From: Caldithrix abyssi
Lineage (GTDB): Bacteria; Calditrichota; Calditrichia; Calditrichales; Calditrichaceae
DNA: 64,000 nt
Reading direction: 5' to 3'
Assembly (NCBI GenBank): GCA_011369465.1
Contig: DRQG01000109.1
Location: forward strand, 1-64,000
Shown here: one piece after another, positions 1 to 64,000 of the stretch
Layout of the letters: every line of letters starts with the position of its first letter
Numbering within the stretch: position 1 is the stretch's first letter
Made by a program: the position numbers and the translations under genes
Notes under the pieces: model-generated
Database searches by the model: none
What the model saw: the letters and a program-made list of their open reading frames with translations, nothing else
Told to the model about the DNA's origin: nothing

Positions 1-114
1 ACTCAGTCTTTTGTCAGTTGGTTTAAAAGTTATCCACATTTTAACACTTGTCAACAAAGAAAAAAGTAGCAAAAAAGAAAGCTACGACTACAATTAATTT
101 TTTAGATTCCCTTT

Positions 115-400
115 GAGGGGAATCTAATGGAGCTTGTCGAAGGGAACACAGCAATCGGCTTCGACGAGCTCAGCCTCCGTACCCTGAGCCTGTCGAAGGG
201 TGCACTCTGCCTGCGGGGTTGAAGGGAAAATATACCGGCTTTGATCCCGACACGTCGGGACAGGCAGAGCTCAGCCTCCGTTCCCTGAGCTTGTCGAAGG
301 GAACGGGGTAGGCTTCGACGAGCTCAGCCTACGAGCTCTGAGCTTGTCGAAGGGAACTTGGCATTTGGCTTCGACCCCGACACGTCGGGGCAGAAGGATA
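115..400. repeat. Dispersed CTTCGAC/CTGAGC repeat cluster
   Basis: This stretch upstream of the first gene has no credible coding sequence. It holds several copies of a mosaic repeat whose core is CTTCGACRAGCTCAG paired, about 20 nt later, with CTGAGCYTGTCGAAGGG, so each unit is an imperfect inverted repeat. Copies are seen near 129, 161, 268 and 309. Two perfect palindromes of the form CCCGAC-N2-GTCGGG lie at 245-260 and 375-390. Related copies occur at 54118-54340. A separate hairpin (TAGATTCCC paired with GGGAATCTA) spans 103-126 and has no T-tract that would make it a terminator. Positions 1-102 show nothing else that I can name. Confidence 0.7.
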
Positions 401-467
401 GAGTGTATAAAGTATTAATAAAAATCCTAATAGACGAAAAATCAGTTTTAAAATCAGCGAGGATACA

Positions 468-2801
468 TTGCTCTCCGATAGGATAAAAAATATAGGGCAA
501 TCGCCCACGATGAAAATAGCGGCAAAAGCCATTGCCATGAAAGCAGAAGGTATCGATGTGGTCGATTTTAGTGTGGGCGAACCGGATTTTCCCACGCCCC
601 GGTTCATCAAAGACGCTGGCAAAAAGGCCATTGATGATAACCTGACCCGCTACACCATTAACCGCGGCATCGTTCCCTTGCGTAAGGCGATAGCGCAAAA
701 GTTAAAGGAAGATAACGGCCTTGACTATGATGTTTCCGAAATTATCGTATCCAATGGCGCCAAGCAAAGTCTCTATAATGTAGTGCAGAGCGTGGTGGGG
801 AAGGATGACGAAGTCATTATCCCGGCGCCGTATTGGGTATCCTACCCGGAGATGGTGCGTTTGGCGCAGGGTAAACCGGTTATTGTGCAAACGCATGAGG
901 AAAACGGTTTTAAACTAACTGCCGACCAACTGCGTAAAGCCATTTCCGCCAATACCAGAGCGATCATTATCTGCAATCCATCCAATCCGACCGGCGCCGC
1001 TTATACCCGCCCGGAACTGGAAGCTCTGGCCGGAATACTGGAAGAGGAAGATATAGTCGTTATCTCCGATGAGATTTATGAAAAACTGGTATTCGATGAT
1101 TTTAAATTTACCAGTATCGCCGCCCTGAGTTCCAAAATAAAGCAAAAGACCGTGGTTATTAACGGATTTTCCAAAGCCTATGCCATGACCGGCTGGCGTA
1201 TCGGCTACGCTGCCGGCCCGAAAGACATCATTTCGGGCGCTGATAAAATACAAAGCCACAGTACCTCCAATGCTTCCTCTGTGGCGCAATACGCTGCCCT
1301 TACGGCGCTTAACGGTCCTCAATACGAAATTAACCGCATGGTGGCCGAGTTTCAGCGTCGGCGCAATTACGTGGTGCAGCGTCTGAACGGTATGCCCGGC
1401 GTCAGTTGTAATACGCCGGAAGGCGCCTTTTATGTTTTCCCTAATGTGGAATCCTTTTTCGGCAAGGAGGCAGAGGGCAATTACATCCGAAATTCTTATG
1501 GGCTGGCCTACTATCTTCTGCGCGAAGCCAAGGTGGCCCTGGTTCCCGGTGCGGCTTTTGGCAAGGAGGGGTACATTCGCATTTCCTATGCCACCTCTAT
1601 GGAAAATCTGGAAAAAGGGTTAAATCGAATCGAAAAGGCTCTGGCCAAACTTAAAACCCCCTCACGGGCCAAATTTGTACAACTGAATAATTACAAGACC
1701 AGGGTTACGATAAAAGCACCCATAGAAGCGGATTTAACGCCGGACAAACGCGATGCAATCGTGGCGGAAGCCGAAGCACAGCTTAAATTTGACCAGTATT
1801 TTGAATGGAACGCCAATATCAACGGGGTTATCGTACAACTGCGCACAAATAACGGTCATTTGTATGATTTCTGGGTGGAAAACTGGTATCCGGCCCAACT
1901 GGAAGCCGATCTGGAACCACACGCCGTTATTTATGCCGTGGACGGCGCGGTGGGGCGTGAAACGCATGCCTTTTATCATCCCGAAACCCACACGGGTATT
2001 TTATTCAACTGCGATTATTATGCCGCGCTGCGCAGCCTGGCTCTGGGAATGGTGAGCGACATCGGCGCTTCCGTGTTCAACCTGCACTCTGTGCGCGGGA
2101 TGTCTGGTGATCGCGACGGACACGGTTTTATGCTCATCGGTCCGAAAGGCACGCATAAAAGCGAATTATTTTTGCATCTGATCCAGGAAGACAATATCGC
2201 CCTGCATTCCAACGATTTGGTTTTTGTTCGTTACGGCGGCGGGTATGCGGCGGCCGATATGCCGGAGCGCAAACTCTATTTCCCGACCATTTCGGCGGAG
2301 ATATTTCCTCAATTAAGCGCACTCTTCGATCGCAGTAAATGCGAAAATGTGTTAACCGATCGGGATAACTGCCAATATGAAGATTGTCCGCTTCGCGGCG
2401 ATTGTCAAATGGAAAAAGGTATGCCGTATTGCTATTTCGGTTCGCCCAAAGCGGCTGCCATGCTGGACCCTTACTGGATAGGCGGAATGAACAAGCATGT
2501 AAAAAGAACGGACTTACGCACGGTATTTTTGCTTGTCAACGAACCGGCTGGCGCCATTTTGCAGGAGACAGACAAGGCCTCCGCCTTAACAATGATCGAG
2601 TCCGGTACGAGCAGCGGGCATGCCGAACAGAGCGCGCCCTTTTACAATCCGCATTTGTTATTGACGGATAGCGAAAGCTATGAACGCCAAAAAAGAGGGT
2701 TTGAGCAGCTCCTGCATCAGGCAAACGTGTACAAACTGAATACCGGCGCCGGTTCACCCGCGGAGGTAGTGAACGCGGTGGTGGAGAAAATTACAAAATA
2801 G
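468..2801 (+). CDS. Class I aminotransferase fused to a PEPCK/HPr-kinase-like P-loop domain
   Basis: Residues 1-395 are a complete class I PLP aminotransferase of the aspartate aminotransferase type. Visible residues are NPSNPTG at 170-176, DEIY at 201-204 (Tyr204), the PLP lysine K236 in SKAYAMTGWR, and the substrate-carboxylate Arg371. After a short linker the reading frame continues without a stop for about 380 residues. This second half contains a P-loop-like GPKGTHKS (558-565), a downstream HSND (580-583), and a five-cysteine cluster (C625, C635, C640, C646, C655). Its layout (a stretch resembling the PEPCK substrate region, then the P-loop) recalls the PEPCK/HPr kinase fold. The start is TTG at 468, preceded by a GAGG Shine-Dalgarno at about 458. 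The next gene is a PEPCK homologue, so a link between aspartate, oxaloacetate and PEP is plausible. The activity of the C-terminal half is unknown. Confidence 0.85.
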   Translation: MLSDRIKNIGQSPTMKIAAKAIAMKAEGIDVVDFSVGEPDFPTPRFIKDAGKKAIDDNLTRYTINRGIVPLRKAIAQKLKEDNGLDYDVSEIIVSNGAKQSLYNVVQSVVGKDDEVIIPAPYWVSYPEMVRLAQGKPVIVQTHEENGFKLTADQLRKAISANTRAIIICNPSNPTGAAYTRPELEALAGILEEEDIVVISDEIYEKLVFDDFKFTSIAALSSKIKQKTVVINGFSKAYAMTGWRIGYAAGPKDIISGADKIQSHSTSNASSVAQYAALTALNGPQYEINRMVAEFQRRRNYVVQRLNGMPGVSCNTPEGAFYVFPNVESFFGKEAEGNYIRNSYGLAYYLLREAKVALVPGAAFGKEGYIRISYATSMENLEKGLNRIEKALAKLKTPSRAKFVQLNNYKTRVTIKAPIEADLTPDKRDAIVAEAEAQLKFDQYFEWNANINGVIVQLRTNNGHLYDFWVENWYPAQLEADLEPHAVIYAVDGAVGRETHAFYHPETHTGILFNCDYYAALRSLALGMVSDIGASVFNLHSVRGMSGDRDGHGFMLIGPKGTHKSELFLHLIQEDNIALHSNDLVFVRYGGGYAAADMPERKLYFPTISAEIFPQLSALFDRSKCENVLTDRDNCQYEDCPLRGDCQMEKGMPYCYFGSPKAAAMLDPYWIGGMNKHVKRTDLRTVFLLVNEPAGAILQETDKASALTMIESGTSSGHAEQSAPFYNPHLLLTDSESYERQKRGFEQLLHQANVYKLNTGAGSPAEVVNAVVEKITK

Positions 2802-2845
2802 TTCAATAAACTTGTTGATGAAATATTAGAATATTGGAGTATTGG

Positions 2846-2913
2846 AGTGGAGTGTTGGAGTGATGGGGAAATATTTTCATTACTCCATTATCCCATTACT
2901 CCAACACTCCACT
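2846..2913. repeat. 22-bp inverted repeat of GGAGT words
   Basis: The intergenic region before the PEPCK homologue has left arm 2846-2867 and right arm 2892-2913. They are reverse complements over 22 bp with a single mismatch. The arms are built from GGAGTG/TTGGAGTG words and extend outward as further GGAGTATT words from about 2829. The same word family occurs in inverted orientation at 56108-56248. There is no T-tract, so this is not a standard terminator. An in-frame ATG at 2842 lies inside the repeat and is unlikely to be used. Confidence 0.75.
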
Positions 2914-2952
2914 ACTTGTAATTTCATTCTTTCTCGAACATCGGGGATTGCC

Positions 2953-4809
2953 ATGACACACGATATTTATGACGAATCATATTACAAACGTTTTTATAAC
3001 GAGCTCAGCGGCTTATTAAGCGGTAAAAACATTCAAACCGTCAGTATGGGCTATCTGGAAAAAGAAGCCCGTAAATACGCCCGTAGAACCGAATACGGTT
3101 CCTACGTTTGGTCTTCGAAAATATCCAACCGGTTGGCGCCCAAAACGGTTTATCTGGGCAGTGAACGGGTACGGCTGCCCCGGCCGACCGAAGAGCAGAA
3201 ACAGATTATCCGCAACGCACCGCAGCAATTGGACAAGGTGCTGCACTGGATAAAAAAACTGCCTTTCGTGCACATCCGCCGTCAGATGGGGCATAATGGG
3301 GAATATAACCCCATCTGCAATTTGTATGTAAGTGTCAACGATCCGAAAAATATCCGCCTGGCCTATATGTGGGCTTCCACCATGTTCGATCCTTCATCGC
3401 GTCCCGGTCCGGAATTCACTATGATACATATCCCGGAAGAACATCTGATGCGGGCGCAGGTTCTGGCTTTACCCGAATACAATATGAATATCTGCATGGG
3501 TTCCGATTATCTGGGCGAGGATAAAAAAGGTTTTCTGCGTCAGGCCATGTGGCGGGCTGACGAGCAGGGTATGTTGGGGCTGCACGCCGGCACAAAAATC
3601 GTAACCGTGCGCGACCCGCGCGAAGGAAAACTGAAAAAATACGGCGTTTTTCTGTTCGGAATGACCGCCACCGGCAAATCCACCTGGTCCTGCCATCAAT
3701 TGGGATTAGACCCGGACAGGGGAGAGTTCACTCAGGCGGCGCAGGATGATATCGTTTTTCTTACCAAAGACGGATCGGCCTACGGTTCGGAAAACAATTT
3801 CTATGTTAAAACCGATGTGACCGAAGAACATCAGGAAGCCATGTACAACGCTCTGGTGGATAAATCGGCTCTGATAGAAAATGTGATGGTTGATTACAAA
3901 GGAAATGTGGATTTTTTGGACGAATCTCTTTGCGGCAATGGCCGGGCGGTTATTTTTCGCAAAAAATTAGCGGTTAAGCAGGGCAGAAAATTGGTGGGTA
4001 TCAGCGCGCCGACCATCAACCTGCCCTCGCTGGAGGAAATGGACGGGCTGATTTTCGCCTTTATCACCCGGCGCAACACGATTATGCCCTTTGCTCAGGA
4101 ACTGACCCCGGAACAGGGCGTGCTGGCCTATTTATGGGGCGAATCGACCCACAGTTACGCTTCCAACCCGGCGTTGGCCGGCGATTCCGTGCGTATTGTG
4201 GGTACGGATCCGTTCATTGTCGGTTCGCGCGGGCGTAAAGTCAATCGATTTTATGATATTGTAATGCAGTTGGTCAGCAAGTATCCCGGTAAGGTGCGTT
4301 TTATGATGTACAATACCGGCGGTATGGGCGAAATCATCGAAACCTACGAAGAAAACGGACAAAAAAAGAAGAAACTGGTGCGAAAAACCGAGCGCGTGCC
4401 CCTGCCTTTGATGGCTGCCATTCAGCGCGGCGACCTGCGCGGCACCAATCAGTACGAGCCGGGTCTGCTGGGAACAAAATCCATTGTAGCTGTGGAAGGC
4501 AAACCAATCCCCGAGTATGATCCTACCCGGTTTTACTCGCAGGAACAAATCGATTTTTACATCCGCGATCTGGTGGAAGGCCGGCGCAAATTTACCGATA
4601 TCATTGCCGGGGAAGGACTGAAACCGGAAATCGTACGCACCGCGGAAAAAGCTTTCAGCATCGAACCCGCAGCTAAGCCGTCAGTTGCCGCATCTGCCGC
4701 CCCTTCTTTTCCCGGAACCAGCACCGTCGAAAGCGACAAAGTGGTTATCGTTACCACGGCTCAGCCGGTGTCCCGCCCGCGCCGCCCCGGAACATGGAGG
4801 TGGAGATAA
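2953..4809 (+). CDS. Divergent ATP-type phosphoenolpyruvate carboxykinase homologue
   Basis: The protein is about 618 residues, longer than the usual 530-540 of ATP-PEPCK. Positions matching the catalytic core are visible: GEDKKG (K191/K192, metal-ligand lysine region), His211 in LHAGTK, the P-loop GMTATGKST at 236-244, an Asp pair at 265-266, and Arg331. The usual GLSGTGKTT P-loop and the DDEH motif are altered (GMTATGKST and DDIV). The C-terminus carries about 40 low-complexity Ala/Ser/Pro residues. I chose ATG 2953 because the longer frame from 2842 runs through an inverted repeat. The gene follows the aminotransferase fusion in the same direction. The known family reaction is oxaloacetate + ATP to PEP + CO2; whether this divergent member performs it is inference. 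Confidence 0.75.
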   Translation: MTHDIYDESYYKRFYNELSGLLSGKNIQTVSMGYLEKEARKYARRTEYGSYVWSSKISNRLAPKTVYLGSERVRLPRPTEEQKQIIRNAPQQLDKVLHWIKKLPFVHIRRQMGHNGEYNPICNLYVSVNDPKNIRLAYMWASTMFDPSSRPGPEFTMIHIPEEHLMRAQVLALPEYNMNICMGSDYLGEDKKGFLRQAMWRADEQGMLGLHAGTKIVTVRDPREGKLKKYGVFLFGMTATGKSTWSCHQLGLDPDRGEFTQAAQDDIVFLTKDGSAYGSENNFYVKTDVTEEHQEAMYNALVDKSALIENVMVDYKGNVDFLDESLCGNGRAVIFRKKLAVKQGRKLVGISAPTINLPSLEEMDGLIFAFITRRNTIMPFAQELTPEQGVLAYLWGESTHSYASNPALAGDSVRIVGTDPFIVGSRGRKVNRFYDIVMQLVSKYPGKVRFMMYNTGGMGEIIETYEENGQKKKKLVRKTERVPLPLMAAIQRGDLRGTNQYEPGLLGTKSIVAVEGKPIPEYDPTRFYSQEQIDFYIRDLVEGRRKFTDIIAGEGLKPEIVRTAEKAFSIEPAAKPSVAASAAPSFPGTSTVESDKVVIVTTAQPVSRPRRPGTWRWR

Positions 4810-4830
4810 AAATATAAAATATTTGCAATA

Positions 4831-4870
4831 TGTATCTCTATGTATTACTTTGTATCTACAAATAGATACG
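4831..4870 (+). promoter_or_regulatory. Palindromic operator of the toxin-antitoxin pair
   Basis: A perfect 7-bp inverted repeat, GTATCTA-CAAA-TAGATAC, occupies 4852-4869, just upstream of the antitoxin ATG at 4881. A third half-site, TGTATCT, lies at 4831-4837, exactly 20 bp (about two helical turns) from the second TGTATCT at 4851. Ribbon-helix-helix antitoxins typically bind such repeated half-sites to repress their own operon. The assignment is inferred from position and symmetry. Confidence 0.65.
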
Positions 4871-4880
4871 AGGTACTACT

Positions 4881-5108
4881 ATGAAAAAAGCAATTAATAT
4901 ACGACTTAACGAATCGCTTTTAAAAGAACTGGACAATTATGCCAAAGAGTTGGAACGAAGCAGAACGTATATCATCGAAAAAGCAATCAGCGCCTATTTT
5001 GATGTATTGGATGAGATCATAGCCGACAAAAGAATCGATGAGGTTAAAAGCGGTAAAGCGAAAGTCTATACGCTGGAAGAGGTGGCTAAACAACTTGGCC
5101 TGGAATAA
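4881..5108 (+). CDS. Ribbon-helix-helix antitoxin (CopG-like)
   Basis: This is a 75-residue protein. Its first 45 residues (INIRLNESLLKELDNYA followed by RSRTYIIEKAI) have the beta-strand/helix/helix pattern of ribbon-helix-helix DNA-binding antitoxins. The C-terminal tail (YTLEEVAKQLGLE) is of the kind that binds a RelE-type toxin. A GAGGT Shine-Dalgarno precedes the ATG. The stop codon overlaps the toxin start as TAATG, indicating translational coupling. Expected role: neutralise the downstream toxin and repress the operon through the 4852-4869 palindrome. Confidence 0.85.
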   Translation: MKKAINIRLNESLLKELDNYAKELERSRTYIIEKAISAYFDVLDEIIADKRIDEVKSGKAKVYTLEEVAKQLGLE

Positions 5109-5359
5109 TGTACAGAATCATCATCCCGAAAATTGTTGTTAAAGAATTATCGGATATCAACCGCAAAGATCAACGATTGATATACAAAAAGCTAAAAGAT
5201 TTGGAAGCCGGTAATTTCGCAAATGATAAACCATTGAAGGGGCGGTATAAGGGAAAATTTAGAAAAAGAGCAGGTGATTACAGGATTATTTATTTAAAAG
5301 AAAACAATATTTTGCTTATAACCATCATCCGCATTGCTCATAGAAAAGAAGTTTATTAA
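5108..5359 (+). CDS. RelE/ParE-family toxin
   Basis: This 83-residue basic protein has the RelE fold signature: an N-terminal strand-helix, LKGRYKGKFRKRAGDYRIIYL in the middle (the conserved basic strand with Arg in GDYRIIY), and a closing IIRIAHRKEVY strand with His and Tyr. RelE-type toxins cleave mRNA in the ribosomal A site, whereas ParE relatives poison gyrase. The RxGDYRIIY and AHRKEVY pattern favours RelE, but the target cannot be decided here. The start overlaps the antitoxin stop by one base, as in many type II pairs. Confidence 0.85.
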   Translation: MYRIIIPKIVVKELSDINRKDQRLIYKKLKDLEAGNFANDKPLKGRYKGKFRKRAGDYRIIYLKENNILLITIIRIAHRKEVY

Positions 5360-5467
5360 AAAACCAGGTTCGATTTTTCAGAAAAACAAAAGCTTACAGA
5401 TTCCATTTCCTCCAAAAAAATTAGTATTACACCTAAAATCCTGTTAAATTCTTTATTTTAATTCACA

Positions 5468-5654
5468 CTTGTCCAAAATAGGATTTATACATCATTTGAT
5501 TATTAGCTTTGGGTAACTCACCCCCTTTAATTCCCCCTCTCTTCAGCGAAGAAAGGGGGGCTGGGGGGTGAGTTGGAAGAATGAGATGAGCGATAATTTG
5601 TAGATAACTTCTTAAAAAAGTCTATTTTTTCAGAAAGAAATTATTTTGGACAAG
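5468..5654. mobile_element. 187-bp MITE-like element with 13-bp terminal inverted repeats
   Basis: The gap between the toxin and the mevalonate cluster contains CTTGTCCAAAATA at 5468-5480 and its exact reverse complement TATTTTGGACAAG at 5642-5654. Between them lies a strong G/C-rich hairpin at 5515-5574 (AACTCACCCCC pairing with GGGGGGTGAGTT, with further inner pairing). There is no open reading frame. The structure is that of a small non-autonomous element. I see no clear target-site duplication. A 15-base match to the left end (ACTTGTCCAAAATAG) occurs at 38152-38166. Confidence 0.5.
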
Positions 5655-5688
5655 CATAATTTTAATTATTTAACGAAGCAGCTCGTTT

Positions 5689-6681
5689 ATGAAAGCAACG
5701 GCCAAGGCGCATTCCAATATCGCTCTGATTAAATATTGGGGGAAAAGAGACGAACGGCTTAACCTACCGGCGGTGGGGTCCATATCGCTTACCCTGGATG
5801 CGCTGCATACCGTTACCTCCGTTCATTTCGATTCCGCTTTAAACGACGACGAACTGATCCTCAATGATGAAAAAGCCGGCGACAAGGAAACGGCACGCAT
5901 CAGCGCTTTTCTGGATTTGATTCGCCAAATGGCCGGTATGACTCATAAAGCCAGAATTAACAGCCAAAACAATTTTCCCACCGCCGCCGGGCTGGCTTCC
6001 TCGGCTTCGGCTTTCGCGGCGCTGGCACTGGCGGCCGCGAAGGCTGCCGGATTGTCCCTCTCAAGGAAAGAGTTGAGTGTTTTGGCCCGTCAGGGTTCCG
6101 GTTCGGCCGCCCGTTCCGTGTATGGGGGATTGGTGGAAATGAAGCGGGGAAGCGCAGCGGATGGCCGCGACGCCTATGCCGTACGGCTTGCTGAACCCGA
6201 TTACTGGGATTTGCGGCTGTTGATTGCGGTAACCTCCGAAGCAAAAAAACCGGTGGGTTCCACAGCAGGCATGCGTCTCAGCGAACGAACCTCGCCCTAT
6301 TATCATGCCTGGGTGGACAACTCCGAAAACGATTTGCAGGATATGCGGCAGGCTGTACAGCAAAAAGATTTTGAAAAAGTGGGAGAACTGTGCGAATTCA
6401 GCGCGCTTAAGATGCACGCCCTGGCGCTAAGTTCCAATCCCGGCCTGATTTATTGGAACGGGGCCACGGTAGAAGGAATGCACGTTGTCCGCTCTTTGAG
6501 GCGGACCGGACTGCCGGTCTGGTTCACCATCGACGCTGGACCGCAGCTTAAGGCGCTTTGTCTGCCCGAAGCAGCGGCAAAAGTGACGGAAGCCCTGCAG
6601 AATGTTCCCGGCGTTCGGCAGGTTATCGAATGCCGAACGGGCCCGGATGCGCTTGTACTTAACGAAGAGGCACCTTTATGA
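5689..6681 (+). CDS. mvaD: Diphosphomevalonate decarboxylase
   Basis: This 330-residue GHMP-superfamily enzyme catalyses the ATP-dependent decarboxylation of mevalonate 5-diphosphate to isopentenyl diphosphate. The N-terminal NIALIKYWGKRD motif is diagnostic. FPTAAGLASSASAFAALA is the phosphate-binding loop, SGSAARSVYGG follows, and FTIDAGPQLKAL carries the catalytic aspartate. Length matches the family. It is the first gene of the mevalonate cluster and overlaps the next gene by 4 nt (ATGA). The Shine-Dalgarno before ATG 5689 is weak, but no better start exists because the family motif begins at residue 9. Confidence 0.95.
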   Translation: MKATAKAHSNIALIKYWGKRDERLNLPAVGSISLTLDALHTVTSVHFDSALNDDELILNDEKAGDKETARISAFLDLIRQMAGMTHKARINSQNNFPTAAGLASSASAFAALALAAAKAAGLSLSRKELSVLARQGSGSAARSVYGGLVEMKRGSAADGRDAYAVRLAEPDYWDLRLLIAVTSEAKKPVGSTAGMRLSERTSPYYHAWVDNSENDLQDMRQAVQQKDFEKVGELCEFSALKMHALALSSNPGLIYWNGATVEGMHVVRSLRRTGLPVWFTIDAGPQLKALCLPEAAAKVTEALQNVPGVRQVIECRTGPDALVLNEEAPL

Positions 6682-7745
6682 TTACCGCTCTGGCTCCCGG
6701 GAAAATGATTCTGCTCGGAGAATACGCCGTTCTGGAAGGATCGGCGGCGCTTGTCTGCGCGGTGGATCGGTACGCCCGGGTTCAGTCGGCATACAACCGT
6801 ACAGGCGAGCATTTTATACGGGCAGCTTCTCTGGGGATTGAGGGCGAACCGTTTGTTATTAACGCCAACGGAAAAGTGCGCTTTAATCCCACGGCTGATT
6901 CGCTGCTGATTAAACGATTGGGGTTTTTCGCCGCGCTGTATGAAAGTTTGTATCCCCGTTTGGTTAAAGCAGGCAAAGGAATTAAATTGGCATTGGACAC
7001 AACCGATTTTTATTCGCAGCAACTGCATACAAAATTCGGTTTCGGTTCCAGCGCCGCCTTAACGGTGGCTATGACGGCGGCGATTGACGCTTTGGCGGGA
7101 GAGAAATTATTTAGTAACAAGGAAATTCTGCATCTTGCCTTGCAGGCGCACCATCAGGCGCAGGGGAAAATGGGCAGCGGCATCGATGTGGCGGCCAGCG
7201 TTTACGGCGGCGTTCTCATCTATCAGAAGGATGCGGAACAGGAATTTCCCGCACGGGAACCGCAAAATGTACCTTTGCGCGACGATATACCAATGATTGT
7301 TGTCTGGTCGGGCAAATCGGCTTCCACGCGGTCGATGGTCGGCGCCGTAAACGGGCTGAAAGCGCAAAATCCGTCGCTGTATCGTTCTATCATGGATGAT
7401 CTGACAACACTTTCCGTAGATGGCATTGCTGCCTACCGGCAGGGAAGCGGCGACGAATTTTTGCGCCTTGTAAACGACTATCATCGGACAATGGACAGAC
7501 TGGGTAAAGAAGCGGGAGCGGATATCATTTCCGCCGAACATGCCGCCCTGTTCGAACTTTGTACGGCGGAAGGCGCGGCTTATAAACCATCCGGTGCCGG
7601 CGGCGGGGATATAGGCATCGTCTTTTGCCGGGAAACTCAACAGAGAGACTTCCTGAAACAAAAAATCACCCAGCAAAATTTCAACATTGTACCGGTGATG
7701 GTTGCTTCGCAGGGAATAAAACGAACGGAAGAAGACAGTAGATAA
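6678..7745 (+). CDS. GHMP kinase, probably phosphomevalonate kinase
   Basis: This 355-residue GHMP kinase has the start motif APGKMILLGEYAVLEG, the ATP loop FGFGSSAALTVA, and KMGSGIDVAASVYGG in the middle. Substrate assignment rests on context. The cluster already has a decarboxylase and a mevalonate kinase domain, so the remaining kinase step (mevalonate 5-phosphate to 5-diphosphate) is the best fit. GEYAVLEG rather than GEHAVVYG also suits phosphomevalonate kinases. It is translationally coupled to the decarboxylase through a 4-nt overlap. Confidence 0.85.
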   Translation: MITALAPGKMILLGEYAVLEGSAALVCAVDRYARVQSAYNRTGEHFIRAASLGIEGEPFVINANGKVRFNPTADSLLIKRLGFFAALYESLYPRLVKAGKGIKLALDTTDFYSQQLHTKFGFGSSAALTVAMTAAIDALAGEKLFSNKEILHLALQAHHQAQGKMGSGIDVAASVYGGVLIYQKDAEQEFPAREPQNVPLRDDIPMIVVWSGKSASTRSMVGAVNGLKAQNPSLYRSIMDDLTTLSVDGIAAYRQGSGDEFLRLVNDYHRTMDRLGKEAGADIISAEHAALFELCTAEGAAYKPSGAGGGDIGIVFCRETQQRDFLKQKITQQNFNIVPVMVASQGIKRTEEDSR

Positions 7746-7810
7746 TGGAAATAGTTAGTATTCATTAAACGTGTAAGACTTAATAAATCGAAATAAAAAG
7801 GACTTCTGTT

Positions 7811-10066
7811 ATGGCAAGTTCTCGCATACCCGGATTTTATAAATATTCGGTTCAGGAACGGCTGAAAATACTACACGATAAACATCATTTAAATGAAGAA
7901 GACTACGCGCTGTTGAGAAACGGTAAAGGGATATTGCGTCCCACAGATTCCGACAAAATGATTGAAAACGTCATCGGCGTCTTTGGTTTGCCCCTGGGTT
8001 TGGGGCTTAATTTTTTAATCAATGGCAAAGATTATCTGGTTCCGATGGCCGTGGAAGAACCGTCCATTCTGGCGGCGGTCAGTTCCGCGGCAAAGATTGT
8101 TCGTAAAACCGGCGGCTTTCGCAGTAAAGCGTTCGATTCAGTGCTCATCGGCCAGATACAGGTGGTCGATTTTCGCAACGCTTCCAAAGCCAAAAACGCC
8201 GTTCTACAAAACCGGGAGGAAATAAAGAACCTGGCCAACAGCCTGCATCCCAATATGATCGCCCGCGGCGGCGGCGTACGCGATGTGGAAGTGCGTATTT
8301 TGTCCGGCGCTTCCCGTGAGCGCGGCGATATGCTTATAGTGCATCTGCTGGTAGACACCAGAGACGCCATGGGCGCTAATCTGGTAAACAGTATGTGCGA
8401 AGGTGTGGCCTCCCTGATAGAAAAAATTACCGGCGGTAAGGTTTTCCTGCGCATCCTGTCCAACCTGGCCGACCGTTCCATCGTGAAATCCGATTGCACA
8501 ATACCTGTACAGTTATTGGAAGGAAAAGGATACTCCGGAGAAGAAGTAAGGGACGGTATCATTTTAGCCTATGAATTTGCCGCAGCCGATCCTTATCGCG
8601 CCGCCACGCATAACAAAGGCATTATGAACGGGATTGACCCGGTGGTTATTGCTACCGGCAACGACTGGCGGGCCATTGAAGCGGCCGCACATGCTTATGC
8701 AGCAAGAGGCGGGCGCTACACATCGCTGACTACATGGGGTAAAAATGAAAACGGCGACCTGGTGGGATCAATTGAAATACCTATTCGGGTGGGAACCGTG
8801 GGCGGGCCGTTGGAAAGCAATCCCATGGTGCCGGTAATGCACCGTTTGATGGGAATTAAATCGGCGGCGGAGCTGGCTGAAATATTAGGCGCAGTGGGAC
8901 TGGCGCAGAATATTTCCGCTTTGCGCGCTTTGGCAACGGAAGGCATACAGCAAGGACACATGAGCCTGCATGCCCGAAGCGTGGCCATCGCCGCAGGCGC
9001 CGGCCCGGAAATCTTTGAAACCGTGGTGGAAAAATTAGTGGACTCCAATGAAATAAAGGTCTGGAAAGCCAAGCGAATTATAGAGGAAATAAAAAGCCGG
9101 GAAGAGGCGCCGCAAGCCGATTTATATCTGCAGCCAACGGAAGAAAAACTTCCCACCGGGCACGGAAAGATCATTTTACTCGGCGAACACGCTGTGGTTT
9201 ATGGCAGTCATGCCATTGCCGCCCCCATCCCTTTGGCCATGCAGGCCAAAGTGAGCGAAACAGACAATGAGGGCATTCATCTGATCATCCCGCGTTGGGG
9301 GGTGGAAGAACAAATCCGTCACGGCGCAGAGCATAAATATTCCATATTCAAATCATTGGAATTGATTCTCGATACATTGGATCTGCAAAAACAAAATATG
9401 AAGATAGAGGTGTTTCCTTATGTACCCCGCGCCATGGGGCTAGGGGGATCCGCCTCTTTGGCGGTAGCCATTATCCGCGCTTTATCGGAACAGTACAAAT
9501 TGGGTCTGAGCGATACGGATGTATCCCGGCTGGCTTTTGAATCCGAAAAAATCGTGCATGGCACTCCATCGGGAATTGACAACACCATGGCCACGTACGG
9601 ACGTTTCCTTTTGTATAAAAAAGGGGAGCCGCCCTTTATGGAAACCATCCGTGTGGAAAAGCCCATTCGTATTGTCATCGGTTTAACCTGGGTGGAAAGT
9701 TTAACCGCCAAAATGGTCAGTCGGGTGCGGCAGGGCTGGGAACGGAATAAAAAAGTGTACAATCATATCTTCAAAGAAATTGATTTACTGGTAAAAGATG
9801 CGGTGAAGGCGATCGAAAAATATGATTTACAGCAGCTGGGCGAACTGATGAATATCAATCAGGGATTGTTAAACGCCTTGCAGGTTTCCGGTCGGGAAAT
9901 CGAAGAACTGGTGGATATTGCCCGTTCCAAAGGCGCCCTCGGAGCCAAGTTAACCGGCGGCGGCGGAGGCGGCGCTATCATCGCCCTGTGTCCGGACAAT
10001 GCCGAAAAAGTGGCTATGGCCATCAAAAATGCCGGCTACCAGGCATTTATTACGGATATACAATGA
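7811..10066 (+). CDS. HMG-CoA reductase (class II) - mevalonate kinase fusion
   Basis: This 751-residue bifunctional protein carries two consecutive steps of the mevalonate pathway. Residues 1-430 are a class II HMG-CoA reductase. The catalytic set is present: Glu82/83 in VEEPS, Lys269 in THNKGIMNGID, Asp285 in TGNDWRA, and His383 in GHMSLHAR, with numbering close to the Pseudomonas mevalonii enzyme. Residues 448-751 are a mevalonate kinase: GKIILLGEHAVVYG (Lys453), GLGGSASLAVA (543-553), and GTPSGIDN with Asp590. The linker of about 20 residues is charged. An AAGGA Shine-Dalgarno precedes the ATG. I know of other HMGR fusions (thiolase-HMGR in Enterococcus MvaE), but this pairing is uncommon. 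Confidence 0.95.
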   Translation: MASSRIPGFYKYSVQERLKILHDKHHLNEEDYALLRNGKGILRPTDSDKMIENVIGVFGLPLGLGLNFLINGKDYLVPMAVEEPSILAAVSSAAKIVRKTGGFRSKAFDSVLIGQIQVVDFRNASKAKNAVLQNREEIKNLANSLHPNMIARGGGVRDVEVRILSGASRERGDMLIVHLLVDTRDAMGANLVNSMCEGVASLIEKITGGKVFLRILSNLADRSIVKSDCTIPVQLLEGKGYSGEEVRDGIILAYEFAAADPYRAATHNKGIMNGIDPVVIATGNDWRAIEAAAHAYAARGGRYTSLTTWGKNENGDLVGSIEIPIRVGTVGGPLESNPMVPVMHRLMGIKSAAELAEILGAVGLAQNISALRALATEGIQQGHMSLHARSVAIAAGAGPEIFETVVEKLVDSNEIKVWKAKRIIEEIKSREEAPQADLYLQPTEEKLPTGHGKIILLGEHAVVYGSHAIAAPIPLAMQAKVSETDNEGIHLIIPRWGVEEQIRHGAEHKYSIFKSLELILDTLDLQKQNMKIEVFPYVPRAMGLGGSASLAVAIIRALSEQYKLGLSDTDVSRLAFESEKIVHGTPSGIDNTMATYGRFLLYKKGEPPFMETIRVEKPIRIVIGLTWVESLTAKMVSRVRQGWERNKKVYNHIFKEIDLLVKDAVKAIEKYDLQQLGELMNINQGLLNALQVSGREIEELVDIARSKGALGAKLTGGGGGGAIIALCPDNAEKVAMAIKNAGYQAFITDIQ

Positions 10067-10079
10067 TCAATGGGCAAGA

Positions 10080-10316
10080 GGAATGTCCAATGATGAAGTA
10101 TAAAATGGGAATTGAGCATTCCGTGTTGGATATTGGCTATTGGAAACTCAAGACGGGAGAATATCCAATAACGAACATCCGCCACGGGCGGACAGGCGGA
10201 ATGTCCAATGATGAAGTATAAAAATGGGAATTGAATATTTGTTGTTGGATATTGGTTATTGGAAGCTCAAAGCGGGAGAATATCCAATATTCAACAAGGA
10301 ATGCCCAATGATGAAG
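10080..10316 (+). repeat. Direct repeat of 118/100-nt period upstream of idi
   Basis: GGAATGYCCAATGATGAAGT occurs at 10080, 10198 and 10298. The first two copies are each followed by a diverged 100-nt unit containing AAATGGGAATTGA, TTGGATATTGG and GGGAGAATATCCAATA. The TTGGATA/TTGGCTA/TTGGAAA run has a 7-nt step like the arrays elsewhere in the window. Short frames here are repeat artefacts. A CCACGGGCGG-like palindromic insert separates the first and second units. Confidence 0.8.
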
Positions 10317-10342
10317 TTAATTATGAAGGGAAAGAGGAGAAG

Positions 10343-10903
10343 ATGCATAATAACGAGGTAGTGTCTTTTGACGATGAAAAATTAATTTTAGTGGATGAAA
10401 ATGATAACGTCCTCGGGTATGAGAATAAAGACCTTTGTCACCGGGGGCAGGGCATACTGCACCGGGCTTTTTCCATTTTCATTTTTAACGATAAAAAAGA
10501 GCTGCTATTGCAAAAACGCAGCGCTCAGAAGCCGCTGTGGGGCGAATACTGGTCCAATACCTGCTGCAGCCATCCCCGTAAAGGAGAAAGCTACGAACAG
10601 GCCACGGTGCGCCGCTTAAAGGAAGAGTTGGGGCTGGAAACGGAAATGAAATTCTTGTACAAATTTCAGTACCAGGCCAATTTCGGCGACAAAGGTTCGG
10701 AAAACGAGCTGTGCTCGGTGTATATTGGTAAATCCAATGCCCTGCCAACGGTTAACGAGAACGAGATTGCCGAGTGGAAATACATCTCTATGGACGATCT
10801 GGATAAAGACCTGGCCCAACACCCCGAAAAATACACCCCCTGGTTCAAAATGGAATGGCAGCGCCTGCGCACGGATTTTAAAGAAGAGATAGAGAAGCTT
10901 TGA
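10343..10903 (+). CDS. idi: Isopentenyl-diphosphate isomerase, type I (Nudix)
   Basis: This 186-residue type I isomerase interconverts IPP and DMAPP. The active-site cysteine is in SNTCCSHP (Cys75 by alignment with the NSVCGHP motif of E. coli Idi). The catalytic glutamate is in SENELC (about Glu122), and the Nudix-like helix is RRLKEELG. I start it at ATG 10343, which has an AGAGGAGA Shine-Dalgarno at 10333-10340. The 28 extra upstream codons in frame come from the tandem repeat. Its position after the mevalonate genes completes the route to both C5 units. Confidence 0.93.
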   Translation: MHNNEVVSFDDEKLILVDENDNVLGYENKDLCHRGQGILHRAFSIFIFNDKKELLLQKRSAQKPLWGEYWSNTCCSHPRKGESYEQATVRRLKEELGLETEMKFLYKFQYQANFGDKGSENELCSVYIGKSNALPTVNENEIAEWKYISMDDLDKDLAQHPEKYTPWFKMEWQRLRTDFKEEIEKL

Positions 10904-10944
10904 GCTGTTGAGGAGAGTGTTATAGATATAAAAAAAGTAAGCAG

Positions 10945-11493
10945 ATGGACAAAATTATCATTTTTCTGACGTTAAGCGTATTTTTAATATTTACTTCCCG
11001 AAGAACACTCTTTAACATCAAAAGTCATGGCTTTTACAGATTTTTAAGTTGGGAGTGTATTGCATGGCTTTTAGCTTCGAACTACAATTACTGGTTCCAA
11101 CATCCTTTTTCCGTTCATCAAATTTTTGCCTGGTTTTTTCTATTGATATCAATTTACTTGGTTATTGCCGGTTTGATTCTTATTAAAAAAATTGGAAAGC
11201 CAACAAGAGATCGAAACGAAAAAACACTTTACCAATTTGAACAAACTACTGAATTAATAAAAACTGGAATTTATAAATATATAAGACATCCGCTTTATTC
11301 CTCGTTATTGTTCTTAACCTGGGGTATTTATTTAAAAAATCCTGCTTCGGATCTATTCTTTATCTCATTACTTTCCACCGTATTCCTGTATCTAACAGCA
11401 AAATTTGATGAAGTAGAGTGTATCAAATTCTTTGGGAATAAGTATATTGAATACATGAAAACAAGTAAAAGATTTATTCCCTACATCATATAA
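10945..11493 (+). CDS. Membrane methyltransferase-like protein (ICMT/PEMT family)
   Basis: This 182-residue integral membrane protein has about five hydrophobic segments. The C-terminal half carries the isoprenylcysteine/phospholipid methyltransferase signature: TGIYKYIRHPLYSS, then an E in FDEVE, then FGNKYIEYMKTSKRFIPY. This family uses S-adenosylmethionine, which binds around the RHP and E-E motifs. The substrate is unknown. It lies 41 nt after the isomerase, so co-transcription with the isoprenoid genes is possible, but base composition is more AT-rich than in the pathway genes. Confidence 0.75.
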   Translation: MDKIIIFLTLSVFLIFTSRRTLFNIKSHGFYRFLSWECIAWLLASNYNYWFQHPFSVHQIFAWFFLLISIYLVIAGLILIKKIGKPTRDRNEKTLYQFEQTTELIKTGIYKYIRHPLYSSLLFLTWGIYLKNPASDLFFISLLSTVFLYLTAKFDEVECIKFFGNKYIEYMKTSKRFIPYII

Positions 11494-11591
11494 ATAGAGA
11501 ACTATAATATTGTATAAACAGAATAGAGAAAAGGATTTAGTAATAAATAAGGAACAAATTACGTTTAAAAACGCTTGCAACTCTTCCAAAT

Positions 11592-11623
11592 AAAAAAGCC
11601 TTCCGGACTGAGAAGGCTTTTTT
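11592..11623. terminator. Bidirectional intrinsic terminator
   Basis: AAAAAAGCCTTC pairs with GAAGGCTTTTTT around an 8-nt loop. It is A-rich on the left and T-rich on the right, so it can end transcription from both sides. It sits between the convergent methyltransferase-like gene (plus) and the cytochrome gene (minus). Confidence 0.85.
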
Positions 11624-11654
11624 GTTGGCAATGGAAATTGCCGGGGGGGAACGT

Positions 11655-11945
11655 TTATTTGCTCTCTGCATACGATGTATCGCTGCATACGCCGCCGCGC
11701 TGCATGAAAGCAATCATATTCCGCAGGTTGTCGTCATCCAGACTCAGTCTTTTTTGATGTTCCCATAGAACAACCGACCACTGTTCAGCGGTCTTGTCCA
11801 TGGGGTCGGGACGCCGATGGCAGGAATTGCACTTGGTTCTGTAATATCTTTCCGCCTCGCAGCGCGGCGGATAACGAAATTGACCGGAAGAGCATTGAAA
11901 AAAGAAAACCAGCATGGATATCAGCAATAATAAATTTTTCATCAA
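11655..11945 (-). CDS. Small c-type cytochrome lipoprotein
   Basis: This 96-residue protein has a lipoprotein-type signal (hydrophobic stretch ending FFFQC, Cys18). It has a single haem-c site C39-N-S-C42-H43, followed by a conserved RRPDPMDKTAEQW segment and KRLSLDDDNLRNMIAFMQ. This resembles small dihaem/monohaem cytochrome domains in which a methionine near the C-terminus is the sixth ligand. Expected location is the periplasm, anchored to a membrane. Its electron partner is not identifiable here. It may be co-transcribed with the barrel gene upstream of it (49 nt apart). Confidence 0.75.
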   Translation of the reverse strand: MMKNLLLLISMLVFFFQCSSGQFRYPPRCEAERYYRTKCNSCHRRPDPMDKTAEQWSVVLWEHQKRLSLDDDNLRNMIAFMQRGGVCSDTSYAESK

Positions 11946-11994
11946 ACAAACCGCTTTGAAAATTATTTTAAAACATAATTAATTGGTTAAAATT

Positions 11995-12705
11995 TTATAG
12001 ATCAACGCCCATTATAAAACGTATCCGCATTGTATCGGATAATTTATTCATCCCGAAGCCTGCGCCAAAGGTGTACCACCAACTGCCGGAAGCAACGGAT
12101 ACCACAGGGCCAAGATAAGTGCCGGTTGTAATTTCGTTTTCGTAAAAAACGGCTCTGGAAACCGCTTCGATGCCCAGCATAAAACTGGGATGAAACTCAT
12201 AGGATAGGCCCAAATCAAATCCCAGTTCTTGAACACTGCCGGGACTGAAGAAATATTCGTATAAAGGATTAAAAGATATATTTAAGGCATCCAGTTGTTT
12301 GGCCAGAACCAGTCGGAATTCGGCCTTTTTCGGTTTTGAAGCATCCAGCCTCTGTCGGTACTCAACATAAAGAAGGGGATCAACAAAGTATTGGCCCGCT
12401 TCACCAAACCTGTAACGCATTCTGAACTGAACAGCGTCCCATTTAAAGGATTCTCCCGGGATTTGCCGGAATATTTGATAGACCGAAAAATCCAGACGAT
12501 CCGTTAAACCATGTTCTACCTCAAGCCTGTATTCCCATATATCTTTATTTGCCAAAAAGGTTGTCTGATAGAATTCCAGCTCGGTTTCCGCTTGAGAAAT
12601 GGTGTTGTATTGGTAAGTCCATATATAATAGCGGCGGTCGGCAAACGAATGATTCACCAAAAGAAAAAAGAGTACAATAACCGTGATAATCTTGGTCGTG
12701 CTCAT
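11995..12705 (-). CDS. Predicted outer-membrane beta-barrel protein
   Basis: This 236-residue protein has a Sec signal peptide (residues 1-22, ending HSFA). It then shows alternating amphipathic strands rich in Tyr, Phe and Gly, such as YRLEVEHGLTDRLDFSVYQIF and FRLVLAKQLDALNISFNPLYEY. No catalytic motif is visible. A GGAGGGG Shine-Dalgarno lies 9 nt before the ATG. The likely fold is a 10-12-stranded barrel with unknown cargo. It is upstream of and collinear with the small cytochrome, which may point to an electron-transfer or redox-related role, but that is only context. Confidence 0.65.
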   Translation of the reverse strand: MSTTKIITVIVLFFLLVNHSFADRRYYIWTYQYNTISQAETELEFYQTTFLANKDIWEYRLEVEHGLTDRLDFSVYQIFRQIPGESFKWDAVQFRMRYRFGEAGQYFVDPLLYVEYRQRLDASKPKKAEFRLVLAKQLDALNISFNPLYEYFFSPGSVQELGFDLGLSYEFHPSFMLGIEAVSRAVFYENEITTGTYLGPVVSVASGSWWYTFGAGFGMNKLSDTMRIRFIMGVDL

Positions 12706-12826
12706 TAGAGAATTCCCCTCCTACATTATAGTAATATAATTAATACTGAAGTTATATATATATTACACAAGATAATAAAATATTACATATCGGGCAAGAA
12801 ATATTGAAAAAATATTATTTCTAAAA

Positions 12827-13261
12827 TTAAATCAATGAAAAAAAGGCAAGCGCCATATAGCGGCTGGTTTTTCCTATCGTAACAAGAATGATGAAAACGG
12901 TAAACGGTGTTTTAAACAGCCCGGCAGCTACGGTGAGAGGGTCGCCGATAACGGGTACCCAAGCCAAAAGCAAGCTGTATTTTCCATATTTTTGATAACG
13001 GGAAACGGCCCGTTGAACCGCATCTTCATTCATTCTTAAAATTTTTTGCAAAAGAGCGTAACTGCCCTTATAGCCCAACCAGTAGTTTACAATCGAACCC
13101 AATACATTTCCCACAGAGGCCACGAGGACGGGCAGCGCCCATTCATTGGATTGTTGAATCATAAAGAATAAAACGGCCTCGGAACTCAGGGGTAAAATCG
13201 TAGCCGCTAAAAAAGAAGCCGCAAAAAGACCGATATAGCCGTAGTGTGTAAAAATGTCCAT
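12827..13261 (-). CDS. DedA/YqaA-family membrane protein
   Basis: This 144-residue membrane protein has the YqaA subfamily pattern: SFLAATILPLSSEAVLFFM at the start, GNVLGSIVNYWLGYKG, then RYGKYSLLLAWVPVIGDPLTVAAG with the conserved proline and Gly-Asp-Pro, and a final hydrophobic helix. DedA proteins are linked to lipid (C55-P or phosphatidylethanolamine) translocation and membrane homeostasis. The gene lies downstream of nuoN, separated from it by a terminator, so it is probably transcribed separately. Confidence 0.85.
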   Translation of the reverse strand: MDIFTHYGYIGLFAASFLAATILPLSSEAVLFFMIQQSNEWALPVLVASVGNVLGSIVNYWLGYKGSYALLQKILRMNEDAVQRAVSRYQKYGKYSLLLAWVPVIGDPLTVAAGLFKTPFTVFIILVTIGKTSRYMALAFFSLI

Positions 13262-13283
13262 ATAGATTATATTAAATTAAAGC

Positions 13284-13318
13284 ATAAAAAAACCCTTTGG
13301 ATTGCATTCCAAAGGGTT
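13284..13318 (-). terminator. Intrinsic terminator of the nuo operon
   Basis: AACCCTTTGGA at 13291-13301 pairs with TCCAAAGGGTT at 13308-13318. On the minus strand the hairpin is followed by a T-run (the A-run at 13285-13290 on the plus strand). It lies 27 nt after the nuoN stop and ends the complex I operon. Confidence 0.85.
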
Positions 13319-13344
13319 GTATGCACCGAAACGTTACTCGTTAA

Positions 13345-14814
13345 TTATTTACCGAAAAAAAGTCCCAGAGAATTTTCCGTAAAAGTAATCACCGGATTCC
13401 AGTACAGGCCCATCACCAGGGTCGGGATCAACAGAACCCAGGTAAGAACTTTATTGTACAGCGGCACTTCGATTAGGTCGTTGTTTTCCGGTTGATTAAG
13501 AAACATAACCTTAATCACATAGGCATAGTAATACAAAGATACGACACTGTTTAAAACACCCAATACAGCCAAAAGATACCATTGTTCTTTAATAACAGCG
13601 GAGAACAAATAAACCTTACCAATAAATCCGGCCGTTGGCGGAATACCGGTTAAAGAAAACAGGAAGACAGCCAGAGCCACAGCCGTAAACGGAGCACGGT
13701 ATCCCAATCCCGTGTAATCGGCGATTCGTTCGCTTTTCAGTTTGGGTGTTATGGTTTCCACAATCCAAAAAGCGCCGAAATTCATAAACAGATATACAAT
13801 GGCATAAAACATTACGGCGACTATAGCGTTGCCGTTAAACACAACCAGAGCCATCAGCATATACCCAACATGGGCGATAGCCGAATATCCGAGCAAACGT
13901 TTGATATTTTTCTGCTGTAAAGCGGAAAGGTTGCCAAGCGTCATGGTGAGTACGGCCAGCACGGCTAATAATTCTGGTAATTTGATCGGAATGTTTTGTG
14001 TGAAATCATATAGCCCCGTAGAGGCTGGATGCGCAACTATGGTGGTCAGGAAGCGGATGAAAAGCGCCACGCCAACCGCTTTAGGCCCTACCGAAAAGAA
14101 GGCCGTAATCGGAGTGGGTGAGCCTTCGTACACATCGGGTACCCAAAAATGGAACGGCACCATGGCTATCTTATAGCCTAAGCCAGCCAGAATCAATACA
14201 ACCGCTATAAAAAAGGCCAGCGGGTGCGGGTTATTATTGAGCAACGCCTGCTGAATCAGATAGAGATTGGTATGTCCGGTCATTCCGTAAATATAGGAAA
14301 AACCGAAGGCCATTACCCCGGTACTCGCTGCGCCAAATAATAGATATTTCAACGAAGCTTCATTGGATTTTAAATTTTTCTTATTATAACCGGCCAGCAC
14401 ATACGAAATAACGCCAACCATTTCCATGGAAAGCAGGATCATAAGTAAATCATTCACCTGCACCATGATAAACATGCCTAAGGTAACGACCAGTAGGAGC
14501 ACGTAATATTCCGCTTTATCCCTGAATGTCGGAAGCGAAATAAACACGATAATCAGCGTTGAGAAGGCGGCCAATATTTTAAAGAAGATGGCAAAACTAT
14601 CCAGAACGACCATTCCCTCAAACAAACTGGCAGGGGAAAAATTATACTGTTGAAAACTTAGCGCCATGGCCACCAGCAAAGCCAAAGCGGTCAGATAAGC
14701 GCTGACCACTTTCTTTTCTTTTTTCAGGAACAGATCTACGATGATAATAACCAGAATTGAAACGGTCAGAAAGAGTTCCGGAATAAAATATTGAAGACTA
14801 TTTAAATTACTCAT
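13345..14814 (-). CDS. nuoN: NADH-quinone oxidoreductase subunit N
   Basis: This 489-residue polytopic membrane protein is one of the three antiporter-like proton-channel subunits of complex I. Family markers are LLSMEMVGVISYVLAGY, the glycine/lysine helix YKIAMVPFHFWVPDVYEGSPTPITAFFSVGPKA and KRLLGYSAIAHVGYMLMAL. These include the channel lysines and the conserved glutamate of helix 5. It is the last gene of the operon and lies 27 nt after nuoM. The length is normal. Confidence 0.95.
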   Translation of the reverse strand: MSNLNSLQYFIPELFLTVSILVIIIVDLFLKKEKKVVSAYLTALALLVAMALSFQQYNFSPASLFEGMVVLDSFAIFFKILAAFSTLIIVFISLPTFRDKAEYYVLLLVVTLGMFIMVQVNDLLMILLSMEMVGVISYVLAGYNKKNLKSNEASLKYLLFGAASTGVMAFGFSYIYGMTGHTNLYLIQQALLNNNPHPLAFFIAVVLILAGLGYKIAMVPFHFWVPDVYEGSPTPITAFFSVGPKAVGVALFIRFLTTIVAHPASTGLYDFTQNIPIKLPELLAVLAVLTMTLGNLSALQQKNIKRLLGYSAIAHVGYMLMALVVFNGNAIVAVMFYAIVYLFMNFGAFWIVETITPKLKSERIADYTGLGYRAPFTAVALAVFLFSLTGIPPTAGFIGKVYLFSAVIKEQWYLLAVLGVLNSVVSLYYYAYVIKVMFLNQPENNDLIEVPLYNKVLTWVLLIPTLVMGLYWNPVITFTENSLGLFFGK

Positions 14815-14841
14815 GGATCAGTATCCCATTTCTTTTGCATT

Positions 14842-16347
14842 CTACGGAATAAGCGTAATTAGATAATTCAACGACGTTTTCATCAGATTCAAGATGGGTA
14901 TCGGATAAATTCCAAAGAACACGGTTAAAATGGCCAGAGGAATTAAGGTAAACAGTTCACGCCCGTTAATTTCTTCGATCTTTTCATATTTCGGGTTTAG
15001 TTTACCGAGGAAAACCCGCTGCATTGTCCATAATACATAGCCGGCGGTAATGATGATACCGAGAGCGGCCAGTATGGTTAAAACTCTGTAAACGGAAAAT
15101 GCGCCGATAAAAACAAGCGCTTCGGCAATGAAACCGGTCATACCAGGTAACCCGAGGGCGGCAAAGAACGCCAGACTGGCCACGCCCGCATAAACGGGCA
15201 TGCTAACCGCCAAACCGCCGAACCCTTCGATTTCACGATGATGGGCACGGTCGTAAATAACGCCAACCAGAAGGAAGAGCATCGCCGTGATCATACCATG
15301 GCTGAACATCTGGAACAGGGCGCCGTTGATACCGGCCGAGGTGAAAACGGCCAATCCCAGAAGTACAAACCCCATGTGAGAAACCGACGAATAGGCCACC
15401 AGTTTTTTCAAGTCCTTTTGAGCCATAGCCACAAAGGCGCCGTAAAGGATGTTGATAACGCCAAAAACGGCCAGTGCGTAAGACGTGTACGCAGCAATAT
15501 CCGGAAAGATCGGATAACTGATACGCATGATGCCGTAGGTGCCCATTTTAAGCAGAATGCCGGCAAGAATAACGCTGATAGCCGTTGGTGCTTCAACGTG
15601 AGCATCGGGCAGCCATGTATGGAAGGGAAACATAGGCACTTTGATGGCAAATCCGATGAACAAGGCAATATAGAGCCACAGACGCACGTCAAACATGGCC
15701 AGCCAATCGTTGTGATTGCTCTGCTGCATCATGTGCAGCATATTAAAGGTGTGTCCGCCGGTTAACGGGTTCTGTACGTTAAAATAAAGGGCAAGCATCA
15801 CAATGAGCATCAGCACCGAGCCGAATAACGTGTACAGAAAAAACTTAATAGCTGCGTATTCCCGGCGCGGGCCGCCCCAGATGCCGATAAGGAAATACAT
15901 CGGCAGCAGCATCACTTCCCAGAAAATGTAAAACAGGAAAAAATCAAGAGCGACAAAAACGCCCAACATCGAGGTAACCAAAAGCAGTAAAAGAGAAAAG
16001 TACCCTTTCTGCGCTTTGGGAATATTCCAGGAAGCGAAAACGGCAATAAAGCTTATTAAGGTCGTTAACCAGAACATAGGGAAACTTATACCGTCCAGTC
16101 CGACGAAATATTCAATATTATAGGCTGGTATCCAGGAAAGATGTTCCACAAACTGGAACTGGCTTTCAGTGTCCACTCCAATCATTCCGTAATTGAATTG
16201 CGACCACATATACGAGGCAACCACCAGAGGAATAAAGGTAACAACAGCCGAGATTATGCGGATAGCGTTTAAATTCTTTTTAGGTACAAAAAGAATGATC
16301 AGAGCACCGATAACTGGAAAAAAAACAGCAAGACTAATCAATCCCAT
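14842..16347 (-). CDS. nuoM: NADH-quinone oxidoreductase subunit M
   Basis: This 501-residue antiporter-like subunit has about 14 membrane helices. Diagnostic stretches are FYIFWEVMLLPMYFLIGIWGG (conserved Glu), KVPMFPFHTWLPDAHVEAPTA and LKKLVAYSSVSHMGFVLLG. These match the proton-translocating half-channels shared with L and N. A GGGAGA Shine-Dalgarno lies before the ATG at 16347. It sits between nuoL and nuoN with short gaps. Confidence 0.96.
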   Translation of the reverse strand: MGLISLAVFFPVIGALIILFVPKKNLNAIRIISAVVTFIPLVVASYMWSQFNYGMIGVDTESQFQFVEHLSWIPAYNIEYFVGLDGISFPMFWLTTLISFIAVFASWNIPKAQKGYFSLLLLLVTSMLGVFVALDFFLFYIFWEVMLLPMYFLIGIWGGPRREYAAIKFFLYTLFGSVLMLIVMLALYFNVQNPLTGGHTFNMLHMMQQSNHNDWLAMFDVRLWLYIALFIGFAIKVPMFPFHTWLPDAHVEAPTAISVILAGILLKMGTYGIMRISYPIFPDIAAYTSYALAVFGVINILYGAFVAMAQKDLKKLVAYSSVSHMGFVLLGLAVFTSAGINGALFQMFSHGMITAMLFLLVGVIYDRAHHREIEGFGGLAVSMPVYAGVASLAFFAALGLPGMTGFIAEALVFIGAFSVYRVLTILAALGIIITAGYVLWTMQRVFLGKLNPKYEKIEEINGRELFTLIPLAILTVFFGIYPIPILNLMKTSLNYLITLIP

Positions 16348-16380
16348 GATCGAATCTCCCAGATTAATATGCGAAGTACA

Positions 16381-18429
16381 CTATATCAATGTAAAAATTA
16401 TTATTAAAAACGTGCCTAACAAGGCGCCCATTATGTAGTACTGAATCTGACCGGTCTGCAGCTTTTTAAAACCGCGGCCGAACTGCAAAGTCATATCGGC
16501 TACGGCGTTAACCATACCGTCAATGACCAGATTGTCAAATTTGCCGTCGAAAGCGGAAAATACCCGAACGACTTTAGCCGAAAAATTAACTATAAAATCG
16601 ATGATGTTTTCATCAAACCATTTCAGCAAATTATTCCAGGCCAGCAGACCGTTAATCACTGTTGCCTGGTATATTTCATCAAAATAGTATTTGTTCAGCG
16701 ACAAATTATATAACGGTTTGATTTTTTCGGTAAGGGCTTCCACGTCCACTTTCTTCCAGAAATAGAAGGCGAAAGCCAGCAGAATGCCGCCAAAAGCCAG
16801 AATAATGGAAATAATAATGCCGTTTACATGGGCGGCATGCTCAGCGTGCTCCGTAATGATATAAACCGGATGACCTAACTGAGCGGCCACGGCAGAGATT
16901 GGCTGCCGGATTAAGTGCATAAACCAGCCGCCGGCCGCGCCCATAGGATTGACGGAGGGCAGCGTATAGATGAACCAGATGCTCAACGCCGCCAGTACCA
17001 TCAGCGGTACGGTCATAACTTTGGGGCTTTCGTGAACATGCTCATACAGTTCCGGTTTTTGCGGTTGGCCTAAAAATGTTTTGATGATTAAACGGAACAT
17101 ATAAAACGCGGTAATAAAAGCGGCTCCGAATCCGAAAACGGGCAGCAGGTAATGGATCGGATTGGATTGACTCATGGCAAAAGCCAGCGTACCGCCGAGG
17201 ATGGCATCCTTACTGAGAAAGCCGGAAAAGAAGGGGATGCCGGATAAGGCCAGTGAGAAAATAACAAAAGTGATATAGGTAACCGGCATTTTGTCCTTAA
17301 ATCCACCCATGTTTCGTATGTCGTTGGGATCGCCGTGAGAGCCTGTTTTATCCATAGCATGGTGTACGGCATGAATGACCGATCCGGAACCGAGAAAAAG
17401 ACCGGCTTTGAACATGGCGTGGGTGGTTAAATGAAAAAATCCGGCCGTATAGGAGCCAACGCCCATGGCCATAATCATATACCCCAACTGGCTGATTGTG
17501 GAATAGGCCAGTACGCGTTTAATATCGTTTTGCGTAATGGCGATGGTAGCGGCAAAAATAGCAGTAAAACCGCCTACGTAAGCCACAACCAGCATGGCGT
17601 CCAAACTGAGCATAAAGCTGAGTCTGGCCATTAAATAGACGCCGGCGGCAACCATGGTAGCGGCATGGATCAGGGCGCTGACCGGTGTGGGGCCTTCCAT
17701 AGCGTCGGGCAGCCACACGTGTAAGGGGAATTGGGCGGATTTACCGATCGCTCCGGCGAACAAGAGAACGCCGGCCGCCGTAAGCAAACCGCCGCTAAGC
17801 TGCCCCTGACTCACGCCCTGATGAATATCGCTCAGATTAAAAGTACCCAGCGCGGTAAACACAATCAGCAAACCGATCAGAAAGCCGAAGTCACCCACTC
17901 GGTTGGTAATAAAGGCTTTTTTGCCGGCATTGGCCGCGCTGTCTTTTTCGAAATAATAACCGATCAATAAATAGGAACAAATACCAACCAGCTCCCACAT
18001 AATGTATATGCCGAACAGGTTATCCCACATGATCAGCCCTAACATGGAGAAGCTGAACAGGGATAGATAGGCATAAAAGCGATTATAGAGCGGTTCGCCG
18101 TGCATATAGCCGATGGAATAGACATGAACCAGAAAGCTGACCGTCGTGACCACAACGGTCATTATAACGGCCAGGTTGTCCAGGTAAATCCCCATATTCA
18201 GTTTAAATGTTTCGCCTAAATCGATCCAGGGAACGGACGCTTGCAGAGCAAAATCCGGATTATAATTTCCCAGAATTTGAAAGAGCATATAGTAAGACAG
18301 CAAAAACGAAACGCCGATGGCGCCGGTAGAAACCCAATCACCTTTACGCGGCAGTCGTTTGCCGATAAAAATGTTGATAACAAAAGCAGCCAGCGGCAGT
18401 AACCAGATAATCAATGCTGTTTGGATCAT
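16381..18429 (-). CDS. nuoL: NADH-quinone oxidoreductase subunit L
   Basis: This 682-residue protein is the largest antiporter-like subunit. The conserved blocks MWELVGICSYLLIGYYFEKDSAA, SAQFPLHVWLPDAMEGPTPVSALIHAATMVAAGV and KRVLAYSTISQLGYMIMAMG are visible. The last 130 residues include the long lateral helix region and a C-terminal membrane anchor. A GAGGAAA Shine-Dalgarno precedes the ATG. It is expected to span the distal end of the membrane arm. Confidence 0.96.
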   Translation of the reverse strand: MIQTALIIWLLPLAAFVINIFIGKRLPRKGDWVSTGAIGVSFLLSYYMLFQILGNYNPDFALQASVPWIDLGETFKLNMGIYLDNLAVIMTVVVTTVSFLVHVYSIGYMHGEPLYNRFYAYLSLFSFSMLGLIMWDNLFGIYIMWELVGICSYLLIGYYFEKDSAANAGKKAFITNRVGDFGFLIGLLIVFTALGTFNLSDIHQGVSQGQLSGGLLTAAGVLLFAGAIGKSAQFPLHVWLPDAMEGPTPVSALIHAATMVAAGVYLMARLSFMLSLDAMLVVAYVGGFTAIFAATIAITQNDIKRVLAYSTISQLGYMIMAMGVGSYTAGFFHLTTHAMFKAGLFLGSGSVIHAVHHAMDKTGSHGDPNDIRNMGGFKDKMPVTYITFVIFSLALSGIPFFSGFLSKDAILGGTLAFAMSQSNPIHYLLPVFGFGAAFITAFYMFRLIIKTFLGQPQKPELYEHVHESPKVMTVPLMVLAALSIWFIYTLPSVNPMGAAGGWFMHLIRQPISAVAAQLGHPVYIITEHAEHAAHVNGIIISIILAFGGILLAFAFYFWKKVDVEALTEKIKPLYNLSLNKYYFDEIYQATVINGLLAWNNLLKWFDENIIDFIVNFSAKVVRVFSAFDGKFDNLVIDGMVNAVADMTLQFGRGFKKLQTGQIQYYIMGALLGTFLIIIFTLI

Positions 18430-18448
18430 AGTTTCCTCGATGTCCGTG

Positions 18449-18754
18449 TTAATTTTTCATTTGGTCAACTTGTGTAACGTCGATATTGGCCCGGTCGCGA
18501 TATAGATTGAGAATAATGGCCAAAGCAACAGCCGCCTCGGAAGCGGCCAGAATAATGATAAAAATAGCTACCAACTGTCCGTTAATATGGGCGTCGATAT
18601 ACTTGGAAAAGGCCAGAAAGTTCAGATTCACAGAGTTTAGTATCAGTTCCACGCCCATAAGAATCCCTACAGCGTTTTTCTTATAGAGAATGGTCAGGAT
18701 TCCCAAAATAAAGACAACTGCGCTGATGATTAAATAAGATTGTAAGGATATCAT
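18449..18754 (-). CDS. nuoK: NADH-quinone oxidoreductase subunit K
   Basis: This 101-residue protein has three hydrophobic helices. GVELILNSVNLNFLAF carries the conserved membrane glutamate (E in MGVELILNSVN), and AASEAAVALAIILNLYR carries the second one. Both are part of the proton path in the membrane arm. The start overlaps the end of nuoJ by 4 nt, indicating coupled translation. Confidence 0.95.
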   Translation of the reverse strand: MISLQSYLIISAVVFILGILTILYKKNAVGILMGVELILNSVNLNFLAFSKYIDAHINGQLVAIFIIILAASEAAVALAIILNLYRDRANIDVTQVDQMKN

Positions 18755-19254
18755 TTTTTATGTTCCTCCGTACGGGCAAGAAAAACGGCTCCGATAAGCA
18801 CCCCTAACAACAAAACCGATACAAGTTCGAAGGGCAGTAGATAATTGGTTAAGATTTCCGCACCGATGATACTGGTAGTCGGGACGAACGGTTTATCAAC
18901 TGTTGCAGCCCAGGGAGAGCGATAGATGACCAAACCTAAAATAACAGCTAAGGCTGCTGCGCTGATTATGCCCATAGCCAGCGGATTGTGAATGGTTTTG
19001 AGCGTGGTATCGTATATACGGTGGGTCATCATGACGCCGAACAAAATAAGGATCAGAATACCGCCCACATAAACCACAATCTGTGTAACCGCTAAAAAAT
19101 CGGCGCTAAGAAAAACGTATAAAGCGGCAAATCCAACAAAGGTGGCCATTAAGGCGAAGGCCGAATGAATTAATTTGTTGGAAAAAGCCACCAGCCCTGC
19201 CGAGGCAATCGTCACGATCGCTATAAAGAGAAAGAGCAGTTCTTTGGCTTCCAT
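18751..19254 (-). CDS. nuoJ: NADH-quinone oxidoreductase subunit J
   Basis: This 167-residue protein has five predicted helices. SALFALMATFVGFAALYVFLSADFLAVTQIVVYVGGILILILFGVMM is the strongly conserved centre; I cite it by position (about residues 30-78) because it includes the pi-bulge helix of the quinone-coupling region. It overlaps nuoK by 4 nt. Its 5' side is separated from nuoI by a 438-nt word-repeat array, unusual inside a tight operon. Confidence 0.93.
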   Translation of the reverse strand: MEAKELLFLFIAIVTIASAGLVAFSNKLIHSAFALMATFVGFAALYVFLSADFLAVTQIVVYVGGILILILFGVMMTHRIYDTTLKTIHNPLAMGIISAAALAVILGLVIYRSPWAATVDKPFVPTTSIIGAEILTNYLLPFELVSVLLLGVLIGAVFLARTEEHKK

Positions 19255-19261
19255 ATTGGTT

Positions 19262-19692
19262 TTCTCTCCGTTTTATCTGAAAGTTATCAGTTTTCCCCGC
19301 CACGGCGGGTTCTTCGCTTCGCTGCGAAAGTTTTCAGTTGTCAGTTTATAGTTATTAGTTTCTAGTTTACAGCTGTCAGCTATCGGCTGTCAGCTTTTGG
19401 CTTTTGGCTATTGGCTGTTGGTTATCAGTTCTTAAATCGTAAATCGATATTCAAAAATCCGGTCAATTGGCTGTTAGCTCTTAGCTATTGGTTATTAATT
19501 CGTAATTCGTAATTGAATAATTCGTAATTGATTCCCCCTCACACTTTGCCTGTCACTTGCCAATTACTACTAAATACTGTGTACTATGTACTTTGTACTA
19601 TGCGCAAGATAAATCTTGCGTTATTTTGTGCCTTTGTTCCTATGTGCCTCTGTATTCGTAAATCGAAAATCATAAATCGAAAATCGTAATTC
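19262..19692 (-). repeat. Degenerate 7-nt word array between nuoI and nuoJ
   Basis: No gene is present. Read in the direction of transcription (minus), the order is: CGATTTT/CGATTTA words (19655-19690), AGGCACAA octamers (19627-19652), the palindrome CGCAAGAT-AA-ATCTTGCG (19603-19620), AGTACAA/AGTACAT words (19571-19600), AATTACGA words (19494-19530), AGCCAAT-type words (19468-19493), GATTTACGA/GAATATCG words (19434-19463), then GCCAATA to ACTGACA words (19336-19430). Two hairpins (19313-19328 and CCCGCC-AC-GGCGGG at 19296-19309) precede nuoJ. Most words step by 7 nt. Confidence 0.85.
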
Positions 19693-20259
19693 CTAATTGT
19701 CTTTTTTGTCTTTTTTCTCTGCCGCCTGGGCTGCCGCTTTTAATTTGGCTTCTTTTGCAGCGGCCAGCGCCGCCTTTTCTTTACGGTCGCGTTCGCGCAA
19801 AGCTTCGGCTTCTTCGGCGCTATATTGCGAAAAATGAACCAATAAATCACCGCGATCATACGTGGCAAACTCATAGTCCGGCGTCATTGTGATACATTCG
19901 GTCGGGCAGGGGAAGACGCAGTCGGCGCAGTAACAGCATTTGGCCATATCGATATCAAATTTGATGACATGCATCCGTTTTTTCTGCCCATTGGAGGTTA
20001 CCCCCAGATCCTCGTCTTTGCCCGCTTTTATGTTTTCGATCGTGATGCAATCCACCGGGCAGGCACGGGCGCATTGTAAACAGCCGATGCAATCATCCAT
20101 ATTCACAAACAATTTTTGACGCGACCGTGAAGGCAGTTCTCTTTTTACATGGGGATACTGAATGGTAACAGCCCGGGTAAAAAGATGCCGCAGCGTTACG
20201 CCCATACCGATAAGGATGGTGGCAATGGCCTGGTATATATTTCTAAAATATTCTTTCAT
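19693..20259 (-). CDS. nuoI: NADH-quinone oxidoreductase subunit I (2x[4Fe-4S])
   Basis: This 188-residue ferredoxin-like subunit holds clusters N6a/N6b. The two motifs are C57-x2-C60-x2-C63-x3-C67 followed by P, and C108-x2-C111-x2-C114-x3-C118 followed by P. It passes electrons toward NuoB. An N-terminal amphipathic helix (residues 5-30) would lie against the membrane. The last 45 residues are an Ala/Lys/Glu-rich tail (positions about 140-188) not needed for the fold. The nuoH stop is 22 nt upstream. Confidence 0.96.
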   Translation of the reverse strand: MKEYFRNIYQAIATILIGMGVTLRHLFTRAVTIQYPHVKRELPSRSRQKLFVNMDDCIGCLQCARACPVDCITIENIKAGKDEDLGVTSNGQKKRMHVIKFDIDMAKCCYCADCVFPCPTECITMTPDYEFATYDRGDLLVHFSQYSAEEAEALRERDRKEKAALAAAKEAKLKAAAQAAEKKDKKDN

Positions 20260-20281
20260 AGATCATCACTCGGTTATTTGT

Positions 20282-21331
20282 TTACAGTACCTTTATGAAG
20301 CTGACCAATAATATCAGAGCAAAAGAAAAGGGCGTTAGCACCTTCCATGTGGTGTACATTAGCTGATCTACGCGTAAACGGGGCAGGGTCCAGCGTAACC
20401 ACATTTGAATAAGAACCAGAAACAGAGCTTTACCCAAAAACCAGAAAGGGCCGGGAATAAAATCCAAAAACGGAGCGATCGGCTGCCATCCGCCCAGAAA
20501 AACGGTGGTCGAAATAGCCGAAACCACAAACATATTGGCGTATTCGGCCAGCATAAAGAAGGCCCAGCGCATACCGGAATATTCGGTCATAAAACCCGCT
20601 ACCAGTTCCGATTCCGCCTCCGGGAGGTCAAAGGGGGTACGGTTTACCTCCGCTAAAGAGGCGATGAAATAGATGATAAAGGCAATAAACAGAAGCGGAA
20701 AGTAACCAAATATATTCCAGTTAAAAATGCCGCCGGCCTGGCCGCGCACGATTTCCTGCATATCCATTGACCCGGTTAACAGCAAGGCTACAATAAGAGA
20801 AAGAGCCACCGGGATTTCGTAAGAAATCATCTGCGCCGCAGAACGCATGGCGCCGTAAAGCGACCATTTATTGTTGGAAGCCCATCCGCCCATCAGAATA
20901 CCGATGACCACCAGAGAAGAAACCGATAAAATATAAAGCAGTCCCACATTCAGGTTGGCCGGAATGAACCTGGCGCTCCAGGGTAGGGCGGCAAAAGCGG
21001 CCATGGAAGCGGTAAACATGATAAAAGGTGCAAATTTAAAAAGAAACTTGTCCGCTTTTTCCGGTATAATATCTTCTTTGACCAGCAGTTTTACCGTATC
21101 GGCGATGGTTTGCGCCCAGCCGTGCCAACCGCCGACTTCCATCGGTCCCAAACGATCCTGCATGTGTCCCGATATTTTGCGTTCCAACCAGATGCCGATT
21201 AAGGCAAAAACGGCAATGAAAAGGAAGGCGCCGACGGTGAGAACCGCACCGATAATTGTATAACTTAACCAGTCGGGCAGGTTGGAAAGCGCCGGAATCA
21301 GGTCGTAAAAAAATGCAACAGTCGCATCCAT
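20282..21331 (-). CDS. nuoH: NADH-quinone oxidoreductase subunit H
   Basis: This 349-residue membrane subunit forms the quinone-binding chamber with NuoB/D. Diagnostic features are [18 protein letters not shown] early on, and [20 protein letters not shown] with the acidic loop [19 protein letters not shown]. All the conserved Glu/Arg residues of the E-channel entrance are present in these blocks. Length and about eight helices fit. A 179-nt gap with ACAAATA words separates it from nuoD. Confidence 0.96.
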
Positions 21332-21339
21332 AATAACCT

Positions 21340-21505
21340 CAATAGTTCACGATAGTTAATTTTGCTTTATCCGCACTAAAAGAAATCCCAATCTACAAAT
21401 AACAAATTACAAATAATGATCAACTCTATAATTCCAAATCTTTTTAAAAAGGACAAACTATAACAGGAAATTATTTGAAATTTGGTAATTGTTTTTTGTT
21501 ATTTA
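21340..21505 (-). repeat. Short word repeats between nuoD and nuoH
   Basis: This 179-nt intra-operon gap carries ACAAATA, ACAAATT, ACAAATA in tandem at 21395-21416, and an inverted TTATTTG/TTTGGTAATTG segment at 21468-21505. It looks like a smaller relative of the larger arrays in the nuo operon. No gene or terminator is evident. Confidence 0.55.
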
Positions 21506-21510
21506 TCCTT

Positions 21511-22674
21511 CTATCTGTCAATTTCGCCCAAAACAATATCCAAACTACCGATAATAGCCACCAAATCGGCAATCATCACGCCGGGCGCAATGGCCGGCAA
21601 CACGCTTAAGTTGGAATAGGCCGGAGAACGTACCTTAACTCTGTTCGGATTCTTACCGCCATCGGAAATAATGTAATAGCCCAGCTCGCCGCGCGGGGTT
21701 TCGGTAGCCATATAATAGTCGCCGGGCGGCACTTTTATGTTACGGGGAACCGTTTCCTTGGCATCCCCCTCCGGAATAGCATCACAGGCCTGCCGGATAA
21801 TCTTGACCGATTCAAACATTTCGGCCACACGTACCCAGTAACGGTCCCAGGTATCGCCGACCGTGCCCATTTCCCCTTTACCGATGCAGACGTCAAAATC
21901 AAATCGATCATAAATAGAGTAGGGGGCGTCTTTACGCAGATCAAAATTGACACCGCTGCCGCGCAAAGAAGGTCCGCTAACGCCGTAATTGATACCGACT
22001 TCCGGTGGTATAACGCCCACATTGGCGGTGCGTTCGATAAAGATCTTATTAAAAGTCAATATATCATTATATTCTTTGATTTTGGGTTCAAAATAGTCGG
22101 TAAATTCTTTTACCTTATCTATCCAGCCCTGCGGCGCATCATACGCCACACCGCCAACCCAGATGTAATTATACAACAAACGCGCCCCGCACAGTTCTTC
22201 AAAAAGATCCAGGATCAACTCGCGATCGCGGAAGACATACAGAAACGGGGTAAAAGCACCGATATCCAGCCCGTAGGTACCCAAGGCAATCAAATGGCTG
22301 GCGATACGATTCAGCTCGGCCACGATCACACGAAGATATTCGGCTCGTTCGTTCACTTCCAGATTCATCATACGTTCCAGACCGATGGCATAGCCGAGAT
22401 TGTTGTTCATCGAAGCGATATAGTCCAGACGATCGGTATAGGGGATTACCTGATGGTAGGTTACATTTTCCGCGTGTTTTTCAAAACAGCGGTGCAGATA
22501 ACCGATAACAGGTTCCGCGGATTTGATGATTTCGCCGTCGGTTTTAAGAATAACCTGCAAAACTCCGTGCGTACTCGGATGCTGCGGCCCCATGCTCAGG
22601 GTCATTTCTTCCGTTTTAAGATCGTCTGATATTTCCAGTTCAAACTGAGTGGGAGGTAAATTGCTTTTACTCAT
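21511..22674 (-). CDS. nuoD: NADH-quinone oxidoreductase subunit D
   Basis: This 387-residue 49-kDa-type subunit lines the quinone site in the peripheral arm. Markers are MGPQHPSTHGVLQ (His/Thr of the quinone headgroup site), the conserved block around RLDYIASMNNN, and the C-terminal MIADLVAIIGSLDIVLGEIDR typical of NuoD. It overlaps nuoC by 8 nt. It is not fused to NuoC, unlike in E. coli. Confidence 0.96.
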   Translation of the reverse strand: MSKSNLPPTQFELEISDDLKTEEMTLSMGPQHPSTHGVLQVILKTDGEIIKSAEPVIGYLHRCFEKHAENVTYHQVIPYTDRLDYIASMNNNLGYAIGLERMMNLEVNERAEYLRVIVAELNRIASHLIALGTYGLDIGAFTPFLYVFRDRELILDLFEELCGARLLYNYIWVGGVAYDAPQGWIDKVKEFTDYFEPKIKEYNDILTFNKIFIERTANVGVIPPEVGINYGVSGPSLRGSGVNFDLRKDAPYSIYDRFDFDVCIGKGEMGTVGDTWDRYWVRVAEMFESVKIIRQACDAIPEGDAKETVPRNIKVPPGDYYMATETPRGELGYYIISDGGKNPNRVKVRSPAYSNLSVLPAIAPGVMIADLVAIIGSLDIVLGEIDR

Positions 22675-23170
22675 TCGTTTTACCTTTCGTATCAGGATGC
22701 AAAATGGGAATACCGTTGTAATATTCGGGTGTTACATAATCCTTACGCAAAGGATGTCCTTCCCAATCATCGGGAAGCAAAATCCGTTTAAGATTGGGAT
22801 GGTTGGTAAAGGTGATGCCATAAAGGTCAAATATTTCCCTTTCGTGCCAGTCGGCGGTGCGCCACAGATCGGCCACAGAAGGAATCTTACCGCCTTCGCG
22901 GGCCACCTCTATCTTTAAAACGATTTCATGGCGATGCTTCATGGAAAAAAGATGATATACCGCGCCCAACGGTTCGCCATAATCTACACCGGATAGACAG
23001 CGTAAAAAATCAAAATCCATGGCTTCATCATCCCGTAAAAATTGGCAAAGTTCGTAAAACTGCTTTTCGGCGTCCAATTTTATAAAGGGCTGAAGCGCTT
23101 CGCTGTTAAATTCCAAAACGGTGTCGGGAAATTTTTTCTTTAGCGTATCATAAATTTCTTGTGCGGTCAT
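22667..23170 (-). CDS. nuoC: NADH-quinone oxidoreductase subunit C
   Basis: This 167-residue 30-kDa-type subunit is in the peripheral arm. The family motif WHEREIFDLYGITFTNHPNLKRILLPDDWEGHPLRKDY (about residues 109-146) is intact. It packs on NuoD and has no cofactor. The gene begins directly after a 367-nt word array and overlaps nuoD by 8 nt. Confidence 0.96.
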   Translation of the reverse strand: MTAQEIYDTLKKKFPDTVLEFNSEALQPFIKLDAEKQFYELCQFLRDDEAMDFDFLRCLSGVDYGEPLGAVYHLFSMKHRHEIVLKIEVAREGGKIPSVADLWRTADWHEREIFDLYGITFTNHPNLKRILLPDDWEGHPLRKDYVTPEYYNGIPILHPDTKGKTNE

Positions 23171-23174
23171 GGTA

Positions 23175-23535
23175 GATCCAAGTTAGTTTTTGGTTATCAG
23201 TTGTCAGTTTTCAGTTTTTAGTTTTCAGCCGTCAGCTATCGGCTGTTGGCTGTTAGCTTTTGGCTGTTGGCAATTAGTTTTCAGTTATCAGTTGTCAGTT
23301 TTCAGTTCTCAGTTATCAGTTTTTAGCTGTCGGCTATCAGCTATCGGCTGTCAGCTTTTGGCATTCGTAATTCGTAATTAAATGATTCGTAATTCATTCT
23401 ATTTTCCAGCCTCCAGCATCCAGTTTCAAGTTTCCAATTCCCAGTTTCCAATTTCCAGTTCCCAATTTCAAATCTCTTCCCACATCACTTTGTGCCTGTG
23501 TGCCTTTGCCCCTTTGTGCCTATTAATTCTTAATT
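23175..23535 (-). repeat. Degenerate 7-nt word array between nuoB and nuoC
   Basis: This is a second large array inside the nuo operon. In the direction of transcription it runs: GGCACAAA octamers (23488-23522), TGGAAAC/TGGAAAT heptamers (23405-23472), AATTACGA words (23362-23396), then a long run of GCCAAAA, GCTGACA, GCCGATA, ACTGATA, ACTGAAA and ACTGACA heptamers (23190-23361) ending in GATAACCAA just before nuoC. The sixth base of the ACTGANA unit takes all four values. Frames within it are artefacts. Confidence 0.88.
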
Positions 23536-23537
23536 AC

Positions 23538-24032
23538 TTACGCTTCTTTTTTCGTTGCCTTGTTTTCATTTTTAATTTTATCGCGTAACTGCAAAATGCC
23601 GTCGATCAACGCTTCGGGGCGGGGAGGACAGCCCGGAACATACACATCTACCGGTACAATTTGATCGACTCCTTTGAGTACATGATAGCCGTAATTCCAG
23701 TAGGGACCGCCGCAGTTGGCGCAACTTCCCATGGAAATAACATATTTGGGTTCGGCCATTTGTTCATATAAACGGCGCAGCAAGGGGGCCATTTTAAGAG
23801 TAACGGTGCCGGCTACAATCATCACATCCGACTGGCGGGGGCTGGGACGGAAGAACATACCGAAGCGGTCCAAATCGTAATGTGAAGCGCCGGTGGCCAT
23901 CATTTCGATGGCGCAACAGGCCAACCCGAACCCCAGGCTCCATGGCGAGCTGCTGCGGCTCCAGTTAAAAAAATCGCTTAATTTAGCAAACAATATATTA
24001 TTTTCTTTATGCATATCAAACCAACTGTCCAT
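23538..24032 (-). CDS. nuoB: NADH-quinone oxidoreductase subunit B
   Basis: This 164-residue PSST subunit carries cluster N2, the last iron-sulfur cluster before quinone. The ligands are visible: the tandem Cys39-Cys40 in [10 protein letters not shown], Cys104 in GSCANCGG, and Cys135 in GCPPRPE. It is 2 nt from nuoA and is followed by the array at 23175-23535. Confidence 0.97.
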
Positions 24033-24034
24033 AG

Positions 24035-24433
24035 CTACGCTCCTTTTTTCTTTGCCAGATGGGCCAGTTTCGGTTTTGGTTTAACCCATTCCAGATCACC
24101 TTTGGCCCAAACATAAGCCAGTCCCACCAGCAGAATCACAACAAAAATCAACATCTCAATAAAAGCCAGCATTCCGAACGTATCGAAGACTACCGCCCAG
24201 GGAAACATGAACAGAATTTCCACATCGAATATCAGGAAAATTAAGGCGATAATATAAAAACGGTTGTTAAACTGAATCCATGCCTCGCCCTGAGGAAGCT
24301 CTCCGCACTCGTAAGGAATATATTTTTCGGGATAACTCTTTCGTGATTGCAGAATTCGCGAAATAACGAGAGTGATGCCCACGATCAGCATCCCGATAAG
24401 AAAAAAGAGCAGAACAATGTAAAAAGCAACCAT
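24035..24433 (-). CDS. nuoA: NADH-quinone oxidoreductase subunit A
   Basis: This 132-residue three-helix membrane subunit has [44 protein letters not shown] as its conserved core (about residues 37-80), including the Cys-containing loop near the quinone site and the Asp/Glu of helix 2. It is the first gene of the operon. A GGAGAAGG Shine-Dalgarno lies before the ATG at 24433. The 187 nt upstream are AT-rich and probably hold the promoter, but no clear -35/-10 pair stands out. Confidence 0.96.
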
Positions 24434-24620
24434 AAGTAGCCTTCTCCATAATAAATGAAAATGATTAAGAATCTAAATTAAGAAAAAAAATCAAACGGAG
24501 CAAAGTTAGATTTTGTTTTTTTTTATATGATCGTGAAAGAAGATTCTTATGTCGTTTCTTGACGCTTCTCTTTATACTAAGTCGTTTCAATTTAACCAGT
24601 AAACAATTATCCATTATTTT

Positions 24621-26861
24621 CTAATTAATCCTGTAATTTATACCTAAATAGAAATTGCGTCCTTTTCCAGGTAGGTTATTTATACTCAGATGCTCATAGT
24701 AATAGCGATCTAAAATATTTTCGATACCCGCTTTAAGTCTCCATTGAGAACTTAATATAATTTGACTGCGAAGATTCAAAATGACAAAACCGGGCGTTTT
24801 ATCTTCCACTGTGGTTTTGTAGGCGATTCGATTTTGACTCGCTGCAAATCGTGCCTCCCCTTCAAAGAAATAACGTTCTCGTGTGTAGTTTATCTTTAAT
24901 CTGGCTTCCGCTGGGGGGATATAGGGTAAAGGCTCATTAAATACGGTGTTTTGTCCATAAGTGTAACCCGTACTCAAAAAGAATATCAACGAGTTGGTTA
25001 CCTGCCAGGATAAACTGCCCTCTGCGCCAAATAGATAGACAAGAGAAAAATTCTCATATTTTTTAAATTCGCCTTCCAGAATATATCCGCTTATATAATC
25101 GTTAATCCGGCTGGCATACGTAGTTAAACGCCAGCGTAATTTGTTCGATTTCCAGTTTATCCCGCTTTCTACCTGAATGCTTCGTTCCGGTTTGAGCGAC
25201 GGATTTCCATAATAAAAAAAGTTATCCTGAACATTATATAACATATATCCATAATTTTCCAAATGAGTGGGTAAACGCTGGCTGTTTCCCAGTTTAAATA
25301 CAGCGGATATATTGTCGTTAAAGCGATATTCATAATTTGCGCTTATACCGAATACATGGTACTGATTTTGCAGGTCCGATTCCGGATACAAAGATTGCAA
25401 AGGCCTTTTGCCGTAGGAGTTGAGGACATTCCTCAAAGAATAATCAAAACGAGCATCGAGGCGAAAACTGCTTTGCCTGGATAAAATCCGATTATATTTT
25501 AAAGAGATAGCTGCGTTGTTAATTCGCGCATCGGCAATGTTTATAAGATAGGCCGGCGCCTTATCTGCTTGTATTGGGTACATATCCATATCTGCAAAAG
25601 CGGCAAGTTGATAATACTCGAGCCGACCCGTAAATATATTTTGCATATCGGCAATTGTAAAAGACATTATTAAACCGCTTGTGGAAGATGTTCCGTACAT
25701 GGGCATGTACATACCCGGCATAACGTCCCGGTTAAATATTTCTTCGATGCTTCGGCCGTAATCGTCCATCCAGTGTTTAACCGTGTTATAATATAGCTTT
25801 AAAGAAAAGCGATTCCATAGCGGAGTGATGTCTTTGGCGTTGTATTCCAAATTGAAAATGTGTGATTGAGTCTTCCGGGCATCCATAATTAACGCAGGGT
25901 AGCCGATATCCCAGGCATTGTCGCCAATGTAATAAAAATGTAAATCCGACTTCGAACCGATTTTTCTGCCTAAACTCAAAGCATAATTATTTTTATTAAA
26001 ACCGGAATTACCGATAAGGCGGTTTTTTCCGGCATAGTATGCGTCGGATTTCTTTACAGACCCCGAAAGCCGGATTGCCCAATCGTTGTTAGAACTGTAA
26101 TTAGCTTTAAAACGAAAACGTCTCAAAGCAGAAACAGATTCATACCCCCCTTCGCTTTCTAAAAAAAACGATTGTTGGTAATCGGCTTTTTCCGTTACGA
26201 AATTGAGAGAGCCTCCTATCGTTTGGTTATGCTCCAAATCGAAAGAACCTTTGGATAACTGCGCTTGTTCGAGATTTTCCACCTCGATGTAAGCCGTGAT
26301 CGGATCCATCCGATCCACGCAGGCATAAAACATTTTTGCTCCATCAATTGTAATGCTGATTTGCCCCATACTGCTGCCGCGGATGGAAGGCTCGGATGCA
26401 AAATTAGCGCGTTTGAACAAATTTACGCCCTCAAAACGCTGAATAATATCTTCTGTATTATTTAACCATTTGTTGCGATTGGGGTTTAACGGATCTTGCT
26501 CTAAACGTTCTGCAAAAACGGTAATTTCTTCTTTCATGCTAAGTACAGCCGGTTGCAAATCTATATGCAATACCTTGCACGTATCCTCGGGAATATTAAC
26601 GGTATAACTGAGCGATTCAAATCCGATACGTTTTACCTGGAGACGGTAGGACCCATCGGGAAGAATAAATTCAAAATGTCCGTCCAGACCGGTTGAGGCG
26701 CCTAAGGTATCGTTTATAACGATATTGACATGGGGAAGAGCCAGTCCATTTCTGGCATTGTACACATAGCCATGCAGCTTAACCGAAGGCCATGCATACG
26801 CCAGGCAGGCAAAAATGAATAAAATCAGGGGAACAAACATAAACTGACGTAAAACTTTCAT
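24621..26861 (-). CDS. TonB-dependent receptor, OprC/NosA-like (putative copper receptor)
   Basis: This 746-residue outer-membrane receptor has a signal peptide (1-23), a carboxypeptidase-regulatory-like beta domain (about 28-105), a plug (about 110-225), and a barrel ending in a terminal strand NFYLGINYRIN. The plug contains C181-x3-M185 followed by DPITAYIE, and the barrel has H363-x-M365. This CxxxM plus HxM pair is the copper-binding site described for Pseudomonas OprC. A Met-rich loop (MPGMYMPMYG, 381-390) follows. Import of copper across the outer membrane, energised by TonB, is inferred. The gene follows the Met/His-rich lipoprotein at 26979. Confidence 0.85.
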   Translation of the reverse strand: MKVLRQFMFVPLILFIFACLAYAWPSVKLHGYVYNARNGLALPHVNIVINDTLGASTGLDGHFEFILPDGSYRLQVKRIGFESLSYTVNIPEDTCKVLHIDLQPAVLSMKEEITVFAERLEQDPLNPNRNKWLNNTEDIIQRFEGVNLFKRANFASEPSIRGSSMGQISITIDGAKMFYACVDRMDPITAYIEVENLEQAQLSKGSFDLEHNQTIGGSLNFVTEKADYQQSFFLESEGGYESVSALRRFRFKANYSSNNDWAIRLSGSVKKSDAYYAGKNRLIGNSGFNKNNYALSLGRKIGSKSDLHFYYIGDNAWDIGYPALIMDARKTQSHIFNLEYNAKDITPLWNRFSLKLYYNTVKHWMDDYGRSIEEIFNRDVMPGMYMPMYGTSSTSGLIMSFTIADMQNIFTGRLEYYQLAAFADMDMYPIQADKAPAYLINIADARINNAAISLKYNRILSRQSSFRLDARFDYSLRNVLNSYGKRPLQSLYPESDLQNQYHVFGISANYEYRFNDNISAVFKLGNSQRLPTHLENYGYMLYNVQDNFFYYGNPSLKPERSIQVESGINWKSNKLRWRLTTYASRINDYISGYILEGEFKKYENFSLVYLFGAEGSLSWQVTNSLIFFLSTGYTYGQNTVFNEPLPYIPPAEARLKINYTRERYFFEGEARFAASQNRIAYKTTVEDKTPGFVILNLRSQIILSSQWRLKAGIENILDRYYYEHLSINNLPGKGRNFYLGINYRIN

Positions 26862-26896
26862 AGTTTGATATCATCCTTCAAAAAAATGAATATATA

Positions 26897-26914
26897 GGCG
26901 CGCCGAAGCGCGCC
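26897..26914 (-). other. Very stable UUCG hairpin between lipoprotein and receptor genes
   Basis: GGCGCGC pairs with GCGCGCC around a 4-nt loop. On the transcribed (minus) strand the loop reads TTCG with a C-G closing pair, the exceptionally stable UUCG tetraloop. A T-run follows only after about 10 nt, so it is a poor terminator. An mRNA-stability or processing element, or partial termination between the two genes, are the options. Confidence 0.5.
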
Positions 26915-26978
26915 GTTCGTCGATTATCCGGATAGATGTTTCCATATCCGTATATCCGTATGCGGACGGGACAAAGAA

Positions 26979-27773
26979 TTATTCCACGGTTACCACAAAT
27001 TTTGTAGAAGCAATAGTAGTAAACGCATTGTTAATATCAAGATTAATATCCCATTCGCCGGACATGGTGAAATTTACTTTTCCCTTATAGTGTCCCATGG
27101 TTTGATGAACCGGGTTCTCGTTGTTTGGTGAACCATGACCGCTGTTGTTGCCCATATCCATCCACGGTTCCATGCTCATCTGCATATTTTCCACGGCAGG
27201 GAAACTCATCATAGACGTCTTTTGATGGAGGCAAAATTCGATATCGTTCATTCCTACCTGCCATTTGTCATTTTCCACCAGGGTAATAAAATATTGAACA
27301 CTGTCGCTACCCGTCACTTTTTTTACAAGACTGGCCGGTGCCACATCAAACTCAACTTTCACAGTTCCGGATTCTTGATTGTCCTGCCGGGTAAAACTGA
27401 TTTCCATTTGCCACATTCCGGACATGATGAAAACAACTGCGCAGGAAAAATAGCCGTTTTCAGCTTTATCGCTAAGCGGATTTTCATACGGTGCACTATG
27501 TATCATCGTACCCATATCCATAATCGGTTTAAGAGTTATCTGAGCATTGGAAATACTTTTCTTGCTGGCGGAATCGCTTATAGCCAAATGGAAGCGGTTG
27601 TAGCCAACAAAAGGGGTTTTTTCAACAAATATCTCTATTTTTGTGCCTTGGGCAAATCCTTCGGCTAATTTAGAGTAACTTGGAAGCTCGTTATCCGTCG
27701 GATTGGATGTAGTATCGTTACAGGCGACAAAAATACTGATCATAAATACCAATAAATAAATATAATATTTCAT
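26979..27773 (-). CDS. Met/His-rich lipoprotein with two FixH/YtkA-like repeats
   Basis: This 264-residue lipoprotein has a lipobox ending at Cys18. Two homologous halves are visible. Each has P-x-MDMG (85-88 and 205-208), then a histidine (His92; His213), a Pro/Asn-rich loop, G-[YH]-[FY]-x2-x-V-x-F-x-MSG-x-W, and a closing strand. This pattern matches FixH/YtkA-like Ig-fold domains often linked to metal or copper handling. A GGAAGGAAG Shine-Dalgarno supports the start. It lies just upstream of the OprC-like receptor, so delivery or capture of copper is a reasonable guess, not shown. Confidence 0.75.
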   Translation of the reverse strand: MKYYIYLLVFMISIFVACNDTTSNPTDNELPSYSKLAEGFAQGTKIEIFVEKTPFVGYNRFHLAISDSASKKSISNAQITLKPIMDMGTMIHSAPYENPLSDKAENGYFSCAVVFIMSGMWQMEISFTRQDNQESGTVKVEFDVAPASLVKKVTGSDSVQYFITLVENDKWQVGMNDIEFCLHQKTSMMSFPAVENMQMSMEPWMDMGNNSGHGSPNNENPVHQTMGHYKGKVNFTMSGEWDINLDINNAFTTIASTKFVVTVE

Positions 27774-28180
27774 ATAAACTTCCTTCCGGTCAGTTGTAAT
27801 CTATTATCTATTTTTATTAAGAAATATATACCGCAAAGGAGAAAAGTCGGGTCTGTGCGATTAAAAGACAGATAAACGCATATATGCCCATTCGGTGTTA
27901 TATTGGACGAAGGTAACCCGCTATAACCGCAAGACTTTATCTCAGGGTATATTTTCAATAGGGAAAGTGGAAACTCCGCCTCGATCGGACATACCGGTCC
28001 GTTTCGACTACAACTAATGCCAATCTGCAATCTGCTTGAATTCAATCAATTAAAGCAGACGCAATTTGAATGAATAACATTGTTGCCGGTCAATAAACGT
28101 TTAAAATGCGCCTTAAACTATGCACTGCCAAGAGCATTCCATGTTAAAAGCGCTCGAAGTCTCCGCTTAATAGCATTATT
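27774..28180. other. 407-nt non-coding gap in the copper locus
   Basis: There is no supported gene. A 91-codon minus-strand frame (27770-28045) has no Shine-Dalgarno and no recognisable composition, and overlaps the lipoprotein start, so I treat it as chance. A short palindromic stretch (CGGAC...GTCCG, about 27986-28001) is present. I do not recognise a riboswitch, terminator or promoter with confidence; a long leader or a decayed gene are both possible. Confidence 0.4.
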
Positions 28181-28627
28181 TTAAGAGAGGATGTTGGGAG
28201 GTTTCGTTTTTGTTTCCGGATAATAGGTATAGAGCGTGTGATCAGGTTTAGAGTATTTTGAGTCAAACCAATATACAAAAGGCCGTTTTATTCCGGTCAA
28301 CAGGCCATCGAACGTGTAGTGGTGATCGTTTAAGATATGATTGGTATGGCAAGAAGCCTTGTTAATAGCGCAGGCCGAAGACGCCGTCATTGGCCTGGGA
28401 GACGCTTCGCCGGTGGAACAGCAGGCGCAGCAATTTTCACCGGAATTCGGCGGGCAACTGCAACCGCAGTCCCTTGTATTTTCTTCTGTGGAACAAGCTT
28501 CTGTATGAACATCCGTTTTTTCTGTCAGTTGTCCATAAATAAAGTAAAAGTCTCCTGAAAGAGAAAACAAATACAAGGTGATAGATAAGACGAATAATCT
28601 ACTTAAAATAATCTTACGGAAAATCAT
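28181..28627 (-). CDS. Cys/His-rich exported protein, function unknown
   Basis: This 148-residue protein begins at ATG 28627; a longer frame would need a TTG with no support. The hydrophobic N-terminus (about residues 6-33) is a signal peptide or anchor. It then has a dense cysteine cluster (C45, C54, C56, C58, C66, C67, C69, C70, C86, C93) with histidines 94, 97, 102 and 103. Such a cluster suggests thiolate metal binding. I do not recognise the family. It is the first gene after the palindrome-containing promoter at 28698-28734 and leads into the lipoprotein and receptor genes. Confidence 0.6.
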   Translation of the reverse strand: MIFRKIILSRLFVLSITLYLFSLSGDFYFIYGQLTEKTDVHTEACSTEENTRDCGCSCPPNSGENCCACCSTGEASPRPMTASSACAINKASCHTNHILNDHHYTFDGLLTGIKRPFVYWFDSKYSKPDHTLYTYYPETKTKPPNILS

Positions 28628-28697
28628 TAATCCATTTTTCCGGTTAAATATGAATAATTTTATTTTAAAATTTTGGATTAAAAAAGTCAAAAATAAA

Positions 28698-28734
28698 TTA
28701 AGATAAACATATCTTAATTAGTATTATGATTCAA
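28698..28734 (-). promoter_or_regulatory. Promoter with operator over the -10 box
   Basis: On the minus strand, TTGAAT (28729-28734) is followed after 17 nt by TATGTT (28706-28711). The -10 box lies inside a perfect 8-bp inverted repeat, TTAAGATAAACATATCTTAA on the plus strand (28698-28717). That geometry is typical of a repressor operator. It would control the Cys-rich gene and perhaps the whole copper locus. The regulator is not in the window. Confidence 0.55.
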
Positions 28735-28931
28735 TACAAATAATTATGACCGGTTTAAAAATGGTTTAAAAGAGATTCAAAGCTTCATTAATATTTAGTT
28801 AGGAAGATAATTTAGTTAAGAATATAACAATAAACAGTATTGAGTTGTAAGGGGGACTAAAAACAGCATCAAAAAAAATCGAATAATCCGCAATCCCTTC
28901 ATATTAGGAACGATTTTTCTTTAAAAAAAAT

Positions 28932-28959
28932 TTGAAAAGAATTCAACCGGTTTTATATT
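28932..28959 (+). promoter_or_regulatory. Candidate promoter of the Spy-like gene
   Basis: TTGAAA (28932-28937), a 16-nt spacer and TATATT (28954-28959) lie about 40 nt before the start codon at 29000. The region 28735-28931 between the divergent promoters is AT-rich with nothing else I can name. Confidence 0.4.
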
Positions 28960-28999
28960 GAAGATTAAAAAATAAAATATGCTAAGAAAGGATGATGTT

Positions 29000-29509
29000 A
29001 TGTACCGTTTGACAAAAATTATATCGTTTACCCTGATTAATGTTTTATTTTTATTTGCTCAACAGGGTATTGTTAAAGAAAACAAGAGGCAAGATAATCA
29101 GGTAAGTCTGGAAACGATGTTGGAACTGATGAAACTGGATATCAAGGCTAAAAAAATTGTACTCATAAATGAATCGATGAATTTTACGCCACAAGAGGAA
29201 GAAAAGTTTTGGCCGGTGTATAAAAAATACGACGCCGAAATGAGCGAAATATTTGATGATGAATTAGAACTGATAAAAGAATATGCCCGCAACTATGTAA
29301 AAATGACCGGCGACCTGGCTGAAAAGTTGTTGGAACGCTCGTTGCAATTGGAAGAAATGAAGATAAAAATTAAAAGGAATTATTTTAAAAGATTTAAAGA
29401 ATCCTTACCTACGGTTAAAGCAGTGAAGTTTTATCAGGTTGACGGGCGTATTAACAGGATGATCGAATTGCAAATTATGGCCCAGGTGCCTGTACTGGAA
29501 GCCGATTAA
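29000..29509 (+). CDS. Periplasmic Spy/CpxP-like helical protein
   Basis: This 169-residue protein starts from ATG 29000, which has an AGAAAGGA Shine-Dalgarno; the earlier ATG at 28979 has none. A signal peptide ends near AQQG. The rest is a charged helical protein with FTPQEEEKFWPVYKKYDAEM, a long E/K-rich helix and LPTVKAVKFYQVDGRINRMI. The helical hairpin with an LTPEQxxxFWPxY-like motif resembles Spy/CpxP-type periplasmic chaperone/sensor proteins. Function is inferred only from this resemblance. It is the first gene of the envelope cluster. Confidence 0.55.
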   Translation: MYRLTKIISFTLINVLFLFAQQGIVKENKRQDNQVSLETMLELMKLDIKAKKIVLINESMNFTPQEEEKFWPVYKKYDAEMSEIFDDELELIKEYARNYVKMTGDLAEKLLERSLQLEEMKIKIKRNYFKRFKESLPTVKAVKFYQVDGRINRMIELQIMAQVPVLEAD

Positions 29510-29529
29510 TTCAGATATACGAGTGCCAG

Positions 29530-30120
29530 ATGAAACACCTTCGTACTTTGATATTTGTATTGTTTCTTTATTTACCGCTTTCAGCCCAGTATATTGTGGG
29601 AATAAACTATGATATTTCCGTCCCCGGCGGGGAGTTGAAAGATTTTATATCCGAGACCAGTTTATTGGGATTCAGTTCAGCCGGACGCGTATATGTGGAT
29701 AAAAACAAAAGCGTCGGTTTAAATATCGGATGGACACGCTTCCTGCAAACATCGGATGAACCGCTTTATCATGATGGAAAATGGTACTACGGAGTACAGC
29801 AAAGGTCCGTTTACATTATGCCCTTCTTGCTGAATTTTCATTATTATTTTAATGTAACTAAAGATACCCGACTATTTGCCGGTGTAAATGCGGGATTTTA
29901 TTACGTTATTCAAAAATTTAAACTAAACAAGGAAAAACTGCTGGATAATACTTTGCATCCGGGTTTCGCTCCGGATGCAGGGATAATTCAAACCTTGTCT
30001 TCCGGGGTTAGAGGGATTCTCGGCGTTCGCTACAACTATGTAATCCCAGTCAGAAACAGCGCTAATTTCAATTATTGGAACTTCTACATCGGGTTTGTCA
30101 TACAAACATCCTATTTTTGA
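29530..30120 (+). CDS. Small outer-membrane beta-barrel protein
   Basis: This 196-residue protein has a signal peptide (1-19, ending LSAQ). It then shows barrel-like strands such as VGINYDISVPGGELKDF, FLLNFHYYFNVTKDTRLFAGVNAGFYYVI, and a terminal aromatic strand ending IQTSYF, the expected C-terminal Phe of outer-membrane proteins. It resembles the OmpX/opacity-type 8-stranded barrels. The substrate or partner is unknown. It is 20 nt after the Spy-like gene, so probably co-transcribed. Confidence 0.65.
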   Translation: MKHLRTLIFVLFLYLPLSAQYIVGINYDISVPGGELKDFISETSLLGFSSAGRVYVDKNKSVGLNIGWTRFLQTSDEPLYHDGKWYYGVQQRSVYIMPFLLNFHYYFNVTKDTRLFAGVNAGFYYVIQKFKLNKEKLLDNTLHPGFAPDAGIIQTLSSGVRGILGVRYNYVIPVRNSANFNYWNFYIGFVIQTSYF

Positions 30121-30336
30121 TGGTTATTCTGATTCTATTAATAAGGTATCTTACCACGCCGGTTTAATTCCATTATACAACCTTAATATTAGGATTCCAT
30201 AACAGTACGGCGTAATTTACGAAGGGATAAGATTTGTCCGAATATTTAAAATTCTGTAAATTAAAATTTATTTAAAAAAAATTCTTCGGCTGTAGCACAG
30301 AGTTATTTACATACTTAAATACATAGTGAGGATAGA

Positions 30337-30885
30337 ATGAAAATAGTTGCCCTAAAGATTTTTATAATGACATCATTGTTTTTTCTTTCCTGCTCGCCAT
30401 TGTCGTTCCAGAGTGATTATAAACCGGATGCGGATTTTAGCGGTCTGAAGACATTTAAGTTTTATAAAAGCGAAAAGATTGCCAATGACGCTTTGGCCAG
30501 TCGTCCCATGTTACGGGATAAGATTCGCGGCGCCATACGCCAGGCTCTGATACAAAAAGGCTATCGGGAAGATAAAAACAAGCCCGATTTTATGATCGTC
30601 CTGTTTGGCGGCCTGAAAGGGAAAATACCGACCTCCGGATGGGGATATTATCAGTGGTACAATCCGTGGTGGGGATCGGCGGCGTATTCCAACCGTGAAA
30701 TAGATGTAAGCCACTACGAGCAGGGTTCCCTGGTGATCGATATGGTTCTGGCAAATAATAAAGAGTTGATCTGGCGGGGGATTGCCGACGGGATTACAAG
30801 AGAAAAACTGAGCCCGCAGGAACTTGATGAAGCCGTTGAGTATGTAGTAAACAAGATTCTAAACGATTTTCCTCCCGAAAACTAA
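30337..30885 (+). CDS. DUF4136-family lipoprotein
   Basis: This 182-residue lipoprotein has a lipobox near FFLSC (Cys19). The mature part has the DUF4136 pattern: SDYKPDADFSGLKTFKFY at the start, then IRGAIRQALIQKGYRED, KPDFMIVLFGG, the aromatic loop GYYQWYNPWWG, a GSLVIDMVLANNKELIWRGIADG strand, and a final amphipathic helix. The function of this widespread domain is unknown. A GAGGA Shine-Dalgarno precedes the ATG. Confidence 0.8.
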   Translation: MKIVALKIFIMTSLFFLSCSPLSFQSDYKPDADFSGLKTFKFYKSEKIANDALASRPMLRDKIRGAIRQALIQKGYREDKNKPDFMIVLFGGLKGKIPTSGWGYYQWYNPWWGSAAYSNREIDVSHYEQGSLVIDMVLANNKELIWRGIADGITREKLSPQELDEAVEYVVNKILNDFPPEN

Positions 30886-30913
30886 ACCATTTTTAAAACG
30901 ACAGAGAAAACCA

Positions 30914-31588
30914 ATGACCTCAAACTACACAGTAAAAAAGAAAATAGGATCAATAATATATATTACTCTTTTAATATTTTTATTTTCCTCATTCGGCAAC
31001 GCGCAATCGCTTTGGGGGAAAAAATATACGTTGCCGAAATTTGAAATTACACCGTTTACCGGTTATATGCTCGGCGGCTATCTGAATGTTTATCAGGGGC
31101 AAGTCAGTATAACCGATAACCAAAATTACGGGTTATCGTTTGTTTACACGGTTCCTTTTGGAAAAGGCGTCCAGGTGGAAGCGTTTTGGCTCCGTCAGCA
31201 ATCAAGCCTGAATTTGCAGGAGCGCGGTGATTTTGGGAAAAAGAAACTTTTCGACATAGATACTCATTATATGCAAATTGGCGGTATATATGGGGTGCGC
31301 AACAAAAACTGGATGCCCTTTGGCTCGATGTCATTCGGTTTAACGTTGTTTCATCCGCAATCTTTTCAATATTCCGATGAATGGCAATTTTCCATTACCG
31401 TAGGAGGAGGACTCAAATACTATTTAACACGGCATTTTGGTTTACGGCTTCAGGCTCGGGCCCTGATCCCTTTATACTGGAACGGCGGCGGCATTTGGTG
31501 CGGTCCGGGAGGATGTTCTGTGGGAATTGGTTCCACTTCGCTTATGCTTCAGGCCGACTTTACCGCCGGATTAATGATCACCTTATAG
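30914..31588 (+). CDS. Outer-membrane beta-barrel protein
   Basis: This 224-residue protein has a signal peptide (about 1-31, ending GNAQ). Repeated amphipathic strands follow: FEITPFTGYMLGGYLNVYQG, YGLSFVYTVPFGKGVQVEAFWL, and HFGLRLQARALIPLYWNGGG. A CGPGGC loop near residue 195 could form a disulfide. The predicted fold is a small barrel of unknown role. It follows the DUF4136 lipoprotein by 28 nt. Confidence 0.6.
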   Translation: MTSNYTVKKKIGSIIYITLLIFLFSSFGNAQSLWGKKYTLPKFEITPFTGYMLGGYLNVYQGQVSITDNQNYGLSFVYTVPFGKGVQVEAFWLRQQSSLNLQERGDFGKKKLFDIDTHYMQIGGIYGVRNKNWMPFGSMSFGLTLFHPQSFQYSDEWQFSITVGGGLKYYLTRHFGLRLQARALIPLYWNGGGIWCGPGGCSVGIGSTSLMLQADFTAGLMITL

Positions 31589-31676
31589 TATTTACCAACG
31601 GCCATTGATGATATCTAATATAAACCTATCTGATATTGATGAGTGACCCAAATGATCTAAAGCGAACGTTTATCCG

Positions 31677-32738
31677 ATGAGAGCACCTTCGTACAAAATA
31701 ACTAATCAATCTTTCCTTACTCTGCTCATATTCCATTTTCTTTTACTGCTTCCTATCCTCTTGAAAGCGCAGAAAACAGATATTGTTATTCTTGATAACG
31801 GCGATCGCCTTACCGGTGAGATAAAATGGATGGAACAGGCCGTTTTAAAATTTAACACCGACGCCATGAGCTACATAGATATTAAATGGAAGAAAATAGT
31901 TTATCTTAAAACTACAAACAGTTTCAGGGTAGAAAACAGTGATGGTAGTTTGTTTTTTGGGATGTTGGAAACCGACAGCCTGAAAAAGGAACTGATTGTG
32001 GGCATCGGCTCCAAGGCCAACCGTGTTGATATGGATGATGTAGTGGAAATTAGTGAAGTAAAAGATACGTTCAGGAAGGGACTCAATCTTTCCGTTGACC
32101 TTGGTTTTACTTATACCAAGGCCAGCGACATCGTACAATTTAATTTGAGCGGCGATGGCGGGTACAGTACCTTATACTGGGATCGTAATTTTTCATTTCG
32201 TTCCGTATTAACTTTGCAAAATGATACCAGCTTCACGAAGAATCAAAATGTGAAGGTAACCTTATATCGGTTACTGCCCAACAAATATTTTTTAACCGGT
32301 TTTGCCGGTGCAACACAAAATACAGAGCTTGGTTTAAAAATGCGTTTGTCTTTTGGCGGCGGCGGCGGACGTCATCTGCTTAGGACAAATAACAGTATCC
32401 TGCGCGCCGCCATTGGATTGCAGGGTACGCGCGAGTGGCAATACGGAACCTCTGAGGTAAAAAATAATCTGGAAAGCGTTTTTGCCGCGGGATATGAAAA
32501 ATTTATGCTTTTTACGCCCAAACTCAACATAAATATCTCAATACAAGCCTACCCCAACCTCACCGAAACCGGCCGGTATCGTATTGATTTTGATGCCAAA
32601 ATAAAATGGGAACTGATAAAAGATCTTTTTTGGGGAATCACCTTTTATGATAACTTTGATAGCAAACCTCCACAGGAAAGCAGCGGAGAAGGCCAGAATG
32701 ACTATGGAATTACCCTCTCTTTAGGCTGGAAATACTAA
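31677..32738 (+). CDS. DUF481-type outer-membrane protein with a small N-terminal beta domain
   Basis: This 353-residue protein has a signal peptide (1-32, ending LKAQ). Residues about 35-118 form two short beta modules (ILDNGDRLTGEIKWMEQAVLKF and VENSDGSLFFGMLE) of the kind that precede DUF481 domains. The rest (about 130-353) is DUF481: GLNLSVDLGFTYTKASDI, GGGGGRHLLR, TREWQYG, then strands to the C-terminal LGWKY. DUF481 proteins are porin-like barrels induced by envelope or salt stress in some bacteria; no specific role is shown here. Confidence 0.75.
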   Translation: MRAPSYKITNQSFLTLLIFHFLLLLPILLKAQKTDIVILDNGDRLTGEIKWMEQAVLKFNTDAMSYIDIKWKKIVYLKTTNSFRVENSDGSLFFGMLETDSLKKELIVGIGSKANRVDMDDVVEISEVKDTFRKGLNLSVDLGFTYTKASDIVQFNLSGDGGYSTLYWDRNFSFRSVLTLQNDTSFTKNQNVKVTLYRLLPNKYFLTGFAGATQNTELGLKMRLSFGGGGGRHLLRTNNSILRAAIGLQGTREWQYGTSEVKNNLESVFAAGYEKFMLFTPKLNINISIQAYPNLTETGRYRIDFDAKIKWELIKDLFWGITFYDNFDSKPPQESSGEGQNDYGITLSLGWKY

Positions 32739-32752
32739 CAGAAAGGCCAATT

Positions 32753-34858
32753 ATGACCATCCGTCGTAAATTGTTGGTTTTACTTTTATCGGTTACACTG
32801 GTTCCACTTATATTGATCATTGCCATCCAACGTTTTTCATTTCAGGTAACCGGGGCAAAAGTAACCACAGATATTCGGCAGGTTTTGGACGACTATGCTT
32901 ATTACAATATGGAAAGTATTTTGCATCAGTTCAATATGAACCTGGACCTGAATGTGCGTTTGGTTGAAACACTGTTGCGTTACCAGGTTCAGATTACGGA
33001 AGATGCGCTAACGGATCCTAATAAAACAAACGGAACGGCACAGAAAAATCGGAAAACAGCCGATTTGCCCATCACCATTCAGAGCGCCAAAAATTTAAAG
33101 GATGCCCGGCATAAAGGCACGGTTTATTCATTCCCGGTGGATTTTAGCGAACCCCGATATTTTAATGTCGAAAACATATCGAAAAAATCTGTCATAAAAG
33201 GCTTGAATATCTTTAAACAACTTAATCCGGCTTTGCAAAGAATATATCAAAAGGCTTCGCATTTCATATTTTGGATCCATATTACCTTAAATAGCGGCGT
33301 GCATTGTACATATCCCAAAGGCCCCGATTTGCCTAAAGGTTTTGATCCCCGAAAAAGGGAATGGTACACCAGCGCACGAAAAGCCGCTGATATTGTCTGG
33401 TCAGACCCTTATATCGATGCTTCTACGAATAAACCAATGATTACCGTCTCCGCACCTTTCTATTTTTCGAACGGTACTTTTGCCGGAGTGGCCGGAATAG
33501 ATATTCACTTGCCACAGATTTTTACCTGGATGCACTTAAATCCTGATTGGGAAGACGGCGCACAGAGTATGCTGCTTGTCCCGGAAAAAAACAACACAAT
33601 AAAAATTCTGGCTAAATCCAATATGGAAGACTCCTTGCAAAGCTGGAAAAAACCGCTTCAATTGGAAACACTCACATCCGCAGATACGACCGAATTTAAT
33701 GCCTTTCTGAATGATATAAATCAAGGGCGAAACGGAATACGGGTGATGCGCTATAAAGGGAATAAAATGATATGGGTATATGGCGGAGGCAAACGCAGAG
33801 TGATAGCTCTGCTGGTAGTACCCTATAAAAATTTAACCGAATTGGCCGATCGTATAGAACATTTTCTGTGGAAAAAGAATACGGAATGGATGCGTTATTC
33901 CGCCTTGTTTGTTCTCCTGGTACTTATTATTGTTGTTATTATTGTTATTTACCGTTCTAAAAAATTTACATCGCCCATTCTGGCCCTGGCCGATGCCGGT
34001 CAAAAACTTGCCGAAGGTGATTTTGAAGCCAAAGTTCACATCCAAACCGGAGACGAATTGCAGCAGCTGGGTAATATTTTTAATAAAATTGGCCCAAAAT
34101 TGCAGGAACATCAAAAAATGCAGCAATCGCTCGCTCTGGCCGGGGCCATTCAGCAGCGTTTACTGCCAAAAGAAGCGCCCAAAGCGCCCGGATTCGATAT
34201 GGCCGGTTTGTGCCGGTATAGCGACGAAACAGGGGGTGATTACTACGATTTTATTCAATTTGAACAAAACGGATCGGATCAAATCAATATTATTTTGGGC
34301 GACGTGACCGGGCACGGCCTCAGCGCCGCATTGATGATGGCCTCTGCAAGAGCAATGCTGCGCAGCAATATCCGGCACGCACCGGGCGACATATCCACCA
34401 TTCTCTACGAATTTAACAATGAATTGACAGCGGATTCCGATCCGGATAAATTTATAACGCTTTTCCTGGGGGTATTGGATATTAAAAAGAAAACCATTAC
34501 CTGGGCCAGCGGCGGCCATGATCCGGCAATACGCTATACGGCCAAAACTCAGGAAATAGAACAACTTGCCGCGGATGGATTGCCTGTCGGCTTTTTAAGA
34601 GACACACCTTTTGAATCTTCCGGCCCCTTGCGGTTGGAACCGGGAGATATTTTGCTGATAGGTACCGATGGTATCTGGGAAGCGGAAAATGAGCACGACG
34701 AAATGTTTGGCAAGGAACGCCTGCACCGGCTCGTTAACAAAAACAAAGACAAATCCGCCGCCGAAATTTGCCGGATAATCGTCGACTCTGTGCTGGAATT
34801 CTGCGGTACTAAAAAACCACAGGATGACGTTACCGTTGTTATTGTTAAAGTATTGTAA
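32753..34858 (+). CDS. Membrane-bound Cache-HAMP-PP2C (RsbU/SpoIIE-type) phosphatase
   Basis: This 701-residue signal-transduction protein has a membrane helix at 5-27, an extracytoplasmic Cache-like sensor (about 40-370; WYTSARKAADIVWSDPYID, PMITVSAPFY and GVAGIDIHL), a second helix at about 383-400, HAMP (about 400-450) and a C-terminal PP2C-type phosphatase. The phosphatase motifs GGDYYDF and GDVTGHGLSAALMMA with metal-binding aspartates are intact, as are LIGTDGIWEA and DDVTVVIVK. Such proteins dephosphorylate anti-sigma antagonists in partner-switching. No antagonist or anti-sigma gene is near. It closes the envelope cluster. Confidence 0.88.
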   Translation: MTIRRKLLVLLLSVTLVPLILIIAIQRFSFQVTGAKVTTDIRQVLDDYAYYNMESILHQFNMNLDLNVRLVETLLRYQVQITEDALTDPNKTNGTAQKNRKTADLPITIQSAKNLKDARHKGTVYSFPVDFSEPRYFNVENISKKSVIKGLNIFKQLNPALQRIYQKASHFIFWIHITLNSGVHCTYPKGPDLPKGFDPRKREWYTSARKAADIVWSDPYIDASTNKPMITVSAPFYFSNGTFAGVAGIDIHLPQIFTWMHLNPDWEDGAQSMLLVPEKNNTIKILAKSNMEDSLQSWKKPLQLETLTSADTTEFNAFLNDINQGRNGIRVMRYKGNKMIWVYGGGKRRVIALLVVPYKNLTELADRIEHFLWKKNTEWMRYSALFVLLVLIIVVIIVIYRSKKFTSPILALADAGQKLAEGDFEAKVHIQTGDELQQLGNIFNKIGPKLQEHQKMQQSLALAGAIQQRLLPKEAPKAPGFDMAGLCRYSDETGGDYYDFIQFEQNGSDQINIILGDVTGHGLSAALMMASARAMLRSNIRHAPGDISTILYEFNNELTADSDPDKFITLFLGVLDIKKKTITWASGGHDPAIRYTAKTQEIEQLAADGLPVGFLRDTPFESSGPLRLEPGDILLIGTDGIWEAENEHDEMFGKERLHRLVNKNKDKSAAEICRIIVDSVLEFCGTKKPQDDVTVVIVKVL

Positions 34859-34996
34859 AAGAAAGCAATTCTTCATATAAATGTTCTTTTTACCAAATTT
34901 AATATATATCCTTGTACTCTATTTTTTATTATATTGAAACCCTTCAGTATAATACGGATATCGTTTTAAACCGTTTAACGTAAAGGCGCTTGATCT

Positions 34997-37435
34997 ATGA
35001 AAAGCTCTCATTTATTCTACCTGATAACTTGCCTTCTTTTATCATTGTTTCTCAATACGGTAAAAGCGGGGGAATCGCAAACGTACAGTAAAGTGCAAAT
35101 TCATTTCGACAACAAAGAACAGATAAAAAAACTGGCCGCTTCCGGTCTCATTTTTGATCACATCTCTCGTCAAAAGAATCCTGCGGGCGGATTTGATTAT
35201 AATGTGATTTTGAATTCCGCAGAGTTGAACATATTGAGCGCTGCCGGTTTGCCGTACATCGTTTTAATCGATGATGTGCAGAAAGATTATCTACAACGCA
35301 GCAAATCGGCGCAGCCGGCCGAAACGGAAGCCGTACCGGCTGGATTTGAGTACGGCAGTATGGGCGGGTATTACACGTTTAGCGAAGTGAAGGCCGAGTT
35401 GGATTCCATGCGCTTAATGTATCCGAATTTGATAACGGAAAAAGTATCCATAGGCACTTCGCAATTGGGAAACAATCTATGGATGGTCAAAATATCCGAC
35501 AATCCCGACATAGCCGAAGATGAACCGGAAGCGTTGTACACCGCCCTGCATCACGCCCGCGAACCGCAAAGTATGATGACGCTGATGTATTTTATGTACC
35601 ATATTTTAGAGCAATACGGCAATGATCCACAAATTACTTATTTAATTGATCATCGGGAATTGTATTTTGTACCGGTGGTAAATCCCGACGGATATTTGTA
35701 CAACGAACAAACCGATCCCAACGGCGGCGGCAACTGGCGCAAAAACCGGCGCGATAACGGCGACGGCACCTATGGCGTGGATTTAAACCGCAACTATGGT
35801 TATGAATGGGGCTATGATAACGAAGGGTCCAGCCCTTACACCGGCAGCGATACCTATCGCGGCTCCTACGCCTTTTCCGAACCGGAAACCCAGGCTATAC
35901 GCGATTTCTGCAATCAACATAATTTTGCTTTGACGCTCAATTACCATTCCTATTCCGATCTGCTGATTTGTCCCTGGGGCTATAAAGCGGATTACAAAAC
36001 ACCGGATTCGCTTCAGTACGATCGTTACGGACCGGATATGACGCGGTACAACCACTACGAGTATGGTACCGGCGATCAGACGGTCGGTTATCTGGTTAAC
36101 GGCGACTCGGACGACTGGATGTACGGCGAACAGACCAGTAAAAACAAAATATTTGCTATGACACCGGAAGTGGGTACGGACGCCGACGGATTCTGGCCGA
36201 CGCAAGACCGCATCGTGCCTCTGGCCAGGGAAAATGTATATCCCAACCTGTATTTGGCCCGCGCGGCAGGCGGGTTTGCCGATTATATTTCCTTTTCCAT
36301 GCAGGATAAGGGCAACCAAAACGGCTGGCCGGACAGCGGGGAGGAGGTCGATCTGTTTTTTAATATTATGAATATCGGGCGGGATACTTCCCGTATGGTT
36401 ACCTTGCGGTTAGCCAGCAGCGACCCGAACATTACCGTGCTGACCACAGAAGCCAGCGCCGCGGTGGACATCGCACCGGGAGCAGCGTACCAATCCTCAG
36501 CCTTCACCATCGTAAGCGCCAGCGACACGCCAGCCGGGTATGAGGCGCAGTTGGCTTTAACGGTTTCCGAGGGTGGTATGGACAGCACCTATCAAATAAA
36601 CGGCCTGGTTATCGGTACGCCGCAGGTGGTTTTTGCCGACGGCGCGGAAAACGGAACCGGGAACTGGAACACAGGCGCAAGCTGGGGCGCCACATCCGCC
36701 CAGGTTTTTACAGGCGATTCCGCTTTTACCGACAGCCCCAACGGCCCATATCAGGATAATACATCAAATCAATTAACATTGAAAAGCGCAATTTCCCTGC
36801 CCGCCGCCGACAAAATATATGTGCGGTTTAAAACAAAATGGGATATCGAAGCCGATTGGGATTTTGGCCGGGTACAGGTCTCTACGGACGGCAGCAGCTG
36901 GACTACTCTATCCGGAGAGTACACCCAATACGGGGCCGGGCAGGGTCGGCAAACCGATACCGGCGAACAAGGGTATGACGGACTGGAAGTGGACTGGAAA
37001 TATGAACTGATGGATATGACCTCCTTTGCCGGCCAAAACGTTTATCTGCGTTTTGATTTAAGCAGCGACGGCGCCGAAGTACGCGACGGCTGGTATGTGG
37101 ATGATATCGAAGTGCTGGCATATGCGGATGCGCCTTCTGCGGTTCAAAATACCACAGATACGGCTCCCGACCGTTTTGCGCTTGAGCAGAATTATCCCAA
37201 TCCGTTCAATCCGGTAACCATTATCCGCTATCAGTTGCCGGTCTCGGCTCAGGTGGATCTATCGGTTTATGACCTGCTGGGCCAAAAAATAACCTCACTG
37301 GTGGCAGAACACCAGAATCCGGGTACGTATCGGGTAAGCTGGGATGCGCGCCACATGGCGGCAGGGGTCTATCTGTACAGATTGTCCGTTGGTAATCGTT
37401 ATATTCAAACCAGAAAAATGTTGCTTATCAAATGA
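34997..37435 (+). CDS. Secreted M14 zinc carboxypeptidase with C-terminal sorting domain
   Basis: This 812-residue exported protein has a signal peptide (1-24). The M14 domain spans about 120-420: zinc ligands H186 and E189 (HHAREP), H317 in NYHSYS, catalytic Glu391 in MTPEVGTD, and the substrate-binding VDLNRNYG. A CARDB-like segment (about 430-545) and a MAM/lectin-like jelly roll (about 548-705) follow. The last 80 residues contain NYPNPFNPVTIIRYQL and end in a KMLLIK strand, the FlgD-like/type IX-style sorting module. Protein is expected at the cell surface or released. It overlaps the next gene by 4 nt. Confidence 0.92.
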   Translation: MKSSHLFYLITCLLLSLFLNTVKAGESQTYSKVQIHFDNKEQIKKLAASGLIFDHISRQKNPAGGFDYNVILNSAELNILSAAGLPYIVLIDDVQKDYLQRSKSAQPAETEAVPAGFEYGSMGGYYTFSEVKAELDSMRLMYPNLITEKVSIGTSQLGNNLWMVKISDNPDIAEDEPEALYTALHHAREPQSMMTLMYFMYHILEQYGNDPQITYLIDHRELYFVPVVNPDGYLYNEQTDPNGGGNWRKNRRDNGDGTYGVDLNRNYGYEWGYDNEGSSPYTGSDTYRGSYAFSEPETQAIRDFCNQHNFALTLNYHSYSDLLICPWGYKADYKTPDSLQYDRYGPDMTRYNHYEYGTGDQTVGYLVNGDSDDWMYGEQTSKNKIFAMTPEVGTDADGFWPTQDRIVPLARENVYPNLYLARAAGGFADYISFSMQDKGNQNGWPDSGEEVDLFFNIMNIGRDTSRMVTLRLASSDPNITVLTTEASAAVDIAPGAAYQSSAFTIVSASDTPAGYEAQLALTVSEGGMDSTYQINGLVIGTPQVVFADGAENGTGNWNTGASWGATSAQVFTGDSAFTDSPNGPYQDNTSNQLTLKSAISLPAADKIYVRFKTKWDIEADWDFGRVQVSTDGSSWTTLSGEYTQYGAGQGRQTDTGEQGYDGLEVDWKYELMDMTSFAGQNVYLRFDLSSDGAEVRDGWYVDDIEVLAYADAPSAVQNTTDTAPDRFALEQNYPNPFNPVTIIRYQLPVSAQVDLSVYDLLGQKITSLVAEHQNPGTYRVSWDARHMAAGVYLYRLSVGNRYIQTRKMLLIK

Positions 37436-38166
37436 ACAGAGTACTCGTTAAGCTCGCTATTTTGTTACTCCTCTGGGCGGCCATCCTATACGCACAGAAA
37501 CCGCAAATAATAAACGAGGCATCGAATAGTGATTCGACAAAAATACATCGCTCCAAAAACCAAACTTTTTTTATTGAAGGAGGGATTAACGCCACTCGTT
37601 TCCAGAAACTAAACAGCGCTTTTAAGCCGGGATACGCTTTCGGCCTGACATTCACATACGATATTACACATTCTATCGGGTTATCTTTTACATCGCTTGT
37701 AGCAAGAGTCAATACATACGTCAACAAAATAAGCAGCGTTTATCAGGAAGATAATATTTGTTACCGGCAATATTATGATTTTGATTTGTCCTTCCTGTTT
37801 TTGGAATTGCCGGTATCACTTTCCTACAAAATTTGGGAGAACAATACGGTGGCCATCCGCTTCAGCCTTGGATATGGCCTGTCGCTGGCTCTACGGGATA
37901 ACAGTGAAAGAACAAATTTCGTACTCACCGATGAAGTCGTTAAGGACTATCCCTGCGACTATTATCCTGAAGGCGATTATTATAATAATGACGCTAATTT
38001 TGAAAATTCCGGGACCTCTTTAAACGCGGGAATTCAAATAACATATCACAGAGTTATTCTAAAAGTTTTATATATCAATAAACGGTATGCCATAAAAGGA
38101 TTCGATAATTTGCACAGTGTATCGGTTCATTTTGGTTATATTATAAGCCGTACTTGTCCAAAATAG
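37432..38166 (+). CDS. PorT-like outer-membrane beta-barrel protein, C-terminus altered by a repeat end
   Basis: This 244-residue protein has a signal peptide (ending LYAQ). Strands such as NQTFFIEGGINATRF, YAFGLTFTYDITHSIGLSF, FLELPVSLSYKIW and SVSVHFGYIIS fit the PorT/OMP_b-brl_2 family. It is translationally coupled to the carboxypeptidase (ATGA). The last four codons and the stop (TCPK*) come from a sequence identical to the end of the 5468-5654 element. The protein therefore ends RTCPK instead of a normal aromatic residue, which suggests a small insertion or repeat copy at the gene end. Confidence 0.7.
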   Translation: MNRVLVKLAILLLLWAAILYAQKPQIINEASNSDSTKIHRSKNQTFFIEGGINATRFQKLNSAFKPGYAFGLTFTYDITHSIGLSFTSLVARVNTYVNKISSVYQEDNICYRQYYDFDLSFLFLELPVSLSYKIWENNTVAIRFSLGYGLSLALRDNSERTNFVLTDEVVKDYPCDYYPEGDYYNNDANFENSGTSLNAGIQITYHRVILKVLYINKRYAIKGFDNLHSVSVHFGYIISRTCPK

Positions 38167-38247
38167 ATAATGTTAATGCAATCAAAGATAAAACGCATTC
38201 CACGCCCAGGCGAGCAGGATTAATCCCCTCCTTCCGACAAGTCGGAA
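38153..38247. repeat. Solo element end plus palindrome
   Basis: ACTTGTCCAAAATAG at 38152-38166 matches 15 bases at 5467-5481, the left end of the 187-bp element. The sequence downstream differs and no matching right end is visible nearby. A perfect palindrome TTCCGAC-AA-GTCGGAA lies at 38232-38247, followed by CAGGG, related to the CCCGAC-N2-GTCGGG family. The rest of the 242-nt gap holds nothing recognisable. Confidence 0.5.
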
Positions 38248-38408
38248 CAGGGATACGGGGAAAAGTTAATTTGTTGTTTTTTAAGTAAATGTGGCAAATA
38301 ACAACAAACCTCAGCATCAGGTTGAATTTGCCGCGGCAATCAAGCAGGGCGATCCGTAACGATTTACAAAAGCCTTGTTTATTTGTTAGAAAAACAAAGG
38401 AAGACAAA

Positions 38409-39653
38409 ATGGACAGACCTTTCCATTTCTCGGTTTTGCGGTATATAAATTGGCTATCCTTCCTAATTCTTTTTTTATCGGTAATCCAGACGCAGGCACA
38501 GTACGATTCCGTTTATGTAGACGGCCGCTGGCGCACTTTTCTGGTACATTTACCTCCCGAATATGACAGCGCTCAGGATACGCTGTTTTCGCTTATTCTG
38601 GCTATGCACGGCGGTTTTGGCAGCGCATACAATATGGAAAACCAGTCACAGCTCAGCGCAAAAGCAGATACCGCCGCCAATCCGTTTATCGTTGTCTATC
38701 CGGAAGGCGTTAAAAGTCCGTCGGGGATACGTACCTGGAATGCCGGGGATTGCTGCGGTTATGCCAGAGATAATGACATAGATGATGTACACTTTATCTC
38801 CGTTCTCATCGATACTCTGCTATATCGTTACGCCGTTGACTATAGAAGGGTGTATGCCACCGGTATGTCCAACGGAGGGATGATGAGTTATCGACTGGCC
38901 GCCGAATTAACCCTAAAGCTGGCAGCCATCGCACCGGTAGCCAGCAGCATGACGCTGGATGGCCCATGGACGCCGTCCCGTCCCATGCCGATCATTCATT
39001 TTCATTCTTATCAGGATGAAAACGTACCCTATTACGGTGGGGTGGGCAGCGGTTTTTCCGATCACTACAACCCACCGGTGGATTCCGTTTTAAATGTTTG
39101 GGCCGGGTTGAACGGCTGCACGGTGAATAACGATACCGTTTATCACGAAACAGGCGAGTACCTGTTTAAGGTTTGGACACAATGCGATAACGACGCCGAT
39201 ATTCACCTCTATGTTACCTACGACGGCGGACATTCCTGGCCGGGGGGTGAGAAGGGAAGTATCTTCGGTGATCCGCCTTCGGAAAAAATCAATGCCGATG
39301 ATCTGATGTGGTCGTTTTTCCTGCAGCATCCGGCGGAAGGAAACACCTCGGTGCTTCCCAACACGATCTCAGATGTCGGAACTTTCCGTCTCTGGCCCAA
39401 TTATCCCAATCCCTTCAACCCGGAAACCGTTATTCGGTACACGTTGTCCGGCGGAGATAATTCACCGGTTGAAGTTCGTTTAGCCGTTTATGATGTGTTG
39501 GGACGTTTCATTAAAACTCTGGTCAAAGAGCGTCAGTTCGCCGGAACATATTCGGTTTCTTTTAATGCCGGAAATTTACCCAGCGGCGTGTATTATTTGA
39601 GACTTGAGGCCGGTAAGCGGCAACAGGTACGGAAAATGGTACTGATGCGTTAA
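38409..39653 (+). CDS. Secreted CE1-type esterase (PHB depolymerase/feruloyl esterase family) with sorting domain
   Basis: This 414-residue protein starts at ATG 38409 with an AGGAAG Shine-Dalgarno; 40 extra codons in frame upstream are repeat-derived. The signal peptide is about 1-30. The alpha/beta hydrolase domain has LAMHGGFG (oxyanion region), DCCGYARD, and the nucleophile elbow GMSNGG with Ser154; HSWPGGE near residue 275 carries the histidine. The C-terminal 80 residues contain NYPNPFNPETVIRYTL and end in KMVLMR, a sorting module. The substrate may be an ester of a polysaccharide or polyhydroxyalkanoate. Confidence 0.88.
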   Translation: MDRPFHFSVLRYINWLSFLILFLSVIQTQAQYDSVYVDGRWRTFLVHLPPEYDSAQDTLFSLILAMHGGFGSAYNMENQSQLSAKADTAANPFIVVYPEGVKSPSGIRTWNAGDCCGYARDNDIDDVHFISVLIDTLLYRYAVDYRRVYATGMSNGGMMSYRLAAELTLKLAAIAPVASSMTLDGPWTPSRPMPIIHFHSYQDENVPYYGGVGSGFSDHYNPPVDSVLNVWAGLNGCTVNNDTVYHETGEYLFKVWTQCDNDADIHLYVTYDGGHSWPGGEKGSIFGDPPSEKINADDLMWSFFLQHPAEGNTSVLPNTISDVGTFRLWPNYPNPFNPETVIRYTLSGGDNSPVEVRLAVYDVLGRFIKTLVKERQFAGTYSVSFNAGNLPSGVYYLRLEAGKRQQVRKMVLMR

Positions 39654-39680
39654 TATCCCAATAAACAAAAAGGGCATTTT

Positions 39681-41639
39681 ATGTATAAAAAAACGATAGC
39701 TTTAGTGTTAACATTAATCATTATGTTATTTGCTCAACAACCCTGGCACAAAAAGGAAATCGAAAATAAGAAACGAGCCTTCCTCAAACTTTCCAATACA
39801 CAGGCCGCGTCGCCTAATCAGAAAAAATTTGATGTAATTTATTACCGTCTTGATTTGGATATCCAGGTTTTGCAGGAACGCATACAGGGTTACGTGCAAA
39901 TGGTCGCCCGGGTTGTGGATGGACCGATAAACGTCGTAGAATTGAATTTGCACGATTATATGACGGTGGATTCCGTTGTTGCCGACTCCGGCCCTCTTTC
40001 ATTCAATCATTTAAATCACATTTTAACCGTAACTCTGGACAAAGACTATGCGAATAACGAAACCATATCCTTCAAAATTTATTATCAGGGCGATCCGACT
40101 TTAACGGGGTCCGACGCCTTTGTATTTACTACTTACAACAGCAAACCACATTTTTGGACCCTGAGTGAACCCTACGGGGCGCGGGAATGGTGGCCTTGCA
40201 AAGACGTGCCGGAAGATAAAGCGGACAGCGTTGATATAATTGTCCGCGTGCCGGATGGGATGTCGGTAGCTTCCAACGGGCTCATAGTATCCGAACAGAG
40301 TGACGGCGTAAATACAACCTTTCATTGGAAAGAGCGCTATCCGATGGTAACCTATCTGGTTTCTTTGGCCGGTTATGAGTATACCCGTTATTCCGATACT
40401 TATCAAACACTGAACGGCGGCACCATGCCTATCGATTTTTTCGTATATCCATACCACTATCAAAATAGCGATTTCAGGGATAATTATGCCCGTACCAAGG
40501 ATATGATTACCGCTTTTGCCGGTTATTTCGGTGAGTATCCTTTTGTGACAGAAAAATACGGTCATGCCGAGTTTCTTTGGGGCGGAGGAATGGAACACCA
40601 GACATGCAGCAGCCTCGGAGGATACGGAATCGGTTTAATTGCTCACGAATTGGGGCATCAATGGTGGGGGGATATGATAACCTGCCGCGATTTTCATCAT
40701 ATCTGGCTGAATGAGGGATTTGCCACGTATTGCGAAGCGCTATGGCGCGAATACGACGAAGGGACGGCCGCCTATCACGATGAGATGGCTGCCAATGAAT
40801 ATAAGGGGCCGGGAACCATCTATGTGGAAGACGATACGGATGAAAATGAAATATTCAACGGTAATCTCAGCTATTCCAAAGCCAGCTGGGTATTGCACAT
40901 GCTGCGCCATGTGGTGGGGGACAGCGTCTTTTTTGATATTTTGCAAACCTATTACGCTGATAGCCGCTATCAATACGGAACGGCGGTTACGGAAGATTTC
41001 CAGGGCGTTTGCGAATCGGTTTCCGGCCTGAATCTGGATAAATTTTTTCAACAGTGGATTTACGGCGAATATTATCCGCAATATGAATACAGTTGGTCGT
41101 CCGCTGCGGAAGGAAATCAATATCGTATAAGCCTGAGTATTGATCAAACACAAACAAATACGGGCTTGTTTTGGATGCCAATTGATGTTTTTGTACAAAC
41201 GGCAGCGGGAGATACGATCTTTGTGGTGTGGGATTCATTGCAAACCCAGCAATTCGATCTGTTTGTCAATGACGAACCTATCAGCGTGCAATTAGATACG
41301 GATAAATGGATTTTACGGGATGTTACCGAGGTTACCTCCGCTCTGGCCAATGCAACGAATTCTTATCCCAGCCGGGATTTCCGGATAATTGGCGCCTATC
41401 CCAATCCGTTCAATCCGGCTGTAACGGTGAAATTTTTTCAGGATGAACGATCGCCGGTCTCGGTGGATGTATATGATAATCTGGGACGCCGGATAGCCAG
41501 GCTGGCGGAACGTCGTATGTATAATTCCGGAATACAGCGGATTTCATGGAATGCCGAACAGCAGGCCAGTGGCATATATTTTGTGGTCATCAAAAAAGAA
41601 AATACCCGTAAACTGGTCAAAGTTTTACTGGTTAAATAA
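39681..41639 (+). CDS. Secreted M1-family metallopeptidase with C-terminal sorting domain
   Basis: This 652-residue gluzincin has a short signal sequence (1-19). The N-terminal beta domain includes SEPYGAREWWPCKDVPEDKADS, typical of M1. The exopeptidase-type GGMEH motif is at 302-306, the zinc site is HELGH at 322-326, and the third ligand Glu345 is in NEGFATY. The C-terminal 85 residues hold YPNPFNPAVTVKF and end in KVLLVK, a sorting module like those of the two preceding enzymes. It probably releases amino acids from extracellular peptides. An AAGGGC Shine-Dalgarno is present. Confidence 0.92.
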   Translation: MYKKTIALVLTLIIMLFAQQPWHKKEIENKKRAFLKLSNTQAASPNQKKFDVIYYRLDLDIQVLQERIQGYVQMVARVVDGPINVVELNLHDYMTVDSVVADSGPLSFNHLNHILTVTLDKDYANNETISFKIYYQGDPTLTGSDAFVFTTYNSKPHFWTLSEPYGAREWWPCKDVPEDKADSVDIIVRVPDGMSVASNGLIVSEQSDGVNTTFHWKERYPMVTYLVSLAGYEYTRYSDTYQTLNGGTMPIDFFVYPYHYQNSDFRDNYARTKDMITAFAGYFGEYPFVTEKYGHAEFLWGGGMEHQTCSSLGGYGIGLIAHELGHQWWGDMITCRDFHHIWLNEGFATYCEALWREYDEGTAAYHDEMAANEYKGPGTIYVEDDTDENEIFNGNLSYSKASWVLHMLRHVVGDSVFFDILQTYYADSRYQYGTAVTEDFQGVCESVSGLNLDKFFQQWIYGEYYPQYEYSWSSAAEGNQYRISLSIDQTQTNTGLFWMPIDVFVQTAAGDTIFVVWDSLQTQQFDLFVNDEPISVQLDTDKWILRDVTEVTSALANATNSYPSRDFRIIGAYPNPFNPAVTVKFFQDERSPVSVDVYDNLGRRIARLAERRMYNSGIQRISWNAEQQASGIYFVVIKKENTRKLVKVLLVK

Positions 41640-41642
41640 AAT

Positions 41643-41677
41643 AAAAGCCGTTCCGGTTAGTCGGGATGGCTTTTTTT
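41643..41677 (+). terminator. Intrinsic terminator after the peptidase genes
   Basis: AAAAGCC pairs with GGCTTTT around an inner TTCCG/CGGGA stem, followed by a T-run at 41671-41677. It lies 4 nt after the M1 peptidase stop and separates it from the aldehyde dehydrogenase. Confidence 0.85.
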
Positions 41678-41741
41678 ATGAGAACGACAACGGTTTGAGT
41701 ATATGGGATTATAACTTAGTATAAAATCGAAAGGATGTACG

Positions 41742-43166
41742 ATGCAGTACGAATACAAAATGCTCATTAAGGGGGAATGGACGAAAAGCGCTAAAACCGT
41801 TGAAGTACATAATCCTTTTAACAACGATTTAATCGGTTTACTACCTTCGGCTTCCGGAGAACAGGTGGAAGAGGCGTTGGCTACAGCCTATGCCAATCGC
41901 AGTTTGATGGCTGACATGCCCACCCATCAACGGGCCGAAATTTTGGAAAAAACCGCTGACCTGCTCCATCAAAAGCAAGAAGATATGATTAAACGCATTG
42001 TATTGGAATCCGGTAAAACGCGTAAATGGGCTGCAGTGGAAACCGTACGCGGTATCGAAAACCTTAAATTTGCCGCCGAAGCCTGCAAAAACATGCATGG
42101 AGAAACCGTACCACTGGACGCATCAAAAGGATCGGAAGGACGTCTGGGATTCTGGATGCGTGTGCCTGTTGGCGTGGTCGCCGCCATCCCGCCCTTTAAT
42201 TTTCCCCTCAATCTGGTTATTCACAAAGTGGCTCCGGCCATTGCCGCGGGGAATACCGTGGTATTAAAACCCGCTTCCAACACGCCGGGCGCTTCTCAGC
42301 TATTAGTGGAATTGCTGCTGCAGGCCGGGCTTCCTGCCGAAGCCATTCAACTGGTGTACGGCAGCGGTTCGGTGGTAGGCGAGGCGTTGGTTAAGGATGA
42401 ACGGGTAGCCAAAATCACCTTTACCGGCAGCCCGCGTGTGGGCAGACGCATCACCCGGGTTGCCGGTTTGAAAAAGATTACGCTGGAACTTGGTTCCAAT
42501 TCCGGTACCATCATAGACGAAAGCGCCGACCTGGACTGGGCGGTATCGCGCACGGTGATGGGCAGTTTTGCCTTTTCCGGACAGGTGTGCATTTCCGTCC
42601 AGCGTATCTTTGTGCATGAAAACATTGAAAAAGAATTTACCAATAGCTTTGTATCCCAAACTAAAAAGCTACGCATCGGCGATCCTATGCAAGAATCTAC
42701 CGATATCGGTCCGATGATTTCCGAGCAGGAAGCCAAACGGGTGGAAAGCTGGGTTCAGGAGGCCGAAAAGCAGGGCGCCAAAATATTGACCGGTGGAAAA
42801 AGACAGGGCAGCGTACTGAAACCTACCGTTCTGACCGATGTGACACCGGATATGCAGATAATGTGCCTGGAAGTATTCGGGCCTGTTGTATCCATTATCC
42901 CTTTTAAAACCTTCGACGAAGCGGTCGGGATGATTAATGATTCCATATACGGCTTGCAGGCCGGCGTTTTTACGCAAAATTTCCGCAATGCTATGCAAGC
43001 GGTAAAAAAAATCGATGTGGGCGGCGTCATGATCAATGACGTACCTACCTATCGGGTGGATCAGATGCCTTACGGCGGTGTGAAAGAAAGCGGTTTGGGC
43101 CGTGAAGGCGCCCGCTTTGCCATTGAGGAAATGACTAACATCCGCATGGTCATGATGCACCCTTAA
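41742..43166 (+). CDS. Aldehyde dehydrogenase (NAD(P)-dependent)
   Basis: This 474-residue member of the ALDH superfamily has Asn153 in PFNFP, the NAD loop FTGSPRVG, the general base Glu249 in TLELGSNSG, and the nucleophile Cys283 in GQVCISVQR. The ELGSNSG variant (instead of ELGGKS) and the length fit lactaldehyde/glyceraldehyde-type or phosphonoacetaldehyde-type enzymes. The substrate cannot be assigned from sequence alone. It stands alone between a terminator and the convergent trp operon. An AAAGGA Shine-Dalgarno precedes ATG 41742. Confidence 0.9.
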   Translation: MQYEYKMLIKGEWTKSAKTVEVHNPFNNDLIGLLPSASGEQVEEALATAYANRSLMADMPTHQRAEILEKTADLLHQKQEDMIKRIVLESGKTRKWAAVETVRGIENLKFAAEACKNMHGETVPLDASKGSEGRLGFWMRVPVGVVAAIPPFNFPLNLVIHKVAPAIAAGNTVVLKPASNTPGASQLLVELLLQAGLPAEAIQLVYGSGSVVGEALVKDERVAKITFTGSPRVGRRITRVAGLKKITLELGSNSGTIIDESADLDWAVSRTVMGSFAFSGQVCISVQRIFVHENIEKEFTNSFVSQTKKLRIGDPMQESTDIGPMISEQEAKRVESWVQEAEKQGAKILTGGKRQGSVLKPTVLTDVTPDMQIMCLEVFGPVVSIIPFKTFDEAVGMINDSIYGLQAGVFTQNFRNAMQAVKKIDVGGVMINDVPTYRVDQMPYGGVKESGLGREGARFAIEEMTNIRMVMMHP

Positions 43167-43263
43167 GAGACTACAGGGATTTTGTTTTGAAGATAATGGT
43201 AGGATTTCCCGTAAGCTGCTATGGCATCCTTAAGGCAAACGTTCTTTTGTCGAATCACTGCCT

Positions 43264-44058
43264 TTAGTCCAGCACTCCTTCCAGAAAAAGGCGCACCGTG
43301 CGAAGAATATCCTGCTTTTCTTCCCCGGCTGATTGAATAGCGCGCAGCAAAGCGCTGCCGATCACAGCGCAATCGGCCAAACCCTGCAAAGCCTGCAGCT
43401 GGCTTTTTTCCGCAATGCCAAAACCTGCGGCCACATAACGTCCCGTTATCTCTTTAATGCGCTGCAGGTAATCGATGCTGTCCTGTTTTAATTCCGTTTT
43501 TTGTCCGGTTACCCCCAGTCGCAGTACCGCGTACACAAACGGAGAATCGTTTTCCCTCACAATAGCTTGCATGCGTTCATCGCTTGTTGTGGGAGCAATG
43601 AGCGGAACCTGAGCGAGGCCATGTTCACGGCATAATCGGGCTATGGGCGGTTCTGCTTCGTCAATGGGATAATCGGGAACAATGAATCCGTCTATGCCGT
43701 TTTGCGCCGCCCGTTCGATAATTTTTTCCGGGCCGTGTGCAAAGATAGGATTGATATAACTCATCAATAACAGGGGTATATCGGTTTTTTTGCGCAGCCG
43801 CTCCGTCATTTCCAAAACATCTTCGGTAGTGACGCCGTTGGCGAGCGCCTGATGATTGGCCTGAACAATCACGGGACCGTCGGCGATAGGATCGCTGAAA
43901 GGGATCTGGATTTCCACCAGGTCAACTCCCATGGAGGCCATCAAAAGAACAATTGCTTCGCTCGTGGGTAGATCGGGATACCCGCCTACCACATGGGTCA
44001 TAATCTTCAGATCTTTTTCAATGGAAAAGGCCTGCCCTACGCGTTTTATGCCGCTCAT
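43264..44058 (-). CDS. trpA: Tryptophan synthase alpha chain
   Basis: This 264-residue TIM-barrel subunit cleaves indole-3-glycerol phosphate to indole. Catalytic Glu and Asp lie in VDLVEIQIPFSDPIADGP. The phosphate-binding VAAGFGIAEKSQ and GSALLRAI are present near the C-terminus. It overlaps trpB by 4 nt and is the last gene of the trp operon. The 97-nt gap to the convergent aldehyde dehydrogenase shows no clear terminator. Confidence 0.96.
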   Translation of the reverse strand: MSGIKRVGQAFSIEKDLKIMTHVVGGYPDLPTSEAIVLLMASMGVDLVEIQIPFSDPIADGPVIVQANHQALANGVTTEDVLEMTERLRKKTDIPLLLMSYINPIFAHGPEKIIERAAQNGIDGFIVPDYPIDEAEPPIARLCREHGLAQVPLIAPTTSDERMQAIVRENDSPFVYAVLRLGVTGQKTELKQDSIDYLQRIKEITGRYVAAGFGIAEKSQLQALQGLADCAVIGSALLRAIQSAGEEKQDILRTVRLFLEGVLD

Positions 44059-45296
44059 TTGCCGTCCTTTGCCAATCGTTCGTATTCCGCCCGAAGAAAA
44101 TTCATCCAGTTTTCTTTCTCGAATTCGGGAGCGGTGATAAAAAGGTCTTTCTCGCCCCGGCCGGAAATATTGACCACTAAAAGCGCATCTTGGGATAAGC
44201 TCGATGCGCGTTTTATGACTTCGGCCAGAGCATGAGCGGACTCCAGCGCGGGAATGATGCCTTCTTTCCGGGCGGTTAATTCAACCGCTTTCAGCGCTTC
44301 TTCATCGGTTGCGTAAGTAAACCGTACCCGGCCCGTCTCCGCCAGATACGCTAATTGGGGGCCGATTCCTGCATAGTCCAGTCCGGCGCTGACCGAGTGG
44401 GTGGGCAGCAGCGAACCGTTTTCATCCTGTAAGAAAAAAGATTTATAGGCTTGCACAATACCTGTTTTAGCGATTCCGCTCATGCGGATGGCATGTTGGC
44501 CGGAATCGGGCCCATGGCCGCCGGCTTCAACGCCGACCAGCTCAACCTCATCGTCCAGAAATGCGGAAAACAGACCGATAGCGTTAGACCCGCCGCCCAC
44601 ACAGGCGATACAGACGTCCGGCAGGCGTCCTTCGGCTTCCCATATCTGTTGTTTTGTCTCGCGTCCGATCACGCTTTGAAATTCCCTTACCATATCGGGA
44701 TAAGGATGCGGGCCAAGAGCGGAACCCAACAGATAATGCGTGTCGGCAATACGCTTTGTCCAGTTTTTCAGAGCGGCGTTTACGGCGTCGGTTAAAGTAC
44801 GGGTGCCTTCGCTTACGGCGGTTACCCTGGCGCCCAATAAACGCATGGCAAAAACGTTGGGCTGCTGGCGGGCCATGTCGATTTCGCCCATAAAGATCTC
44901 GCATTCCAGGCCTGTTTTGGCAGCCGCGGCGGCTGTGGCCAAACCGTGCTGTCCGGCGCCGGTTTCGGCAATCAGGCGGGTTTTGCCCATCTTTTTAGCC
45001 AGTAAGGCCTGACCGAGCGCGTTATTGATCTTATGGGCGCCGGTATGGGCCAGGCTTTCCAGTTTAAAATAGATTTTTGCACGACCCAAATGGCGACTCA
45101 GGTTTTCCGCGTAATAGAGCGGGGTAGGCCGGCCAATGTAGGAACTGTTCAGGCGTTGCAGCTCTTCATGGAAGGCGGCGTCCTCTTTATACTTTTTCCA
45201 GGCGGCGTCCAGTTCTTCGAAAGCCGGGTACAACACCTCCGGTATAAAACGCCCGCCATAGGCGCCGAAATATCTGTTTTTGCTTTCCTTCAGCAT
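44055..45296 (-). CDS. trpB: Tryptophan synthase beta chain
   Basis: This 413-residue PLP enzyme condenses indole with serine. The PLP lysine is in GAHKINNALGQALLAKKMG. The glycine loop CVGGGSNAIGLF holds the cofactor phosphate, and ETGAGQHGLA is the catalytic Glu/Gln segment. Length fits TrpB1. It overlaps trpF by 7 nt and trpA by 4 nt. Confidence 0.97.
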   Translation of the reverse strand: MLKESKNRYFGAYGGRFIPEVLYPAFEELDAAWKKYKEDAAFHEELQRLNSSYIGRPTPLYYAENLSRHLGRAKIYFKLESLAHTGAHKINNALGQALLAKKMGKTRLIAETGAGQHGLATAAAAAKTGLECEIFMGEIDMARQQPNVFAMRLLGARVTAVSEGTRTLTDAVNAALKNWTKRIADTHYLLGSALGPHPYPDMVREFQSVIGRETKQQIWEAEGRLPDVCIACVGGGSNAIGLFSAFLDDEVELVGVEAGGHGPDSGQHAIRMSGIAKTGIVQAYKSFFLQDENGSLLPTHSVSAGLDYAGIGPQLAYLAETGRVRFTYATDEEALKAVELTARKEGIIPALESAHALAEVIKRASSLSQDALLVVNISGRGEKDLFITAPEFEKENWMNFLRAEYERLAKDGK

Positions 45297-45934
45297 AGGG
45301 CCTGTTTTACTTCTTTTATGAGTTGGTCTATTTTTTGGGGCGATTTTTTACCGGGCCGTTCCTCAACGCCGCTGGAAATATCCACTCCGTCCGGTTTCAC
45401 CTGGCGAATCATTTCCGCGATATTCCCCGGATGCAACCCGCCTGCGGCAAAAAATTCAAATCCCGCCTGCTGTGCCCGGTCTTTTGCGGCCAGCAGAGTT
45501 TCTGTCGGTATCCGTATTCCGGTTCCGCCATAGGCGTTATCCACCCTGGCGTCTATGAGAATCCGTGTTGAATTCCAGTCCCAGTTGGCCCGATTCACGT
45601 CGTTTATCGTTTTGAATCGTAACGCTTTGTACCAGGGCACCTTAAGCCGCTGGGTAAATTGTACCGATTCGTCGCCATGCAACTGGGCCGTATCCAGAGC
45701 GGTAATACGGAAGATATCTTCAATGAAATTGTTGGCAGCGTTTACGAAAACGCCCACACATTCAATTCCTTTTCGTAATCCGCGCCGTTCTAATTCGTTA
45801 AGGATGCCGTAAACGTTTTCCGGGGAAACCTTCCGGGGCGACTCGGCAAAGACAAATCCCAGAATATCGGCACCGGCCTCCGCGGCATACAGGGCGTCGG
45901 CCGTATTGGTCAAACCGCATATCTTCACGCGCAT
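45290..45934 (-). CDS. trpF: Phosphoribosylanthranilate isomerase
   Basis: This 214-residue TIM barrel begins with the catalytic-cysteine motif KICGLT. LGFVFAESPRKVSPE follows, QLHGDE is in the middle, the general-acid aspartate is in LIDARVDNAYGGTG, and FAAGGLHPGNI and DGVDISSGVEERPGKKS close the barrel. It is a separate gene here, not fused to trpC as in E. coli. It overlaps trpC by 10 nt and trpB by 7 nt. Confidence 0.95.
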   Translation of the reverse strand: MRVKICGLTNTADALYAAEAGADILGFVFAESPRKVSPENVYGILNELERRGLRKGIECVGVFVNAANNFIEDIFRITALDTAQLHGDESVQFTQRLKVPWYKALRFKTINDVNRANWDWNSTRILIDARVDNAYGGTGIRIPTETLLAAKDRAQQAGFEFFAAGGLHPGNIAEMIRQVKPDGVDISSGVEERPGKKSPQKIDQLIKEVKQALC

Positions 45935-46695
45935 AAAGCTTCCTTAAAGGACCGAACCGTTTGAATGCGGTTACGGGCGGTTACAAAATACTCGCCGACC
46001 AAAAAGGCCCGGAAACCGCTGTCGTACAACTGTTTTCCGGAAGAGCCGCTTTTTATTCCCGATTCGGCAACGGCGATTTTATTGTCGGGGATTTTATCGA
46101 ACATTTTTTTAACGTTTTGCAGATTAACGGAAAAATCGCGCAGATTGCGGGCGTTTATGCCGATAGCATCCGCCGGAACGTTAATGATGCGCTGCAGTTC
46201 TTCCGCGTTATGCACTTCCAGCAAAACCTGTAAGCCCAAATCCTGGGCGCTGCGGCACAGTGTATCCAGGTCTTCCGTATCCAAAATAGCGGCGATAAGC
46301 AATATGGCGTCTGCGCCGATGGCCCAGCTCTGGCGTACCTGGTATTCGTCAAAAATGAAATCTTTGCGCAAAACCGGAAGCCCGACGCTTTTTTTAACGG
46401 AAATCAGGTGCTCGTCCGCTCCCAAAAAGAAATCGGGTTCGGTCAAAACGGACAGCGCGTCCGCGCCGCCCCGGGCGTATTCATCGGCAATCCGTTCCGG
46501 TCGATATTCGGGAACCAGAAGTCCTGCGGAAGGGGAAGCTTTTTTGCATTCCGCTATTACCGTAACCTTACCGTTGGTTTTAAACAGCGGAAGGGGCGGC
46601 GGTACAATGCGCCGCAGATTTTCCGCCGGGCGTTCTTTCTTCAAACGATGAATCGTTTCCCGCCGCTTTTGTACGATTCGCGTTAAAATATCCAT
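45925..46695 (-). CDS. trpC: Indole-3-glycerol phosphate synthase
   Basis: This 256-residue enzyme has the catalytic ECKKASPSAG motif, VLTEPDFFLG, the lysine-bearing PVLRKDFIFDEYQ, and GINARNLRDFSVN. It converts CdRP to indole-3-glycerol phosphate. The start lies 5 nt after the trpGD stop, and the end overlaps trpF by 10 nt. Confidence 0.96.
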   Translation of the reverse strand: MDILTRIVQKRRETIHRLKKERPAENLRRIVPPPLPLFKTNGKVTVIAECKKASPSAGLLVPEYRPERIADEYARGGADALSVLTEPDFFLGADEHLISVKKSVGLPVLRKDFIFDEYQVRQSWAIGADAILLIAAILDTEDLDTLCRSAQDLGLQVLLEVHNAEELQRIINVPADAIGINARNLRDFSVNLQNVKKMFDKIPDNKIAVAESGIKSGSSGKQLYDSGFRAFLVGEYFVTARNRIQTVRSFKEALCA

Positions 46696-46700
46696 CTCGG

Positions 46701-48302
46701 TTATGCTTCCCCGGCGGTTCTGCTAAAATGGATCAGATTCTGCAGCACCGCGTTAGCTGCTCCGGATTCGATCGAAGTCCGGGCGCGCTGCAAAGCTTCT
46801 TCAAAGTCCCCGGCCATGCCGATCGTATAAATGGCCGCCGCCGCATTGATCAAAACAATATCTTTTTTAAATCCCTCGTCTCCGGATAGGATAGAACGGA
46901 TAATATCGGCATTTTCATCTGCATCACCGCCCTTTAAGTCCTCGTGGCGGCAATAACTGAAGCCATAGTCCAGCGGATCAAACACCCAGTCTTTAATCCA
47001 GCCATCGCGCAGCTCGGTAACGCGCGTTTTATCGCATAACGAAAATTCATCCAGACCGTCAAAACTGTGCACAATAAGAGCGCTTTCCACACCCAGATTT
47101 TTGAGGGTGACGGCAATTTCGCGCATATATTCGTCGCTGAAAACGCCCATAACCTGGTATTTGACTTTCGCCGGGTTCAGCATCGGCCCCATTAAATTAA
47201 AAACGGTGCGGAAGCCCAGTTCGCGGCGCGGTCCCATAATATGCCGGAAAGCCGGATGATAGTTCGGCGCAAACAAGAAAGCAAAGCCGTAGTCCTGCAA
47301 GGCCTGTACGGCTTGCTCTGGAGTCAGGTCTATTTTGACGCCCAGTTTTTCCAGCACATCGGCCGAACCGGATTTGGAAGTGATGGAACGGTTACCGTGT
47401 TTGGCCACTTTAATGCCCGCGCCGGCCACGACAAAAGCCGCCGCCGTAGAAATATTGAAGGTACCGCTGCCGTCGCCGCCGGTGCCGCAGGTATCCAGCA
47501 GGGATATATTATCCGGTAGGTTTAGGGCAACCACTTTGTCTCGCAGTACTTTTGTGAAGCCGGTCAGTTCTTCCACGCTGGTTTTCCGCATGGTAAGCGC
47601 CGTCAAAAAAGAACCAACCTGTGCGGGCGTCACTTTTCCTTCGGTAATCTGTTCCATAAAAGCTCCGGATTCGCTCTCGTCCAGATGATTTCCGCCGACG
47701 ATCTTTTTTAATAAACGGTTAACAGAGTGCATGGTTTTCTCTTCCTTTAGAAAATTTTTAAGTAATTTCAGACCTTCCTCGCTGCCGATGGATTCGGGAT
47801 GAAACTGCACGCCTTCCACCGGCAGTTTTTTGTGGCGAATGGCCATGATCTCACCGTCGCTGCCGGTGGCGGTAACCTCCAGCTCATCCGGCAAGGAAGC
47901 GGGATCCACAACCAAGGAATGATAACGAATGACTTTGAGCGGATTGACAACATCGCTGAAAAGCGATCGGCCGTTGTGTTGGATAATATCGCTTTTGCCA
48001 TGCATGATACGCCGCGCGGAAACAATTTTTGCCCCGAAAACGTGAGCGATTGTCTGATGGCCCAGGCATACACCCAGTATGGGTTTTTTACCGGCTGTCC
48101 GTCGAATCAGCTCGCGGGTAACGCCGGTGTCTTCCGGGCCGCCGGGACCGGGCGATATGACCAGCCGGTCGAAATCAAGGGATAGGATTTCATCCACCGA
48201 CAATTCATCATTGCGGATGACCTTTACCTGCTCGCCCAATTGCAGAAAATATTGTACGATGTTATAGGTGAAGGAATCGTAGTTATCCACCATCAAAATC
48301 AT
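46701..48302 (-). CDS. trpGD: Anthranilate synthase glutaminase - anthranilate phosphoribosyltransferase fusion
   Basis: This 533-residue bifunctional protein starts with a class I glutamine amidotransferase (residues 1-190: catalytic Cys79 in GVCLGHQ, GVQFHPES with His and Glu). Residues 195-533 are anthranilate phosphoribosyltransferase (DTCGTGGDGSGTFN for PRPP, AKHGNRSITSKSGSADVLE). The order matches the E. coli-type TrpGD fusion. It overlaps trpE by 4 nt. Confidence 0.96.
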   Translation of the reverse strand: MILMVDNYDSFTYNIVQYFLQLGEQVKVIRNDELSVDEILSLDFDRLVISPGPGGPEDTGVTRELIRRTAGKKPILGVCLGHQTIAHVFGAKIVSARRIMHGKSDIIQHNGRSLFSDVVNPLKVIRYHSLVVDPASLPDELEVTATGSDGEIMAIRHKKLPVEGVQFHPESIGSEEGLKLLKNFLKEEKTMHSVNRLLKKIVGGNHLDESESGAFMEQITEGKVTPAQVGSFLTALTMRKTSVEELTGFTKVLRDKVVALNLPDNISLLDTCGTGGDGSGTFNISTAAAFVVAGAGIKVAKHGNRSITSKSGSADVLEKLGVKIDLTPEQAVQALQDYGFAFLFAPNYHPAFRHIMGPRRELGFRTVFNLMGPMLNPAKVKYQVMGVFSDEYMREIAVTLKNLGVESALIVHSFDGLDEFSLCDKTRVTELRDGWIKDWVFDPLDYGFSYCRHEDLKGGDADENADIIRSILSGDEGFKKDIVLINAAAAIYTIGMAGDFEEALQRARTSIESGAANAVLQNLIHFSRTAGEA

Positions 48303-49759
48303 GGTTTGGCTCCGTTCCGTATGGCGGTTAACAGGGCCTTAGCCTTATTTAACGTTTCTTCATATTCTTTTAAGGGGACAGAGTCGTAAACCACGCCGGC
48401 GCCGGCCTGAATACTCAGTTGATCCCCGCTCACGACAAGGGTGCGAATAGTGATGCAGGAATCGAAAGAACCGCTGTAACTAATATAGCCGATTAATCCA
48501 CCGTAAGGCCCGCGGGGAACAGGTTCCAGCTCTTCTATGATTTGCATGGCACGTACTTTGGGTGCTCCGGATACCGTACCGGCCGGGAAGGTGGCCTGCA
48601 GAATATCGATAATATCCACATTATCCCGCAGTTCGGCGCTTACTTCGGACACAATGTGCATGACGTGCGAGTACATCTCGATGGTCATCATTTTATCCAC
48701 CGAAACGCTGCCCGGTCTGGCGATTCGTCCCAGATCATTGCGGGCCAGGTCAACCAGCATGATATGCTCGGCCAGTTCTTTTTCGTCGTTGATTAAGTCA
48801 TGTTTCAAATCATTGTCTTCCTGTGGCGAGGCGCCGCGCGGGCGCGTTCCTGCGATGGGACGCAAGACAACCTTGTTGTCCGTTACCTTCACCATTACTT
48901 CTGGCGAGGCGCCTAAAATTACAGGATCGCCGAAATCGATATAAAACATGTAGGGCGAAGGGTTTATCGAACGTAATTTGCGGAATATCCAAAATGCGTC
49001 TCCGCTGAAGGAGGCCTGCATTTGCTGCGAAAGAACCACCTGAATAGCCTCCCCCGCAGTGATGCGTTCTTTGATATCCTGTACATCCCGCATAAATATA
49101 TTTTTATCGTAATTGCTATGGACAGACCCGATTTTTACCTGCTGATCGGATAACGACCGCGTTGCCGTTTTGCGTTCCAGTTGTTTAATGATCTTGTTGA
49201 TACCGTTCACCGCCTGTTGGTAGTCCCGTTCGGGATTGCCGCCGGTGCGTACATTGCAGATCACCTTTACCACATGCATCAGGTTATCGAATACAAGATT
49301 GTAACGGGTGATCATAAACAGAGCATCCGGCAGGCTGCTTGCTTCTTTCCGGTTGTTGGCGGGAATGCGTTCCCAGTGTTTTACGTAGTCGTAGGCAATA
49401 TATCCCACCGCGCCGCCCGGAAAAGGGGACAGGTCGCCAAAGCTGTAGTAAGGGCGTTCTTTTAATTTTTCCAGCACAACTTTTAATGGATCGGAGCGAT
49501 GATATATTTTTTTCCGATTGTTTTCCGTTATAGTGCAACGATTTTCTTCAATGTGAAAACGCACGATCGGTTCGATGCCCAAAAAGGAATAGCGCCCAAC
49601 GGTTGAACCCTGTTCCGCCGATTCCAGCAAATAGGAGGCGCCGGTAACATAAAAGGCTTCCACCGGCGTGATCAGGTCCGAAGGCAGTTCCGCTGCTACG
49701 GCTATCACACTGTTTTTATGCGCAATTTTAATAAAATCATTTAAAGAGGGACGAATCAT
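48299..49759 (-). CDS. trpE: Anthranilate synthase component I
   Basis: This 486-residue chorismate-utilising enzyme has the tryptophan feedback site LLES near residue 44. The chorismate-binding domain includes VVLSQQM, NPSPYMFYID, GASPEVMVKV, RPIAGTRPRG, and GTVSGAPKVRAMQII. It is first in the trp operon. It pairs with the TrpG domain of the next gene for the glutamine-dependent reaction. Upstream lie two hairpins in the leader. Confidence 0.97.
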   Translation of the reverse strand: MIRPSLNDFIKIAHKNSVIAVAAELPSDLITPVEAFYVTGASYLLESAEQGSTVGRYSFLGIEPIVRFHIEENRCTITENNRKKIYHRSDPLKVVLEKLKERPYYSFGDLSPFPGGAVGYIAYDYVKHWERIPANNRKEASSLPDALFMITRYNLVFDNLMHVVKVICNVRTGGNPERDYQQAVNGINKIIKQLERKTATRSLSDQQVKIGSVHSNYDKNIFMRDVQDIKERITAGEAIQVVLSQQMQASFSGDAFWIFRKLRSINPSPYMFYIDFGDPVILGASPEVMVKVTDNKVVLRPIAGTRPRGASPQEDNDLKHDLINDEKELAEHIMLVDLARNDLGRIARPGSVSVDKMMTIEMYSHVMHIVSEVSAELRDNVDIIDILQATFPAGTVSGAPKVRAMQIIEELEPVPRGPYGGLIGYISYSGSFDSCITIRTLVVSGDQLSIQAGAGVVYDSVPLKEYEETLNKAKALLTAIRNGAKP

Positions 49760-49800
49760 TTTTCCGTTTTACTTTTTATTATTTGCGGCAAGATAATAAA

Positions 49801-49888
49801 TTAAAGTGTTTCTATCAATAGAAACACTTTAAAAATTAAATGTTTTGTGATACAGGATAAGTCTCCCTTAAAGAGAATTTGTGCCTGT
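49801..49888 (-). promoter_or_regulatory. Structured leader upstream of trpE
   Basis: Two structures precede trpE on the minus strand. The nearer is a perfect 14-bp inverted repeat with a 4-nt centre (arms 49801-49814 and 49819-49832, cores TTAAAGTGTTTCTA and its complement). The farther one pairs ACAGG/CCTGT (49852-49856 with 49884-49888) around an inner TCTC/GAGA stem. No Trp-rich leader peptide, T-box or long U-run is visible. It may be an operator, an attenuator of unfamiliar type, or the terminator of the upstream response regulator. Confidence 0.45.
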
Positions 49889-50004
49889 TTAAATGGAAAG
49901 CAGGTGATCAGGACAGTGAATTATTGGGTCGTAGCATAATTTGAAACAAATATCAAAACCTGGTAGGGAATTTTGTAATTTGCATTTTACAGATGAAAGG
50001 CAGG

Positions 50005-50370
50005 TTATGTTTGATCCTGACATATTTTATTTAATCGATCTATCAAATCCGGAAAAAATATCGGTTTGGACAGAAATATATCCCTGTGTTCGCGCAGCAC
50101 TTCATCAAAGCCCATAGCATGCGCGGAAACAAGCAGGATAGGGATATTACGATAGGTCTCATGCTTCTGAAGCCATTTGTAGAAAGAGATACCGTCTTCG
50201 CCGGGCAGGCCGATATCTGTGATAATTGCATCGATGGGTTCGGCGGCCAGAACATCGCGCGCATTTTTTGTATCGGTACAAACCAAAACGTCATAATTTT
50301 CGCGTTGCAGGTAAAAGCGCATCAATTTTCCTGCCTGCTGATCGTCATCTATGTATAATATTTTTTTCAT
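50005..50370 (-). CDS. Single-domain response regulator (REC)
   Basis: This 121-residue receiver protein starts from ATG 50370 (AAAGGAAAT Shine-Dalgarno); a longer frame adds 27 unsupported codons. The acidic pair is in LYIDDDQ, the phosphoacceptor Asp52 is in TDIGLPGEDG, Ser is in LLVSAHA, and Lys is in LSKPIFF. There is no output domain, so it acts by protein contact or as a phosphate relay. No histidine kinase is adjacent. It is divergent from alaS and upstream of the trp operon. Confidence 0.88.
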   Translation of the reverse strand: MKKILYIDDDQQAGKLMRFYLQRENYDVLVCTDTKNARDVLAAEPIDAIITDIGLPGEDGISFYKWLQKHETYRNIPILLVSAHAMGFDEVLREHRDIFLSKPIFFPDLIDRLNKICQDQT

Positions 50371-50466
50371 TGGTATTTCCTTTTTATTGCCATAAAACGT
50401 CTCGTTTGTGTAAATTAACGAATACGTTTTATTTAACAATTTTAATAACACAATAAGAGGCCTGAA

Positions 50467-53082
50467 ATGACCGCTAATGAATTACGTCAGCAATTTATAG
50501 AATTTTTTAAAGAAAAGAAACATACATTTGTGCCCAGTGCACCCGTGATCCCACAGGACGATCCCACTTTACTGTTTACCAATGCCGGAATGAATCAGTT
50601 TAAAGATGTTTTTCTGGAAACCGGCAGCCGTCCATACAAGCGCGCTGTAAATTCGCAAAAATGTATTCGCGTTTCCGGTAAGCACAACGATCTGGAAGAA
50701 GTGGGACACGACACCTATCATCACACCTTTTTTGAGATGCTGGGTAACTGGTCCTTTGGCGATTATTACAAAAAAGAAGCCATTGCCTGGGCCTGGGAAC
50801 TGCTCACCGAGGTGTGGAAGCTGCCCAAAGAAAAACTGTACGCCACCGTTTACACTACGGATGACGAAGCCGAGGGATTCTGGCGGAAAGAAACCGACAT
50901 CAACCCGGAGCATATATTGCGTTATGGCGAAAAGGATAATTTTTGGGAAATGGGCAGCACCGGCCCCTGCGGCCCCTGCTCGGAAATTCATATTGATTTG
51001 GGGCCGGAGCGCTGCGATAAACAGGGACAGGAACACACCTGCTTCGTAAACGGCGATTGCGGCCGTTACATAGAACTGTGGAATCTGGTATTCATTCAGT
51101 ACAATCGCGATGAAAAAGGCGAACTGCACCCTCTGCCCAAACGGCATGTGGATACCGGCGCCGGCTTCGAACGTCTGGTTGCCGTTTTGCAAAATAAAAA
51201 TTCCAATTACGAAACCGACGTCTTTACGCCTCTTTTGGAGGAAATAAGCCGGATAACCGGTGTGGATTATCATCAATCGGATGAGAAATCCGCCTTTCAT
51301 GTTATTGCCGACCACGTGCGTATGCTTACCTTTTCCATTACCGACGGCGGTTTGCCGTCCAATGAAGGGCGCGGCTATGTTATGCGCCGTATTCTGCGCC
51401 GGGCTGCCCGATATGGCCGCAAATTGAATGTTAGCGAACCGTTTATTTATAAAATTGTACCCAAACTGGTGGAAACAATGGGCGAGGCCTATCCGGAACT
51501 GAAAGAACGGCAGCAGCATGTGATGAAGGTTATACGAGCTGAGGAAGAACATTTTAATCGAACCCTCGATCGCGGATTGGAAATTTTTGAACGCATAAAG
51601 AACGATTTAAAGGAAAATAAACAGATTGTCATCCCCGGAGCCGATGTTTTTAAATTGTACGATACCTACGGCTTTCCTGTTGATCTAACCCGTATTTTAG
51701 CCGAGGAAAACGGTTTAACCCTGGATATGGAAGGTTTTGAGCAGGAAATGGATGCCCAACGGCAGCGCGGTCGGGCAGCTTCAAAATTTGAGGTGCAGAC
51801 CGGGGACGGCGCTCAATGGATTATTTTGAATGAAGGTGCGGATTCCCGTTTTGTGGGCTATGACGACCTGGCCATCGAAACGCATATTATACGTTACCTG
51901 ATTGGCGACAACGACATCCGTCTTATCCTGCGTGAAACCCCCTTTTATGCCGAATCCGGCGGGCAGGTGGGGGATAAGGGCACCATTGCCGGAGAAGGTT
52001 TTGAGTTGCATGTGATAGACACTCAGAAAGACGGCGATCATATTATTCATATTTGTAAAAAAACAGATACTTTTCAACCGCAAACGGATAAGGTGCTGGC
52101 AGAGGTTGTCTCATTTGCCCGCCGGAATACGGCCAAAAACCATACGGCAACACATTTGCTGCATGCCGCTCTTCGCCGCGTACTGGGAGAGCATGTACAG
52201 CAAGCCGGATCATTGGTGGAACCCGATCGTCTGCGTTTTGATTTTACCCATTTCGAAAAGGTAAGCCGCACGGAAATCAGCGAAATAGAACGGATAGTCA
52301 ATCGTAAGATACAAGAAAATATCCCCTTGGAGATCGCCCAGGAAAAATTTGATCAGGCCAAAAAGAAAGGCGCCATGGCGCTGTTCGGCGAAAAATACGG
52401 CGACGTGGTGCGTACCGTGGCTGTACCTGGTTTCAGTTTGGAACTGTGCGGCGGTACTCATGTAAGCGCAACGGGCGAGATCGGCGCTTTTTTGATAACA
52501 ACGGAAACCAGCATCGCCTCCGGGGTGCGCCGCATCGAAGCCATAACCGGCGAAAAAGTTGTGGAATACCTGCAGCAATCCCGTGATTTGCGTCTGGAAT
52601 TATCCAATCTGCTTAATGCCCGGGAAGAAGAGATCACGGATAAGATAAATGATTTGCTCAATCAGAAAAAAATGCTGGAAAAACAAGTGCAAAAGCTGCA
52701 ATCCACCCAATTGAAAGACGATATTGATCGGATTTTGGATCAGGCAGAATCCATCAATGGCGTTCAGGTCCTTATTCACCGCTCGGACGGACTTTCCGCC
52801 AATCAACTCAAGGAATTGGGCGATACCATCCGGGATAAAAGCAGGAATACCGCCGCTTTGCTTCTTTCGGATGAAGGCGGAAAATTATCTCTGGTTTGTG
52901 TGGTAAGCGATGATTTGATAGCCGGTAAAAAATTACATGCCGGCAATCTTGTGCGCGAAACCGCAAAAGCGGCCGGTGGCGGCGGAGGCGGTCGGCCGCA
53001 TCTGGCTACAGCCGGGGCCAAAGACAGCTCCAAGGTTAAAGAAGCGATAGAAAAATTTCGCGAGCTTATCAAAGCATCGTAA
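50467..53082 (+). CDS. alaS: Alanine-tRNA ligase
   Basis: This 871-residue class II synthetase of full length has an N-terminal aminoacylation core (FTNAGMNQFKDVF, VSGKHNDLEEVGHDTYHHTFFEMLGNWSFGDYYK, and TGAGFERL). The editing domain zinc motif is HTATHLLHA with CGGTHVSATG, and the C-terminal C-Ala domain ends in GGGGGGRPHLATAGAKD. It charges tRNA-Ala; a tRNA-Ala(GGC) with the G3-U70 identity pair lies about 4 kb downstream. An AGAGG Shine-Dalgarno precedes the ATG. Confidence 0.97.
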   Translation: MTANELRQQFIEFFKEKKHTFVPSAPVIPQDDPTLLFTNAGMNQFKDVFLETGSRPYKRAVNSQKCIRVSGKHNDLEEVGHDTYHHTFFEMLGNWSFGDYYKKEAIAWAWELLTEVWKLPKEKLYATVYTTDDEAEGFWRKETDINPEHILRYGEKDNFWEMGSTGPCGPCSEIHIDLGPERCDKQGQEHTCFVNGDCGRYIELWNLVFIQYNRDEKGELHPLPKRHVDTGAGFERLVAVLQNKNSNYETDVFTPLLEEISRITGVDYHQSDEKSAFHVIADHVRMLTFSITDGGLPSNEGRGYVMRRILRRAARYGRKLNVSEPFIYKIVPKLVETMGEAYPELKERQQHVMKVIRAEEEHFNRTLDRGLEIFERIKNDLKENKQIVIPGADVFKLYDTYGFPVDLTRILAEENGLTLDMEGFEQEMDAQRQRGRAASKFEVQTGDGAQWIILNEGADSRFVGYDDLAIETHIIRYLIGDNDIRLILRETPFYAESGGQVGDKGTIAGEGFELHVIDTQKDGDHIIHICKKTDTFQPQTDKVLAEVVSFARRNTAKNHTATHLLHAALRRVLGEHVQQAGSLVEPDRLRFDFTHFEKVSRTEISEIERIVNRKIQENIPLEIAQEKFDQAKKKGAMALFGEKYGDVVRTVAVPGFSLELCGGTHVSATGEIGAFLITTETSIASGVRRIEAITGEKVVEYLQQSRDLRLELSNLLNAREEEITDKINDLLNQKKMLEKQVQKLQSTQLKDDIDRILDQAESINGVQVLIHRSDGLSANQLKELGDTIRDKSRNTAALLLSDEGGKLSLVCVVSDDLIAGKKLHAGNLVRETAKAAGGGGGGRPHLATAGAKDSSKVKEAIEKFRELIKAS

Positions 53083-53214
53083 GCGAGATAATATCTTATT
53101 TGCGACCGGGAAGCGCACGAAAACATTATTTATTTCTTTCTTTACCCACCCGTATAAATTGTCTAAATTATTGAGGTAAATGGCAGACTAAAACAAACCG
53201 GAGGAGACGGCAAT

Positions 53215-53997
53215 ATGTCTCAGACCGATTATAAAGAGATCGAACAGCTTTTAGCCAGCGCCGAGGAAGAGAAACTGGTTAAAGGATTGAAATTGATCAA
53301 GCAGGAAATCGCCCGCGTGGGTTCATCCGAAGCCCGCCCCCTGTTTGAAATGCTTTATTCCCTTTTTTACATCGATCCTCTGGAATACCCCGAACTGGTT
53401 CCGGTGCTGGAAGAAGCCATTACGCTTACGGTCGGTTTTGGCTCCTGGGTCATACCGGTACTGCTGGATAAACTGGATTCCGGCGATATCAAAGCGCAAA
53501 TGGCCATTGCCCAGGCTCTGGGACGCATTGGCGCTGATGCCGTCGATCCGCTGGTGAATGAATATCATATCCGGGATGACACTTCAAAACGGATTTTTAT
53601 TCTTTATGCATTGGGCAAAATCAAATCGCCTAAAATTGTTAAGGCTGTGGATGCCGCTCTGGATAGCTGTTCCGCCTCCGATATGGAATTACGCGATACG
53701 GCAACCCGCGCAATTGGTAAATTTATCGAATCCATTCCACCCGAAGATTTACCTGCGAATACAAAATTACGCATCATAAAATCGTTAAAAGCTAATTTGG
53801 CCTGCGAAAATCCCGGCGTGCGCGCCAAAGCCATCCGCAGTTTGTGTAAACTGGCCAAATACGGCCATTTAAATGCAGAAGAGAAAAAAGAGGTGCATAC
53901 CATTTGCCAGCGTTTGTTGGGAACCGATGAACATTTTGACTGGGATAGGGCTTTTGTTGTACGCAAAGAGGCCCAGGAAGGGTTGAAGTATTTATGA
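53215..53997 (+). CDS. HEAT-repeat protein
   Basis: This 260-residue all-helical protein has at least four degenerate HEAT-type units, clearest at LLDKLDSGDIKAQMAIAQALGRIGADAVDPLV, KRIFILYALGKIKSPKIVKAVDAALD, MELRDTATRAIGKFIE, and NPGVRAKAIRSLCKLAKYG (about residues 80-225). There is no signal peptide, so it is cytoplasmic. HEAT repeats bind proteins or tetrapyrrole-lyase-type partners; no specific role is evident. A GGAGGAG Shine-Dalgarno precedes it. Confidence 0.8.
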   Translation: MSQTDYKEIEQLLASAEEEKLVKGLKLIKQEIARVGSSEARPLFEMLYSLFYIDPLEYPELVPVLEEAITLTVGFGSWVIPVLLDKLDSGDIKAQMAIAQALGRIGADAVDPLVNEYHIRDDTSKRIFILYALGKIKSPKIVKAVDAALDSCSASDMELRDTATRAIGKFIESIPPEDLPANTKLRIIKSLKANLACENPGVRAKAIRSLCKLAKYGHLNAEEKKEVHTICQRLLGTDEHFDWDRAFVVRKEAQEGLKYL

Positions 53998-54475
53998 AAA
54001 GAACAATGTTTCGTTCTTAAATCGCTTATCATTGATCGATATTCGAAATTCCTGGCTTTATTTATTAAATAACTATCGGCTGCCTTGCCCTGATCCCACT
54101 CGGGCGGGACGAAGCGAGATTCGGCTTCGACCCCGACGAGTCGGGGCAGGCGAAGCTCAGCCTCCGTTCCCTGAACCTGACCTGTCCCGATTGAATGGAA
54201 TCGAACCCTGAGCCTGTCGAAGGGTGAGTTCTGCTGAAGATACACATCGACTTCTAAGGGCGGTGTATTGAGCTTGCCGAAATGCTCAGTCTCCGTTCCC
54301 TGAGTTTGGCCTGCCCGGACTTGTCGGGGTAGAAGGGCCAGTTATCCCCGCCACGGCGGGTTATTCGCTACGCTACGAAAGTTTTCAGTTATTAGTTATC
54401 TGTTATCAGTTTTTAGGTAATTTCCAGTATCCAGCATCCAGTATCCAGTATCAAATTCCTTATAATGCGGTTTTA
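53998..54475. repeat. Mosaic of dispersed repeats and a word array
   Basis: This 478-nt gap has no gene. Positions 54118-54340 carry the CTTCGAC/CTGAGC family with CCCCGAC-GA-GTCGGGG (54131-54146) and a second CCCGGAC-TT-GTCGGGG (about 54314-54329). At 54347-54360 is CCCGCC-AC-GGCGGG, then a TTCG...CGAA hairpin (54364-54379), then CAGTT/TCAGTT words (54381-54414) and CCAGTAT heptamers (54423-54452). The two hairpins plus CAGTT words have the same order and spacing as at 19296-19345. Confidence 0.8.
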
Positions 54476-55174
54476 GTGAAAAAAATAAAATTTCTCGTTA
54501 AAACTAATAATCGACTTAATAAGATGCAGAAAGATGTTAGATCTCTTCTATTTACTTATCTCATTTTTGGTATCGCTATGGCCTATCTGGAATCGGCTAT
54601 AGTGGTGTATTTACGATTGTTGTACTACCCGGACGGCTTTCAATTCCCCCTAATTCAAATACCCTTGCCGGTTGCCCTTACCGAAATCGGCAGGGAAGCG
54701 GCCACTATCGTTATGCTGTGGTTTGTGGCGCGCATGGGCGGGCGTACTTTTAAAGAGCGCTTCGCTTTGTTTATCTTTTCTTTCGGTATCTGGGATATTT
54801 TTTATTATATCTGGTTGAAAGTACTTATCAACTGGCCGCACAGCTGGCTGGAATGGGATATTCTGTTCCTGATTCCTCTGCCCTGGGTGGGTCCCTGGCT
54901 GGCTCCGGCTTTGGTTAGTGCCGGATTTCTTTTTGCCGCTTATTGTATTCTAAATTATCCACAAAAATTTCCTGATAAAATCCTGTCGAAAGGTGAGTGG
55001 TGGCTGGAAATTGCTGCGGCTGTGCTTATCCTGGCTTCTTTCTTTTGGGAAACGGCTAAGGTATTGCAGGGTGGTATTCCTGAATACTATCCCTGGTTGC
55101 TGTTTGTTTTGGCCTATGTCACCGGTTTAACCGTCTTTTTTAAAAGATATTTTAGGAAATCTCCAACGCCCTGA
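54476..55174 (+). CDS. Conserved-looking integral membrane protein, function unknown
   Basis: This 232-residue protein has about six hydrophobic segments. An N-terminal GIAMAYLESAIVVYLRLLYYPDGF contains a conserved-looking acidic/aromatic helix. A central FSFGIWDIFYYIWLK helix and WVGPWLAPALVSAGF follow. I do not recognise a named family. The start is uncertain: GTG at 54476 gives a basic N-terminus, while ATG at 54524 (MQKDVRS) would give a shorter form; neither has a good Shine-Dalgarno. It follows a repeat region. Confidence 0.65.
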   Translation: MKKIKFLVKTNNRLNKMQKDVRSLLFTYLIFGIAMAYLESAIVVYLRLLYYPDGFQFPLIQIPLPVALTEIGREAATIVMLWFVARMGGRTFKERFALFIFSFGIWDIFYYIWLKVLINWPHSWLEWDILFLIPLPWVGPWLAPALVSAGFLFAAYCILNYPQKFPDKILSKGEWWLEIAAAVLILASFFWETAKVLQGGIPEYYPWLLFVLAYVTGLTVFFKRYFRKSPTP

Positions 55175-55243
55175 AGGATGATTGTTTTTTGTTTTCTTAG
55201 ATCACGGGGCAAAATATTACATTAAGATGTTTCGACAATAGAA

Positions 55244-56071
55244 TTATGCGTCCTGAATAAGTTTTTCCAGCCGTTTGATGGATAACGGCGCCGAGCCCTC
55301 ATAATGGTTATTCACATTAACGAAGATATCTTTGTCTTGCTCTGAAAAGTATTGAATCATCCGGACAATTTTTTCCGGATTGTTTTGCGGTTGAACGATT
55401 CGATCCCAACGTTTTTTTGCTATTTTTTCTATATCGCTTCTGCTGCCACCCAACAACCGGACAATTATTTTGTCGTTAAAATATGTATGATAGCGTCGGG
55501 CAACCTCCGTTATGGGCGGCATGTACTGCTTTTCATTCAATACATGGATGATGTTATGCTTTTTTAACAATGAAAAATAATCGGCGGTCAGATAGTTTGG
55601 GTTGCGTATTTCCACGGCCAAAGGCGCTTCATTTCCTGCAATATCAAAAAATTTTTCCAGCTTTTCCAAAAAGGCATGAACATCAGCCATTTTTTGTCGG
55701 TTCAGGTATTCAAATTGCAGGATGATGGCGGCGGTATTCGGCAGAATGGGCTGAATCGCAATAAGAAACTGCCTGAATAGCTGAGGCGATAAAAAATCCT
55801 GGTTTTGTCGGCCTGTTGATTCTCTAAGATGGGTCAGGGTGAGATATTGCGGCGCTTTTATGGTAAAAAGAAAATCGGCGGGTACCTGTTCCCGGTAAGC
55901 CGAAGCTTCTTCCGATAGAGGTATGCGATAATACCAGCTGTCAATCTCCACCGTAGAATATGTACGGGCATATTCAGCCAGATACTCAACCGCCCGGGAT
56001 TTGCGTTCCTTATAAACCAACCCCACCCAGGAATCATAATTCCACGAACACGTGCCGAATTTTACAGACAT
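55244..56071 (-). CDS. DUF72-family protein
   Basis: This 275-residue TIM-barrel-like protein starts from ATG 56071 (AAAGGTT Shine-Dalgarno); an extended frame to 56170 reads through a repeat and is rejected. The DUF72 features are FGTCSWNYDSWVGLVY at the start, STVEIDSWYYRIP, FTIKAPQYLTLTHLRE, ILQFEYLN, VEIRNPNY, and the C-terminal FVNVNNHYEGSAP. The family is widespread (E. coli YecE) and has no established reaction. Confidence 0.9.
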   Translation of the reverse strand: MSVKFGTCSWNYDSWVGLVYKERKSRAVEYLAEYARTYSTVEIDSWYYRIPLSEEASAYREQVPADFLFTIKAPQYLTLTHLRESTGRQNQDFLSPQLFRQFLIAIQPILPNTAAIILQFEYLNRQKMADVHAFLEKLEKFFDIAGNEAPLAVEIRNPNYLTADYFSLLKKHNIIHVLNEKQYMPPITEVARRYHTYFNDKIIVRLLGGSRSDIEKIAKKRWDRIVQPQNNPEKIVRMIQYFSEQDKDIFVNVNNHYEGSAPLSIKRLEKLIQDA

Positions 56072-56107
56072 GAAAAAAGAACCTTTATGAGATAATGGGG
56101 ACGGGGA

Positions 56108-56248
56108 GAAGGAGTGATGGAGTTTTGGAGTAGTGGAATGATGAATTTGTGGATTGATGAATTTGCGCAATAAATAATTGCATCAATAATCTTTTGCTTA
56201 ATAGAGCATTACATCACTCCAACACTCCATTACTCTATTACTCCATCA
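56108..56248. repeat. Inverted GGAGT word repeat
   Basis: GGAGTGATGGAGTTTTGGAG and further TGGA words at 56108-56142 face the complementary ATCACTCCAACACTCCATTA words at 56211-56246. The family is the same as at 2829-2913. It lies between the DUF72 and kdsB genes; the right part borders the kdsB stop. Confidence 0.7.
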
Positions 56249-56995
56249 ATTCATTTTCCCGATGAGTTTTCTTACATATTCCAGGTCTTCCGGTGTATCC
56301 ACCGAAATTTCCCGACTGTCGGTTTCTATGGTTTGGATGGTTAATCCCGCTTCAAGAAAACGCAACTGTTCCAGTTTTTCCATTTGTTCGATACGGCTTT
56401 CGGGCAGACGGTCGGCGGCAATCGCTTCCAACAAGGAACGCCGGTAGCCGTAAATGCCGTAATGTCCCCAGTATTTCTCTTTTTTAAGCCATTCACCAAT
56501 GGGATAGTCACGTAAAAAAGGCACGGGACTGCGTGAAAAATAGACCGCCCGTCCGTCCGAAGCGCGAGCCACCTTAACAACGGCAGGATCGGTTAAATCC
56601 GCCGTTTGTCTTATAGGCCAGACCGGCGTAACAACATCGGCTTTGTCTTTCACCAGTTCTGCAATTACTGCCTCCACAACTTTCGGATCGGTAAGCGGAT
56701 TATCGCCCTGTACATTAACGATAAACGGATATTCAAGCTGGTTAACGATGGAAGCAATCCGAGCCGTACCGGATGGCAGTTTAGGGTCAGTGAGAAAAAC
56801 GCGGGCGCCGAAATTATTGGCAACAGTCTGAATATCTTCACTGTCCGTGGCAATATAAACGGCATCCACCGATTTTACTTTGCTCACTGCTTCGTAAATA
56901 TAACGAAGCAGTGGTTTACCATGAATTTCGGCTAACATTTTACGCGGTAGTCGATGGGATTGCAGTCGGGCGGGAATAACAATACAAACCGACAT
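56246..56995 (-). CDS. kdsB: 3-deoxy-manno-octulosonate cytidylyltransferase (CMP-KDO synthetase)
   Basis: This 249-residue nucleotidyltransferase activates KDO for lipopolysaccharide core synthesis. The start is ATG 56995 with a GGAGGT Shine-Dalgarno; 33 codons upstream in frame read into the tRNA. The family motifs are IPARLQSHRLPRKML, YIATDSEDI, FVNVQGDNPLTDP (metal-binding Asp), and GHYGIYGYRRSLL, with an SREISVDTPEDLEYV C-terminal motif. It indicates a Gram-negative-type outer membrane with KDO. Confidence 0.93.
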   Translation of the reverse strand: MSVCIVIPARLQSHRLPRKMLAEIHGKPLLRYIYEAVSKVKSVDAVYIATDSEDIQTVANNFGARVFLTDPKLPSGTARIASIVNQLEYPFIVNVQGDNPLTDPKVVEAVIAELVKDKADVVTPVWPIRQTADLTDPAVVKVARASDGRAVYFSRSPVPFLRDYPIGEWLKKEKYWGHYGIYGYRRSLLEAIAADRLPESRIEQMEKLEQLRFLEAGLTIQTIETDSREISVDTPEDLEYVRKLIGKMN

Positions 56996-57021
56996 AAGAA
57001 AGCTACCTCCATTGAAAAAAT

Positions 57022-57047
57022 AAAAAAAGCCGCTTTTACAGCGGCTT
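57022..57047 (-). terminator. Terminator of tRNA-Ala
   Basis: On the minus strand AAGCCGC pairs with GCGGCTT around a 7-nt loop, followed by a T-run. It lies 5 nt after the tRNA and before kdsB, so the tRNA is a separate unit. Confidence 0.85.
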
Positions 57048-57052
57048 GGATG

Positions 57053-57125
<73 letters not shown>

Positions 57126-57143
57126 ATATCTTAAAGGATTTGG

Positions 57144-57172
57144 AATATACGATTTACAGGGAATACTGTCAA
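57144..57172 (-). promoter_or_regulatory. Consensus promoter of tRNA-Ala
   Basis: On the minus strand, TTGACA (57167-57172), a 17-nt spacer and TATATT (57144-57149) lie 18 nt before the tRNA 5' end. The boxes and spacing are identical to those of the suf promoter at 57837-57865. Confidence 0.75.
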
Positions 57173-57256
57173 GTAGATAACCGTATTCCGATTAAAAATG
57201 TAACGAAGAAATATACCTGACTAAATGAAATTTTATTATGCGCATAGGTTAGAGAG

Positions 57257-57604
57257 CTATGACCTTGTATTTATTTTTGGTTTTATTGTATCCTCATGGC
57301 TCAAATAAATGATTTTTTCCGCAGTTCCCAATAATTGTTCCAAAGTGTTTTCACTGGAAAAAATAACATCGGATTGAAAATTTACATTGTATTGAATAGC
57401 ATCCATAGCATTAGCGTAATACACCACATCCTGATTATAAATAACATCCCAATAGTCATCATCCAGCCAGATGACACCCTCGCCGACAAAATAAATCGTC
57501 AGAGGGGGATGATTATGACTGCCTATAAAACTTTTCAACCGATCCTGATTCTTGTATGGAGATGTATCCACGATTAATAGTTTACCATTCATGCGAGTAT
57601 CCAT
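57257..57604 (-). CDS. Small protein, possibly DsrE/DsrH-like
   Basis: This protein is about 115 residues from ATG 57604; another ATG at 57592 is equally possible, and a longer frame to 57706 starts in low-quality sequence. No strong Shine-Dalgarno is present. The pattern LLIVDTSPYKNQDRLKSFIGS, TIYFVGEGVIWLDDDYWD, QDVVYYANAMDAIQYNVNF and AEKIIYLSHE alternates strands and helices like DsrE/F/H sulfur-relay proteins. The catalytic Cys of DsrE is absent, and the resemblance is weak. Function unknown. Confidence 0.5.
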   Translation of the reverse strand: MDTRMNGKLLIVDTSPYKNQDRLKSFIGSHNHPPLTIYFVGEGVIWLDDDYWDVIYNQDVVYYANAMDAIQYNVNFQSDVIFSSENTLEQLLGTAEKIIYLSHEDTIKPKINTRS

Positions 57605-57836
57605 CTGATTTTGTTTATTCTGTATAAAATTTCTACACTTACGAGTCTGACTATTTGATTTTCTAACCTTGCTTCTACTTATAGTGTATAATGCAGGCCG
57701 AATCATTAATTATTTTGGTTTTGTTACCACAATTATTGTGCCAAATATTGAGATATTCTGTAAAGAAGATAGGAAAGGGAATAGAAATATGCCCATAGTT
57801 GAATATGTTTTTTTATAAGGCAGCGTTCCAAACCGG
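57605..57836. other. Intergenic DNA upstream of the suf promoter
   Basis: This is the 5' side of the gap between the small DsrE-like gene and the Rrf2 gene. It is AT-rich, with weak minus-strand frame continuation (57605-57706) lacking a start signal. I see no RNA gene or repeat. Confidence 0.4.
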
Positions 57837-57889
57837 TTGACATAAATATTTAAAAGTAGTATATTTGGAAAAATAGGACTAATATGGTC
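57837..57889 (+). promoter_or_regulatory. suf promoter with IscR/Rrf2-like operator
   Basis: TTGACA (57837-57842), a 17-nt spacer and TATATT (57860-57865) form a near-consensus sigma-70 promoter. Immediately downstream, GACTAATATGGTC (57877-57889) matches the core of the type 1 IscR consensus (GACTRWWWYAGTC) with one mismatch, within a larger near-palindrome. It overlaps the expected start of transcription. Autoregulation of the suf operon by the Rrf2 protein is the natural reading. Confidence 0.7.
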
Positions 57890-57896
57890 TTATATT

Positions 57897-57917
57897 AACC
57901 GCATCAGCGGTTTTTTT
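57897..57917 (+). terminator. Terminator-like hairpin in the suf leader
   Basis: AACCGC-ATCA-GCGGTT followed by seven T lies between the promoter and the Rrf2 start codon at 57960. In this position it could act as an attenuator or a leaky terminator, or be the terminator of an upstream transcript. The stem is only 6 bp. Confidence 0.55.
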
Positions 57918-57959
57918 GATGAATTGAAATACGATTAAATCGGTCGGATATTGTGGCTT

Positions 57960-58424
57960 ATGTTAAAATTCAGCAAAAAAGTGGAATATGGAATGATGGC
58001 ATTGCTGGAGATTGCCAACCATCCATCAACCGATTTGGTAAGCGCTAAATATTTGGCCAAACAGTTTCATATTCCACAGGAAATTATGGGTAAAGTACTA
58101 CAGGTGCTCAAACGACATGATTTACTACAATCGGTACAGGGAGTAAACGGCGGGTATTTGCTCAGTAGACCGCTGGACAGAATCCGACTGCTGGAGGTAA
58201 TTGAAGCTCTTGACGGTCCGGTGAATCTTGTATCCTGTTCATCCGGTCGTTTTTGCGATTGTGAGCAGTTGATTAATTGCAATATAAAAACGCCTATGGA
58301 AATTATTCAATATGAGTTATCACAGTTTTTTTACAATATCACCTTACACGATATTCGTAAACGATATAAAGATATCGTAAAACTGATGGAAACAAATGCG
58401 GAAGATTCAACAGTAAAAAATTAA
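57960..58424 (+). CDS. Rrf2-family Fe-S-type transcriptional regulator
   Basis: This 154-residue protein starts from ATG 57960. An N-terminal winged helix (FSKKVEYGMMALLEIA, SAKYLAKQFHIPQEIMGKVLQVLKR, GVNGGYLLSRP) is followed by a dimerisation helix. The cluster ligands C93-x5-C99-x-C101-x5-C107 fit a [2Fe-2S]-binding Rrf2 protein of the IscR/SufR kind. It is the first gene of the suf operon, 27 nt before sufB, and its promoter carries an IscR-like site. It probably represses the operon when its cluster is intact. Confidence 0.9.
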   Translation: MLKFSKKVEYGMMALLEIANHPSTDLVSAKYLAKQFHIPQEIMGKVLQVLKRHDLLQSVQGVNGGYLLSRPLDRIRLLEVIEALDGPVNLVSCSSGRFCDCEQLINCNIKTPMEIIQYELSQFFYNITLHDIRKRYKDIVKLMETNAEDSTVKN

Positions 58425-58451
58425 ATAATACAATTTTAACAGGTCTATATA

Positions 58452-59897
58452 ATGAGTGAAGAAATTCGTAAAATTCAATCCCTTACGGAACAGGAATATA
58501 AATACGGCTTTGTAACGGATATCGAAACAGAGTCTGTACCACCGGGTTTGAACGAAGATATAATCCGCCTGATTTCCCAAAAAAAGGAAGAACCGGAATG
58601 GCTTTTGGAGTGGCGTTTGAAAGCCTTCCGCCATTGGCAAAAAATGGTGGAACCCGATTGGGCCAAGGTGCATTATCCGCCAATCGATTATCAGGATATT
58701 GTTTATTATTCCGCGCCTAAAAAGAAACCCAAATACAACAGTTTGGATGAGGTGGACCCCGAACTCCTGCGTACTTACGAGAAACTGGGAATTCCTTTGA
58801 ACGAGCAAAAAATGTTAGCCGGGGTTGCGGTAGACGCCGTTTTTGATAGCGTTTCAGTTGCTACAACATTTAAGGAAAAATTAGGCGAATTGGGGATTAT
58901 TTTTTGTTCCTTTAGCGAAGCAGTGAAAAATCATCCCGAATTGGTGCGGAAATTTCTGGGATCTGTGGTACCGCCAACGGATAATTTTTTTGCCGCCTTA
59001 AATTCAGCTGTGTTTAGCGACGGGTCCTTCGTCTATATTCCCAAAGGGGTACGCAGCCCTATGGAATTATCCACATATTTCAGAATTAACGCCGCGGAAA
59101 CCGGCCAATTTGAGCGTACGCTTATCGTAGCCGAAGAAGGCGCCTATGTAAGTTATCTGGAAGGCTGCACGGCGCCAATGCGGGATGAAAACCAGCTTCA
59201 TGCAGCGGTTGTTGAGTTGGTGGCACATAAGAATGCTTTTATCAAGTATAGCACGGTTCAAAACTGGTATCCGGGGGATAAAGAAGGCAAGGGCGGCATT
59301 TATAATTTTGTCACCAAACGCGGTATCTGTAAAGAGGAAAATGCCCGAATTTCCTGGACGCAGGTGGAAACGGGTTCGGCTATCACCTGGAAATATCCCA
59401 GCGTAATTTTAAAAGGAGATAATTCAACCGGGGAGTTTTACTCTGTAGCCATGACGAATAATTATCAGCAGGCCGATACGGGGACGAAGATGATTCATCT
59501 GGGGAAAAATACAAAGAGTACGATTATTTCCAAAGGTATTTCCGCCGGGAAAAGCGATAATTCCTATCGTGGACTGGTGAAAATCAATAAAAATGCCGAA
59601 AACGCGCGTAATTTTTCTCAGTGCGATTCTTTGCTTATCGGCGACCAGTGCGGCGCACACACCTTTCCTTATATCGAAGTGCATAATACTTCCGCACAGG
59701 TGGAACATGAAGCCACTTCTTCCAAAATAGGGGAAGATCAGATTTTTTATCTGAATCAACGCGGTATTTCCACTGAGGACGCTGTTTCAATGATTGTAAA
59801 CGGTTACTGTAAAGAAGTCTTTCGCGAGTTACCCATGGAATTTGCGGTTGAAGCTCAAAATCTTTTAAGCCTGAGTCTGGAAGGCAGCGTGGGGTAG
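58452..59897 (+). CDS. sufB: Fe-S cluster scaffold subunit SufB
   Basis: This 481-residue SufB has an N-terminal helical part (residues 1-90) and a long right-handed beta-helix. The C-terminal block [22 protein letters not shown] followed by [27 protein letters not shown] carries the conserved Cys and Glu needed for cluster assembly. It forms the SufBC2D scaffold with SufC and SufD. A 340-nt word array separates it from sufC. Confidence 0.97.
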
Positions 59898-60237
59898 CGG
59901 TTGTACCGCAAGATATATCTTGCGATCAGTACATAGTACTTAGTATTTAGTACAGAGTATTAGGTAACAAGTGACGCGTGATGAGAAAATGGAAATTAGA
60001 AACTGGAAACTCGGAACTGGAAATTAATTACGAATCATTCAATTACCTGCCTGCCGCAGGCACGGCGAATTACGAATTAAAAGCCAATAGCCGAATGCTA
60101 AAAGACCGGAATTTCGAATATCGATCAACGAATGACGATATACGAACGGAAAACACTTATAACCTAATAACACAATAACTTAGTAACTGACAACTAATAA
60201 CTGAGAACTGATAACCAACTAAATCGGAACAATTGCA
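59898..60237 (+). repeat. Degenerate 7-nt word array between sufB and sufC
   Basis: There is no gene. In the direction of transcription the order is: palindrome CGCAAGAT-AT-ATCTTGCG (59907-59924), AGTACAT/AGTACTT heptamers (59928-59962), TGGAAAC words (59988-60026), AATTACGA words (60026-60080, interrupted by a CCTGCCGCAGG palindrome at 60049-60060), AGCCAATAGCC (60080-60096), GAATTTCGAATATCG words (60109-60140), and AACTGAC/AACTAAT words (60178-60222) ending in GATAACCAA. This is the order seen in the nuoI-nuoJ gap. Confidence 0.88.
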
Positions 60238-60990
60238 ATGTTAAAAATACAAAACCTGCATGCCAATATAGAAGGCAAAGAAATATTAAAGGGCATTGAT
60301 CTACAGGTGAATCCCGGCGAAGTACACGCCATTATGGGGCCCAACGGGTCCGGTAAAAGCACATTGGCCAATGTTTTAGCCGGAAGGGAAGAATATCAGG
60401 TAACGCAGGGTACAATCCTTCTGGATGACCAAAATTTATTGGAACTTTCCCCTGAGGAACGAGCCCGAAAAGGTATCTTTTTGGCCTTTCAGTATCCGGT
60501 TGAAATCCCCGGTGTAAGTAATGCCTATTTTTTACGCACGGCCTTAAACGAAATACGTAAAGCCAACGGTCTGGAAGAAATGGACGCCGCAGATTTTTTA
60601 ATGATGATTCGGCGAAAAATGAAAAAGATCGAACTGGACAATGATCTGCTGCATCGCCCGGTAAATGAAGGCTTTTCCGGTGGAGAAAAGAAGAAAAACG
60701 AAATATTTCAGATGGCGGTTTTGGAACCAAGGCTGGCCATCCTGGATGAAACCGATTCCGGTTTGGATATAGACGCTTTACGGGTGGTGGCAAACGGGGT
60801 AAACAGTCTGCGTAACGAGAAAAATGCTTTCATTGTTGTAACTCATTATCAACGACTACTGGATTACATCGTGCCCGATTTTGTGCATGTGCTGTATAAA
60901 GGACAAATTGTCAAATCCGGCACAAAGGAGTTGGCCCTTGAGCTGGAAGAAAAGGGCTATGATTGGCTTAAAAACGGAAACGGGCGGTAG
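60238..60990 (+). CDS. sufC: Suf complex ATPase SufC
   Basis: This 250-residue ABC-type ATPase without a membrane part has Walker A GPNGSGKST at 34-42, the signature FSGGEKKKNEIFQM, Walker B LAILDETDSGLDID, and the switch histidine in VVTHYQRLLDY. It drives conformational change of the SufBC2D scaffold. The gene starts just after the word array and is 5 nt from sufD. Confidence 0.97.
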   Translation: MLKIQNLHANIEGKEILKGIDLQVNPGEVHAIMGPNGSGKSTLANVLAGREEYQVTQGTILLDDQNLLELSPEERARKGIFLAFQYPVEIPGVSNAYFLRTALNEIRKANGLEEMDAADFLMMIRRKMKKIELDNDLLHRPVNEGFSGGEKKKNEIFQMAVLEPRLAILDETDSGLDIDALRVVANGVNSLRNEKNAFIVVTHYQRLLDYIVPDFVHVLYKGQIVKSGTKELALELEEKGYDWLKNGNGR

Positions 60991-60995
60991 GAATT

Positions 60996-62303
60996 ATGGA
61001 TACAAAAAACATCATCGAACATTTTTCGAACCTGTATGCCGGGCAAATTGATTCCGGTAAGATTGGATTGGCCGCCATCCGGGATGAAGCCTTTGCCCGT
61101 TTTAGCGCCCTCGGTTTTCCTAAGCCAAAGGATGAAGAATGGCGCTTTACCGATATTTCCCCTTTACTGGATATTCCTTTCACACAGGCGTCTGATGTGG
61201 ATGAATCGGGTATTTTAGCTCAATCGTTGGATTCTTTTTGGATACCTGATGTCGATGGGCCGAAAATTGTCGTTGCGAATGGCGTTCTATCAAAAGGACT
61301 TTCTCAGAGGCTAAATAATTTGCCATTCAAAATCTCTTCTGTTTATGATGCCAAACAGGCGAAGGTCATTGCCGAATTTGTAAAAAACAGCCCTGCTGCA
61401 GATAGCAACGGATTTACCGCATTAAATACTTCGTTAATGCGTGATGCGTTGTTTTTGGATGTACCGGCCAACACCAACGTTCGGGAGCCGGTTCAGATAT
61501 TATTTCTGAGCAGCGGTTCGGAAAAACCACAGGCTATATTTCCGAGGTTAATCGTTCGTATTGGGCGGAATAGCCGGATGACGCTGATTGAATCCTATGC
61601 ATCACGGCATGAAAGCATTTATTTTGTAAATGGGGTAAGCGACATACATATTGAAGAGAATGCCTCGCTGCATCATGTACGCCTGCAGGCAGACAGCGCG
61701 TCAGCTTTTCATATCGGGCACTCGTTTGTTGAACAGAAACAGGACAGCCGCTATCAGTCCTGTTCCATATCGATAGGAAGCCGTATTTCACGGCATCATA
61801 TCAGCGCAATTTTGGACGGAAGCGGAGCGGAAACCCGGTTAGACGGATTGTACCTGGGAAAAGGCGAGCAGCTATTGGATAATCATACTTTAATTGATCA
61901 TAAAGCGGCGCACTGTCAAAGCCATGAATTATACCGGGGCGTCCTGGCCGATAAAGCGCGCGGAGTATTCAGCGGTAAGATCCTGGTTGAACGCAATGCG
62001 CAAAAAACCGACGCCATTCAGAACAATAATGGCCTGTTGCTTTCGGAAGAGGCACGCATTGACAGCAAACCCCAATTGGAAATTTATGCCGATGATGTAC
62101 GCTGTACACACGGCGCCACAGTAGGGCAGCTCGATGACGAAGCATTATTTTACCTTAAGTCACGTGGTATAGGCCATAATACGGCTAAAGGTATTCTTAT
62201 ATATGCCTTTGCCGAAGAGGCCCTTAAAAATATCGAATCGAAGCCTATCCGTACCTATGTTGATGGTATATTAAATCGTTTTTTCAGGGAAGTGAATACA
62301 TAA
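60996..62303 (+). CDS. sufD: Fe-S cluster assembly protein SufD
   Basis: This 435-residue paralogue of SufB has an N-terminal GFPKPKDEEWRFTDISPLL, typical of SufD. The beta-helix ends with AVHCxS-like and ELYRGVLADKARGVFSGKILV, then CTHGATVGQLDDEALFYLKSRGI, with the conserved His (THGATVG) for interface chemistry. It pairs with SufB in the scaffold. It follows sufC by 5 nt and precedes sufU by 24 nt. Confidence 0.96.
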   Translation: MDTKNIIEHFSNLYAGQIDSGKIGLAAIRDEAFARFSALGFPKPKDEEWRFTDISPLLDIPFTQASDVDESGILAQSLDSFWIPDVDGPKIVVANGVLSKGLSQRLNNLPFKISSVYDAKQAKVIAEFVKNSPAADSNGFTALNTSLMRDALFLDVPANTNVREPVQILFLSSGSEKPQAIFPRLIVRIGRNSRMTLIESYASRHESIYFVNGVSDIHIEENASLHHVRLQADSASAFHIGHSFVEQKQDSRYQSCSISIGSRISRHHISAILDGSGAETRLDGLYLGKGEQLLDNHTLIDHKAAHCQSHELYRGVLADKARGVFSGKILVERNAQKTDAIQNNNGLLLSEEARIDSKPQLEIYADDVRCTHGATVGQLDDEALFYLKSRGIGHNTAKGILIYAFAEEALKNIESKPIRTYVDGILNRFFREVNT

Positions 62304-62327
62304 ATACTATTTAAAAGAAAGCGAGAC

Positions 62328-62795
62328 ATGGATTCCGAATTTCGTGAACTGTATCAGGAAATCATCATGGATCATAACCGGAAGCCGCGTAATTTCCGTA
62401 AAATGGAAGACGCTACGCACAGGCTGGACGGAATGAATCCATTATGCGGCGATCAATACACCATTTATTTAAAAGTGAAAGACGATATTATCGAGGACGT
62501 TAGTTTTGAAGGCAGCGGATGCGCCATATCCAAAGCCTCTGCCTCGGTAATGACCAATGTGCTGAAGGGAAAGACCGTACAGGAGGCCGAAAAATACTTC
62601 AATTTTTTTCATAAAATGGTTACCGGCGAAATAGACCATCCTGAAGAGTATCTGGATACGATGGGGAAACTGGTTGCCTTTGCAGGCGTGGCGGAATTCC
62701 CGGTACGGGTAAAATGCGCCACATTGCCCTGGCATACCATGCACAATTCGCTGCATGGCAGTCAGGACAAAGTTACAACGGAAGAAAACAACTAA
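62328..62795 (+). CDS. sufU: SufU-type Fe-S/zinc sulfur-transfer protein
   Basis: This 155-residue protein has the IscU-like fold with the three cysteines C40 (NPLCGD, with Asp42), C65 (GSGCAIS), and C130 (VKCATLPWHTM). The long segment between the second and third cysteine is characteristic of SufU, which accepts sulfur from SufS through a zinc site. Presence of SufU in a SufBCD operon suggests the Gram-positive-style SufS-SufU pair. Confidence 0.93.
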   Translation: MDSEFRELYQEIIMDHNRKPRNFRKMEDATHRLDGMNPLCGDQYTIYLKVKDDIIEDVSFEGSGCAISKASASVMTNVLKGKTVQEAEKYFNFFHKMVTGEIDHPEEYLDTMGKLVAFAGVAEFPVRVKCATLPWHTMHNSLHGSQDKVTTEENN

Positions 62796-62825
62796 AATAA
62801 TATATATAAAAGAAGGAATTTGGCG

Positions 62826-63146
62826 ATGAATGCAGAAGAAAAAGAACTGCTTAAACAAAAAACCATAGATATTTTACGCACGGTGTACGATCCGGAAATA
62901 CCGGTTGATATTTGGGAATTGGGTCTTGTTTATGACGTATCGGTTCAGGATGACGGCAAGATAAACATTGTGATGACGCTAACCACGCCAAATTGTCCCG
63001 CAGCGGAATCCTTGCCGGCTCAAATAAAACACAGAGTATCTCAGCTTGAAGGAGCTCAGGACGTTAACGTGGAAGTAGTCTGGGAACCGCCCTGGAATCC
63101 TCAGATGATGTCTGAAGCTGCCCGCCTGCAATTAGGATATATGTAA
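62826..63146 (+). CDS. SufT/MIP18-family (DUF59) Fe-S maturation protein
   Basis: This 106-residue protein starts from ATG 62826 with an AAGGA Shine-Dalgarno; TTG at 62820 is less likely. The motif TVYDPEIPVDIWELGLVYDV and TLTTPNCPAAESLP, with the reactive cysteine, are the DUF59 hallmarks. VEVVWEPPWNPQMMSEAARLQLG ends it. SufT proteins help mature Fe-S proteins; genes of this kind often lie in suf operons. Confidence 0.92.
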   Translation: MNAEEKELLKQKTIDILRTVYDPEIPVDIWELGLVYDVSVQDDGKINIVMTLTTPNCPAAESLPAQIKHRVSQLEGAQDVNVEVVWEPPWNPQMMSEAARLQLGYM

Positions 63147-63171
63147 ATAGTATAAAACGGAAAGGTATATG

Positions 63172-64000
63172 ATGTCTGTCGCTTCAATGAACGTATCGAA
63201 AAAAACTATAGAATTTGATGCCCGTAAATACCGGGAAGATTTTCCCATTTTGAAAGAAACGGTGCATGGTTTACCTCTGGTGTATCTGGACAATGCCGCC
63301 ACTACCCAAAAACCCCGACAGGTCATCGATGCCCTTACCTCTTATTATGAGCACGATAACGCCAATGTACACCGGGCCATTCATCAATTAGGTGAACGAG
63401 CCACAGCCGGTTATGAAGGCGCTCGCAAGCGTGTGGCTCGTTTTATCGGCGCAAAATCCGAAAAACAGATTATTTTTACGCGGGGCACTACAGAAGCGAT
63501 AAATCTTGTGGCCTCGGCCTGGGGACGTAAATTTGTAGAAGCTGGTGATGAGATTATTCTTAGTGAAATGGAACATCACAGCAATCTGATTCCCTGGCAG
63601 CTTTTGGCTAAAGATGTCGGAGCGCGTTTACGTTTCATCCCCTTTGACGAGAACGGTACACTGGATTTTAATGTTTTTGAACAAATACTTTCATCAAAAA
63701 CGAAATTGATTGCTATAACACACATGTCTAACGTCTTTGGCACCATCAACCCCATTAAACGAATTATCCGTATGGCCCATGACCGCGGCGTGCCGGTTTT
63801 ACTCGATGGCGCTCAGAGTGTTCCGCATCTCCCGGTTGACGTGGAACATTTGGATTGTGATTTTATGGCTTTTTCTGCCCATAAAATGTTAGGCCCCACA
63901 GGCATAGGTGTTTTGTATGGTAAAATGCAACAACTGGAAAACATGAATCCGTATCAGGGTGGGGGCGAAATGATTAATTCCGTGTGGCTGGATAGCGCTA
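63172..64000 (+). CDS. sufS: Cysteine desulfurase SufS (3' end outside window)
   Basis: The first 276 residues of a group II cysteine desulfurase are present; the gene runs off the window. LDNAATTQKP at the start, the PLP-stacking His135 in EMEHHSNLIPW, Asp212 in LLDGAQSVPH, and the PLP lysine K238 in FSAHKMLGPTGIGVLYG are present. The catalytic Cys lies beyond the end. Two ATGs occur (63169 and 63172); the second has better spacing from the GGAAAGG Shine-Dalgarno. It donates sulfur to SufU and SufBCD. Confidence 0.95.
   Translation, partial: MSVASMNVSKKTIEFDARKYREDFPILKETVHGLPLVYLDNAATTQKPRQVIDALTSYYEHDNANVHRAIHQLGERATAGYEGARKRVARFIGAKSEKQIIFTRGTTEAINLVASAWGRKFVEAGDEIILSEMEHHSNLIPWQLLAKDVGARLRFIPFDENGTLDFNVFEQILSSKTKLIAITHMSNVFGTINPIKRIIRMAHDRGVPVLLDGAQSVPHLPVDVEHLDCDFMAFSAHKMLGPTGIGVLYGKMQQLENMNPYQGGGEMINSVWLDSA

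Follow-up and report, generated by a model that had tools for sequence, protein, structure and literature searches.

The fused gene and its surroundings

The window analysed here, a stretch of 64,000 nucleotides from Caldithrix abyssi taken from base 1 of contig C109 onwards, contains at positions 468–2801 of the forward strand a single open reading frame of 777 amino acids with no stop or frameshift inside it. The frame begins with a TTG codon preceded by GAGG. Its first part (468..1646, forward strand, residues 1–393) encodes a class I aspartate aminotransferase (AspAT) of the Thermus/Phormidium type. Residues 30–388 match PF00155 (E 1.4e-78, 265 bits against a curated cut-off of 19.7), and the PLP lysine, Lys236 (codon at 1173–1175, forward strand), and the carboxylate-binding Arg371 are in place; both residues, as well as Lys99, are invariant in 32 aligned fusions. 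The best PDB match is the aspartate aminotransferase 1j32 (E 2.9e-115), and, judging by the closest solved relatives, mostly AspATs or aspartate/prephenate aminotransferases, this half probably interconverts aspartate and oxaloacetate. An earlier note, made from the letters of the sequence, had described a class I aminotransferase with Lys236 and Arg371 that continues in frame into a further domain; both parts of this description hold, the second half being 384 residues long.

The C-terminal domain (1647..2798, forward strand, residues 394–777, stop codon at 2799–2801) finds no Pfam match in the window protein, and PF01293 gives none at E <= 1. An AlphaFold2 model of residues 394–777 built with 52 homologues (pLDDT 89.3, pTM 0.88) retrieves only PEPCKs among the top 50 Foldseek matches in the PDB (best E 1.4e-17), with a TM-score of about 0.73 when normalised by query length, which places the predicted model within the PEPCK fold. 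Profile comparison by hhalign with the family of the downstream PEPCK gave a probability of 96 (E 4.2e-9, 241 columns), and the NCBIfam PEPCK model matches 16 of the 52 members of the second-half family (best E 6.2e-13). The direct profile match to E. coli-type PEPCK is weak (probability 31, E 5e-4), so it is the closer PEPCK family, together with the fold, that supports homology to PEPCK. Similarity to HPr kinase/phosphatase (HPrK) is more distant: TIGR00679 matches 21 of the 52 members (best E 7.7e-5) and is marginal on the window protein (E 0.11, 11.7 vs 240 bits), and the HPrK structures 1knx and 1ko7 are matched at E ~0.005. The second half has no PF07475 match, and its equivalents of GxSGxGKS and Asp-Asp are degenerate, which sets it apart from HPrKs proper. 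The PEPCK/HPrK-like fold proposed in the earlier note is thus supported by structure prediction and profile comparison alike, and according to the model the second half comprises the whole PEPCK fold in compact form, more than a P-loop module. In the full-length prediction (pLDDT 83, pTM 0.52) the two folded halves are joined by a weak linker (pLDDT <50 at 401–406), and the model does not fix their orientation to each other.

The next gene on the same strand (2953..4809) encodes a divergent ATP-PEPCK homologue, as the earlier note had recognised. It exceeds the PF01293 cut-off (81.7 vs 26.5 bits), stays under the curated cut-off of NF006821 (297.6 vs 369 bits) and probably starts at ATG 2953, not at TTG 2842. 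The protein keeps Tyr223, Lys228/229, His248, GMTATGKST, Asp302/303 and Arg368 (numbering of the frame from 2842), the equivalents of E. coli Tyr207, Lys212/213, His232, Walker A, Asp268/269 and Arg333, and with this full catalytic set can be classed as an ATP-PEPCK. A long imperfect palindrome with GGAGTGTTGGAGTGATGGG arms, resembling a repeat-element hairpin, lies between the two genes (2833..2930, forward strand); the predicted RNA fold of 2801–2952 has an energy of −55.2 kcal/mol (z −5.9). A related copy occurs at 56210–56228, and the palindrome looks like a dispersed repeat element.

Elsewhere in the genome, searches found a canonical PEPCK (748 bits, contig C98), a genuine HPrK (217 bits, contig C3) and HPr (108 bits, contig C161), so the second half is needed for neither PEPCK nor HPrK activity. 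A role of the second half as the sole gluconeogenic PEPCK was rejected in view of the canonical gene on C98, and that of an HPr kinase is unlikely, as HPrK and HPr are encoded elsewhere and the motifs are degenerate. The C. abyssi genome paper assigned the conversion of oxaloacetate to PEP to Cabys_0267, and the words aminotransferase and carboxykinase are absent from its main text (PMC5317091).

Further along the window, at 7811–10066, a class II HMG-CoA reductase is fused in frame to a mevalonate kinase (TIGR00532 437 bits, then TIGR00549 257 bits). This gene belongs to a mevalonate-pathway cluster (5689–10903) that also encodes a diphosphomevalonate decarboxylase, a GHMP kinase and a NUDIX protein, the last probably an IPP isomerase.

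Distribution of the fusion and its genomic partners

A search of a genome collection with the second half yielded 75 loci. In 57 of them the same aminotransferase is joined in frame, or a contig end cuts the locus short in a manner that fits the fusion; one of the 57 (L031) begins inside the domain, so that the fusion is not visible there. The remaining 18 loci, the standalone forms sampled from these 75 alone, have frames of 357–442 aa. Calditrichota, Bacteroidota/Ignavibacteria, Aminicenantes (with Saccharicenans) and Zixibacteria are the sources of the fused loci, and three further labels, Clostridiales (L017), Caldisericaceae (L005) and Thermoplasmatota (L027), probably reflect mis-binning; L005 has exactly the aminotransferase sequence of a Calditrichota genome. 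A frameshift or stop between residues 390 and 420 in other assemblies would have spoken against the fusion. None was found, and the frame runs uninterrupted across the junction in over 50 independent loci from several phyla, among them six Zixibacteria records labelled chromosome (CP070813, CP070756, CP070674, CP070766, CP070742, CP070777) and a single-contig relative of 4.98 Mb (G005). A sequencing or assembly artefact can therefore be dismissed.

Within the Calditrichota, the fusion was found in 9 of 40 genomes. An AspAT of this family (E <= 1e-90) is present in 27 of the 40, always as one copy, fused or unfused and never both, which indicates that the fusion replaces the ordinary housekeeping AspAT. 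A 1,245-residue AspAT-containing frame in another genome (G029) was discarded as a further fusion because it crosses a masked X stretch. The fused proteins fall on one side of a single branch both in the tree of the second half (support 100/100) and in that of the aminotransferase half (93/96), and the trees fit a single fusion event. The nearest outgroups in the aminotransferase tree are unfused Calditrichota enzymes; with unfused enzymes sampled from this phylum only, this tentatively hints that the fusion may have been born in or near Calditrichota and later spread laterally.

The most constant neighbour of the fusion is a gene that lies outside the window. In all 49 fused loci with enough flanking sequence, the gene immediately upstream, in the same orientation, encodes a flotillin (median gap 68 nt). 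At one of these loci (L002) its product was recognised by the SPFH domain PF01145 (100.8 bits) and by PF15975 (28.8 vs 27 bits); the flotillin of the window genome (L090) scores 280 bits against the 700 required by the NCBIfam FloT equivalog NF058507. It is encoded on contig C55, about 239 bp from the contig end and reading towards it. The flotillin was invisible to the earlier note because contig C109 begins at window base 1. Clustered CTTCGACRAGCTCAG repeats are found near that contig start (159–352), and also at 54208–54222; the cluster at 159–352 is likely to have caused an assembly break between flotillin and fusion. A flotillin at the end of C55 and repeats at the start of the window are what would be expected from a break inside the operon. 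The end of C55 and the start of the window share no 20-mers, so the join of C55 and C109 is inferred from synteny only; in the single-contig relative, flotillin, fusion and PEPCK genes are consecutive.

The divergent PEPCK follows within 1.5 kb downstream in 29 of 43 fused loci, and in most Zixibacteria a nucleoside diphosphate kinase (NDK) gene separates it from the fusion. Among the 40 Calditrichota genomes, this flotillin occurs in 8 of the 9 with the fusion and none of the 31 others, and this PEPCK in ten, that is, all 9 with the fusion and one of the 31 others, counts that reflect one linked operon in related genomes and not independent events. No PEPCK of this type was found anywhere in the sampled genomes with Saccharicenans-type fusions, which indicates that partnership with PEPCK is not essential and that flotillin is the more constant partner.

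In Deltaproteobacteria the standalone gene (L053–L063, L065, L069, L073) mostly stands in the order guaB, guaA, LOG-family gene, PEPCK-like gene, S49 peptidase.

The former active site of the second half

Alignment placed the active-site positions of E. coli Pck (locus L095) on the window protein: Lys212 and Lys213 correspond to residues 522 and 523, His232 to 543, Lys254/Thr255 to 564/565, Asp268/269 to 582/583 and Arg333 to 663. The window protein has Arg522, Ser523 and Arg543 in place of the catalytic Lys212, Lys213 and His232, so that the catalytic set of a PEPCK is absent from it. Arg522 (2031..2033, forward strand) and Arg543 (2094..2096, forward strand) are both arginine in 56 of 56 readable fused loci, whereas all 18 standalone proteins have lysine and histidine, respectively. 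The standalone proteins also keep a canonical Walker A, Asp-Asp at 582–583 and Arg at 663. In the window, GPKGTHKSE (residues 558–566, 2139..2165, forward strand) and Ser-Asn-Asp (residues 581–583, 2208..2216, forward strand) stand where the standalone forms have a GxxGxGK[ST] motif and Ser-Asp-Asp, the latter containing the equivalents of Asp268 and Asp269. The earlier note had placed GPKGTHKS at 558–565 and HSND at 580–583, and both are there, the P-loop as a degenerate remnant. A canonical Walker A is retained in 5 of 54 fused loci; position 582 is mostly Asn in the fused loci, and position 663 varies, the equivalent of Arg333 being missing in many, the window included.

The P-loop of fused forms has decayed in several ways (GPKGTHKS, GQPGTKKT, GPKGLKRGS), the last of which marks the loss of the Lys254 equivalent in most Zixibacteria fusions, while Arg522 and Arg543 do not vary. 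That the two arginines are invariant despite such varied decay points to selection for binding at the old active site, and we infer that phosphotransfer has probably been lost from the second half and a binding site retained. Two Zixibacteria fusions (L029, 6001–7131, and L049, 6001–7122) keep a canonical Walker A together with Asp-Asp and have no adjoining PEPCK, and these may still bind nucleotide; three further fusions have a canonical Walker A. An association of intact Walker A with the absence of an adjoining PEPCK (Fisher p 0.015, raw) was not accepted, as it comes down to two independent pairs on the tree.

The most conserved motif of the domain, YFEWNANINGVIVQLRTNNGHLYDFWVENW (1797..1886, forward strand, residues 444–473), appears to correspond to the PEPCK N-lobe motif. 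W447, N450, G453, L458, T460, N461, H464, D467, F468, W469, E471, N472 and W473 are invariant or nearly so in fused and standalone proteins together.

A cluster of five cysteines had been singled out in the earlier note as a possible metal or Fe-S site. Cys625, in a KCENV motif, and Cys635, 640, 646 and 655, in a loop of metal-binding appearance (2340..2432 altogether, forward strand), lie at the positions given there, and in revised form that idea becomes a four-ligand metal-type loop (position 640 being Cys or His) beside a family-wide Cys625. As a conserved set the five do not stand, since all of them occur in only 30 of 53 readable fused loci, and a five-cysteine Fe-S cluster as the defining feature was rejected on the same count. 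The KCENV motif is common to fused and most standalone forms; the loop is absent from most standalone forms, including the deltaproteobacterial and Nitrospirae ones. Five Bacteroidota/Ignavibacteria loci have His at 640 and Ser at 655 with another Cys nearby, and positions 635 and 640 are lost in most Zixibacteria fusions. From these alignments, a four-ligand metal site seems plausible in most fused lineages and is not general.

Possible roles and comparison with known systems

The second half is most likely a pseudo-enzyme, acting as a ligand sensor and/or docking module, and not a kinase. The earlier note had offered a regulatory or a catalytic kinase. The catalytic version fails on the replacement of the Lys212, His232, Walker A and Asp268 equivalents in fused forms, with all of them kept in standalone ones, and on the separate encoding of HPr, HPrK and canonical PEPCK; a regulatory role is possible. 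On the basis of sequence comparison and modelling, we judge the chances to be slightly better than even that the fusion is the cell's AspAT carrying a dead pseudo-PEPCK domain that senses a ligand and/or docks. The pseudo-PEPCK half would bind an anionic ligand at Arg522 and Arg543 of the former active site, with oxaloacetate, PEP or nucleotide as candidates, and would adjust the transaminase. Additionally or alternatively, it could dock AspAT in an assembly with the upstream flotillin and, where present, the downstream PEPCK. Such sensing or assembly would regulate the flux through the branch point of oxaloacetate, PEP and aspartate. A more specific version, which we regard as tentative, proposes a flotillin-scaffolded assembly in which the dead PEPCK domain of AspAT monitors the pool of oxaloacetate and PEP and forms a pair with the live neighbouring PEPCK; gene linkage is no proof of physical interaction. 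If this were true, a pseudo-enzyme of PEPCK fold would govern the entry to and exit from oxaloacetate.

Alternatively, the second half could be a purely structural tether that senses no ligand and anchors AspAT to membrane patches organised by flotillin. The presence of flotillin in 49 of 49 loci, with or without PEPCK, would fit such a tether, as would the strongest conservation falling on an aromatic and Asn-rich N-lobe motif shared with standalone forms. That same motif, however, is found in standalone forms that are not beside flotillin, and a tether alone would hardly account for invariant arginines in the former active site, so we consider this reading unlikely. A bifunctional enzyme, whose second half would be an active kinase or PEPCK using oxaloacetate or phosphorylating a protein, is more doubtful still. 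Compatible with activity are the PEPCK/HPrK-like fold and remote homology of the second half, the Lys564-Ser565 pair kept in the window's Walker A and the full Walker A with Asp-Asp of L029 and L049. Against it, the residues equivalent to Lys212 and His232 are both Arg in 56 of 56 fused loci, the one equivalent to Asp268 is mostly Asn, those equivalent to Arg333 and Lys254 are missing from many (the window included) and from most Zixibacteria, respectively, and the genome has separate genes for canonical PEPCK and HPrK. Least probable is a new chemistry of the old active site that relies on the two arginines together with the metal-type loop: the arginines are invariant across several phyla without drift and the loop is present in most lineages, but its ligands are lost in Zixibacteria where the arginines stay, and we know of no nameable reaction that uses such a site.

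The sensing and/or docking pseudo-PEPCK would have a wider significance. Pseudo-enzymes are well known among protein kinases; we are not aware of any description of a pseudo-PEPCK joined to a second enzyme of central metabolism. A fusion at the aspartate/oxaloacetate/PEP junction would represent a type of regulated or membrane-tethered metabolic enzyme that is both new and open to testing, and through the standalone relatives, whose active sites are intact, live and dead forms can be compared as they occur in nature. To our knowledge, bacterial flotillins have few defined client proteins, and a defined soluble enzyme as the constant genomic partner allows a direct test of their role as platforms. 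The earlier note knew of no characterised protein of this architecture, and a limited search of the open-access literature likewise found no description of an AspAT/pseudo-PEPCK fusion. Each fold is known in itself; what appears to be undescribed is that the two are combined, that catalysis is lost and that flotillin is a constant partner.

Each part of the fusion can be set beside a known system. The whole N-terminal half resembles class I (Ibeta) AspATs (PDB 1j32, 1bjw, 6f77 and the plant aspartate/prephenate aminotransferase 5wmh) and shares with them the PLP lysine, the substrate arginine and the Lys99 region. These solved enzymes stop approximately where the AspAT half of the fusion stops, and none of the PDB matches listed has a PEPCK-fold extension. 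With ATP-PEPCKs, such as E. coli Pck and the Thermus enzyme, the second half shares the fold, the N-lobe motif and the positions of the P-loop and metal residues, but it is about 150 residues shorter and lacks a Pfam PEPCK match. HPr(Ser) kinase/phosphatase and HprK-related kinases have a similar P-loop subdomain; in contrast to them, the second half has a full PEPCK-type N lobe, and its P-loop and Asp-Asp are degenerate. The nearest counterparts are the standalone PEPCK-like proteins of Deltaproteobacteria, Nitrospirae, Acetothermia and Planctomycetota (among L053–L073), which have the same domain (33–40% identity) and the same N-lobe motif but, unlike the fusion, are unfused, keep their catalytic residues and adjoin neither flotillin nor AspAT in the loci read. 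The gene upstream of the fusion is likewise a flotillin (PF01145, PF15975), as in the operons of SPFH2 flotillins (FloT/YuaG). Its partner here is the AspAT fusion, whereas the classical partner gene of flotillin is NfeD or one of its relatives (PMC2636767).

Follow-up and report, generated by a model that had tools for sequence, protein, structure and literature searches.

Phosphoenolpyruvate carboxykinase (PEPCK) acts where the TCA cycle meets gluconeogenesis, and the forms that we know of consist of a single type of chain. A minor type of the enzyme has been described in Kuenenia stuttgartiensis and Aeropyrum pernix, which carry a QDD motif and lack the RX5TR ATP pocket (Aich and Delbaere, PMC2684135). 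In the available parts of that account, the Kuenenia enzyme is likened to both the ATP and the GTP types, its nucleotide region is rich in Lys and Arg (printed as GKKVTK-RKVKRVEI), and no pseudo-PEPCK domain, aminotransferase fusion, flotillin neighbor or C-terminal tail is mentioned for either organism. A PEPCK-like protein, NDUEG2, has also been described as a subunit of a membrane complex, complex I of Euglena, where the available part of the paper judges it unlikely to be functional (PMC10884005). In C. abyssi, Cabys_0267 has been named for the conversion of oxaloacetate to PEP, and the words “carboxykinase” and “flotillin” do not occur in the available main text of that paper (PMC5317091). 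Among the matches listed for the open-licence literature, we found no pseudo-PEPCK paired with PEPCK, no aminotransferase-PEPCK fusion and no flotillin-PEPCK cluster. The catalytic type treated below is known in outline; its paired and fused arrangement seems undescribed among those matches.

The DNA analyzed here (the window) is a stretch of 64,000 nucleotides from Caldithrix abyssi, which forms the start of contig C109 in a 4.3-Mb genome (G000); the named close relatives are mostly Calditrichota. A fusion gene (468-2801) encodes an aminotransferase (residues 1-396) followed by a domain of 381 residues, and its downstream neighbor encodes a divergent PEPCK, here named PCKL (Table 1). The PCKL reading frame ends with the stop codon at 4809; the mechanical open reading frame begins at TTG 2842, and the ATG at 2953 was taken as the start because relatives from the same kind of module start near the residue encoded there. 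Between the two genes lies a 27-nt inverted repeat (2846-2913, 89% complementary), perhaps a dispersed repeat element, with a related copy of one arm at 56212-56233. Directly downstream of PCKL is a small ribbon-helix-helix/ParE-like toxin-antitoxin pair with overlapping genes (4881-5359), and a mevalonate-pathway cluster occupies 5689-10066, in which HMG-CoA reductase and mevalonate kinase are fused in one protein of 751 aa.

We propose that PCKL and the fusion may form a two-component PEPCK, in which PCKL would be catalytic and a pseudo-PEPCK domain would dock an aminotransferase onto it (aspartate-oxaloacetate-PEP); a flotillin would probably tether the assembly to the membrane. We regard the case for this proposal as evenly balanced.

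Table 1 Features of the PCKL locus (positions in the window)
Feature	Position	Strand	Remark
Aspartate-aminotransferase-like domain of the fusion	468..1655	+	Nearest solved chain 1j32, E 2.1e-115
Pseudo-PEPCK domain of the fusion	1656..2801	+	Predicted PEPCK fold; metal-site Lys and His replaced
Modified P-loop GPKGTHKS of the pseudo-PEPCK domain	2139..2162	+	
Cys-rich insert of the pseudo-PEPCK domain	2340..2432	+	5 Cys, C-x9-C-x4-C-x5-C-x8-C
PCKL, divergent PEP carboxykinase	2953..4809	+	618 aa; catalytic residues kept
Arg60, likely counterpart of canonical Arg65	3130..3132	+	R in 21/21 family sequences
Lys191-Lys192, PEPCK-specific motif	3523..3528	+	
His211, metal-ligand position	3583..3585	+	
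P-loop GMTATGKST	3658..3684	+	
QDDIV, kinase-2/metal XDD motif	3742..3756	+	QDD form printed in Table 2 of PMC2684135 (available part)
Arg331, substrate-arginine position	3943..3945	+	
C-terminal tail RPRRPGTWRWR	4774..4806	+	After a variable linker

Active site, class and phylogeny of PCKL

PCKL scored 81.9 bits against PF01293 (cut-off 26.5), far beyond chance, over profile positions 77-358 of 465, and its N-terminal part matched canonical PEPCK poorly, as a preliminary description of the locus had stated. The catalytic residues of PEPCK, which we take to be Tyr207, Lys212/213, His232, Lys254, Asp268/269, Lys288 and Arg333 in E. coli numbering, are invariant throughout the PCKL family (21 of 21 sequences) and identical in the canonical pckA of the same genome. 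Over a set of 11 active-site positions, ten, Arg60 among them, are invariant in the 21 sequences (window protein included), the remaining one being S or T; nine of the 11 are identical in the genome's own pckA when the two proteins are aligned. The equivalence of Arg60 and canonical Arg65 is plausible rather than exact: the two lie one column apart in the alignment of the anammox homolog with canonical PEPCK, the only alignment that covers Arg65, and Arg60 is unaligned between PCKL and the genome's own pckA.

The preliminary description had also listed GMTATGKST, DDIV, K191/K192, H211 and R331 in this protein, and all of these letters are present. It called the motifs altered; a reading of them as disabled is not supported. 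All 21 family sequences, PCKL included, retain Walker-A Lys242 and the two aspartates of the XDD motif, which fits the minor PEPCK type given in Table 2 of PMC2684135 (available part). A broken P-loop was thus rejected, the Lys being present in 21/21 and followed by S or T, and so was the view of DDIV as a lost metal motif.

Profile comparisons place PCKL apart from the canonical enzyme. Against TIGR00224, the equivalog model of canonical pckA, it scored 28.2 bits, below the cut-off of 590.05, and against NF006821 it scored 297.9, below 369; the latter cut-off was passed by the corresponding part of an Asgard protein (L031, 425.3) and by an anammox relative (L029, 447.4). A normal pckA does exist elsewhere in the genome (G000:C98:27088-28482, 748 bits). 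PCKL shares with it the superfamily and the catalytic residues, but the two are only 26% identical and differ in the surroundings of the P-loop, in the kinase-2 context and in the adenine pocket: of the RX5TR pocket, PCKL keeps the first Arg (R481) and the TR is absent in the alignment with its own pckA. With its QDD kinase-2 motif, its missing RX5TR and its Lys/Arg-rich nucleotide region, PCKL resembles the Kuenenia and Aeropyrum enzymes, a likeness drawn from the published description (available parts of PMC2684135). The double likeness of the Kuenenia enzyme to ATP and GTP types in that source has a parallel in an Asgard member of the PCKL family (G127), which reaches the cut-off of the GTP-PEPCK model PF00821 over a short P-loop stretch.

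In the phylogenetic tree, PCKL and its relatives, including the anammox L029, were separated on a long branch from 18 canonical sequences of the phylum with a support of 100/100. These 18 came from 30 scanned loci (L001, L097-L125), an open reading frame with exact GLSGTGKTT and DDEHG being required. Judged from its residues and its position in the tree, PCKL is a deep branch of PEPCK with kept catalytic residues and not a broken enzyme, and its odd motifs mark the known minor (Kuenenia/Aeropyrum) type rather than damage.

The long branch, the partial coverage by PF01293 and the fact that a canonical pckA was also detected in seven of the ten Calditrichota genomes that bear PCKL would all suit a protein that now serves a different substrate or reaction, as a kinase or carboxykinase acting on some other acid, in which case the pair would not handle oxaloacetate and PEP. 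We consider such a shift unlikely, as the substrate- and metal-binding PEPCK positions are invariant and a PCKL relative is the only PEPCK found in five further genomes. Three of these are Asgard genomes (G040, G043 and G044), each with a single match to NF006821 and none to PF00821; that no further PEPCK was detected in them supports a real PEPCK activity of the family. The other two are G046 and G047. As for the three PCKL-bearing Calditrichota genomes in which canonical pckA was not found (G003, G012 and G021), these are 76-89% complete.

The fusion protein and its probable pseudo-PEPCK domain

The N-terminal domain of the fusion matched PF00155 (aminotransferase I/II) with 265 bits (cut-off 19.7) and fell short of the thresholds of the best-scoring aspartate-transaminase models (465.5 vs 617 and 445.8 vs 550). 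Its nearest solved relatives, of which the closest (1j32) is an aspartate aminotransferase, point to aspartate as the probable substrate.

The 381-residue C-terminal domain has no Pfam match. A predicted model of its structure, built on 11 sequences (mean pLDDT 81.8, pTM 0.82), aligned with ATP-PEPCK along the length of the domain (Z 26.1, 343 residues, rmsd 3.6), and the best Foldseek E value was 1.2e-16. Canonical PEPCK was also matched colinearly in a profile comparison with hhalign (probability 69%; E 4.6e-5, single comparison). The match to the PCKL of the module covered only the P-loop half (probability 53%), and an origin of the domain by duplication of PCKL is unsupported either way. 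The structural matches also included chain 8iuf_E2 (Z 20.3, 276 residues, rmsd 3.6), presumably NDUEG2. Unlike the domain described here, NDUEG2 is a subunit of a eukaryotic respiratory chain, and the available part of PMC10884005 names neither a catalytic PEPCK nor an aminotransferase as its partner.

An identity of this domain with HPr kinase was considered and rejected, given that the sequence matches are weak and the predicted structure is that of PEPCK. The C-terminal domain of HPr kinase/phosphorylase (PF07475, cut-off 33.3) gives weak matches around the P-loop in Asgard copies and in standalone ones, as does TIGR00679; an Asgard copy reached 23 bits, below the curated cut-off, and the domain in the window has no PF07475 match, whereas the fold search gives PEPCK over the full length. 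HprK folds are absent among the fold matches listed, an absence that is not informative.

Key residues were compared in 24 copies of the domain, truncated ones (for example L018, G045, G049 and G126) being left out. The metal-site Lys is replaced by Arg in 10 of 11 aminotransferase-fused and in all seven PEPCK-fused copies, and the metal-site His is replaced by Arg in the same proportions (10/11 and 7/7); the replaced Lys corresponds to 212 or 213, ambiguous by one position. The six standalone relatives all keep the Lys, the His, the Walker-A Lys and the DD. From the predicted fold and this degeneration of the metal site, the domain is most likely a pseudo-PEPCK in its fused forms. The standalone relatives of about 320 aa, with Lys, His, P-loop and DD kept, are possibly small active kinases of the PEPCK fold. 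Four of them belong to the Asgard group (L070 6432-7388, L071 6434-7402, L072 6183-7139 and L073 6420-7394), and those of L070 and L072 lie near a proteasome-like gene, so named from an impression of its sequence.

Two further features bear on the role of the domain. All 11 aminotransferase-fused copies keep the Walker-A Lys while the Lys and His of the metal site are lost, and none of the seven PEPCK-fused copies keeps it. A Cys-rich insert occurs in the 11 aminotransferase-fused and in two of the six standalone copies and is absent from the seven PEPCK-fused ones; the insert region holds four to six Cys in each of the 11 and is a possible metal or Fe-S site. These features could mean that PCKL is active and that the pseudo-PEPCK domain senses a nucleotide, a metabolite or the redox state and regulates PCKL, and the aminotransferase as well, without any channeling. 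The Walker-A Lys would then bind the nucleotide and the insert would report metal or redox, and a precedent by analogy exists in the Euglena complex I subunit, a PEPCK fold without detected activity (PMC10884005, available part). We think this reading improbable, if less so than a change of substrate: the Walker-A Lys is lost in 7/7 PEPCK-fused copies, which argues against nucleotide binding across the family, and several Calditrichota copies have a further change in the P-loop (GPKGTHKS in the fusion studied).

Pairing across genomes, flotillin and the C-terminal tail

The pairing of the two genes was followed across genomes. Among 40 genomes of the Calditrichota phylum, PCKL was found in ten (E < 1e-270); weaker matches in G019, G020 and G031 are canonical pckA and were excluded from this count. 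Nine of these ten also have the pseudo-PEPCK domain, which was found nowhere among the remaining 30. PCKL adjoins the fusion on one contig in seven (G000, G001, G002, G003, G005, G007 and G012); G013 and G021 have them on separate contigs, close to contig ends, and in G004, whose PCKL reaches the end of its contig, no fusion or pseudo-PEPCK domain was found. The flotillin of the module (E < 1e-180) was detected in eight of the ten PCKL-bearing genomes, G004 and G012 being the exceptions. No flotillin reached this level in the other 30, five of which have different flotillins with E values no better than 3.7e-34. The three genes cluster: in six genomes the flotillin gene lies just upstream of the fusion on the same contig, and the single-contig genome G001 carries the whole module. 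In G000 the flotillin lies beyond the window (Band_7 81.7 vs cut-off 23.6, Flot 32.4 vs 27); its match points outward on contig C55 and stops 238 bases short of the contig end, and the fusion begins at base 468 of C109, so that a break in the assembly likely separates the two.

Outside the phylum, Asgard archaea (L027, L030, L031, G125, G127 and G128) and a deltaproteobacterial MAG (L028) carry the domain N-terminal to a catalytic PEPCK within a single polypeptide of some 900 residues; the phylum group of this MAG comprised three genomes, of which one has the domain. In the group of L031, 14 of 227 genomes have it, including standalone copies of about 320 residues (G123, G210, G217 and G218) and one of 382 residues (G219). 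For the archaeal fusion, a model from 14 sequences (pTM 0.63, mean pLDDT 75.3) does not fix the packing of the domains; its PEPCK part aligns with solved PEPCK (Z 31.1, 476 residues, rmsd 3.4). A large, secreted-looking protein is encoded after the fused PEPCK in several Asgard MAGs (L030 7942-12324, L031 7912-11907 and L032 1242-5201). In the Planctomycetota sample the domain occurs in four of 294 genomes: two have the order PCKL-flotillin-fusion, which differs from that in Calditrichota, a third has flotillin-fusion up to the contig end, and the fourth has the domain without an aminotransferase. In the anammox genome G042 no pseudo-PEPCK domain was found and the PEPCK stands alone, and thus not every member of the PCKL family needs a partner.

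The adjacency to the fusion, which the preliminary description had suggested might be conserved, therefore extends over 7/10 PCKL-bearing Calditrichota genomes and into other phyla. Taken together, its picture of a protein distinct from the classical enzyme stands as regards the separate clade, the pckA elsewhere in the genome and the conserved association, and a reading of the motifs as disabled is unsupported. Its idea that the couple may sense oxaloacetate or PEP is speculative, and neither the degenerate PEPCK within the fusion nor the flotillin gene figured in it.

PCKL ends in a short Arg/Trp tail. A variant of RPRRPGxWRWR, preceded by a variable linker, closes all 11 PCKL proteins of the module read outside Planctomycetota; two Planctomycetota PCKLs end in RRPRRP plus six other residues, and the tail is absent from the Asgard, delta and anammox relatives read. 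When the 40 genomes were searched at the DNA level for RPGxWRWR followed by a stop, the pattern matched the PCKL end in 10/10 PCKL genomes, and the reversed control gave 0 matches. A second copy in G003, on another contig, also matches a PCKL end, and one further match lies in G030, a genome without PCKL. A general sorting tag is unsupported by this distribution. The tail is a candidate docking or membrane-binding peptide.

PCKL could also be an ordinary redundant paralog of PEPCK within an inherited operon, with no physical coupling to its neighbors. Its kept catalytic residues and the canonical pckA in the same genome agree with this; yet the pseudo-PEPCK domain and PEPCK share one chain in Asgard archaea, the genes occur in two orders, the metal-site Lys and His are replaced in fused copies and kept in standalone ones, and the Arg/Trp tail is almost confined to PCKL. 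We hold simple redundancy to be very unlikely.

In the two-component PEPCK that we propose, PCKL would be a competent PEP carboxykinase of the Kuenenia/Aeropyrum type and would supply catalysis. Its partner would be the pseudo-PEPCK domain, carried on the same chain in Asgard archaea and joined to an aminotransferase in Calditrichota and a few Planctomycetota. That the domain is joined either to PEPCK or to an enzyme whose likely product is the PEPCK substrate points to docking: bound to PCKL, it would place the aminotransferase beside the carboxykinase, and aspartate could pass through oxaloacetate to PEP, or the reverse, within one assembly. The pseudo-PEPCK would then serve as an adaptor and perhaps as a regulator too, and the co-encoded flotillin would probably act as the scaffold that holds the assembly at the membrane. 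We entertain more tentatively the fuller version, in which a heteromeric PEPCK of a Kuenenia-type subunit and a pseudo-subunit, tandem-fused in Asgard archaea, was rewired to the aminotransferase, and flotillin and tail anchor the resulting metabolon to a membrane microdomain.

If the proposal is true, the conserved pairing of an enzyme with its own degenerate copy would represent a novel means of regulation or channeling at the point where the TCA cycle and gluconeogenesis meet, and a bacterial flotillin would be tied to a concrete metabolic task. With the whole module present in the single-contig genome G001, the proposal is directly testable.
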